From positions 1 through 35,860 of the forward strand of contig JAQWQB010000012.1 in the NCBI GenBank assembly GCA_029245065.1: 35,860 nucleotides of DNA, read 5' to 3'. Positions 1 through 35,860 of this stretch are shown here, piece by piece (position 1 is the first letter of the stretch; each line of letters begins with the position of its first letter). Position numbers and translations under genes: made by a program. Below the pieces are notes generated by a model, which saw only the letters and a list, made by a program, of their open reading frames with translations, ran no database searches and was not told where the DNA came from. The DNA comes from Flavobacteriales bacterium (GTDB taxonomy: Bacteria; Bacteroidota; Bacteroidia; Flavobacteriales_D; Sanyastnellaceae).

Positions 1-2300
1 CGCTTTCCCTTGCACGTTTCGCACTGCAGTTTGATGTCAGCCATAAACTGCATTTCAATGGTCACTTGACCTTCACCTTCGCACGTGTCGCATCGTCCGC
101 CTTGTACGTTGAAACTAAAATAACTCGGCTTGTAACCGCGAACTTTCGACATTTGAAGGTTTGAGTAGAGCGTTCGAATATCGTCGAATGCTTTTACGTA
201 GGTCACTGGGTTAGACCTTGACGATTTACCAATCGGGTTCTGATCTACGTACTCAATGGCTTTAATTGTTCCCAAATCGCCTTCAATGCCATCCATTTCG
301 CCCATCTTCTGGGAGAAATCGTCAAGATTTCGTTTGATAGCAGGGGTGAGCAAGTCAGTGACCAAGGTAGATTTTCCTGATCCACTTACTCCAGTAACAA
401 CACACAACGTGCGCAACGGAAAGGTCACGTCAATGTTCTTTAAGTTGTTTTCACGAGCTCCTTTTACCGTCACCGAGTCTTTCCACTTTCGCACGCGAGA
501 AGGAATTTCAATGACCTCTCTTCCAGTCAGGTATTTGGCGGTGAGGGAAGCATCTGAAGTAATGAGCTCGTCGTGTGTTCCCGTAAAAACGACTTCACCT
601 CCGTGGGTTCCTGCTTTCGGACCAATATCAATGAGAAGGTCTGCGGCGCGCATGATTTCTTCGTCGTGTTCAACAATAATAACCGTGTTCCCCAAATCTC
701 TGAGCGCTTCCAGTACTTTGATGAGCCTGGACGTATCACGAGAATGAAGCCCAATGCTTGGTTCATCAAGGATGTACATGCTTCCAACCAAGCTACTACT
801 TAAGCAAGTGGAAAGGTTAATTCGTTGACTCTCACCTCCGGAAAGCGTGTTACTCAAACGGTTCAATGTCAAGTACCCGAGCCCTACATCATTTAAGTAC
901 TGTAGTCGGTTTTGTACTTCAATGAGCAATCGCTTGGCAATTTTCTCGTCGTTTTCAGACAGGCTGAGTTCGTTGAAAAAGGTCAATAATTCGTCGCATG
1001 GTTTGTCCACCAGTTCATTGATGGCTGTTCCGCTGACCTTCACATACGAGGCGTCCTTTCTCAAGCGAGTTCCTTTGCAGTCTGGACAGTCTGTTCGCCC
1101 GCGATACCGACTAAGCATCACGCGGAATTGAATTTTGTAGCTTTTCTTTTCTAGGTAGGTGAAGAAGTCGTTGATGCCATCTACTTTTTTAGAGCCATTC
1201 CACAAAAAGTCTTTTTGCTCCTCTGTTAGTTCGAAGTAAGGTTTGTGAATTGGAAAATCGTGGGCGCGCGCGTTGCGAACCAATTGCTCTTTCCATGTGG
1301 ACGTTGATTCGCCTTTCCAGCAAACTATGGCATCGTCATAAACAGAAAGCGCTTTGTTTGGAATGACTAAGTCGGGGTCGATGCCAATTACTTTTCCAAA
1401 TCCTTCGCACCGCTTGCAAGCCCCAATTGGATTGTTGAATGAGAAGAAGTTAGGAGAAGGTTCTTCGAATTCCATTCCATCCAACTCAAATCGATTGTTG
1501 AATGTTTTCTCCTGTTGTTCGTCATTCATAACGACAACGATACATTCGCCACCGCCTTCAAAAAATGCAGATTCTGCTGAGTCGGCAAGACGCGTGCTAT
1601 GTTCACCCGAACTGTCAACTGTGAGTCGGTCAATGACAATTTCAAGTTGGTCTTTTTCTTGAATGACTTCAATCAGACTTGGGTCAATACGTTCAATCTT
1701 TCCGTTCACGCGCACCCGAGAGAACCCTTGTTGTTGAAGTACCTCTAATTGTTTCGGGCGCGTTCTATCCTTTAAGGAAGGGACCGCTGCCAGAAGCATG
1801 TATTTTGTTCCTTCATCGAACGTAAGGAGGAACGAAAGGATGTCAGCAACAGTATGTCGCTTGACTTCTTCACCCGAAATAGGGGAGAAGGTCTTACCAA
1901 TTCGAGCATACATCAATTTGATGTAATCATAGATTTCTGTGCTCGTGCCAACTGTAGAACGTGAACTGCGAGAAGTTACTTTTTGCTCAATAGCGATTGC
2001 TGGTGAAATTCCATCGATGCCGTCCACCTCAGGTTTGTCTAGCCTGCCGAGGAATTGTCGTGCGTAAGAAGAAAGACTCTCAACATACCTTCTTTGTCCT
2101 TCTGCATACAATGTGTCAAATGCCAGAGATGATTTTCCTGAACCTGAAAGTCCAGTAATTACAACCAATTTATTCCGAGGAATCACCACAGATACGTCCT
2201 TCAAATTGTGCACTCTGGCACCACGTATAATGATATTCTTTTTGGGGTCAACTGTGCTGTAGTCTAATTCTTTAGCCTCGCTAGTGGTAAGGTTTGTCAA
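1..2300 (-). CDS. uvrA: Excinuclease ABC subunit A, 3' end cut by window
   Basis: UvrA is the ATPase that scans DNA for bulky lesions and loads UvrB in nucleotide excision repair. About 766 codons are present and the last fifth lies outside the window. The N-terminal Walker A (GLSGSGKSS) lies near 2130-2155, the first zinc-finger cysteine pairs near 1400-1420 and 1070-1090, the ABC signature LSGGESQR at about 820-845, the second Walker A (GVSGSGKST) near 370-395, and the second zinc finger (CDTCEGEG, then CETC) at 10-100. Frame agreement was checked at about 2300, 845 and 149. No ATG precedes the conserved [11 protein letters not shown] block. TTG at 2300 is chosen because a promoter at 2329-2359 would place the transcript start near 2322. 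An ATT at 2327 is the only earlier near-start codon after the in-frame stop. Identity is certain; the exact start is not. Confidence 0.96.
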
Positions 2301-2328
2301 CGAAATTTGGTTTTGCTGTTCTACAATT

Positions 2329-2359
2329 CAAAGGTGGGGCGAAAGATACAGTTAGACAA
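2329..2359 (-). promoter_or_regulatory. Promoter of uvrA
   Basis: On the minus strand TTG (2359-2357) is followed after 20 bases by CACCTTTG (2336-2329), which matches the Bacteroidota -7 box TAnnTTTG in all but the first base. The predicted transcript start, about 2322, lies just upstream of the TTG start codon at 2300. Inferred from consensus only. Confidence 0.45.
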
Positions 2360-2549
2360 GCATATGAGAATCCTTCATTAGCTTATTTTAACAGCCAAAG
2401 TGAAGCAGAAGTTTTAATGTCTCGAAAGAAAAATTGTATCTTTAGGGAATCAACGACGCAATAAGACAGAAATGTCCGCGTTATATTAGATATCACACAC
2501 TAAAAATAGGGAAGCTATAGATACACCTTTACTCTGATTGTAAGAAAAA

Positions 2550-2566
2550 AACGGCCATTGGTCGTT
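2550..2566. other. Short hairpin just upstream of the sigma factor gene
   Basis: AACGGCC and GGTCGTT form a 7-bp stem (one G-T pair) around the loop ATT, 26 bases before the sigma factor ATG. Read on the minus strand it is followed by seven T, so it could act as a minus-strand terminator. Read on the plus strand it would be a leader hairpin. No minus-strand gene ends here. Apart from this hairpin and the uvrA promoter, I see nothing else convincing in 2301-2592. Confidence 0.35.
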
Positions 2567-2592
2567 ATTGTTTAATTAAAGAGCGAGGTAGT

Positions 2593-3180
2593 ATGCGAGC
2601 AAATCAAACCCCTGACCGTGAACTTGTACGAGCGTACATAAACGGTAGTGATTCAGCCTTTGAAGTACTTTTGAATCGTCACAAGAACCAAGTTTTTACC
2701 AAGATTTTTATGCTTGTTAAAGACCATGACATTGCTGATGATATCTTTCAAGAGACCTTCATTAAGGTAATCAACACATTGAGATCAGGACGATACAACG
2801 AAGAAGGTAAATTTCTTCCATGGGTAATGCGTATTGCTCACAACCTCTCCATCGATCACTTCAGAAAAGGAAAGAAGATGCCTGCTGTGCGCAGCGACGA
2901 AGAAAACGATGTTTTCGCAACTATCGCACAAGAAGATATGCACGTAGAAGATCAAATGTGCTGGGATCAAGTGCTGAATGATGTGAAATCTCTTCTTGAG
3001 TACTTGCCGGAAGATCAACGTCAAGTAGTGGAAATGCGTCACTACAGCGGAATGAGTTTCAAGGAAATCGCTGAATCATGCGATATCTCTATCAATACAG
3101 CTCTAGGCCGAATGAGGTATGCCCTCATTAACCTTCGAAAAGTGATGGAGGAAAAGAAAATCGTTCTGACCCTATCGTAA
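2593..3180 (+). CDS. ECF-type RNA polymerase sigma-70 factor
   Basis: A 195-residue sigma factor of the extracytoplasmic-function size class, which redirects RNA polymerase to a dedicated promoter set. Region 2 spans about residues 20-92: FEVLLNRHKNQVF, then DIADDIFQETFIKV for core binding, then the -10 recognition helix with WVMRIAHNLSIDHFRK. Region 4 spans about 135-185, with LPEDQRQVVEMRHYSGMSFK and a helix-turn-helix in IAESCDISINTALGRM. There is no region 1 or 3. No classic membrane anti-sigma gene follows; instead a 70-residue soluble protein lies 77 bases downstream. The sequence resembles the SigP-type sigma factors linked to type IX secretion control in Porphyromonas, but that is recall and not established here. 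Divergent from uvrA. Confidence 0.93.
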   Translation: MRANQTPDRELVRAYINGSDSAFEVLLNRHKNQVFTKIFMLVKDHDIADDIFQETFIKVINTLRSGRYNEEGKFLPWVMRIAHNLSIDHFRKGKKMPAVRSDEENDVFATIAQEDMHVEDQMCWDQVLNDVKSLLEYLPEDQRQVVEMRHYSGMSFKEIAESCDISINTALGRMRYALINLRKVMEEKKIVLTLS

Positions 3181-3257
3181 AGAATAATGAAGGTTGTGCA
3201 ATAAGATGAAAACGTCCACGTTCTTAGAGGGAATAAACCTAAAAAGAACCGCACCGT

Positions 3258-3470
3258 ATGCAGGATTTTACTCTTAATGACCTTTCAAATTTTTACTTAC
3301 AAGAAAATCAACTGATTCGTGAACTGTTCAATGATACCGATATGGTCGAACAACCCGAAGTGGAAATGAAACCGAGTGATGACGCGGTGAGCAGAATTCT
3401 TGGTTATAGTAAGGCGCTCTCAGTGCGCAAATCGAAAAAAATAAATAACATTCAATTAGTGTTGAATTAG
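3258..3470 (+). CDS. Small acidic protein downstream of the sigma factor
   Basis: A 70-residue soluble protein with no signal peptide or membrane segment. The first half is acidic (NDTDMVEQPEVEM). The second half carries the motif KPSDDAVSRILGYSKAL and a basic patch (VRKSKK). It follows the sigma factor gene in the same direction, and a strong terminator lies 2 bases after its stop, so both genes probably form one transcript. From memory, similar short proteins with a PSxxxxxxILxYSKAL motif follow this sigma factor in other Flavobacteriales. A role as a sigma-binding regulator is an inference from position only. Confidence 0.75.
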   Translation: MQDFTLNDLSNFYLQENQLIRELFNDTDMVEQPEVEMKPSDDAVSRILGYSKALSVRKSKKINNIQLVLN

Positions 3471-3471
3471 T

Positions 3472-3495
3472 AAAGGGGGCCGAGGCCCCCTTTTT
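3472..3495 (+). terminator. Rho-independent terminator after the sigma factor operon
   Basis: GGGGGCC (3475-3481) pairs with GGCCCCC (3484-3490), flanked by AAA before and TTTTT after, giving a G/C-rich stem with a tight CGAG loop. It lies between two converging genes and probably works in both directions, because the minus strand also carries TTT after the stem. Confidence 0.92.
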
Positions 3496-3514
3496 AGTGC
3501 TTTAAAAGTACTGG

Positions 3515-4174
3515 TTAGTTTCGAATGATTCCATACCGAAATCCAATACCGGCTGACAAGTATCCATCGAATCCAATGGATGGGTGAATAGCCCAACGTG
3601 AAAGGTCGCTGCTCATTTCACTGCCAATCGTCAATCCAGGCCATCCAACAAAAACGTCCCCAATAAAGAAATGAGCTTTTGGAGTAATGGTCAAATTGAA
3701 TTTCTCTTCTTTCAAAGGAATGGTTAATAGCAAGCGGGGATCAAAAACGTAGACAAAATCAGAAACGTTTTCGTTTCCACGAAATTGATAGGCCCCCAAT
3801 GGCAGAGAAAGAGCAATTTTGTCTTTAAGTAGCCCAATTTTATTATTCAATTCGAAATAGTTGTATCCGACAGTGCCTTCGAAACTGATCAATTCAGAAT
3901 CAATGGAATATTCCCCTGTTGCATTCTCGAATTTCAAGCTAACATTGTATTGCTCGCTCACCCCATAGTGAACCGCAGCGCTTACGTTTTGCTGAACAGC
4001 GGAGCTGGTAGAATCTGTTGTGTATAGCAAATAGTTTGAATAGGAAGCGCTACCGTCAACATCCTTGGTTGAGAGCATTCGGGCAGAATCATAGTTTAGA
4101 TTAGTTGGTGCGACGCATCCCAAGAATAGGCATGCACTCATTAAGAACACTACAAAAGTGTAAAGCGTTTTCAT
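3515..4174 (-). CDS. Predicted outer-membrane lipoprotein, barrel-like
   Basis: A 219-residue protein. Its signal peptide ends in the lipobox LFLGC, so it should be lipidated on the cysteine at about residue 20. The mature part is rich in alternating hydrophobic and polar stretches (for example YGVSEQYNVSLKF and IGFRYGI at the C-terminus), which suggests small outer-membrane beta structure. I do not recognise the family. Start: ATG at 4174 (MKTLYTF) is preferred over the in-frame ATG two codons upstream because it gives a standard signal peptide. A plausible promoter is TTG (4226-4224), 18 bases, TATCTTCG (4205-4198). Confidence 0.75.
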   Translation of the reverse strand: MKTLYTFVVFLMSACLFLGCVAPTNLNYDSARMLSTKDVDGSASYSNYLLYTTDSTSSAVQQNVSAAVHYGVSEQYNVSLKFENATGEYSIDSELISFEGTVGYNYFELNNKIGLLKDKIALSLPLGAYQFRGNENVSDFVYVFDPRLLLTIPLKEEKFNLTITPKAHFFIGDVFVGWPGLTIGSEMSSDLSRWAIHPSIGFDGYLSAGIGFRYGIIRN

Positions 4175-4216
4175 ATGCATTTAGTTTAATGTTAAGTCGA
4201 AGATAGACAGAAATTG

Positions 4217-4254
4217 TACAAAACAAAAAGGACGGCGAGAGAGAGCCGTCCTTT
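4217..4254 (-). terminator. Terminator after the exonuclease/GIY-YIG gene
   Basis: A perfect 10-bp stem, 4227-4236 with 4245-4254, around the loop GAGAGAGA. On the minus strand it is followed by a T-rich run (TTTTTGTTTT over 4226-4217), so it fits the end of the gene at 4402-5727. The 140 bases between that gene and this hairpin hold nothing I recognise. Confidence 0.8.
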
Positions 4255-4401
4255 CGTAATTTTTAGTTGTCCAGTTCGTCTGAGTGATGGCATTACCCTA
4301 TCAGACCCTACAAAGATACGGGCTAGATACTATACGGCGCATCACCCTAAAGGAGGGTTTTGCAGACGAAAATGAATGATTTTTCTCAGTTCTGCACGAT
4401 G

Positions 4402-5727
4402 TCAGTCGGCCAACTCAATAACATTGTGCGCATTCACATGAGCCCGAAGAATACTGTCTGTCATTTCACTCCGCGGTAATTCAGTTAAAAATGCCTCAAA
4501 ATCATTGAAGGTTGCGATGTGTTCAGTCAGCGGGATGTGCGCAAAACCACGGAGTTCATTTCGGTCAATCAATACAAATGATTTCTCTTCTGAAGTTCGA
4601 CCGTTTCCTTCTAAAATGAAGCGCCCCTTCTCGTTTCGTAGTTCTTCAATCATTTCAGCTACAGCGGCATTGTGCTCTTGGACTGCCGGTTTAGGGAGTG
4701 GAGAAGGAGTTAAGTTGCACAATTCGGTATGCAACAAGTACTTTTTCGATTGTGCGAAAAGCCATTCACGTGCTTCCGCATTGGAATAAAAATGACGAAT
4801 GCAGGGAATTCCTTTTCTCACTTTTTGAATCGCCAGTCGTTGGTACCCTTCGCCGTCCAAATAACTCAACAGCCCGTAATTCAATGTTGGGCGCTTTTGG
4901 GCTTTGTTATGAGGTGGCCAGTGCTTCCTAATTTCAGCGTCCTCAAGTAAACGGGCTATGAGCTCGGTGCCGGTTTCAACGGTATCTATGTTAGCCACAT
5001 CTGTAATGAACTCTTGCCGCCTTTTCGATTCCATCTTCCCACCAAAATGCTGGCGTATGCGTTTCTTAATATTCACCGACATTCCGATGTAAAGAATCTT
5101 GCCTGAGGAATCGCGCATGTAATACACACCGGGTTTTTCAGGTAAGTCAAGAAATACTTGCTCGGGCAGTTTGTTCGGCAGCCATTGGGCCGCGGAACCA
5201 CTTTTCAACATTTGGTCAATGACTCCCGAGTCGTCTTTTTCCATCATCATATGAAAAAGCTCCACGGTAGCCATGGTGTCTCCTAATGCGCGGTGCCTGG
5301 CATCATTCCCAATACCAAGATCTCGGCATATTTTTCCTAATGAATAGCTCGAATGCCCCGGAAGGATTTTTCGCGCCATGCGAACAGTACAGAGCTTCTT
5401 GGGATTGAAACGCATGCCCATTTCAGCAAATGCCTTTTTGATAAAAGCATAGTCGAAACCAACATTGTGCGCTACAAAAACGGCGTCTTCGAACCACGAC
5501 TCCAATTCCCGCGCAACGTCTTCAAAAGTGGGCGCCTGTTCCACCATCTCGTTGGTGATACCAGTGAGAGAAGTGATGTAGTCAGGGATGTAATGGTCTG
5601 GTTTTATGAGCGATGTGTAGGTGTCATGAATTTCCTTTCCATCCGTTAACACCACGGCGATTTCCGTAATGCTGTTAGCAGAAGCATGACTTCCTGTTGT
5701 CTCTATATCTGTAATGGCAAAAAGCAC
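4402..5727 (-). CDS. DnaQ-like 3'-5' exonuclease fused to GIY-YIG nuclease domain
   Basis: A 441-residue protein with two nuclease modules. Residues 1-165 form a DEDDh exonuclease of the DNA polymerase III epsilon type: D7 and E9 in TDIETTG, H87-N88 with F91-D92 in HNVGFDYAF, and H145 with D150 in HRALGD. Residues about 197-275 form a GIY-YIG domain like that of UvrC or Cho: GVYYM at 200, YIG at 213-215, then KKRIRQHF. The remaining 165 residues have no motif I recognise. The combination is known in Bacteroidota, annotated as an epsilon-like exonuclease, and suggests DNA repair. The start is GTG at 5727, forced by D7. CGAAAGTA (5731-5738) gives a -7 box, TACTTTCG, only 3 bases before it. Confidence 0.92.
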   Translation of the reverse strand: MLFAITDIETTGSHASANSITEIAVVLTDGKEIHDTYTSLIKPDHYIPDYITSLTGITNEMVEQAPTFEDVARELESWFEDAVFVAHNVGFDYAFIKKAFAEMGMRFNPKKLCTVRMARKILPGHSSYSLGKICRDLGIGNDARHRALGDTMATVELFHMMMEKDDSGVIDQMLKSGSAAQWLPNKLPEQVFLDLPEKPGVYYMRDSSGKILYIGMSVNIKKRIRQHFGGKMESKRRQEFITDVANIDTVETGTELIARLLEDAEIRKHWPPHNKAQKRPTLNYGLLSYLDGEGYQRLAIQKVRKGIPCIRHFYSNAEAREWLFAQSKKYLLHTELCNLTPSPLPKPAVQEHNAAVAEMIEELRNEKGRFILEGNGRTSEEKSFVLIDRNELRGFAHIPLTEHIATFNDFEAFLTELPRSEMTDSILRAHVNAHNVIELAD

Positions 5728-5730
5728 ATT

Positions 5731-5738
5731 CGAAAGTA
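5731..5738 (-). promoter_or_regulatory. -7 box abutting the exonuclease start codon
   Basis: TACTTTCG on the minus strand matches TAnnTTTG except at one base, and ends 3 bases before the GTG start. No TTG is found at the usual distance. If used, the mRNA would have essentially no leader. Confidence 0.35.
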
Positions 5739-5765
5739 ATCAAAAGGTGAAAACGATGCTATCTG

Positions 5766-5794
5766 TTTTAGTGAAAAAAGGTTAGCTACCTTTG
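5766..5794 (+). promoter_or_regulatory. Promoter of the cyclophilin gene
   Basis: A perfect -7 box, TACCTTTG (5787-5794), is preceded by a T-rich -33 stretch (TTTT at about 5766-5769). The ATG follows 13 bases after the box, giving a leader of only a few bases. Confidence 0.55.
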
Positions 5795-5807
5795 GAAAAA
5801 CGTTTCA

Positions 5808-6593
5808 ATGAAATTCAAATTCGTCTTTCTTTTGTTGATGCTTTCATGTGGTACTGAAGTCGAACAGCCACCAGCAACCGATGTTCCCGAATCGGAACAA
5901 ATTGAGGAAAAAGTGGAGACTACCGTTCCTGCTGCTTCAGGACCGAAGTATCCACGATTGAAAGATGCCACTGCTTCAGGTTATTTAGCTGAATTTGGAG
6001 CGCAACAAACAGCAACGCAAGTACGATTGAAAACGTCGTTTGGCGACATCCGAATTGAGTTGTTTGAAGATACCCCGCTGCACAAAGCGAATTTCCTATA
6101 CCTCATTGAACGTGAATACTTTTGTCCGACGGAGTTGGTGAGAATTGTCCCGGGATTTGTTATCCAAGGAGGGAATTCTGAAAAAGTGGAAGACCAAGAA
6201 GAACGGTTTCTGATTGGCGATTACACAATCCCGTCTGAAATGAAAAAGAGCCATCTTCACACTTCCGGGGCCTTGGCCATGTCTAGAAGTTATGACAACA
6301 ACCCTGAAAAACGCTCTTCGGCCTATGATTTTTACATTGTAGACGGTGCCAAGGTGACACAGAGTGCATTGTTCCAAGCTTCAGAGAAAAACGGCAGGAC
6401 CTACACCGAACAGGAAAAGCAGATCTACTTCAAGCAAGGGGGTGCTCCGCATCTCGACAATGAACACACCGTTTTTGGCCGGGTCGTTTCAGGGCTCAAT
6501 GTGGTGAAAGAAATCGCTAAACAACCTAATGATGAGGCCGAGTGGCCTGTGAAGGAAATCGAAATATTCATGGAAGTTGTGCCTAATCAATAG
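5808..6593 (+). CDS. Cyclophilin-type peptidyl-prolyl isomerase lipoprotein
   Basis: A 261-residue protein. The short signal peptide has a lipobox (LMLSC, Cys14), followed by a Pro/Glu-rich linker to about residue 65 and a cyclophilin domain from about 72 to the end. Family hallmarks are LKTSFGDIRIELFED, HKANFLYLIEREYF and VRIVPGFVIQGGN, with a later segment LDNEHTVFGRVVSGLNVVKEI typical of the C-terminal half. It catalyses cis-trans isomerisation of X-Pro bonds and should act on envelope proteins from a membrane anchor in the periplasm. It is probably co-transcribed with the outer-membrane barrel that starts 22 bases later, which may be a client, but that is inference. Confidence 0.93.
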   Translation: MKFKFVFLLLMLSCGTEVEQPPATDVPESEQIEEKVETTVPAASGPKYPRLKDATASGYLAEFGAQQTATQVRLKTSFGDIRIELFEDTPLHKANFLYLIEREYFCPTELVRIVPGFVIQGGNSEKVEDQEERFLIGDYTIPSEMKKSHLHTSGALAMSRSYDNNPEKRSSAYDFYIVDGAKVTQSALFQASEKNGRTYTEQEKQIYFKQGGAPHLDNEHTVFGRVVSGLNVVKEIAKQPNDEAEWPVKEIEIFMEVVPNQ

Positions 6594-6615
6594 AGAGGAA
6601 TCGTATTTTAGAAGC

Positions 6616-7551
6616 ATGAAAAGAACTTCTTTAATTGTTGACTGGAAACTAGCATTCGGATTGCTCTTAGGAATGGCTGTGTCGTTTTCCACGTATGCCC
6701 AGCAAGCGACTACACAAAACCACCACTATTTTCAAGATGACGACGGGGAATATGGATGGGATTCCGAGAATAGAACCGGATGGGTTTTTGGCTTGAACAT
6801 AGGGGCTTATTTCGCCAATAAAAAAAGTGCCAATTTTTACAATGGAGATGGAACGGGAAGTATCAATGACGTTCAGGCGAGAAAGTTGACCATTGAAGAA
6901 CGATTGATCGAATCGGGAACACCGACCTTTCAACAAGTAACCAACGCAATTGGTGCAGAGAGCTTTTTTATCCCGTTTGATTCTTCGCCACAAGCCATGC
7001 GCTACAACCCTGGTATTATGGTTGGCCTTCGTGTTGGGTATCGACTCAACAATGAAAACGGATTTTTCATGGATGTGAACGTTGCTTCTATCAAAGCGGC
7101 AGATAAGTTCACGCTAACCACCAACTTGTTGCCAGACCCCTTGCAGGGAACTTCAGACACACGACTTTACAATATCATTGGAGAAGAATCGAGATTGAAC
7201 ATTGCGCTTGGATACAGAGCGGCTGTGGTCATCAACGAGACGTCCAATTGGTACTTTGAAGGAGGAGGATCCATGTTGGCAACCAGACTAGACGCGAACT
7301 ACCTCGAGATAGAAGGACAAACGTACAACTTGTGGGTAGACACTTCTTTTGGGCCGAACAACATCAATGGTCCAACAGCGAACCTAACGTCAACGGGATA
7401 TGGATTCTACTTCGGAACGGGGGTAGAGATGTTTTACAACGACAAATACGAATTTGATATTGGCTTGAGGTTCGCCCGCGACAAAGTCATCATGGGCAGT
7501 TTCGAACAGAATATGCTGAACACACAATTCTTCATTTCGGTAACGATTTGA
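6616..7551 (+). CDS. Predicted outer-membrane beta-barrel protein
   Basis: A 311-residue secreted protein. The signal peptide of about 26 residues ends at STYAQ. It is followed by a WVFGLNIGAYFANKK stretch, several amphipathic strands (for example MVGLRVGYRLNNENGFFMDVNVA and YGFYFGTGVEMFYNDKYEFDIGLRF) and a terminal strand NTQFFISVTI, as expected for an 8- to 12-strand barrel. The specific family is not recognised. Start: ATG at 6616 gives a clean signal peptide. The in-frame ATG at 6577 would overlap the upstream gene and add 13 residues before it. It probably shares a transcript with the cyclophilin lipoprotein. Confidence 0.82.
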   Translation: MKRTSLIVDWKLAFGLLLGMAVSFSTYAQQATTQNHHYFQDDDGEYGWDSENRTGWVFGLNIGAYFANKKSANFYNGDGTGSINDVQARKLTIEERLIESGTPTFQQVTNAIGAESFFIPFDSSPQAMRYNPGIMVGLRVGYRLNNENGFFMDVNVASIKAADKFTLTTNLLPDPLQGTSDTRLYNIIGEESRLNIALGYRAAVVINETSNWYFEGGGSMLATRLDANYLEIEGQTYNLWVDTSFGPNNINGPTANLTSTGYGFYFGTGVEMFYNDKYEFDIGLRFARDKVIMGSFEQNMLNTQFFISVTI

Positions 7552-7559
7552 TTTAAAAT

Positions 7560-7594
7560 GTGAAAAGGCCCCACCTCTGGAACCTTTTCTCGAA
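7560..7594 (+). terminator. Weak hairpin after the barrel gene
   Basis: GAAAAGG and CCTTTTC flank about 20 bases that include CCCC and a further short pairing. There is no run of T after the stem. It may slow or end transcription of the cyclophilin/barrel pair. The rest of 7552-7754 shows nothing else I can support. Confidence 0.3.
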
Positions 7595-7754
7595 ACCTTA
7601 ACCAAAATAACTACAAACGATATCGCAGTAGCCTTTGTTTGAAACTGACTAAGTCAAATATACGTCGGTATTCAAGGCGTGTAAAGGGTCACTTAAGGAG
7701 CGGTATGGTTTTGCCAATGAGCGGTCGCAAATTCACGATAAGCGTTTTTGATTT

Positions 7755-8273
7755 ATGGAAAAAGCAGTAGAAAAGTCGAATTATTTCCACGGGTATATCT
7801 CTTTAACAGGACCTGGAACAGTGCAAGAGGAGTTGAGAAGAAGTCAAGAGATGATGCTTTCAACCCTTCACGAATTGACCGAAGCGCAATGGATGCACCG
7901 ATATGCTCCTGAAAAATGGAGTGTGAAAGAAGTGGTTCAGCATTGCATAGATACAGAACGAATCATGACCTACCGCGGATTGGCTTTTGCCCGTGGTGAG
8001 GAAGGTGCGCTACCGGGCTATGATGAGAATGCTTACGCCGCCTTATCGGACGCTGATCGCAGAGACCCTTCCTTTATTTTAAGTGAGTACGAAGTGGTAC
8101 GCGCCTCAACGGTCATGCTCTTTGATTCATTTTCAGATGAGATGCTCTTCAAAGAAGGCACCTTCAGCGGTAATTCCGTGCTGCAAGTAATCCACATTGG
8201 CCGTATGGTAGCCGGACATGATCTTCATCACTTAGGCGTCATCAAAGAGCGTTACTTGAGAGTTGAGAGTTAG
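7755..8273 (+). CDS. DinB-family (DinB_2) four-helix protein
   Basis: A 172-residue protein of the DinB/YfiT-like superfamily, four-helix bundles that bind a divalent metal through three histidines. Candidate ligands are H63 in EVVQHCIDTE, and H155 and H159 in AGHDLHHLGVIKERYL. WSVKEVVQH is the typical helix-2 motif. Many members are thiol-dependent transferases, but the substrate here cannot be inferred. The last codons (LRVES) fall inside a degenerate GAGTT-type repeat tract that continues past the stop, so the C-terminal few residues may be repeat-derived. Confidence 0.88.
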   Translation: MEKAVEKSNYFHGYISLTGPGTVQEELRRSQEMMLSTLHELTEAQWMHRYAPEKWSVKEVVQHCIDTERIMTYRGLAFARGEEGALPGYDENAYAALSDADRRDPSFILSEYEVVRASTVMLFDSFSDEMLFKEGTFSGNSVLQVIHIGRMVAGHDLHHLGVIKERYLRVES

Positions 8274-8320
8274 GAGTTCCGAGTTGGGAGTGAGGAGTTG
8301 AGTGTATGGAGTTAGGAGTG
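8256..8320 (+). repeat. Degenerate GAGTTGGGAGT-type minisatellite at the DinB 3' end
   Basis: About eight imperfect copies of an 8- to 9-base unit of the form GAGTTAGGA, GAGTTGGGA or GAGTGAGGA run from the last codons of the DinB gene into the spacer. Purines dominate on this strand. Similar tracts occur at gene ends in several Bacteroidota genomes (from memory). Confidence 0.75.
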
Positions 8321-8341
8321 TCATTGAACATCTCTGTAGGC

Positions 8342-8364
8342 AGCGCCGCGTTTTATGCGGCGCC
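8342..8364. repeat. GC-rich palindrome
   Basis: GCGCCGC (8343-8349) and GCGGCGC (8357-8363) form a perfect stem around a T-rich loop; a G-T pair may extend it. No T run follows on either strand, so a terminator is unlikely. It resembles an isolated REP-like palindrome. Confidence 0.5.
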
Positions 8365-8409
8365 TCGCTCATGGTAATCCAATCCTTCCCATTTCGTCCA
8401 TTTATTTAA

Positions 8410-8444
8410 AAAAGAAAAGGAGCACTCAGGCAAATGAGTACTCC
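8410..8444 (-). terminator. Orphan minus-strand terminator-like hairpin
   Basis: GGAGCACTCA (8419-8428) pairs with TGAGTACTCC (8435-8444) with one mismatch. On the minus strand the stem is followed by TTTTCTTTTTT. No minus-strand gene lies between here and 8804, so it either ends an unannotated transcript or is a chance structure. Confidence 0.45.
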
Positions 8445-8525
8445 CTCGCAGTGTATCCGATAACACAGCTTATTTCTTGTTTAGTTTAATGCGAAGTGAA
8501 ATGGTTTCGTGTCAGTTTCACGTCG

Positions 8526-8554
8526 CGCATCAGACGTTTCTGAATGCGTTGTTT
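8526..8554 (+). terminator. Hairpin that may end the DinB transcript
   Basis: CGCATCAGA (8526-8534) pairs with TCTGAATGCG (8539-8548) with one bulged base around the loop CGTT, followed by TTGTTTT. A further pair, GTGAAA and TTTCAC, lies just upstream (about 8496-8521). Confidence 0.4.
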
Positions 8555-8564
8555 TAATGTTCAC

Positions 8565-8795
8565 TTCAAAGGTGCACAGAAATTAAAAGCACCTTTGTTA
8601 GTTCTTTCCGAAACGTACTTTTCAAAATGGCGATTTTCGCGCTGTATCGATAGTTTTACTTTTTCAAACGCTCTAAAATGACGCTCATATTTAGGAATTA
8701 AATAGTTGATTAACAATTAGATGTAGTATGAAATTGGAGTCGAACCTAAAAAAACCACTTTTTCGCCTCAACGTACATAAAATTTGTTCTAAATT
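8565..8795 (+). repeat. Element A: left copy of a diverged inverted pair with embedded promoter
   Basis: This stretch matches the reverse complement of 12227-12455 with near-constant spacing. Block 8610-8658 is identical to 12408-12360 at 44 of 49 positions, and block 8749-8785 matches 12272-12236 at 31 of 37; the start-to-start spacing is 139 and 136 bases. Both copies contain TTG, 18 bases, TACTTTTC. In copy A the element runs almost to the ATG of the 502-residue gene at 8804 and would form a leader of about 175 bases. Copy A also holds a perfect 9-bp inverted repeat, CAAAGGTGC/GCACCTTTG (8567-8597). No coding potential is seen in it. Confidence 0.8.
8595..8623 (+). promoter_or_regulatory. 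Conserved promoter within element A
   Basis: TTG (8595-8597), 18 bases, TACTTTTC (8616-8623). The box differs from TAnnTTTG only in the last base. The same motif and spacing are kept in the inverted copy, which is the best support that it is functional. Predicted start near 8630. Confidence 0.55.
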
Positions 8796-8803
8796 CACTT
8801 GTT

Positions 8804-10312
8804 ATGGATCCGTTATCAGAGGTAATTGAGGTGTTAGCGCCTATTCAGCGAAAGGAATTTGAACGGTACTTGTCTATTCACGGTAAGAAAGACGATCGGA
8901 GAGATGGAGAAATGTTTCGTCTCATTTGTGAAGACCCATCGATTTCTTCAGACCAACTATTAAAAGAACTGTATCCAGATAACAACAGGAATGCGTACCA
9001 CACTTTACGTAAACGATTGTTTGCGCGCCTGCAAGAGTTTATTTCCATTAAGCTCATTGAAACGGATGCGTCTCCTTCGGGTTCAGTGGCAGTGATGATC
9101 AATACAGCTCAGTTCTTCATTGAAAACGAAAAATTCAATTTGGCAGCACGGTTTTTATCCAAAGCGAAATGGAAAGCGAAAAAGCACCGTCTCTTTTCGC
9201 AACACGCGGAAGTGCTGAAGCTCAGTATGAATCATGCGATGCAGCTGAAGTTTGATTACGAAGTGCTGTTTCAGGAGTGGAGCGAAATTAAAAAGTTGAA
9301 TGAGCTGGAAGAAAACGTCTCGTTGGCTACCACTTTAATTCGCTCCCAACTAGATCAATTGAAACGATCCGGAGAATCCATTGTGTTGAAAGAAATTGCG
9401 CAGCGGGTTTTGGCGAAATTAGGGGTGAACTCAGATGATATTTACGACGCGGGCATCGCCTACCGACTGATGGAGATTTTCCGCTCCAGTATGATCGCCA
9501 CAAAGGAATACGATTTGTTCGAGAGCTACGTGGAACAGGAGTTTGAGAAGTTACGTGATGCCAATTCCTTTTCTGAGAACGACATACAATATGAGCTAGG
9601 TTTCTTATACATGATTGCCCATGCGAAGTACCGGAACCGAAAGCTTGATGAAGCAGATGTGGTGAACAAGGAAATGCGCTTGAAGGCAGAAGGGGCAGGC
9701 GACAAATTGAAACGTGATTACTTCGCGAAGTACAAGATGATGAAAGCCTCCATTGAGACCTATTCTGGCAATAATGAGTTGGCCATTACATTGCTCGAAG
9801 AGGAATTAATCAATCCGTCAAAATTGCGCTTAGAAGACCGATTGAATATGATGTTGAACCTCAGCGTCTATTACTTTCAAGCAGACATGTTCGAAGAGGC
9901 GCTTGCTCGGATCCAAGGCATGGAAATGAATGAGCGAAAGCTTCAACGGATCATGGGGAAGGAGTGGCGCTTCAAAAAGGCCCTGATTGAAATCATCATA
10001 TTGATTGAACTTGGAGAAATTGCAAAAGCCAAATTGAGGATGCGCGCCTTGGATAGAACCTTTAGCGATTTCTTGAAACTCAGAATTTACGAGCGCGTGA
10101 ATGGCTTCTTGAAAGTAATCCGATGGATAATGGACAATCCTACTGAGGTGGCTAGCGCCCATTTTGAAGAGAAAGTAGACTCCATCATTGAACGACTTCC
10201 AGGTGATCGGGAAGACATCCAAGCTATGACCTTTTATTGTTGGGTGAAAAGTAAAATGATCCAACGTCCGTATTACGAAGTCCTCGTTGAAACCATTCAG
10301 ACCTTTGAATAA
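8804..10312 (+). CDS. Protein of unknown function, helical repeat type, 502 residues
   Basis: A soluble, charged, almost entirely helical protein with no signal peptide. The N-terminal 85 residues (LAPIQRKEFERYLSI, then LLKELYPDNNRNAYHTLRKRLFARLQEFI) look like a compact domain. The rest resembles TPR-like helical hairpins, for example NTAQFFIENEKFNLAARFLSKA and MLNLSVYYFQADMFEEALARIQGM. From memory, similar N-termini with 'fRKRLxxxLxxF'-like motifs occur in Bacteroidota proteins of about 500 residues whose role is unknown. It is preceded by element A, whose 3' end lies 8 bases before the ATG. No function can be assigned. A serine hydrolase gene follows in the same direction after 72 bases with its own weak promoter. 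Confidence 0.85.
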   Translation: MDPLSEVIEVLAPIQRKEFERYLSIHGKKDDRRDGEMFRLICEDPSISSDQLLKELYPDNNRNAYHTLRKRLFARLQEFISIKLIETDASPSGSVAVMINTAQFFIENEKFNLAARFLSKAKWKAKKHRLFSQHAEVLKLSMNHAMQLKFDYEVLFQEWSEIKKLNELEENVSLATTLIRSQLDQLKRSGESIVLKEIAQRVLAKLGVNSDDIYDAGIAYRLMEIFRSSMIATKEYDLFESYVEQEFEKLRDANSFSENDIQYELGFLYMIAHAKYRNRKLDEADVVNKEMRLKAEGAGDKLKRDYFAKYKMMKASIETYSGNNELAITLLEEELINPSKLRLEDRLNMMLNLSVYYFQADMFEEALARIQGMEMNERKLQRIMGKEWRFKKALIEIIILIELGEIAKAKLRMRALDRTFSDFLKLRIYERVNGFLKVIRWIMDNPTEVASAHFEEKVDSIIERLPGDREDIQAMTFYCWVKSKMIQRPYYEVLVETIQTFE

Positions 10313-10326
10313 CCGCAGAACGAAAG

Positions 10327-10361
10327 TTGAGTAGCTATTTCTTAGGACTGCTGTATATTCG
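10327..10361 (+). promoter_or_regulatory. Possible promoter of the serine hydrolase gene
   Basis: TTG (10327-10329), 24 bases, TATATTCG (10354-10361). One mismatch in the -7 box and a slightly long spacer. The ATG follows 23 bases later. Confidence 0.35.
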
Positions 10362-10384
10362 TTGCGTAACCCATTGACCAACTC

Positions 10385-11896
10385 ATGAAAAAAGGATTCA
10401 TCATTGCCCTTTGCGTGGCACTCTGTTCGCCCGTTTTCGCCCAGAAAATAGCGAAAACAACCAAAAAACTTGACGCCTATTACGCAGAAGCACTCAAGGA
10501 GTGGAATGTGCCAGGAATGGCAATTGCCATCGTCAAAGACGGCGAAATAGTTTTTGAAAAAGGATACGGCGTAAGGCATGTTGAGTCCAAAGAGCCTGTT
10601 GATGAAAACTCGTTGTTTGCGGTAGCTTCCAATTCGAAAGCAGTCACTGCTGCGGCATTGGCTATATTGGTTGATGAAGGGGAAATTAACTGGGACGACA
10701 AGGTGCAACAGTACCTACCTACATTCCAATTGTATGACCCGTATGTGAGCGCGAACATGACGATCCGTGACTTACTTTGCCACCGATCTGGATTGGCTAC
10801 CTTCAGTGGTGATCTCATCTGGTATGGAAGTGATCATTCGAGGGAAGAGGTTATTCGTCGAGCGCGCTACTTGAAGCCGGCTTATGGATTTCGTGAGCAC
10901 TTTGGCTATCAGAACATCATGTTTTTAGCGGCCGGACAAATCATTCCGGTTGTCACAGGACAAACGTGGGAAAACTTTGTGAAAGAGCGCATCCTGACGC
11001 CAATCGGAATGGATAGAACAGTTGTTTCAACCACGGAGTTGCGCAAAGGAGATAACATTGCTTATCCGCACAACGACTTTAAGGACGGACACGTAGCCAT
11101 TCAATACGTCAACTGGGATAACATTGCGCCGGCTGGTGGGTTGATTTCATCTGTGCATGATTGGTCGCAATGGCTCATTCTTCAAATGAATGAAGGGATG
11201 AAAGACAGCACCCAGCTGTGGTCGCCAGAAAGAGCAACCGAAATGTGGGAGGTCCAGACGCCAGAAGCCATTTCTTCTTGGAGTAAGAAGTTATTTCCGA
11301 GCAAGACCTTTGATGGCTATGGCTTAGGTTGGGAATTATCGAACCTGCATGGTAAAAAAGTAGTGTCTCACGGAGGTGGCTACGACGGCATGATTAGCAG
11401 AACGGTAATGGTTCCTGAAGAAGGAATAGGAGTGGTTATCTTGACGAACTCAATCAGTTACATATCATACGCCTTGGCTTACGAAACCTTGGACAGGCTT
11501 CTTGGGCATAAGGAACAGCATGATTGGTCAACAACGTTCAAGGAATTAACATCTTCGGACCCCGAACCAGATCCGGAGCCGATTCCAAATACGACTCCAA
11601 GTTTGGACCTGGCCGCCTACGCGGGAACCTATGATTGTGATGTATATGGGAAATGTGAGGTACGATTGGTAGGGGACCAGTTGACCTTTCAATTCAGCCA
11701 TACTCAAATTTTCAGAGGCACATTTAGGCATTGGCACTACGATACTTTTCAGCTAAACTGGGGGACTCAGATGATGTTACCTTCTGGAACCGTGCAGTTT
11801 ACATTGGGTCCAGATGGGAAGGTGAAGGAAATGATGATTGATGTTCCGAATCCAGATTTTGATTTCAGCGAATTAGAATTCAAAAAACTGGATTGA
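10385..11896 (+). CDS. Secreted serine hydrolase, beta-lactamase class C / PBP4* family
   Basis: A 503-residue protein with a signal peptide ending CSPVFAQ (about residue 20). The serine hydrolase domain spans about 25-385. Its three active-site motifs are intact: S82-N-S-K85 (SxxK), Y175-Q-N177 (YxN) and H329-G-G-G332 (the KTG-equivalent). After a Pro-rich linker (SDPEPDPEPIPNT), a C-terminal beta domain of DUF3471 type covers about 405-500 (LDLAAYAGTYDCDVYGKCEV). Members include D-aminopeptidases, esterases and penicillin-binding peptidases. The substrate is not predictable and resistance to beta-lactams should not be assumed. The protein should act in the periplasm or be exported. Confidence 0.92.
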   Translation: MKKGFIIALCVALCSPVFAQKIAKTTKKLDAYYAEALKEWNVPGMAIAIVKDGEIVFEKGYGVRHVESKEPVDENSLFAVASNSKAVTAAALAILVDEGEINWDDKVQQYLPTFQLYDPYVSANMTIRDLLCHRSGLATFSGDLIWYGSDHSREEVIRRARYLKPAYGFREHFGYQNIMFLAAGQIIPVVTGQTWENFVKERILTPIGMDRTVVSTTELRKGDNIAYPHNDFKDGHVAIQYVNWDNIAPAGGLISSVHDWSQWLILQMNEGMKDSTQLWSPERATEMWEVQTPEAISSWSKKLFPSKTFDGYGLGWELSNLHGKKVVSHGGGYDGMISRTVMVPEEGIGVVILTNSISYISYALAYETLDRLLGHKEQHDWSTTFKELTSSDPEPDPEPIPNTTPSLDLAAYAGTYDCDVYGKCEVRLVGDQLTFQFSHTQIFRGTFRHWHYDTFQLNWGTQMMLPSGTVQFTLGPDGKVKEMMIDVPNPDFDFSELEFKKLD

Positions 11897-11918
11897 ATCA
11901 AACTCTTTTATATATTTG
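11893..11918 (+). promoter_or_regulatory. Promoter of tRNA-Arg
   Basis: A perfect -7 box, TATATTTG (11911-11918), lies 15 bases after TTG (11893-11895). The TTG overlaps the stop region of the serine hydrolase gene. The tRNA starts 42 bases after the box. Confidence 0.55.
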
Positions 11919-11959
11919 CACCCCGTTTGAGGAAACTCAATTTCCAAGACGGCAGTGAT

Positions 11960-12033
11960 GGCTCCGTAGCTCAACTGGATAGAGCACCGCACTACGGATG
12001 CGGAGGTTCGGGGTTCGAACCCCTGCGGGGTCA
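11960..12033 (+). tRNA. tRNA-Arg (anticodon ACG)
   Basis: A 74-base cloverleaf. The acceptor stem pairs GGCTCCG with CGGGGTC, with two G-T pairs. The D arm is GCTC..GAGC, and the anticodon stem CCGCA/TGCGG encloses the loop CTACGGA (anticodon ACG). The T arm contains the invariant GGTTCGAACC. CCA is not encoded. The anticodon reads CGU, and CGC/CGA after A34-to-I editing. No integrase gene or duplicated 3' end was seen nearby. Confidence 0.97.
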
Positions 12034-12041
12034 CAGATTGG

Positions 12042-12076
12042 AAACCCTCTTAACAGCAATGTTGAGAGGGTTTTTT
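12042..12076 (+). terminator. Terminator of tRNA-Arg
   Basis: AACCCTCTTAACA pairs with TGTTGAGAGGGTT around GCAA (one T-G pair), followed by six T (12071-12076). On the minus strand the stem is followed only by TTTCC, so it would be weaker in that direction. Confidence 0.93.
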
Positions 12077-12226
12077 GATTACTGAGCTAGCCGGTAGGGT
12101 TTATTGGAGAGGTGGTCGACCTCAATCACCCGTGGGTGCAATTGAACGTGTTGGGAAGAATGTTAGATGGAATAGGTGGCTGAGTCTGTCGAAGCCTTGG
12201 TGAATTTTATCATTGGTAATCAACCT
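12077..12226. other. Spacer with short palindromes, no gene
   Basis: No ORF with coding character. It holds GAGGTGGTCGACCTC (an imperfect palindrome near 12110-12124), CACCCGTGGGTG (12127-12138) and GGCTGAGTCTGTCGAAGCC (near 12178-12196), which resembles a short dispersed repeat common in marine Bacteroidota (recall). Read on the minus strand these follow the promoter of element B, so they could be hairpins in a minus-strand RNA ending at the tRNA terminator. Confidence 0.4.
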
Positions 12227-12455
12227 ATTTCCAATAAATTTCGTGTACGTTGGCCCCAAAAAGTGGTTTTTTAAATTCCCGCTTCATTCTTGATGTAATT
12301 AACAGTTAGACAGCGTCTTAAATCGTCAAAAATTCCTTTTTCATGAAAGGTTTGAAATTTAAAACTACCGATACAGGACGAAAAACGCGATTTTGAAAAG
12401 TACGTTTCAACCATTTCTAACAAAGCCCTTCAGAATTTCTTCACACCTTTGAGAA
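12227..12455 (-). repeat. Element B: right copy of the diverged inverted pair
   Basis: The reverse complement of this stretch aligns with element A (8565-8795) over its whole length. Conserved blocks are at 12360-12408 and 12236-12272, and CAAAG and CTTTG motifs are conserved at the outer end. It contains TTG, 18 bases, TACTTTTC reading towards the tRNA. Unlike copy A, no gene follows: the only ATG soon after the element opens a reading frame of 16 codons. It lies upstream of, but points away from, the gene at 12567. It could be a promoter for a small RNA, the remnant of a lost paralogue of the 502-residue gene, or one end of an old mobile element. Confidence 0.78.
12395..12423 (-). promoter_or_regulatory. 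Conserved promoter within element B
   Basis: On the minus strand TTG (12423-12421), 18 bases, TACTTTTC (12402-12395), the same arrangement as in element A. Predicted start near 12388, reading towards 12043. Confidence 0.5.
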
Positions 12456-12566
12456 AGCACATCTGATTTATCTTCAGGGTGTGCCAAACATTAAACAACT
12501 ACTAATGCTTCCGCGAAGAACGACCTAAACATTCGTCTTTCGCCGTGGCATCTAAAAAAGTCAACT

Positions 12567-13196
12567 ATGAAAGACCTAAGGAATTTGGAGAGTATGACCG
12601 ATCAACAGCTCAATCTGTTTAGGGCCAAGCTACATGTGGAGCATGTCGAATTAGGGTGGAAGGCTGATAAAGCAGCATTGCGTTTGAAAAAACGATTGAA
12701 ACGAGAAGCCAAAAAGCACAAGGCGTTGGAACCAACACATCAATTACTCCACGACGCGCGTATTATTCACGCCGCCTTGTTGCCGCTGGGCGCATCGGAA
12801 GCGTTGAAACTGGTGGAGCAACAAATTGCAGCCTTTGAAGCAAATATTGATGATGTGACGTACCGTTACCGATTGTTGTCAGCTGAAGAAATCGCATTGA
12901 AAGAAATGCAGGTCATCTTACTTCGTGAAAAGGCAATGGTAGTGAAGGCTTACTTGAATTCGGTTGAAGAGTTGATGGCTATAAGAGAAGCGAAACAGGC
13001 GGTAACATCACCATCTTACGAAGCATCATCGGTACAAGGTTGGAGCCGTGAATTCGATGCTGCTGATGAAAAAGACCTAGATAACACAAGTGGTCTCTTT
13101 AAAAGTGGGGGATTCAACTGGCCTTCGCTGCGCTCACTCTTTGATAAAGCACTTAGAAGAATTCCGATCCCTGAGAGGGTGTATGCCTGGCGGTAG
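12567..13196 (+). CDS. Unknown charged helical protein, 209 residues
   Basis: No signal peptide or membrane segment. Residues 1-130 are strongly helical and charged, with a Lys/Arg-rich coiled-coil-like run (ALRLKKRLKREAKKHKAL). A second helical part (LLSAEEIALKEMQVILLREKAMVVKAYLNSVEELMAIREAKQ) is followed by a Ser/Asp-rich, probably disordered tail. I do not recognise the family. Element B lies in its upstream region but points away. No terminator is visible in 13197-13372, and no -7 box was found before the ATG. Start taken at the first ATG of the frame. Confidence 0.7.
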   Translation: MKDLRNLESMTDQQLNLFRAKLHVEHVELGWKADKAALRLKKRLKREAKKHKALEPTHQLLHDARIIHAALLPLGASEALKLVEQQIAAFEANIDDVTYRYRLLSAEEIALKEMQVILLREKAMVVKAYLNSVEELMAIREAKQAVTSPSYEASSVQGWSREFDAADEKDLDNTSGLFKSGGFNWPSLRSLFDKALRRIPIPERVYAWR

Positions 13197-13372
13197 TGTT
13201 TTTTCGATTTACACTTTTTTCTCATTCTTCCTTCCTACTCCTACCATCACTCAATTGTGTTCCGCCCAAGTACGGTTAAATGCTCCTTTCTGCGATTCGT
13301 GTTACCCACAACTCCAAAAAATTACTTTTCTTTAAGCATTCAACTTAGGATTCATAGCACATCAACGGAATT

Positions 13373-14005
13373 ATGTTAGGATATAACGAAATATTTGAGA
13401 ACAACCAGCAATGGTTAGATGAGAAGAAAAGAACCAACGAAGAGTTCTTTGAACAACTATCAAAAGGACAAGAGCCGGGTTATCTATATATCGGCTGCAG
13501 TGATAGTAGAGTAACGGCAGAAGATATGATGGGGGCGAACCCAGGTGATATTTTCGTTCACCGAAACGTGGCCAACTTGGTGCCTAACAACGATGCCAGT
13601 TCTGCATCAGTAATTGAATATGCGGTAGAGCACCTGCGTGTGAAGCACGTTGTGATTTGCGGACATTACTTTTGCGGTGGTGTGAAAGCTGCAATGGGAA
13701 GTCAGGACCTCGGCGTGTTGAACCCATGGTTGCAGAATATTCGCGACGTATACAGATACCACAAGGCAGAATTGGATGCCATCTCTGATGAAGAAGATCG
13801 TTACAAAAGGCTCGTTGAACTCAATGTGCAAGAGCAATGCTTGAACCTTTACAAGACGGCAGTAATGCAGAAGGCCAAAGTAGAGAATAGAATGCCTGAA
13901 ATCCACGGATGGGTTTTCGATATCTCTACAGGGAAATTGATCGATTTGAAAATTGACGTGAACGGAGTCATTGACTCAATGGACGGAATTTTCAATCTCC
14001 ATTAA
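13373..14005 (+). CDS. can: Beta-class carbonic anhydrase
   Basis: A 210-residue cytoplasmic zinc enzyme interconverting CO2 and bicarbonate. The family residues are complete: C42, D44 and R46 in CSDSR, and H98 and C101 in GHYFCGG, supplying the three zinc ligands and the Asp-Arg dyad. HRNVANLV is the conserved following loop. Length is typical. The stop codon directly abuts the stop of the convergent GNAT gene (14005/14006), with no terminator between them. The first plus-strand terminator lies beyond the GNAT gene at 14317-14349. Confidence 0.96.
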   Translation: MLGYNEIFENNQQWLDEKKRTNEEFFEQLSKGQEPGYLYIGCSDSRVTAEDMMGANPGDIFVHRNVANLVPNNDASSASVIEYAVEHLRVKHVVICGHYFCGGVKAAMGSQDLGVLNPWLQNIRDVYRYHKAELDAISDEEDRYKRLVELNVQEQCLNLYKTAVMQKAKVENRMPEIHGWVFDISTGKLIDLKIDVNGVIDSMDGIFNLH

Positions 14006-14287
14006 TCAATTCGAGACATCTCCAAATTCGGGAACCTTCTTGAAAACAGAGGAGGCAAACGGACAAAGTGGGAGAATCTTAATCTTGTTTTCGCGAGCAT
14101 AGTCAACAGCGCTAGCGACAAGCTTTTTGCCAACCGATTGGCCTCGGAGCTTTTCAGAAACATCGGTGTGATCTATAATAATCATACCTGTTCCAGCTTT
14201 TGAATAGGTCATTTCAGCAAGAAGTTCATCGTCCTCTCGAACGACGAATGCTCCTTTTGTGTCGGTTTGCTCGTGAAGTATTTCCAT
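14006..14287 (-). CDS. Small GNAT-family N-acetyltransferase (YjdJ type)
   Basis: A 93-residue minimal GCN5-related acetyltransferase. LAEMTYSKAG and MIIIDHTDVSEKLRGQSVGKKLVASAVDYARENK contain the beta-4 strand and the pyrophosphate-binding loop (R-G-x-S-x-G-x); LPLCPFASSVFKK is the C-terminal motif of this subfamily. It probably binds acetyl-CoA; the acceptor is unknown. Convergent with carbonic anhydrase, with no spacer. A possible -7 box TATCTTTT lies at 14303-14310 on the minus strand, 15 bases before the ATG. Confidence 0.88.
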   Translation of the reverse strand: MEILHEQTDTKGAFVVREDDELLAEMTYSKAGTGMIIIDHTDVSEKLRGQSVGKKLVASAVDYARENKIKILPLCPFASSVFKKVPEFGDVSN

Positions 14288-14316
14288 GACTCAAAGTTCT
14301 GAAAAAGATACATACG

Positions 14317-14349
14317 AAAAGAGAGGTCTTCATGACCTCTCTTTTTTTT
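14317..14349 (+). terminator. Plus-strand terminator upstream of the GNAT gene
   Basis: AAAAGAGAGGTC (14317-14328) pairs perfectly with GACCTCTCTTTT (14334-14345) around TTCAT, followed by more T. In the plus direction it is a strong terminator, yet the only upstream plus-strand gene is carbonic anhydrase, 310 bases away across the antisense of GNAT. It also occupies the false start at 14332 of the next gene. Confidence 0.85.
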
Positions 14350-14386
14350 CCAGCTACTCGACGGTTACTTAAACTGGAGAATGCGG

Positions 14387-14394
14387 TATATTTG
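14387..14394 (+). promoter_or_regulatory. -7 box abutting the Smr gene start
   Basis: A perfect TATATTTG ends 3 bases before the ATG at 14398. A TTA (14365-14367) lies 19 bases upstream as a weak -33 element. Transcription would begin at or beside the ATG. Confidence 0.55.
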
Positions 14395-14397
14395 AAC

Positions 14398-14991
14398 ATG
14401 CAATTTAGACCGGGAGATAGAGTGCGATTTTTGAATGATGTTGGTGAAGCAACGGTCATTCAGATGGTTGATGCCAACCAAGTATTGGTTGAAGACGAAG
14501 ATGGATTTGACTATACCTACCTGGCGAAAGAGTTGGTGTTGGTGGGTGATTCAAACGAAGAAAAAGCGGCATACGAGTCGAAAGAGGTTTCCATTGATGA
14601 GGTGTTATTACGAAACACCAACCCAGAGAAAATAAAAGAGGCGCAAAAAGATTTCAAGGTCAAGTACAAAAATGAAAATGCTTCAACCACCCGCCGAAAG
14701 GGAGAGATGATTGAAGTAGATCTTCATATTCATGAGCTTGTCGAGACCGACATAGGGTTGGATCCACACGATAAGCGTGATATTCAAATGAAGCATTTCG
14801 AGCGAATGATGCGGTACGCAGAGGACCATCATATTTCCCGAATCGTTTTCATACACGGAGTAGGACAGGGCGTGTTACGGGCAGAGATCAGAAAGTCGCT
14901 AGATGCTTATTATCCGAATGCTACATTCCACGACGCCGATTATTCTGAATACGGATACGGGGCTACAGAAGTGAGGATTAAGTTCAATTAA
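14398..14991 (+). CDS. Smr-domain protein with N-terminal DUF2027-like domain
   Basis: A 197-residue protein. The N-terminal part (MQFRPGDRVRFLNDVGEATV) resembles the DUF2027/SH3-like module. The C-terminal Smr domain, about residues 105-195, has the LDLHG-like motif VDLHIHEL and the HGxGxG motif FIHGVGQGVLRAEI. Smr domains, named after MutS2, are often nucleases acting on DNA or RNA; activity here is inferred. The start at 14398 is preferred over 14332 because the upstream ATG lies inside a terminator and because FRPGDRVRF begins the conserved domain. The stop lies 2 bases from the end of the opposing gene's coding tail (14994). Confidence 0.9.
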   Translation: MQFRPGDRVRFLNDVGEATVIQMVDANQVLVEDEDGFDYTYLAKELVLVGDSNEEKAAYESKEVSIDEVLLRNTNPEKIKEAQKDFKVKYKNENASTTRRKGEMIEVDLHIHELVETDIGLDPHDKRDIQMKHFERMMRYAEDHHISRIVFIHGVGQGVLRAEIRKSLDAYYPNATFHDADYSEYGYGATEVRIKFN

Positions 14992-14993
14992 GA

Positions 14994-15068
14994 TTAATTC
15001 CGAGGGTCGATAAAAGGTTTTTTGCTGAAATCCTTTCCAAGCGTGACTTCGATGTCGCTTTCATACAC
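14994..15068 (-). pseudogene. In-frame coding tail beyond the TAG of the adjacent gene
   Basis: Directly after the TAG at 15069-15071, the same frame continues for 24 codons to a TAA at 14994-14996, encoding VYESDIEVTLGKDFSKKPFI and then DPRN. The tail has protein-like composition and fills the space exactly to the neighbouring gene (2 bases left). Before the stop the protein reads MEKGK; a Trp codon TGG instead of TAG would give KGKWVYE, a pattern I recall from related Bacteroidota proteins. This points to a recent nonsense change, read-through or a base error. Confidence 0.75.
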
Positions 15069-15854
15069 CTATTTTCCTTTCTCCATCACAAAGGCGTCAA
15101 AACTTAGGTCTGGCCCCATGAATGCAGGATTGCCTTCCAACCCAGGTGTTCGTGCTGCCAAGTGATCGAAAACAATGCGCTTTTCTTTTGGGTCGAATTT
15201 CAGCGAAGTCATTACTTCATCTGCATACACCAATTCAAATCGTTTCGGACTGCCTTTGTCCATTTTGAAAATGGGAGCGCCAAAGCGTATTTTCCCTCCA
15301 TTGAACTGAAGTACTTCTATTACTTTTCTGCTGACCAAGGCATCTGCACCGTCCCATCCGAGTAACGTGTAATAAGTCTTTTTGCCTTTTTTGAGCTCAA
15401 TAATTTTGTAATAGAGAGCTCCTTGCCACTTTTCGGGTGTCAAGTATTTGTTGCCAACAGAAGCATTGAAATCGGTCTTGTCCATGAATTCTACCCAGTT
15501 GTAGATACCGTTTTTCGCATCGGTTACCTGTAGCATGAAGCAATGGTAGCCATGTGTTTGGTCCATCTTTGGGATGTTCCAATTAAAAAGTCGGAAGGAC
15601 TCATCGTTCGGTTTAAGAATAGACATGCTTTTCACCTTTGAGAAAGGGTAGTCGAATGCCCCGTCACTGTTCATGACGTCTATGATGGTCGTGCGCAATG
15701 AATCGTCATAGGCGCTCATGGCCTCGTCATTTCTGCACGAAGCCATTTGTTGTTGTAGGTCAACAATTCGTGTTTCCAATAGCTCCAAATTGGTTTGGGC
15801 ATTGAAGGCGAAACAGCCAAATAGGAGGGCAAATGTGAGACAAATTCGTACCAT
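15069..15854 (-). CDS. Secreted protein of unknown function, ended early by TAG
   Basis: A 261-residue product with a signal peptide ending FAFNAQ. The mature part includes FDYPFSKVKSMSILKPNDESFRLFNW, KTYYTLLGWDGADALVSRKVIEVL and KFDPKEKRIVFDHLAARTPG. I recall similar sequences as Bacteroidota periplasmic proteins of unknown function with a beta-rich fold. The start at 15854 (MVRICLT) gives a proper signal peptide; the frame is open 15 codons further upstream but without signal character. The coding frame continues past the TAG for 24 codons (see 14994-15068), so the original protein was probably about 286 residues. The upstream gene at 15917 ends 62 bases away in the same direction. Confidence 0.78.
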   Translation of the reverse strand: MVRICLTFALLFGCFAFNAQTNLELLETRIVDLQQQMASCRNDEAMSAYDDSLRTTIIDVMNSDGAFDYPFSKVKSMSILKPNDESFRLFNWNIPKMDQTHGYHCFMLQVTDAKNGIYNWVEFMDKTDFNASVGNKYLTPEKWQGALYYKIIELKKGKKTYYTLLGWDGADALVSRKVIEVLQFNGGKIRFGAPIFKMDKGSPKRFELVYADEVMTSLKFDPKEKRIVFDHLAARTPGLEGNPAFMGPDLSFDAFVMEKGK

Positions 15855-15916
15855 GCAATGATTACTTCTAATATCGTACCAAAGTAAACGGAAATACACC
15901 GAAGTTCTGATGTGGC

Positions 15917-16411
15917 TTAGTTCTTTTCTTCAGGAAGAAAGGTTGATGGTATAGCTACTCCGTTGGTGTTGTTCGCCCAAACAATGGAAGCGATCCACCA
16001 GCGATCAGCATGGTAGACCAGTTGAAACGAATTGATTCCTTGGTTACCGGTTTCGCCAATCTTCACCTCATACGTTTGCCAAGCTTGCGCAATGCCATTG
16101 TACTCATTGACCGTTAGGTTGATTGGTACTTCGCTGAACGACCCGGGAGTTGTTTTCTGAAAGAGGCGAACGAAATCTTCGAGGGCGAACGACTGCATGT
16201 GTGTACCCATTTGATCGTTTTCGCTGACCACCATGAAGTGGGCTGAACTGAGAAACAAGCCCCTGAACTTCTCCCAGTCTTGCTCTTCGGTCGACAGCAA
16301 TTCAAGCACTTCAGTTACAATTCCTTCAACAGAAGTGGTATTCGGATTCCATTTTTGGCTGAAAGCAACCGCTGAAAAAGAGAGAAACAGGCAGAGTAGG
16401 AGGGTACGCAT
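15917..16411 (-). CDS. Secreted NTF2-like (SnoaL/DUF4440-type) protein
   Basis: A 164-residue protein with a signal peptide ending AVAFSQ. The mature sequence fits an NTF2-like alpha+beta cone: an N-terminal helix (IVTEVLELLSTEEQDWEKFRGLF), a middle helix (LEDFVRLFQKT) and strands ending WQTYEVKIGETGNQGINSFQLVYHADRWWIASIVWAN. Such domains serve as small binding pockets or simple enzymes; no catalytic residues can be assigned. It is probably transcribed with the downstream gene at 15069-15854. Confidence 0.78.
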   Translation of the reverse strand: MRTLLLCLFLSFSAVAFSQKWNPNTTSVEGIVTEVLELLSTEEQDWEKFRGLFLSSAHFMVVSENDQMGTHMQSFALEDFVRLFQKTTPGSFSEVPINLTVNEYNGIAQAWQTYEVKIGETGNQGINSFQLVYHADRWWIASIVWANNTNGVAIPSTFLPEEKN

Positions 16412-16446
16412 GGTGTTTTTTTGAAAGGTACAAGAAGTTTTGAGGC

Positions 16447-16472
16447 AAAAAAAAAGGGCCGAAGCCCTTTTT
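16447..16472 (-). terminator. Terminator after the ferredoxin gene
   Basis: On the minus strand AAAAAGGGC-TTCG-GCCCTTTTT forms a stem with a UUCG tetraloop, followed by further T. It begins at the ferredoxin stop codon. Confidence 0.9.
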
Positions 16473-16473
16473 A

Positions 16474-16818
16474 CAAATGCATAAATTCTTTTTTACCGAG
16501 CAGTTGCTCTTCCGTTTCCCTGTGGTCGGGGTCATCTACGCAACAGTCAACCGGACAAACCGCAGCGCATTGTGGTTCATCGTGAAAACCAACACATTCG
16601 GTGCATTTATCCGTAACTATATAATAGACATCCATGTCTACAGGCTCATTTTCTTCGTTTGAGTCCTTTTCAGAACCATTCAGTAGTGTGATCACTCCTG
16701 ATAAACCAGTTCCGTCAGCATAAGACCATTCCGCACCGCCTTCATAAATAGCGTTGTTCGGACATTCTGGTTCGCATGCACCGCAGTTGATGCATTCATC
16801 TGTAATAATTATTGCCAT
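16474..16818 (-). CDS. 4Fe-4S dicluster ferredoxin
   Basis: A 115-residue electron carrier (stop codon at 16471-16473). Cluster motif 1 is C9-x2-C12-x2-C15-x3-C19 (CINCGACEPEC) and motif 2 is C72-x2-C75-x8-C84-x3-C88 (CTECVGFHDEPQCAAVC), with extra Cys92 and Cys93. The acidic 40-residue insert between them is usual in Bacteroidota versions. Start: ATG at 16818 (MAIIITDEC) as in the family. The in-frame extension to 16854 adds 12 unrelated residues and runs into the promoter. It is divergent from an acyl-CoA reductase, a pairing I recall from many Flavobacteriales. Confidence 0.94.
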
Positions 16819-16859
16819 GTCGCAACTTAACTTGTTTGTACTTTTGCACCACAAATATA
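16812..16859. promoter_or_regulatory. Face-to-face promoters for ferredoxin and acyl-CoA reductase
   Basis: Plus strand: TACTTTTG (16839-16846), a perfect -7 box, 24 bases after TTG (16812-16814). Minus strand: TATATTTG (16859-16852), also perfect, 33 bases before the ferredoxin ATG, with no clear TTG upstream. The two boxes converge over about 20 bases, so the polymerases would compete and the transcripts would overlap slightly. Confidence 0.6.
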
Positions 16860-16900
16860 CGTCACATTCGCCGCACGTTAAGGTGAAAAAGATTCAAAAT

Positions 16901-17953
16901 ATGCAACTGCAACAACGAAAAGACCTCTTTGTTCGAATTGGAGCCCTTCTTAAAACCCTTTCTAAGCCTTCAGAAGAACGCGTTGGGGATGCTTTTAGCA
17001 ATCAATTGGATTTGGATGAAATGGATGGGGTGATCAATCTTGAAGTGAGGCACAACGGATGGTTCACCAAAGAGAATATTCGCCAATCTTTTGCTGCTTG
17101 GGGTGAGGTGTTGACTGCAGAAAAGCTTGACAAGTGGCTTGCGAACTACTCCTTCGCTGAAAGTGAAACACCAAAAAAGGTAGGGCTCATTCTTGCGGGG
17201 AATATTCCCATGGTAGGATTCCATGATGTGATGAGTGTAATTCTTTCGGGCAATTGTGCGCAAGTGAAACTCTCCAGAGATGACGCGCGGTTATTGCCTT
17301 CTGTGATGGGCATGGCGCTCCAGTTGGAACCGAAACTGAAGGAGTACATTGAGTTTGTTCCGGGTAAACTCAGTGGTTTTGATGCTGTCATTGCAACAGG
17401 GAGCAACAATACGTCAAGGTATTTTGAATTGTATTTTGGAAAGGTGCCGAACATTATCCGAAAGAATAGAAGCAGTGTGGCGGTTGTTCAAGGAAATGAA
17501 ACGAAAGAAGAACTCGAACTTTTGGGGCATGACATCTTCTCTTATTTTGGTTTGGGATGTAGGAATGTTACCAACGTCATGATGCCACGCGATTTCAACT
17601 TGGATCGCGTTTTTGAGGGGCTTTTTCCGTTCAAGGAAATCGTGAATCATAACAAATACGCCAACAACTACGACTACCACAAGGCGCTCTGGTTGCTGAA
17701 TAACGAGCAGTTACTGGAAAATGGTTTCATTTTGGTGAAGGAAGATACCGCATTGGTGAGCCCGGTTGGTTCCTTGTTCATTCAGCGCTACGATGACCTG
17801 TCTGAGGTGGAGAAGTACATTGAAGAATACACCAACGATATTCAAGTGGTGGTAGGGCGAAATTATGTGCCTTTCGGTCAAGCTCAATGTCCAGAATTAT
17901 GGGACTATGCAGATGGGGTAGATACCCTGGCCTTCCTTTCTTCGCTTGCTTAG
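16901..17953 (+). CDS. LuxC-family acyl-CoA reductase
   Basis: A 350-residue protein of the acyl-CoA reductase (LuxC) family, related to NAD(P)-dependent aldehyde dehydrogenases. Visible features are VGLILAGNIPMVGFHDVMSV (nucleotide-binding start), IATGSNNTSRYFELYFGKVP, and IFSYFGLGCRNVTNVMMP, where the Cys in GLGCRNV is the likely catalytic thiol. It would reduce an acyl-CoA to an aldehyde; the acyl chain is unknown. The ATG at 16901 (MQLQQRKDLF) is the family-like start; the long upstream extension to 16754 is antisense to the ferredoxin gene. Its promoter at 16839 leaves a leader of about 50 bases. Confidence 0.9.
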   Translation: MQLQQRKDLFVRIGALLKTLSKPSEERVGDAFSNQLDLDEMDGVINLEVRHNGWFTKENIRQSFAAWGEVLTAEKLDKWLANYSFAESETPKKVGLILAGNIPMVGFHDVMSVILSGNCAQVKLSRDDARLLPSVMGMALQLEPKLKEYIEFVPGKLSGFDAVIATGSNNTSRYFELYFGKVPNIIRKNRSSVAVVQGNETKEELELLGHDIFSYFGLGCRNVTNVMMPRDFNLDRVFEGLFPFKEIVNHNKYANNYDYHKALWLLNNEQLLENGFILVKEDTALVSPVGSLFIQRYDDLSEVEKYIEEYTNDIQVVVGRNYVPFGQAQCPELWDYADGVDTLAFLSSLA

Positions 17954-18010
17954 AATTGAAAGGATTGAGAAAACTTGGAATGAAAAGAAGTTAAATCGCA
18001 CACCAAAACC

Positions 18011-18041
18011 TTGAGCAAGCAATTTGAATAGTGTATTTTTA
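18011..18041 (+). promoter_or_regulatory. Promoter of the DUF4249-like gene
   Basis: TTG (18011-18013), 20 bases, TATTTTTA (18034-18041), 6 bases before the ATG. The upstream part TTGAGCAA-x-CAA recurs before the gene at 19241. Confidence 0.5.
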
Positions 18042-18047
18042 CCGCTT

Positions 18048-19163
18048 ATGTTGAGGAATATTAAAGTCGCGTGTTGCGCAATCTTAGTTGGAGGAGTTGT
18101 TGGTTGTTCTACAGATGTGGAATTGAACGCTCCCTATGATTCAAAGACCATTGTTTTCGGTTTGCTGGAAGCAGATGCTGATACACAGTGGGTTAAGATC
18201 AATAGAACGTGGCTGGGTGAAGGCAATAACTTGGATTACGCGGCTATTAGAGATTCTTCTGAATACCAAGAAGGTGAGTTCGTAGGAACCATTAACGAAA
18301 TTGTGAATGGAGGAGTGGTTAATTCATTCACCATCCAAGATACATTGCTCGACAATAAGGACGAAGATGGAATTTTCTTCGCCCCACAGCATACAGCTTA
18401 TTACATCGCTACTCCTTCAGGACTGAACGATGAAGCTGATTACAGCATCGAATTGGACTTCACGAACAAGGACGATGTTTCTTCTTCCACCAACATGATC
18501 AACACAGTTCCCGGTGCCATCACGTTTCCACCTCAAGGAAACCCTGAGTTCCAAATGAGCTGGGCCAATGTTACTGGAGTTGCTAACGTGGTCTACTTCG
18601 ATCCGATCTTCAAATGGACTTCAAGCGCCAATGCTTCCAGATATGAAGCGGCTCTTACAGTTTACATCGTTGAAAATGTATGGAACGATTTAGCACATAC
18701 GGACTTGGTCAGCTCAACACCACGTCAGCTAGAATGGTTCTTAGGTAGTGAAACAGCTACTGGTCAACAAGGACAAACGATTAACATGAAGGTTGAAGGA
18801 CGTGGTTTCTATTCGTTCTTGAACTCACGCTTGACAGCTGATCCATTCGTTACCAGAGAGATTGGAATTTGGGATGAAGAAGAACAATTTGTACGTGCCT
18901 TTGATTTCACATTGACCATTGCAAACGATGAGTTAGCAACTTACTTGGCTATCAATGAACCGGTTACGAATATCGTACAAGAACGCCCAGAATACACCAA
19001 CATTAACAATGGACTGGGATTGTGGGCTAGTCGCTCTGAAGAAAAGGCAGTTGGTATTGGTTTTACTACGGGTACCATGAGAGCGCTTCAACAAAGTGAT
19101 TTAACGCAAGGACTGAACTTCTGTAGTCCGAACCCATTCGACGACGAATTAGGTTGTCAATAA
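18048..19163 (+). CDS. DUF4249-like outer-membrane lipoprotein
   Basis: A 371-residue lipoprotein with lipobox GVVGC (Cys at about residue 20). The N-terminal region CSTDVELNAPYDSKTIVFGLLEADADTQWVKINRTWLG is characteristic of the DUF4249 family, beta-rich surface or periplasmic proteins of Bacteroidota, often near TonB receptors. There is no TonB receptor beside it here, and the function is unknown. The start ATG at 18048 is chosen for the signal peptide; an in-frame TTG at 18024 lies inside the promoter. Its very short predicted leader makes a leaderless mRNA possible. Confidence 0.82.
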   Translation: MLRNIKVACCAILVGGVVGCSTDVELNAPYDSKTIVFGLLEADADTQWVKINRTWLGEGNNLDYAAIRDSSEYQEGEFVGTINEIVNGGVVNSFTIQDTLLDNKDEDGIFFAPQHTAYYIATPSGLNDEADYSIELDFTNKDDVSSSTNMINTVPGAITFPPQGNPEFQMSWANVTGVANVVYFDPIFKWTSSANASRYEAALTVYIVENVWNDLAHTDLVSSTPRQLEWFLGSETATGQQGQTINMKVEGRGFYSFLNSRLTADPFVTREIGIWDEEEQFVRAFDFTLTIANDELATYLAINEPVTNIVQERPEYTNINNGLGLWASRSEEKAVGIGFTTGTMRALQQSDLTQGLNFCSPNPFDDELGCQ

Positions 19164-19208
19164 GGCTTTTACAGCCCCCAACGTGAATATCTATTTACCG
19201 CTTAAAGC

Positions 19209-19236
19209 TTGAGCAATCAAACTCATAGTACTTTCG
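19209..19236 (+). promoter_or_regulatory. Promoter abutting the STAS-like gene
   Basis: TTG (19209-19211), 17 bases, TACTTTCG (19229-19236), with the ATG 4 bases after the box. It shares TTGAGCAA-x-CAA and a downstream ATAGT with the promoter at 18011. Confidence 0.5.
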
Positions 19237-19240
19237 TGCT

Positions 19241-19690
19241 ATGTTCAATGAGAAACTTGATGAATTGGAAGACTTTCGAAGCGAGACGCCCCAGGCGTTC
19301 TTTCGTTTTGCGGACGGTATTCTAAGGATTTCCATCAAGTCAGAAATGATCATTGATTTAAGAACCATTGAACGAATTGAACACTTCCGAAGAGAAATGA
19401 CGGTCGGCTGGGAAATCCCTGTTCTGATAGAAGTTCCCAATGACCGATTGCTACTCGACACAGAAGCTTTCCGTTACATGTTCTCAGAAAAGGGAATGGA
19501 AGGCTGTTTGGCGAAAGCGATTGTTGTGAACGCTCCCTTGCGGATTTTCCTGCGAAACTTTACCGCATTGTTTCAGTTTGCCACCCAAACATTTCGAGTG
19601 TTTAGAAGCAAAAGCGAAGCCCATCTCTGGTTGTTCGAATTCCTACCGAAGGAGGAGGAGTCTAGCGAACAATTCTCAAATTTTGTTTGA
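19241..19690 (+). CDS. STAS/SEC14-like small protein
   Basis: A 149-residue soluble protein. A beta-alpha pattern with FFRFADGILRISIKSEMIIDL, then EIPVLIEVPNDRLLLDTEAF, then AKAIVVNAPLRIFLRNFTALFQF and FRVFRSKSEAHLWLFEF matches the layout of SpoIIAA/SEC14-like proteins of Bacteroidota, in which a strand-helix core precedes an 'xxVxSPxxRxxxNFFxxFxKPxxPxxxFxxxxEAxxWL' segment (recall). The ligand or partner is unknown. Its last 29 bases overlap the 3' end of the convergent T9SS cargo gene. Confidence 0.7.
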   Translation: MFNEKLDELEDFRSETPQAFFRFADGILRISIKSEMIIDLRTIERIEHFRREMTVGWEIPVLIEVPNDRLLLDTEAFRYMFSEKGMEGCLAKAIVVNAPLRIFLRNFTALFQFATQTFRVFRSKSEAHLWLFEFLPKEEESSEQFSNFV

Positions 19691-20702
19691 ACACATTGTC
19701 TGCTAATTGAATGGTGACAATGTAATTACCTGTGCTGAGGTGTGATATGACATAAGCACCTTGGCCTTTACTGGTGAAGACCTCTCTTCCTGACATGTCA
19801 TAAAGAGTGACCTTTTCAGGAACGGTAGTGCTTTTAATTTCGAAGTATTCAGAAGCAATAGAAGGGTAGAGAACTGGAGAAATCACACTCACTTCCGCTA
19901 CATTTTCAGCTATTTCTTCGTCCAAGTAAGTGATTGAATTGACCTGACCGAATGTTTCAGTGACTTGAAGTACCGGCACGCCTTCGCCTTCTGCCAACCA
20001 CGTGTACTCCGTACTGGTGCGTTCAAAGGCAAACGACTGTCCGAGTAAGTCAATGTAAATGGAGTCTTCTGCGGCAATTTCAGTACGTACACGTAGTGTT
20101 TCGTAGCTTCCCAATGGGGTAATCAACGTGCCGTACCCGTCAACTTCATACGTTCTATCCTGTTCTAAGAAGTAAGCACCTAACGTGGGAACTGAAACAT
20201 TCCATTCAGAATAAGAACTCCCCGTGTTCCCGAATGCAAGAGGGAAGTCGTAAACGTTGTCAACAGGGTCGGTTACGGCCGCCACTGGAATTGAGTTGAT
20301 GGTAGCTCCGTAGCCTACAATGGTATATGCCGAAGCATCATTTTGGTAGAATACGTAGAATTCATCAAAGGTGATTCCACCACCGGTGTCGAATCCGTCT
20401 GTGTTAATGGCATGATCAGCTAAGTGATCTTGGTCGAACGGATTGTTAAACAAGAACTGGTAGGAAAAAGGAGCGTCTCCAACCTCCACATAATTTCGTG
20501 GTGTTACACCTGTACTTTCAAGATTGGCGTAGTCCCACGTGTAATCTTCTCCCGTTTCTGAGAAATCGAAATCATTGATCAGCGCGCCGCTACTCAATGG
20601 GTAAGACGTTCCAGCCGTCGGCATATCGGAATCGTCAATGGTAATTTGTCCGAGAACTGAAGATGAAAAGGCGAGGAGTCCGGCGAAAAGAAGTACACGC
20701 AT
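19662..20702 (-). CDS. Secreted protein with type IX secretion sorting domain
   Basis: A 346-residue protein with a signal peptide ending SSVLGQ. The C-terminal 75 residues form a type A sorting domain: VLYPSIASEYFEIKS, EKVTLYDMSGREVF, GAYVISHLSTGNYIVTI, ending FKQNLRIVR. It should cross the outer membrane by the type IX system and be attached or released with loss of the domain. The mature region has no catalytic motif I recognise. It starts 2 bases after the tamB stop codon, so the two are almost certainly one transcript. The 3' end overlaps the convergent gene. Confidence 0.92.
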   Translation of the reverse strand: MRVLLFAGLLAFSSSVLGQITIDDSDMPTAGTSYPLSSGALINDFDFSETGEDYTWDYANLESTGVTPRNYVEVGDAPFSYQFLFNNPFDQDHLADHAINTDGFDTGGGITFDEFYVFYQNDASAYTIVGYGATINSIPVAAVTDPVDNVYDFPLAFGNTGSSYSEWNVSVPTLGAYFLEQDRTYEVDGYGTLITPLGSYETLRVRTEIAAEDSIYIDLLGQSFAFERTSTEYTWLAEGEGVPVLQVTETFGQVNSITYLDEEIAENVAEVSVISPVLYPSIASEYFEIKSTTVPEKVTLYDMSGREVFTSKGQGAYVISHLSTGNYIVTIQLADNVFKQNLRIVR

Positions 20703-20704
20703 GA

Positions 20705-23700
20705 TTAATTTGATTTTGAGGAATTTTCAGAAAGGTGAAATAACTCGTACAAGTTATCAAATTCTTGCTGGTAAACAATCCCCAAGCCTTGTGTATATCT
20801 GCTTTGTTGGGTGTTAGCAAGCTCGTTTTCATTGCTTTCGTTGTACACGATCAGCCGCAATTTCCCATCGTCGGTCATTTTGTATTCAATGCGAATATCT
20901 CCGATCAAACTGTTCGGGTTTTCCCCAGCCTCAGAATTTTGTGCATGGGTCACCCCAAAGCTTCCGCTAATTAGCAGTCGCTCATTGAAGAGCTGCGTAC
21001 TTAGGGCAACTGCCAGTTCTTCATTCGAAATTTCGTCGCCAGGAGAGTAGTTCACACCGATGTCGAAATCATCCGATATTTGGGAAAGCCAGTTACTAAG
21101 TTGGGCAGAGATAAGCTCCGTAGAGTTTTCGGCGAGACCAATGCTGGTATTCGTCTTGGCAATGTCAGGAGGAGATAAGAACCTTCGCAATACCAACAGA
21201 GAAAAGGCCTGCTTATTCATTTCTTGCTCTGTACTAATGGCGCTGGCCACTCTACTTTTGGTGAGTTCGTCCGAACTTGGAAGGGCAATGTCGAAATCAA
21301 TATTCGGGTTCATCAGTTTTCCGTCCAAATTCATGAAGAGGTTTACTGGAACGCGCTGCTTGTACTGATCAGATTCTTCCGGCATGAGATCGTACAATGA
21401 TGTATTGAGTCTGTAAATAGCCTGCAGGTCTATGTCTGCTGCAAGCGGATCTCCAAACCAGGAGATTTTCCCGCCAGGTTCTACGTCAAACTCCTTGTTG
21501 ATGAGGTTTTTAAGCGTGAATAAGTACCGGCCTTCAAGCACAAAAATATCTCCGTACATGTTGAATGTACTAAGGTTGTTGATGACCATGTTGATGTGTC
21601 CTTGCCCTTTTCCAGACATTTTGTCTCCAACCACATCATCGAAAATGATATTGAAGTTGGCTTCAGGTGTGATATCCAATTCGAGGTTCATGCTGATTCC
21701 GGATAAATCAACTTCTTGTTCTTCAATGACTTGTTCGTCTTTGTCTACGAAGGTGATGAACTCTTCAAAGGTCACATCTTCGGACCCCCCAAGTGGCATG
21801 GAAATAGTGGTTCCTTTTTCTGTTTTGATGTTCACGTCAATCATCAGGTCTTTGTCTGCGCCAAAGACGTTGACGTAGCCTGTTCCATAAGCTTTTCCGT
21901 AATAGAGTGCGTTTTGCGTTTCATCTGTGTTTAAGCACATGAAAGGCGATTCTTCCATGTCTAAGTACACGTCGAAGTTCCAATCCTTGAAGTTGTCGTG
22001 AATAATGGTTCCGACGGCATAGGCGCTGTTGTCATCCTCATCATTGATGCGGATGTAATCGAGGGTAAACATGTCGGGATAGATGCCCGCACTCTGATTT
22101 AAGTAATACGTTGTGTTGAGGTAATCTACCTTAAAGGATGCGTCTTCAAAGGTGGCTTTCCCTTGTAATTGCGGCGATTCAAGCTTACCTGTGATTTCAA
22201 TATCTCCAGTAATCGCCCCGTTGATGTTTGATATGCCTTCGGGAATTAATCCGTTCAGGAATGCCAACGGTTGACTATTCAATTCTGCAAGAAGGTCAAG
22301 GGGAGAATCTTCATTGTCAGGGGAGTAGAAGCCTTCAAATGTGATCTTATCCAACTCTTCTCGGGATATGTTTCCGTCTATTTGCAAGCGCCTTTTCACC
22401 TTGTCCCAATCGCTTTCTGCCGAAATATCTCCAATGAGGTAGTCATTCAAATGATAGTCTAAGATGTCTAGGTTACTGGCGAGGATGGTTTTTCCGTACA
22501 GGTCCTTGACACTAAGGAAGCCGGTGATAACGCCCGTTTGGGTAATTCCAGCCGAGGCGAGCACAGGATCAAGAAAGGCGATCTGTACATCTTTCAGTTC
22601 TGCTTTCATCTCGTCTTCTGGGTCGTCACTTATGGTTCCGAAGAGTTTAATGACCTGGTTGTCGTGAGACAGATTTAATAGGTCAATGGCGATGAGGTCG
22701 TCGTGCAGTGAAATGGTTGTTGTGTCTTGTAGCAACCATTGATCGTTGGCATACCAAATGGAGGCGTTGTTCAGACGTGTTTCGACATGCGTACTTGATA
22801 CAATTTCAGACTCAACCAACAGGTCTCCTCGGAGTAAATCTGCCTCTTCGCCCCATGTTAAATTGGAGTAAATAGTATCTCTTTCGTTCCGCATGTCGAG
22901 GCTAACTGCGTTGAACTTGCTTGCCCCGCCTATGCTGAGTTGATCGCTTAGTACGGTAAGGTAGAGCGACTCGTCAGGCCTACTGATATCAATGGTTAAG
23001 GTGTCTAGCGTGTATCGCTTGTACGAAATATGGTTGGTGGTGAAAATCCCCTCGAAGGTCCCGGTCTTGTCATTCATGTTAATGGCAAGTCTGCTTCCCG
23101 AAGCCAGTTCAAGTTCTGGCGCCAGGAGTTGGGAGACGAGTTCGAAATTGTGAATGTTCAGCACCATTTGGAAGTCTTCAGGTAGCCGAGACTCCTTGGT
23201 TTCGGACACCACATAATGTGGAATCGCATCAGAAATAATTTCTTCAACTCCTGCAACCAAGCCTTTTAGGTTGAATTTTCCTTGCAATTGACCTGAGGCT
23301 AGGTCAGATGTCAAAGTGAACGATTTACCACTGGCTGTTTGTGCCAGGTCCAGTGTCAGGTTTTCAATGGGGTATTCGCTTTGTGCTGTGCAAATGAGGA
23401 CGTCGGTACCTTCCAAACTACCGTTGATTTGATCGAGATCTATTCCGCGTGATTTGATTCTGAAATCGCCCGAAAGACTCGTGTAGTCTGGTAAGTCGAC
23501 TAAATTCAGCGCTGGCGGATTGAGGTGTGTGATTTCAGTAGAGAAATCCAGGTAAGGTAGTTTTTCCGAAAAATCGACAATACCGTCGAAGGTAAGCTGA
23601 ACGTTGGGGTCAATGATGCCAAGTTTCCCTTCGAAGAAATTTTGCTTGAATTGTCCAGAAGTCTTGATTCGCTTGTATTCGTAGTCTTTGACCGTGATTG

Positions 23701-25093
23701 ATTCAATGGTTCCATTGATACTTGCGTCCAAGTCGTCGCGTGTCAACCCTCTTCCATCGATGGCGAAGGTGGAGGTGAGATTCCCTAACGCAGGCGAAGA
23801 GTAGAACTTGCCTAGGTCAAACTGCTTTGTTGACAGCTCACCGGCATATTCATAGAGGTCATTCTTTTCGATGAGCTCAATATCAGATTCAATAGCGCCA
23901 ATGGCTGTTGTAACCGTTCCAAATGCCACGAAGTCATTGACAAAACCGGTGAATTTCCCTGAAAAGCCAATATTCCCCAGCTTGTAAATGTTCGCCGGTG
24001 TCTGGATGGTCTTTCCTGTATTGAAAGGAGGTAGTGGAATGCGGTCAAGTTCACTCTTGGTGGCATTGAGCTCTGAAATGGAAGCGTCAATGAATGTTTG
24101 ATCAAAATTGGGCAGTCCAATCATATCAATACGGCCTTTTAACCAGGTGTTCTGATCAATTGAGACGAACAGGTTTCGCCCCTTAAGGTTACTGACGCTC
24201 CCCCGTACCTTTCCTTTGAAGTCAACTGTTCGGTCAAGGCCGATTAAATCACGTGAGAAATAGCCCAGGTCTGCAAAGTGCAGTGTTGACTCTTCAAATT
24301 GCACCTTCATTTGCACTTCTTCAATGAAGTTTGCGTAAGCATCCCACTGCTCACCTAAGAAGAGCAAATCTCCATTTAGGTTGGAATTTGAAGTGATTAA
24401 CGTGAAGTCATTCAATTCGAGACTATCTTTCCGGAAGTTGAACGCCCCTTTTAGCTGCTGAAGGTCGAATCCTTTCTCCTCCAAAAACGCTATTTGTTCG
24501 ATGGACGCTTCTATTTCGGAACCTTTCATGTGAAAATCCTGTACCGAAACATCAATTTTAGAAAGGTTAAGGTGGTCAAAATCGATCAGGTCAAGCACCT
24601 TTTCGTCGTTGTCATCATGGAAAGTGAACTGTCCTTGGCGGATCGATATGGTTGAAATAGTGACACTCGTCTCTTGGGTAGAATCTTGTTTATCGGTACT
24701 AAAATAGGCCAACAGCGGATCAAGATTTGTGGTTGAATCTCCTTCCAATATTCGCAAATGAAACTGTGGTTCAACAAGGGATATTTTCCGTGCTTCGATG
24801 ATTCCTTCTGTGTAGTTATCGCCAAGACCTCTCAATGATAGTTCTTTGGTATCCAGAATGGTATCATTGTTTAGGTCAAGTACTTGTACATCTTCTAGGA
24901 CAAACTCTGTGGGGAAGCGAACATCTACTTTGTCAATGGAGAATACGTAACCAGTTTCACTCTCCAAGTAGTTTCCAATTCGCTGAGTGATCCACGTTTG
25001 GACAGGGGGCAATTGAATCAGCACCCAAAGTAGAATTACCAAGAGTAGAAGTCCCAGACCAAGGCGGCCAACTATGCGAATTAGTTTTTTCAA
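20705..25093 (-). CDS. tamB: Translocation/assembly module protein TamB
   Basis: A 1462-residue AsmA/TamB-superfamily protein. One N-terminal inner-membrane anchor (about residues 7-29, LGLGLLLLVILLWVLIQLPP) is followed by a long run of beta-rich repeats forming a lipid-conducting groove across the periplasm, and a C-terminal TamB (DUF490) domain over the last 350 residues, including SLLVLRRFLSPPD, ISAQLSNWLSQISDDFDIGVNYSPGD and LSTQLFNERLLISGSFG. TamB and relatives move phospholipids to, or help insert proteins in, the outer membrane. Length fits Bacteroidota versions. It is divergent from tsaD, and a T9SS cargo gene follows after 2 bases. No partner TamA gene is in the window. Confidence 0.93.
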   Translation of the reverse strand: MKKLIRIVGRLGLGLLLLVILLWVLIQLPPVQTWITQRIGNYLESETGYVFSIDKVDVRFPTEFVLEDVQVLDLNNDTILDTKELSLRGLGDNYTEGIIEARKISLVEPQFHLRILEGDSTTNLDPLLAYFSTDKQDSTQETSVTISTISIRQGQFTFHDDNDEKVLDLIDFDHLNLSKIDVSVQDFHMKGSEIEASIEQIAFLEEKGFDLQQLKGAFNFRKDSLELNDFTLITSNSNLNGDLLFLGEQWDAYANFIEEVQMKVQFEESTLHFADLGYFSRDLIGLDRTVDFKGKVRGSVSNLKGRNLFVSIDQNTWLKGRIDMIGLPNFDQTFIDASISELNATKSELDRIPLPPFNTGKTIQTPANIYKLGNIGFSGKFTGFVNDFVAFGTVTTAIGAIESDIELIEKNDLYEYAGELSTKQFDLGKFYSSPALGNLTSTFAIDGRGLTRDDLDASINGTIESITVKDYEYKRIKTSGQFKQNFFEGKLGIIDPNVQLTFDGIVDFSEKLPYLDFSTEITHLNPPALNLVDLPDYTSLSGDFRIKSRGIDLDQINGSLEGTDVLICTAQSEYPIENLTLDLAQTASGKSFTLTSDLASGQLQGKFNLKGLVAGVEEIISDAIPHYVVSETKESRLPEDFQMVLNIHNFELVSQLLAPELELASGSRLAINMNDKTGTFEGIFTTNHISYKRYTLDTLTIDISRPDESLYLTVLSDQLSIGGASKFNAVSLDMRNERDTIYSNLTWGEEADLLRGDLLVESEIVSSTHVETRLNNASIWYANDQWLLQDTTTISLHDDLIAIDLLNLSHDNQVIKLFGTISDDPEDEMKAELKDVQIAFLDPVLASAGITQTGVITGFLSVKDLYGKTILASNLDILDYHLNDYLIGDISAESDWDKVKRRLQIDGNISREELDKITFEGFYSPDNEDSPLDLLAELNSQPLAFLNGLIPEGISNINGAITGDIEITGKLESPQLQGKATFEDASFKVDYLNTTYYLNQSAGIYPDMFTLDYIRINDEDDNSAYAVGTIIHDNFKDWNFDVYLDMEESPFMCLNTDETQNALYYGKAYGTGYVNVFGADKDLMIDVNIKTEKGTTISMPLGGSEDVTFEEFITFVDKDEQVIEEQEVDLSGISMNLELDITPEANFNIIFDDVVGDKMSGKGQGHINMVINNLSTFNMYGDIFVLEGRYLFTLKNLINKEFDVEPGGKISWFGDPLAADIDLQAIYRLNTSLYDLMPEESDQYKQRVPVNLFMNLDGKLMNPNIDFDIALPSSDELTKSRVASAISTEQEMNKQAFSLLVLRRFLSPPDIAKTNTSIGLAENSTELISAQLSNWLSQISDDFDIGVNYSPGDEISNEELAVALSTQLFNERLLISGSFGVTHAQNSEAGENPNSLIGDIRIEYKMTDDGKLRLIVYNESNENELANTQQSRYTQGLGIVYQQEFDNLYELFHLSENSSKSN

Positions 25094-25171
25094 TCAGCTA
25101 CGAAGATAGTGCGTATGAGTGTGTGTTTATTCAACGTAATTTTACAGTGCAAAATATATACCGTTAATAAC

Positions 25172-26197
25172 GTGAACCAGATTTCAGACGCTTCTTTACT
25201 ACTCGCTATTGAGTCTAGCTGTGACGATACCAGTGCGGCTGTTTTGAAAGGCAACAAAGTGCTTTCTAATTGCGTGGCTACGCAGTCTGTGCATGAGCAG
25301 TATGGAGGTGTAGTTCCGGAGCTTGCGAGTAGAGAACACCAAAAGAACATTATTCCTGTGGTCCACGCAGCGCTCGCGGAAGCGAAAGTAGACAAGTCTG
25401 CTCTTCAAGCCATTGCGTATACCAGAGGTCCAGGACTTCTCGGTTCGCTGCATGTGGGAGCTGCGTTTGCAAAGAGTTTGGCCATGGGGTTGTCTATTCC
25501 CATGATTGAGGTGCATCACATGCATGCACACATACTGGCTCATTTTATAGATGACGGTTCTCCAATTCCAACAGACCCTTTTCTGTGTTTGACGGTGTCA
25601 GGCGGACATACTCAGTTGGTGCTTGTTGAGTCAGCTACTTCTATGCAAGTCATTGGCAACACCTTAGATGACGCTGCTGGAGAGGCTTTTGATAAAATAG
25701 CGAAGATCATGGGGCTGCCATATCCTGGCGGACCTTTGATCGATCAATATGCTGCAAAGGGAGATCCACAGAAATTCACCTTTCCAAAATCGAATATGGA
25801 AGCGTTGGATTTTAGTTTCAGTGGCCTGAAGACAGCTGTGTTGTATTTTTTGAAGAAGGAGATGGCGAAGGATAGCAACTTCATAGCCGATAACCTAGCC
25901 GATCTTTCGGCCTCGGTCCAATACACGATTGTTGAGGTTCTAATGAAGAAAGTGGCTTTAGCCGTAGAGCAAACAGGAGTGAAGGGAATTGCTCTTGCTG
26001 GGGGGGTTAGCGCAAATTCGGCCTTGCGGAAAGCCGTGTCTGTTTTTGCAGAAGAACATGGGCTAGCATCTTACATCCCCGCATTTGAGTATTGCACAGA
26101 CAATGCTGCCATGATCGGTATAGCAGGGCAATTTCGGTTTGCCGCGAATGATTTTGGGAGTTTAGAAAACGCTCCTTCGGCCAGGTTGCCTTTTTAA
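25172..26197 (+). CDS. tsaD: tRNA N6-adenosine threonylcarbamoyltransferase
   Basis: A 341-residue enzyme transferring threonylcarbamoyl to A37 of ANN-decoding tRNAs, together with TsaB and TsaE. Features are LLAIESSCDDTSAAV at the start, the iron-binding histidines H116 and H120 in VHHMHAHILAH, SGGHTQLVL, DDAAGEAFDK, and a late LAGGVSANSALR and CTDNAAMIG. I chose GTG at 25172, which puts 9 residues before LLAIESS as in homologues and leaves 78 bases to tamB for both promoters. The ATG at 25109 would leave 15 bases and add 21 atypical residues. The 3' end overlaps the opposing SRPBCC gene by 4 bases (TTAA). Confidence 0.95.
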   Translation: MNQISDASLLLAIESSCDDTSAAVLKGNKVLSNCVATQSVHEQYGGVVPELASREHQKNIIPVVHAALAEAKVDKSALQAIAYTRGPGLLGSLHVGAAFAKSLAMGLSIPMIEVHHMHAHILAHFIDDGSPIPTDPFLCLTVSGGHTQLVLVESATSMQVIGNTLDDAAGEAFDKIAKIMGLPYPGGPLIDQYAAKGDPQKFTFPKSNMEALDFSFSGLKTAVLYFLKKEMAKDSNFIADNLADLSASVQYTIVEVLMKKVALAVEQTGVKGIALAGGVSANSALRKAVSVFAEEHGLASYIPAFEYCTDNAAMIGIAGQFRFAANDFGSLENAPSARLPF

Positions 26198-26607
26198 GCG
26201 AGCATTTCTTCATTGACGTATTCTGCCAAAGGCAACCAGTAAGTCTTGTTCCATGCTTCTGTAAGCCACCCATCGCATGTTTCTGGAACAGCCATGTGGT
26301 TCATGCTCAATCGGGTGCCACCAGATTCAGATTTTTCAAAAGAGAGGTCAACGATAGAGTAGTGCCCTCTAGGGAATTTACGGTGCGTCCACGCGAGTAC
26401 CATGCGTTTATTCTTGACCAATTTGAGGAAGTTCCCCGTGTGATTCCCATTGCAAAAAGAAAAAGACCCTCCTTCTTGGGCGTCAATTGAACATGCTTTG
26501 TTGGTGAAAGCAGCGTGATTGACTTCATCAATGAGTAAGTTGTAAATATCTGAAGGACTGGCGTTTACTTCAATTACTTGAAAGATATTGGCTGTTTTTT
26601 TCATCAT
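26194..26607 (-). CDS. SRPBCC/AHSA1-type ligand-binding protein
   Basis: A 137-residue START-like protein. IFQVIEVNASPSDIYNLLIDEVNHAAFT, EGGSFSFCNGNHTGNFLKLVKNKRMVLAWTHRKFPRGHYSIVDLSFEKSE and the final helix DGWLTEAWNKTYWLPLAEYVNEE match the AHSA1 (activator of Hsp90 ATPase homologue 1-like) subfamily. These bind hydrophobic ligands; a specific role is unknown. A second ATG at 26604 is equally possible as start. The 116 bases upstream, to 26723, show no clear promoter or terminator. Confidence 0.88.
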   Translation of the reverse strand: MMKKTANIFQVIEVNASPSDIYNLLIDEVNHAAFTNKACSIDAQEGGSFSFCNGNHTGNFLKLVKNKRMVLAWTHRKFPRGHYSIVDLSFEKSESGGTRLSMNHMAVPETCDGWLTEAWNKTYWLPLAEYVNEEMLA

Positions 26608-26723
26608 AACATTCCCAATTGGTTAATACAATTTAGGAATTCTGCCGTCAGAATCGCAAAGTTCTACGTTAACATTCTTAACAATTCGATAGGGAAAGCT
26701 TTCAGTTCTGCCAATGAATATTT

Positions 26724-28244
26724 TCAGTAGCCGAAGTGTCTTCTGACACTCGTTTCAAGCTTTCTTTTGTACTCATCTTGCAGCCAAGTCAAGTAGCTCT
26801 CGGTTGTTTTTGCAATGCAGTACGAGTAGTGCTTCACGCGGTATTCGATGTCTTTTTCCAAGAGGGTAATGAGCTCGAGTCCATCCCAGAGGTCTTCTGA
26901 GTTTTCCGTTACCATTTTCAAGTGGTCTTGGATTGAAGCGTCAATGGCGGCTCTTGGACGTTCTCCTTCTTTGGTTAACTGACGGTACACTTCTTTGATG
27001 TTGAAGTCGCCCAATTTCGATTTGCCAAACTTCTTTTGAACTTCGGTAGGCATTTCATAAACGAATTCTTTTTCAATTTCTTCGTCAGAATATAGTCCGT
27101 CAATGTAGGCGTTAGGTGCTTGGAAGATATCTTGCCAGTTGACATGACTTTCCCAAAGTCCGAAACGTCTGCAATTGTTTCCGAGATCGATGATGTTGAA
27201 GTTCTTCTTCTTTGGCAGTACACGTGACCCACGACCAATCATTTGGTGATAGAGGGTCAAACTTTTTGTAGCCCTATTGAGGATAACGGTACTCACTTCG
27301 GGTTCATCAAAACCAGTGGTCAAGATACTCACCGACGTCAGAATCGCGTCGGGCTTGGTTTTGAACCAATGGAGGATTTCAGCACGCTCTTTTTCACTGT
27401 GGGTGTTGTCTAAGTGCATGATCTCATACCCAACCTCTTTGAACAGGGCATGTACTTGCTTACTGGTGGCAATACCGTTGTTGAAAATCAAAGTTTTCGT
27501 TCCCTTGGCCTTTTCTTCATACGCATAAAGAAGTTTTTCCTGCATGAAGTAGTTGCCATAAAGTCTTTCCGAAGAGCTAACCGTATAGTCACCGTTGATG
27601 CCAATCTTCAATGAGCGAAGATTTACATCGTAGCTGTACGTCGTTGCCTTGGCCAAGAATTGCTTGTCTATCAACGTTTGGATAGATTCCCCAACAATTA
27701 GTTCTCGATAATTGTCTTTCAGCGGCAACTTGATATTCGAACTCAGAGGGGTTGCTGTAACACCCAAAATAGCCTGGTTTTCGAAGTGCTTGAACAGCTT
27801 ACGGAATGAGTTGTAGTGGGCCTCATCGATAATAATTAGCCCAAGATCATTCAGGGTAATCTGTTCTTCATTCAAGCGGTTATTCAACGTTTCTACCATG
27901 GCAACGAAGCAGAAATAGTTTTCTTCGTCTGGCAGGTCTTTCACCTTGCTGTTGATCACTTTGTTCCCAACACCGATGTCGTTGAGCATTTTACTTGTTT
28001 GACCAAGAAGCTCGATACGGTGGGTGAGGATCAGAACTTTCTTTTTGGTCTTTAGAATGTATCGCTTCGAAATTTCAGCGAAAATAACTGTCTTTCCTCC
28101 GCCTGTAGGCAATTGAAAGAGCAGATTATAACCGCTAGGATCTTTGTCTATGCGTTCGAAAATAGCATCAATCGCATCGGATTGATAGCCGTAGAGTTCT
28201 TTTCCTTCGCTTTTTTCCAGCTTTTCTAGCAACGGATTCGCCAT
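26724..28244 (-). CDS. DEAD/DEAH-box superfamily 2 helicase
   Basis: A 506-residue helicase. Motif I is LPTGGGKT (about 45-52), motif Ia LTHR, motif II DEAH (140-143), motif III TATP (163-166), and the second RecA-like domain contains TSVSILTTGFDEPEV and the motif VI sequence QMIGRGSR. The C-terminal 150 residues are helical and family-specific. It resembles the ATP-dependent helicases annotated as SSL2/type III restriction Res subunit-like in Flavobacteriales; no nuclease or methylase partner is nearby, so a restriction role is not supported. The start is ATG at 28244 because the longer frame's GTG at 28283 lies in the promoter. Confidence 0.92.
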   Translation of the reverse strand: MANPLLEKLEKSEGKELYGYQSDAIDAIFERIDKDPSGYNLLFQLPTGGGKTVIFAEISKRYILKTKKKVLILTHRIELLGQTSKMLNDIGVGNKVINSKVKDLPDEENYFCFVAMVETLNNRLNEEQITLNDLGLIIIDEAHYNSFRKLFKHFENQAILGVTATPLSSNIKLPLKDNYRELIVGESIQTLIDKQFLAKATTYSYDVNLRSLKIGINGDYTVSSSERLYGNYFMQEKLLYAYEEKAKGTKTLIFNNGIATSKQVHALFKEVGYEIMHLDNTHSEKERAEILHWFKTKPDAILTSVSILTTGFDEPEVSTVILNRATKSLTLYHQMIGRGSRVLPKKKNFNIIDLGNNCRRFGLWESHVNWQDIFQAPNAYIDGLYSDEEIEKEFVYEMPTEVQKKFGKSKLGDFNIKEVYRQLTKEGERPRAAIDASIQDHLKMVTENSEDLWDGLELITLLEKDIEYRVKHYSYCIAKTTESYLTWLQDEYKRKLETSVRRHFGY

Positions 28245-28270
28245 TCCTTCTTCCCAAAAATTGTGATTTG

Positions 28271-28302
28271 CAAAAGTACCCACAATTAAAGTGATATTGC
28301 AA
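28271..28302 (-). promoter_or_regulatory. Promoter of the helicase gene
   Basis: On the minus strand TTG (28302-28300), 21 bases, TACTTTTG (28278-28271), a perfect match. It gives a leader of about 20 bases to the ATG at 28244 and rules out the upstream GTG start. Confidence 0.7.
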
Positions 28303-28352
28303 TCTAAGGGCAGGAAGTTCTAAATTTCCAGCAAATTTTAGCATTTCAAGGT

Positions 28353-29015
28353 ATGAACGTCTCCATCAGTCAGAGCTGGAAGGAACAGCTTAAAAGTGAG
28401 TTTGAAAAACCATATTTCACTGAATTAGTGAGTTTTGTGAAAGGAGAATACGCTGAAAGACGATGCTTTCCTCCCGGTAAAATGATTTTCAACGCTTATG
28501 ACGCTTGTTCATACGATGACATCAAAGTGGTCATTTTAGGACAAGATCCGTACATCAGGCCTGGTCAAGCGCATGGATTGAGTTTCTCAGTCCCAGCTGG
28601 AATGGATCTTCCACCTTCGTTGAAAAACATCTACAGGGAATTGGACGAAGACATGGGTGGGCCGAAGCGCACAACAGGAGATCTGACTCCTTGGGCGAAA
28701 CAAGGGGTATTCCTACTAAACGCCTCATTGACCGTAAGAGAAGGAGAGTCGGGATCGCATCAAGGCAAAGGGTGGGAAACCTTCACTGATGCTACTATTG
28801 CCGCTTTGAATAAGCATGAACGCGGATTGGTTTTTATGCTATGGGGAAGCTTCGCACAGAAGAAGGCAAGCCTACTGGATTCAAGTAAACACCTCATCCT
28901 AAAAGCCCCTCATCCTTCGCCACTATCTGCTTACCGTGGCTTCTTTGGATGCAAGCATTTCAGCCAAACCAATGAATGGCTTTCAAATAATGGAAGGGAT
29001 GTGATTCATTGGTGA
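28353..29015 (+). CDS. ung: Uracil-DNA glycosylase, family 1
   Basis: A 220-residue base-excision repair enzyme removing uracil from DNA. The water-activating loop is GQDPY with D65, and the DNA-intercalating loop is HPSPLSAYRGFFG with H187. LPPSLKNIYREL and GVFLLNASLTVREGESGSHQGKGWE are further conserved segments. Length is typical. Divergent from the helicase; the two starts are 108 bases apart. No good -7 box is visible on the plus strand before the ATG. Confidence 0.97.
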   Translation: MNVSISQSWKEQLKSEFEKPYFTELVSFVKGEYAERRCFPPGKMIFNAYDACSYDDIKVVILGQDPYIRPGQAHGLSFSVPAGMDLPPSLKNIYRELDEDMGGPKRTTGDLTPWAKQGVFLLNASLTVREGESGSHQGKGWETFTDATIAALNKHERGLVFMLWGSFAQKKASLLDSSKHLILKAPHPSPLSAYRGFFGCKHFSQTNEWLSNNGRDVIHW

Positions 29016-29035
29016 ACATTTTTTACCTAATTTTG
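29009..29035 (+). promoter_or_regulatory. Promoter of the zinc uptake operon
   Basis: TTG (29009-29011, overlapping the ung 3' end), 16 bases, TAATTTTG (29028-29035), a perfect -7 box, 4 bases before the ATG at 29040. No obvious Zur-type palindrome was found around it. Confidence 0.55.
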
Positions 29036-29039
29036 GTCC

Positions 29040-29360
29040 ATGCATCGATTGTTGTCGAACGTATTAGCAATGCTTATTTGTGGTCTCTTGTTCTTTGTGA
29101 ACGGAGCTATCTCGGTGCACTATTTTGCAGATCACTATTCGACATGTGATCACGATCACCACAGTCATGATGCAACTGATCATGACGATGAATGTCCTGT
29201 TTGCGATTATGAATTCGCTTCTTTCGCACCCTTCGATCAAATTGATGTAAATGAAATCCTGCTTCAAGAGAAGCCGGCGTGCATTACATGGTTTGACAAT
29301 TCGTTGATCGGAGAGCCAGTATGTTCACCAGCTACCCGCGGGCCGCCGCAGCGTGTGTAA
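29040..29360 (+). CDS. His-rich small envelope protein of the zinc operon
   Basis: A 106-residue protein. An N-terminal hydrophobic segment (about 8-27) acts as signal or anchor. A metal-binding-like cluster then covers residues 36-55: C36, several His/Asp in DHDHHSHDATDHDDE, then C52-x2-C55 (CPVC). The C-terminus ends ATRGPPQRV; an R(G/A)PP tail is, from memory, common in short Bacteroidota envelope proteins placed before TonB receptor genes. The 32-base gap to the receptor gene suggests one operon. A role in binding or passing on zinc (or another soft divalent metal) is inferred from composition and position. Confidence 0.8.
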   Translation: MHRLLSNVLAMLICGLLFFVNGAISVHYFADHYSTCDHDHHSHDATDHDDECPVCDYEFASFAPFDQIDVNEILLQEKPACITWFDNSLIGEPVCSPATRGPPQRV

Positions 29361-29392
29361 TTCTTCTATTACATCACGTTTAATTCATTTAA

Positions 29393-31723
29393 ATGAACAA
29401 GTACCTTTTACTGTTCATGGTGCTCTTAGTATCATGGAACAGTGAAGCACAGTATCAGTTGTCTGGGCATTTTCTAGACGATGATACGCGCAGCCCAATT
29501 CCTTTTGCGCACGTATTTAACTTAGCTGATAGCACCGGTGTTATTGCTGACTTTGAAGGTTATTTCAACCTTCAAACAGAAGCGTCTTTTTGTGAACTAC
29601 GCATTTCTTGCGTGGGCTATGAAGACACTACTATAGCAATAGACTTGACCGAAGTGTCTCACCTGGATATTACCCTGAGACCAGCTGTAATTACACTAAT
29701 TGGTTCTGAGGTTGTAGCCCGAAGATGGCACCCCGGATTGAAGTACACACCCGTGAAGGTGATTGATCCTAAGCGATTGTCTTCTGGATTAATGCAACAC
29801 AGCGCGTCTATCTTTTCAACGGTGGAAGGAGTTTCCTCTATCTCTACGGGCACGAATGCTGGTCAGCCAGCTATACGTGGGTTATTTGGTTCTAGAGTTG
29901 GCGTAATTGTAGACGGCGTACCACAGCAAAACCAGCAGTGGGGAGTTGATCATGGCTTGGATATTGAGCCATGGCTCATCCAGGAATTTGGTGTGCATAA
30001 AACGGGAGCAGGACTTATTTTCGGCCCGAATGCATCAGCTGGAGCAATAGAGGTGAGCACTGTTCCAAAGCTCGCTCCAGGTGATTTATTCGCCAAGGGT
30101 GTTGTCCGTGGATTAAGCAATACAGGATTGGTTGAAGGTGCTGCTCAGATTGGTAAGCGTTGGGATAAATTGTCTCTCAGTACTTCTTTGAGTATGAAGG
30201 GATATGGCGATTTTGCTTTGCCCGCAGACTCTTTTGAATACCTCGAAAGAGACCTACCGTTGAAAGATGGACGATTGGTGAATACATCTGGAACGGCCAA
30301 TGCGCAATCATTGGCCCTGGAGTGGAAAGCACCGGTTCATTCGTTCACAGCCACCTTTAGAAGAAATTCCCAAGAATACGGGCTGTTCCCAGGCATCTTC
30401 GGAATCCCTTCTGTAGATGACTTGGATGGCGATGGCGATAGACGGGCCACGCAGCTTCCTAGGATGACATCGTTGCATTCTGTTGCGAGCCTTGCATACA
30501 ACCGCAGGTACAACAATGGAACCTTGAATGTTATTGGGGCACTGCAGCAAAATACACGTGAAGAAATAGGAGAACCACACATTCATGGGAATGCACCGTT
30601 ACCAGAAAGTACGCTTGCTCTTGGACTCAAATTGAACACCGCATTTGTTGATGTTGATTGGTCCGGATCGAATTTAAACAAGATGTCATATTTCGTTAAA
30701 GGGCAAGCAGAATTTCAGCGTAGCGAAAGTGAAGGCTGGGAGTTTTTGATTCCTGATTACGACCAAGATCTATTGAGTGTAGTTGGGGGTGTTCAGTATG
30801 ATATTTGGGGCGGAGAACTCCTCGGAGTAGCCCGTCTAGATTATCAACGAACGTCAACTTCCTTATTCGAAGAACCTTTGTACAACGGCAACGAAGAAAT
30901 TGTTGGTTTTTGGATCAGAAGTGAAGAGAATGAGGTGAGCAACACCAACTTGGGGGGGAGCTTAAGCTTTGAGAAATCACTTCCCATGCGCGCAGTATTA
31001 GCAATTCACGCTTCTCGAGTAGTGCGAAGCCCAAGTGCTTATGAGTTGAGTGCCAACGGAGTTCATCATGGAACGTTCCGTCATGAAAGAGGAAATCAAG
31101 CGCTAACACCTGAAAAAGGATACGTACTTGACGCCGAATTAAAACGATTCAACCATTGGGGAATTAATCCATTCGCAGGGTATTATTCGAACTTCATTTT
31201 CTTGGCTCCATCGGCTACGTTCTCTCAATTGCCCGAGGCAGGTCAAGTATATCAATTTGAGCAGTCTGAAGTAATGAGGTACGGAGTGGAAGCTTTCTGG
31301 CAATATGAGCTCAAAAGCTACGAAGTGGAATTGGCTGGACAATATGTAAGCTCGTTTGTTTTTGAAGAAGGAGCAGCGTTGCCTTGGACACCTCCTTTTT
31401 CGGGATCCATTAAACTGACTAAGAATTGGCAGCCTTCGCCGCAGTCAAATATCTATCTATCACCGGAGTTGCAAATCACTTCGGCACAAAACCAAGTGTT
31501 TAAGAATGAAGACGAAACACCTGGTTACCAACTGTTCAATCTCAGTTTAGGATACATTTTTGAAGCGCCTAAAATGAATATTGACTTAGCTGTCTTCGGC
31601 ACAAATCTTTTGAATACAAATTACATCAACCACATGAGTAGGTACAAAATTCTGGACCTTCCAGAAGTAGGTGCCAATGTGGGAATAACAATGATTATCA
31701 CATTCAATACAACAAACCAATAA
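29393..31723 (+). CDS. ZnuD-like TonB-dependent receptor, probable zinc uptake
   Basis: A 776-residue outer-membrane receptor. The signal peptide ends NSEAQ. Residues about 22-105 are a carboxypeptidase-D-like regulatory domain (SGHFLDDDTRSPIPFAHVFN). The plug is about 110-225 (STGTNAGQPAIRGLFGSRV, VIVDGVPQQNQQWGVDHGLD), followed by a 22-strand barrel ending VGITMIITFNTTNQ. The segment PSAYELSANGVHHGTFRHER followed by GNQALTPEKGY resembles the ELxANGVHxAT...ERGNPxLxxE signature of ZnuD zinc receptors, and EPHIHGN adds histidines. The His-rich neighbours on both sides support divalent metal, most likely zinc, as substrate. TonB/ExbBD genes are not in the window. Confidence 0.93.
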   Translation: MNKYLLLFMVLLVSWNSEAQYQLSGHFLDDDTRSPIPFAHVFNLADSTGVIADFEGYFNLQTEASFCELRISCVGYEDTTIAIDLTEVSHLDITLRPAVITLIGSEVVARRWHPGLKYTPVKVIDPKRLSSGLMQHSASIFSTVEGVSSISTGTNAGQPAIRGLFGSRVGVIVDGVPQQNQQWGVDHGLDIEPWLIQEFGVHKTGAGLIFGPNASAGAIEVSTVPKLAPGDLFAKGVVRGLSNTGLVEGAAQIGKRWDKLSLSTSLSMKGYGDFALPADSFEYLERDLPLKDGRLVNTSGTANAQSLALEWKAPVHSFTATFRRNSQEYGLFPGIFGIPSVDDLDGDGDRRATQLPRMTSLHSVASLAYNRRYNNGTLNVIGALQQNTREEIGEPHIHGNAPLPESTLALGLKLNTAFVDVDWSGSNLNKMSYFVKGQAEFQRSESEGWEFLIPDYDQDLLSVVGGVQYDIWGGELLGVARLDYQRTSTSLFEEPLYNGNEEIVGFWIRSEENEVSNTNLGGSLSFEKSLPMRAVLAIHASRVVRSPSAYELSANGVHHGTFRHERGNQALTPEKGYVLDAELKRFNHWGINPFAGYYSNFIFLAPSATFSQLPEAGQVYQFEQSEVMRYGVEAFWQYELKSYEVELAGQYVSSFVFEEGAALPWTPPFSGSIKLTKNWQPSPQSNIYLSPELQITSAQNQVFKNEDETPGYQLFNLSLGYIFEAPKMNIDLAVFGTNLLNTNYINHMSRYKILDLPEVGANVGITMIITFNTTNQ

Positions 31724-31725
31724 AG

Positions 31726-32490
31726 ATGAAATCAAATCTATTTTTAGTAGCGCTATGCGTGCTAACACTTGTAGCTTGTAAAGACGAGAAGGACAACGAG
31801 AACCCGATAATCTCTTCAGTGAAGATTAACGGAGAAGTTCCAACAGATCACGTGCATCTAGATGCAGGAACCGACATGGTGATTGAAGTTAGATCAACAG
31901 ACAACGAAGAGTTGAACCAACTTAAAATTGAACTTCACCCAAATGAAGATGGACATAGTCACGACGAAGTAGGTGGCGAAGGAGGAGCAGACGGCGATTG
32001 GGAAGTGCTAGATGTTCTTAACGTTAGTGGAACGGCACAAACAACTACTCGTACGTACAGTATTCCTGAAACCATTCGTGGTGAATGGCACTTGGGTATC
32101 TCATTGTTAGATGCAGAAGGGAACGAAGCAGCTGACAAGTTTTATGAGCTTGACATGGAAAACGAAATCATTCCAAACATTGAAGTTGTTTCAATCAACG
32201 GCAGTGTTGTTGAAGAGGAAGTGGAAGTAGAAGAAGGAATGAACATTGACGTAGCTGGAACAGCAACTGACAGCGATGGATTGGATGAAATTCACGTTCA
32301 CCTTGAAGATGAGGATGGAAATGAGTTGTGGGAAATGGAATACGATGCGAACGGTGAAACATCGTTTGACCTTTCTGCGATTTCGTTTGCTGTGCCTGCT
32401 TCAGGAACAACTCACGCTGACTTTGCTATTGAAGCAACTGACGTGAATGGACACTCTTACTCATGGGTAGTAGAATTCCACTACGAGTAA
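31726..32490 (+). CDS. DUF4625 lipoprotein with two domains, His/acid-rich
   Basis: A 254-residue lipoprotein with lipobox LVAC (Cys18). Two similar beta-sandwich domains of DUF4625 type follow: about 25-140 (NPIISSVKINGEVPTDHVHL, ending LLDAEGNEAADKFYEL) and about 148-254 (NIEVVSINGSVVEEEVEVEE, ending EATDVNGHSYSWVVEFHYE). Each contains a 'xEIHVHLxxED/xLKIELHPNEDGHSHDE' strand with His and acidic residues, suited to metal binding. It begins 2 bases after the receptor stop, so it is co-transcribed, and is probably a surface or periplasmic zinc-binding partner of the receptor. Its end overlaps the convergent TPR gene by 10 bases. Confidence 0.88.
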   Translation: MKSNLFLVALCVLTLVACKDEKDNENPIISSVKINGEVPTDHVHLDAGTDMVIEVRSTDNEELNQLKIELHPNEDGHSHDEVGGEGGADGDWEVLDVLNVSGTAQTTTRTYSIPETIRGEWHLGISLLDAEGNEAADKFYELDMENEIIPNIEVVSINGSVVEEEVEVEEGMNIDVAGTATDSDGLDEIHVHLEDEDGNELWEMEYDANGETSFDLSAISFAVPASGTTHADFAIEATDVNGHSYSWVVEFHYE

Positions 32491-32798
32491 TCCTCCAACT
32501 CCCAGATGGCCTCTGCCAATTCAGACTTGGTTTTGAGGTCGCGCTGTTCGGTGGCTAGTTGCTCGCCTTTACGGTACACAGCAATGGCTTCACTGAACTT
32601 ACCTGACGCTTCCAACAGCTTCCCAAGCTGATAGTAAGTCGGAAGGTATTCTGGATGAGAAGCGGATAGTTTTTGCAACAATTCAATTGATTGCGAAGAC
32701 TGTCCGCTTTTTACGTATTCAAGAGACAATGCATAAGGCAAGAATGGATCATTCTTATCTGTTTGCATCATATCAAGTAGCATTTCTACTCTGTTCAT
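32481..32798 (-). CDS. Small TPR protein at the end of the iron transporter operon
   Basis: A 105-residue soluble protein with about two and a half tetratricopeptide repeats: PFLPYALSLEYVKSGQSSQS, LLQKLSASHPEYLPTYYQLG and LLEASGKFSEAIAVYRKGEQ. Its ATG overlaps the stop of the ABC ATPase gene (ATGA, 32795-32798), so translation is coupled. TPRs mediate protein-protein contacts; a link to iron import is only positional. Confidence 0.85.
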   Translation of the reverse strand: MNRVEMLLDMMQTDKNDPFLPYALSLEYVKSGQSSQSIELLQKLSASHPEYLPTYYQLGKLLEASGKFSEAIAVYRKGEQLATEQRDLKTKSELAEAIWELEDYS

Positions 32799-33739
32799 GA
32801 GTTGTTAACCTTAATGGTGTGTTCACTAGCGTAGTTGATGAAAACAGCCGTGTTTTCGGTTAGGGGCGACGAATGCTCGCAGACCCAAGTGGTATTTTCC
32901 GTGCGCACGTTTATAAGATAAGTTTGCCCTTGAAACATGGATGAAACGACGGTTCCAGGAATGCCTGTTTCTCCTAGCGAGCAGGCCTCAGCACGAATGA
33001 TTGTACTTGAAGCAGCATCTTCTTTAATAATGTTGAATGGGCCTAGTAGTCCGGTTACATAGGTGTTTTCTGGACTGTTGTAAATGTCAGTAGGGGTGCC
33101 GATTTGCTGAACAACACCATCCTTTAGAATGACAATTTTGTCGGCAATTGCGAGTGCATCTTTGGTGTCATGCGTCACAAATACAGCCGAAACATCTTCT
33201 GCCTTGAGCAGGGTTTTCAATTCATGTCGGAACTCAAACTTCAAGGATTCATCAATATTACTGAATGGTTCGTCCAATAAAAGCAACGATGGTTTCGCTG
33301 CCATAGCTCGGGCAATCGCCACGCGCTGTTGCTGGCCGCCAGAAAGTTGGTCTGGTCTCCTGTTTGCCATTTCAGAAAGCCCTACCAAAGAAAGCCAATG
33401 CTCAACAGATTGAGCAGCGTTCTTTTCTTGACCTAATTCAATGTTCTTTTTTACCGAAAGGTGCGGGAACAGGGCGTAGTCTTGGAACACCAAACCGATA
33501 TTCCGCTGTTCCGGTTTTACCATTGTACGTTTGTCAAACAGGACAAGGTCTTTCATCTTGATTTGACCAGAAGTTGGTTTTTCGAAACCGGCTAGCGCCC
33601 GAAGAACGGTTGTTTTACCGCTTCCACTTTCTCCCAACAGGGCAATGATTTCGCCCTGATTAATAGCAAAAGAACAGGCATGAAGAACCTTGTTCTTGCC
33701 ATAGTGGTGGTCTAATTGTTCAACGGTAATGAGGCTCAT
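32795..33739 (-). CDS. fbpC: Ferric iron ABC transporter, ATP-binding protein
   Basis: A 314-residue ABC ATPase. Walker A is GESGSGKT (36-43), the Q-loop Q86, the signature LSGGQQQR (132-139), Walker B LLLLDEP with D156 and E157, and the switch H190. The family-specific sequence [19 protein letters not shown] and a C-terminal regulatory beta domain (about 240-314) fit the FbpC/PotA-type (CUT1-like) group. Its start overlaps the permease stop (ATGA at 33736-33739), so fbpB, fbpC and the TPR gene are translationally coupled. It powers uptake of ferric iron delivered by the FbpA-like protein. Confidence 0.93.
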
Positions 33740-35355
33740 TTTGCGCGAAGTGTTCGGTGAAGTAAAAGTACAGGAATCATTCCTAGCAGTACAATTGAGA
33801 GTGCTGGCAATGCGGCTTTACTCAAAAGTTCATCATCGGCATATTCAAAAGCTTTGGTCGCAAAGGTTGAAAAGTTGAACGGACGTAGAATAAGTGTCAA
33901 GGGAAGTTCCTTCGTGATGTCAATAAACACTAGGGTAGCAGCAAGTAGAATACCGTTGGTTGAAACGGGTAAATACACCTTTTTCAAAACAGACCAAGGT
34001 GATTTCCCCAATGATTGTGCAGCTTCGAAGAGCTTGCCATTTCTTTTTTCTGCTTCGGCTTGGAGTGGCTGATAGGCTACGCCAGAAAAACGCACGGTGT
34101 ACGCAAAAATGAGCATTCCGAAAGATCCAGTGAGAAGCAATCCTTGTCCAATGGCATGGTCAATTCCACTTGATAGCAGCAAAACGCCAATGGCAATGAT
34201 GGCCCCAGGAATGGTGTATCCTATGGAAATGCTTCGGCCTATGACCCTACTTAATTTTGATCGGATGAGTTGCTGAGTAAATTGGGTAAGAAGCGCTATC
34301 AATAAAATGAGTGCAACACCGGCCAATCCAGAAAGCAAGCTGTTTCGTCCTAACGTAAACCACTCATCAATTGCTCTGCCATGTTCAGCAAGCGTGAACC
34401 TCCATGCCAAATAGGCCACAGGGGTAATGAAAGCTATGATGAATAAGCCCCACGTGTAAATTCCTGCAAGAATCGCAGGGACTCCTGTCAGTTTTTTCGG
34501 TGCCGATTTCTTGGAACGCGTAGATTCGGTGACCTTGTGTTTGCGAGAGAACCAATTTTCGAGGTAACTCAATAAAGCCACGAGAACGAACAGCATCAAC
34601 GCCAACCGAACGGCAGAGTTCAAGTCGTTCATTGAAAACCACGCCGTAAAAATTCCTGTTGTGAAGGTGGTTATGCCGAAGTACTTCATGGCTCCGTAGT
34701 CGTTCAAGACTTCCATGATCACAAGGAAAACGCCTCCGATGAGAGCCGGACGAAGCAATGGTAAAATGACTTTGAGTAGGAGTGAAGTGCCTTTTAGTCC
34801 CAAGGAACGCGCGTTTTCAATGTAGCTATTGTACCTACTTTCAAGGCTAACTCTTGCTGTGGCGAAGATGTAGGGGTAGAGGACCAAACTCAATACCACG
34901 ATCAGTCCCGGAAGGTGCATGATGTTCACGTGCCAATCGTTTTGTCCGAGGCCGCGTCCAATTAAATGAAGTGGTCCAGAGTATTCGGTGACCCCAGAGA
35001 AGACATATGCTGCAATGTAAGAGGGGATGGCTAGCGGTAGAAGCAATCCGAATCGAAGGAAGCGCGCACCTGGAAACCGGTACATCGAGGTGAGGTAAGC
35101 GCTTGATAACCCTAGCAGCACTGTGCCGAGTCCAACTCCTGCAATGAGAATAAGGGTGTTGGATATGTAAGCGGGAAGAACTGTTTCTTTCAGGTTATTC
35201 CAGGCGCTACCGAGTGGTTTGAAAAGTTCAGGGAAAAGGCAAAGAATGGGACTCAGCAAGACAAGAACAGCGACAATCGTGGCCAATAACCACCATTGTC
35301 GCTGATCCAATAAAAATCGTTTTTGCGAGGTATTCTTAGTTCCAGCCTGCTTCAT
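33736..35355 (-). CDS. fbpB: Ferric iron ABC transporter, fused permease
   Basis: A 539-residue inner-membrane permease of FbpB type, built of two homologous six-helix halves (about 15-265 and 285-539). Each half has the EAA-like cytoplasmic loop: ENARSLGLKGTSLLLKVILP in the first and EAAQSLGKSPWSVLKKVYLP in the second. This double architecture is typical of iron(III) importers. Its first 20 bases overlap the end of the binding-protein gene. Together they transport periplasmic Fe3+ into the cytoplasm. Confidence 0.93.
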   Translation of the reverse strand: MKQAGTKNTSQKRFLLDQRQWWLLATIVAVLVLLSPILCLFPELFKPLGSAWNNLKETVLPAYISNTLILIAGVGLGTVLLGLSSAYLTSMYRFPGARFLRFGLLLPLAIPSYIAAYVFSGVTEYSGPLHLIGRGLGQNDWHVNIMHLPGLIVVLSLVLYPYIFATARVSLESRYNSYIENARSLGLKGTSLLLKVILPLLRPALIGGVFLVIMEVLNDYGAMKYFGITTFTTGIFTAWFSMNDLNSAVRLALMLFVLVALLSYLENWFSRKHKVTESTRSKKSAPKKLTGVPAILAGIYTWGLFIIAFITPVAYLAWRFTLAEHGRAIDEWFTLGRNSLLSGLAGVALILLIALLTQFTQQLIRSKLSRVIGRSISIGYTIPGAIIAIGVLLLSSGIDHAIGQGLLLTGSFGMLIFAYTVRFSGVAYQPLQAEAEKRNGKLFEAAQSLGKSPWSVLKKVYLPVSTNGILLAATLVFIDITKELPLTLILRPFNFSTFATKAFEYADDELLSKAALPALSIVLLGMIPVLLLHRTLRAK

Positions 35356-35860
35356 TGAATAAGGCTACAGCTTGTTGGTTGTTTGTTCCCAACGCTTTCA
35401 ATGGAAGTGCATCTGTTTTGAATTCCCCCCAGCTTTGAAGAAGCTCAGAAGGAGATGCTTTTTGATTTACTGGGTATTCGTAGTTACCGTCTGCAAAACG
35501 TTGTTGTACATCCTCTCTTGTCAAGAATTCCAGCAACTTGATAGCGTTTTCCTTGTTTGGAGCATGCTTCGCAACTCCTCCACCCGAAACATTCACGTGG
35601 GTTCCACGTCCGTCTTGGTTGGGGAAGAAGAGCTTCACACCTTCACCTGCTTCACGCTCCAATTCGTTATCAGAATTTACAAGCTTTCCAATGTAGTAGG
35701 TGTTCACAATGGCAATGTCGCCTTCGCCAGCTGCAATAGCTTTCACTTGATCTCTATCATTTCCTTTCGGCTCGCGGGCCATGTTTCCACGAACAGCAGT
35801 TGCCCAAGCCAGTGCTACGCTATCATTGTTGTTCGCAATGATGCTAGCCATAAGTGATTG
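35336..35860 (-). CDS. fbpA: Ferric iron-binding periplasmic protein, 5' end outside window
   Basis: Only the C-terminal 174 residues are present; the frame is open to the window edge. The sequence from SLMASIIANNNDSVALAWAT onward matches FbpA-type proteins: GNDRDQVKAIAAGEGDIAIVNTYYIGKL carries the paired tyrosines (YY) that bind Fe3+, followed by GRGTHVNVSGGGVAKHAPNKENAIKLLEFLTREDVQQRF and the final NYEYPVN. It is the substrate-binding part of the transporter encoded downstream. The ATG at 35851 is internal, not the start. Confidence 0.93.
   Translation of the reverse strand, partial: QSLMASIIANNNDSVALAWATAVRGNMAREPKGNDRDQVKAIAAGEGDIAIVNTYYIGKLVNSDNELEREAGEGVKLFFPNQDGRGTHVNVSGGGVAKHAPNKENAIKLLEFLTREDVQQRFADGNYEYPVNQKASPSELLQSWGEFKTDALPLKALGTNNQQAVALFNEAGWN

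Follow-up and report, generated by a model that had tools for sequence, protein, structure and literature searches.

Introduction

Intracellular sensors that combine a helix-turn-helix (HTH) with a TPR superhelix are known from Firmicutes, and the RRNPP or RRNPPA receptors (Rap, Rgg, NprR, PlcR, PrgX and AimR) are found there and in the phages of that phylum. Membership of this group includes an adjacent gene for a secreted propeptide of 10–100 amino acids. A different point of reference is provided by the classical lac, gal and ara operons, which are autoregulated and in which two operator sites and looping between them are involved. The Bacteroidota have a housekeeping promoter of their own form (TTTG / TAnnTTTG).

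The locus described here can be compared with each of these systems. It lies on contig JAQWQB010000012.1 of a Flavobacteriales bacterium (assembly GCA_029245065.1), of which the first 35,860 nucleotides are hereafter called the window. Two diverged sequences of about 230 bp, copies A and B, stand there in inverted orientation, and copy A precedes a gene for a 502-amino-acid protein. The evidence supports reading the pair as a two-site operator-like element that is conserved before a widespread, unnamed family of TPR proteins with an HTH-like N-terminus. As in lac, gal and ara, there are two same-sense sites, a promoter site and a second one close to the start codon, separated by about 65–160 bp, whereas the regulator, its binding and any looping are in our case proposals. 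The predicted promoter, TTG-N18-TACTTTTC, fits the Bacteroidota housekeeping form with one change, but unlike that promoter the conserved element takes in ACG on its upstream side and recurs close to the ATG, where it has no −33 partner. With the RRNPP receptors the modeled 502-aa protein appears to share a C-terminal TPR superhelix of similar size, and its helical N-terminal domain is compatible with the HTH of an AimR-like HTH plus TPR layout; it differs from them in belonging to another phylum, in having no sequence-level match and in an N-terminal domain that is not clearly an HTH.

An inverted pair with two conserved blocks

Comparison of the window with itself by BLASTN aligned copy A (8566–8794, plus strand) with copy B (12452–12227, minus strand) over 239 columns, of which 68.2% are identical (E = 2.4e-15). 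In 1000 dinucleotide shuffles local alignment scores averaged 21.5 and never exceeded 34, against 105 for the real pair, and the inverted pair described in an earlier note on this DNA is thus real, except that its right end, placed there at 12455, moves to 12452, where detectable homology stops. The copies are 3.5 kb apart and the whole arrangement is about 3.9 kb across. Conservation along the alignment is blocky, with 52 of 61 positions identical in columns 50–110 (85%) and 31 of 37 in columns 190–226 (84%). The spacer between these blocks (columns 111–189) has 38 identities in 79 columns, and upon realignment its 47 identities were no better than chance, the mean for shuffled spacers under the same alignment procedure being 47.0. 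The pair also appears to be alone. Whole-genome searches with A and with B, which the note had proposed as a way to find more copies, returned just these two, and a sequence model built from both, run against 114 genomes from the family, gave no convincing homologue that covers the whole of the roughly 230 bp (best E 0.0017). No same-genus genome was among the relatives searched.

The surroundings of the two copies differ in the way the note had described. Copy A leads into the 502-aa gene (P0001; 8804–10312, plus strand), whose ATG lies at 8804. Copy B faces no gene: no open reading frame of at least 80 amino acids lies downstream of it, and no trace of the 502-aa gene could be detected in the interval from 12226 to 12040 on the minus strand (best DNA score 21, shuffled mean 19.5).

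The note had offered a structured leader or small RNA as one explanation for the pair, and the conserved sequence does run past the predicted promoter (AAAATNGCGNTTTTCGNNCTGTATCGNTAGTTTTA), as would be expected if A and B each made such an RNA. Fold z-scores for the two copies on both strands are, however, close to zero (0.08, 0.35, 0.68 and −0.02 against dinucleotide shuffles), which indicates no stable structure, and Rfam returned only the tRNA at its gathering threshold and chance-level matches under lenient thresholds. A terminator-like structure was not found at copy B, the genome provides no further copies and the family no convincing one, and orthologous loci keep nothing recognizable besides the ACGTA sites described below. 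We consider an RNA of this kind improbable; an unstructured transcript from the copies is possible. Shared coding was likewise considered and rejected, as no open reading frame has a common start in A and B. A short frame, NVLFK(M/I)A(I/F)F(A/V)LYR, ends at a shared stop in both copies (8612–8656 and 12362–12406); its final stretch reads MAIFALYR in A and IAFFVLYR in B, where the start codon is missing. In a further frame, ETYFSK, the changes between A and B show no preference for third positions.

A predicted promoter and two ACGTA sites in each copy

The claim that both copies hold the same promoter was borne out, in that TTG-N18-TACTTTTC occurs at only two places in the window, one in each copy. 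The predicted promoter of copy A (8595–8623, plus strand) resembles the −33/−7 pattern of Bacteroidota, and that of copy B was located by pattern search at 12395–12423 on the minus strand. Each copy also contains two AACGTAC sites in direct, same-sense orientation. In copy A, where the spacing is 158 bp, the upstream site 1 (8612–8618, plus strand) overlaps the predicted −7 box, and the start-proximal site 2 (8770–8776, plus strand) lies 34 nt before the ATG. The corresponding sites of copy B, both on the minus strand, are at 12400–12406 (site 1) and 12245–12251 (site 2). Scored with a position weight matrix built without the window, site 1 reaches 14.7 in A and 14.3 in B, within a range of 10.5–14.7 for the window sites scored (14.7, 14.3 and 10.5). 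Just upstream of the promoter of copy A, and overlapping it, is a perfect 9-bp hairpin (CAAAGGTGC/GCACCTTTG, 8567–8597), of which about five pairs are left in B.

The site pair before orthologues of the 502-aa gene

Orthologues of the 502-aa protein were found in 28 of 100 relatives; of 399 genomes searched across the order, 90 have one at E 1e-20. Upstream regions from several families of the order (at least three) carry the motif (A/T)ACGTA(C/T)(T/A)TT at 8–54 nt before the start codon, with a fuller consensus near the ATG of AAAACGTA(C/T)(T/A)TTA. A second copy of the motif mostly lies 65–86 bp further upstream (66–68 bp in several orthologues, and 108 and 133 bp in two). With the window's own gene left out, the near-start motif is present in 15 of 36 non-redundant orthologues and the pair in 10 of 36, as against means of 0.84 (maximum 4) and 0.04 (maximum 2), respectively, in shuffled upstream regions, a set that includes the window. 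The 21 orthologues in which the near-start motif is absent are mostly the more distant ones. One pair of these upstream regions aligns at E 1e-4 and the others do not, which places the sites in an otherwise diverged background. In ten of the genomes searched throughout (G011, G038, G007, G021, G080, G185, G300, G239, G231 and G005), one of the few matches to the site pair sits precisely before the orthologue of the 502-aa gene.

Paired sites conserved before the orthologues of a regulator gene are the arrangement that marks an autoregulatory operator pair, and the sites at this locus are found in that arrangement. Of the explanations put forward in the note, a duplicated control region is therefore the one that holds up, as both shared AACGTAC sites recur before distant orthologues of the gene. 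The note had further asked whether anything outside the promoter is conserved in relatives: the ACGTA sites are kept, and the rest of the 230 bp is not. We infer that the sites, which are deeply conserved before the gene, are protein-binding DNA. Searches of the literature found nothing to connect Bacteroidetes with the motif or with RNPP proteins, and the site sequence combined with Flavobacteri- likewise led to no relevant description.

The protein that binds the sites could be another regulator, or the sites could belong to promoters that have an ACGTA-containing box and are read by a special sigma-factor class, in which case the 502-aa gene would be just one of several targets. Consistent with this, several orthologues have a site 1 that resembles a −7 box (TACTTTTG, TATATTTG), and in genus g6 (G005 and G032) a similar site pair precedes an unrelated outer-membrane-like gene, instead of or beside the 502-aa orthologue. 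Against it, no −33 partner hexamer is conserved around site 1 across the orthologues, and in most of these site 2 is separated from the ATG by about 8–20 nt, too near for a normal promoter. The motif tracks the 502-aa gene across families, as autoregulation predicts. A regulon cannot be claimed, since genome-wide site pairs are no commoner than in a reversed-pattern control, and the pairs in G005 and G032 are the only recurring extra case. On balance we regard this alternative to autoregulation as rather unlikely, though another regulator is the strongest competing explanation. In the two g6 species the ACGTA pair (L085 4128–4196 and L089 6427–6494) stands 90–160 nt before the outer-membrane-like gene, which encodes 177–192 amino acids and is 3.5–3.8 kb from the 502-aa orthologue; this gene was not found in the genome of the window.

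A TPR protein with a putative helix-turn-helix

The 502-aa protein, with orthologues of about 490–510 amino acids and two or three paralogues in several relatives, matches no Pfam or NCBIfam family above cut-off, and a sequence search of the PDB returned just a designed TPR (E 0.23). It is predicted to consist of a putative N-terminal HTH (residues ~29–88) followed by a TPR superhelix. An AlphaFold2 model based on a four-sequence alignment is all-helical (pLDDT 83.5), and its best structural matches are Rap (4gyo, at Z 20.4, with 318 residues superposed at rmsd 4.6) and NprR (Z 18), with AimR at Z 16–17 (6jg8, Z 16.6), all at about 10% identity. Unrelated TPR-like proteins such as Rpn6 and LGN also score Z 16–18. 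A TPR-like superhelix is thus well supported by the model, whereas kinship with the RRNPP receptors is not.

The N-terminal domain is less clear. Modeled alone, the first 102 residues give a pLDDT of 82; among the solved structures that Foldseek listed for this domain none was a significant match (E above 3), and residues ~29–79 align weakly with the HTH domains of AsnC/Lrp, WhiA and Pax6 (Z 3.5–4.7). All four aligned sequences agree at A64, Y65, H66, R69, K70, R71 and L72 (AYHxxRKRL), a motif that sits in the last helix of residues ~29–79, which would be the recognition helix. Because the fold matches are weak (HTH Z below 5, Foldseek E above 3), DNA binding by the 502-aa protein can be proposed only tentatively.

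The layout invites a broader reading, in which the 502-aa family would be to Bacteroidota what the RRNPP HTH-TPR sensors are to Firmicutes, widespread but unrecognized. Its members would be one-component autoregulators that sense a ligand and bind to paired ACGTA operators, and copy B would be maintained as a stand-alone operator that sets the response, either as a decoy or by controlling the orphan gene P0003. We consider this conjecture unlikely. Inspection of the window by eye showed no short open reading frame with a signal-peptide-like start beside the 502-aa gene. The published search for RRNPP(A) receptors used a size range of 250–500 amino acids (PMC10075063), at the edge of which the 502 residues of this protein lie.

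Gene order and the fate of copy B

Between the copies, the 502-aa gene is followed on the plus strand by a serine hydrolase gene with Beta-lactamase and DUF3471 domains (10385–11896) and by tRNA-Arg(acg) (11960–12034). Copy B is at the right edge of this hydrolase/tRNA-Arg segment and adjoins the divergent P0003 (12567–13196, plus strand), a 209-aa gene that is a possible target of B. P0003 matched no known family, and of 120 genomes searched that of the window alone yielded it; its product is possibly a coiled coil. Beyond it lie a carbonic anhydrase gene and then a GNAT gene, both absent from the open reading frame lists of the corresponding interval in relatives. Those relatives (G011, G038 and L083, the last two apparently representing one and the same contig) keep the order of a DinB-family gene, the 502-aa gene and later an Smr-domain gene, and in them tRNA-Arg(acg) and the hydrolase gene lie between the 502-aa and Smr genes on the minus strand, opposite to the window, where both are on the plus strand. 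The segment at 10385–12034 in the window corresponds to 12113–13767 of L086 (G011), in a gene order otherwise conserved.

This comparison bears on another suggestion of the note, that an old mobile unit, with the 502-aa gene, the hydrolase gene and tRNA-Arg inside it, has A and B as its ends. The inverted arrangement, about 3.9 kb across, is of the expected form. The enclosed genes, however, are syntenic neighbors in the relatives just named, where no such pair was found; they encode a serine hydrolase, a tRNA and a TPR protein of an unnamed family but no recombinase, and the genome holds only two copies of the repeat. No empty site was seen in relatives, in which the interior genes stand at the syntenic place without the ends. 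Recombination between A and B would have flipped the 502-aa gene together with the hydrolase gene, and only the hydrolase/tRNA part differs, so that such an exchange does not account for the orientation difference either. A mobile origin is accordingly very improbable.

What has become of copy B is informed by its pattern of divergence. Its blocks are 83/98 identical to those of A, where a rough model of free drift predicts about 69% (P 3e-4), and a single-segment permutation test of the clustering of identities in the alignment gave P 0.04. As the blocks were picked after the alignment had been viewed, as the clustering is of P 0.04 and as gene conversion between the copies could mimic constraint, we take this estimate to be supportive and not decisive. 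Since the sites were conserved while the spacer became unrecognizable, selection has probably acted on copy B through the greater part of its existence.

Several present roles for B would be compatible with this history. It may have controlled a paralogue that was lost only recently, it may control the divergent P0003, or it may have been retained by itself as an operator that titrates the regulator. It may also now be a dead remnant, either the former control region of a second 502-aa gene that has since disappeared or a by-product of rearrangement, a reading that concerns B only and is compatible with the best explanation for A. Behind B there is neither a gene nor a detectable remnant of one, B stands at the edge of a segment that is oriented differently in relatives, some of the relatives carry paralogues of the 502-aa family, and the interval from the tRNA to B contains CTGAGNNTGTCGAAG, a pattern of which the genome has 12 instances. 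Retention of the promoter, both sites and the two blocks beside a fully diverged spacer points instead to constraint during much of B's history, with which a dead remnant can be reconciled only if the gene of B was lost recently. We therefore treat the remnant as a tentative possibility that falls somewhat short of an even chance.

Discussion

In copy A the predicted −7 box is overlapped by site 1, and the start codon follows shortly after site 2, so that a protein bound at both would repress or tune the gene. The leading candidate for this protein, at about an even chance, is the product of the gene itself, because the motif co-distributes with the gene and the protein has an HTH-like N-terminus. 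The explanation that we favor, and hold to be evenly balanced between right and wrong, is that A and B are one cis-regulatory region present twice, comprising a promoter and two direct operators with an ACGTA core; that A controls the 502-aa gene, whose product binds its own control region; and that B is an old inverted duplicate that has probably long been under selection. The 502-aa product would then act as an HTH-TPR regulator that occupies both sites in its own control region, and its binding there, which might loop the intervening DNA, would repress or tune transcription of its own gene. The regulator may respond to a ligand held by its TPR part.

An unexplained repeat thus becomes a testable handle on a protein family that is common in Flavobacteriales and has no Pfam or NCBIfam match above cut-off, and the conserved site pair offers a concrete DNA probe. 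The resemblance to Rap, NprR and AimR raises the question of whether intracellular HTH-TPR sensors also exist in Bacteroidota. Copy B, an orphan, provides a natural test of whether selection can retain a lone operator.

The region also contains smaller repeats. The stretch CTGAGTCTGTCGAAG at 12180–12194, between the tRNA and copy B, matches a pattern with 12 occurrences in the genome and 0 in a reversed control. Degenerate tandem repeats resembling GAGTTAGGAGTT follow the DinB-family gene at 8260–8322, and a comparable GCAGTAAGCAGTAAG array lies near the hydrolase gene of G011 (L086 13810–13870).
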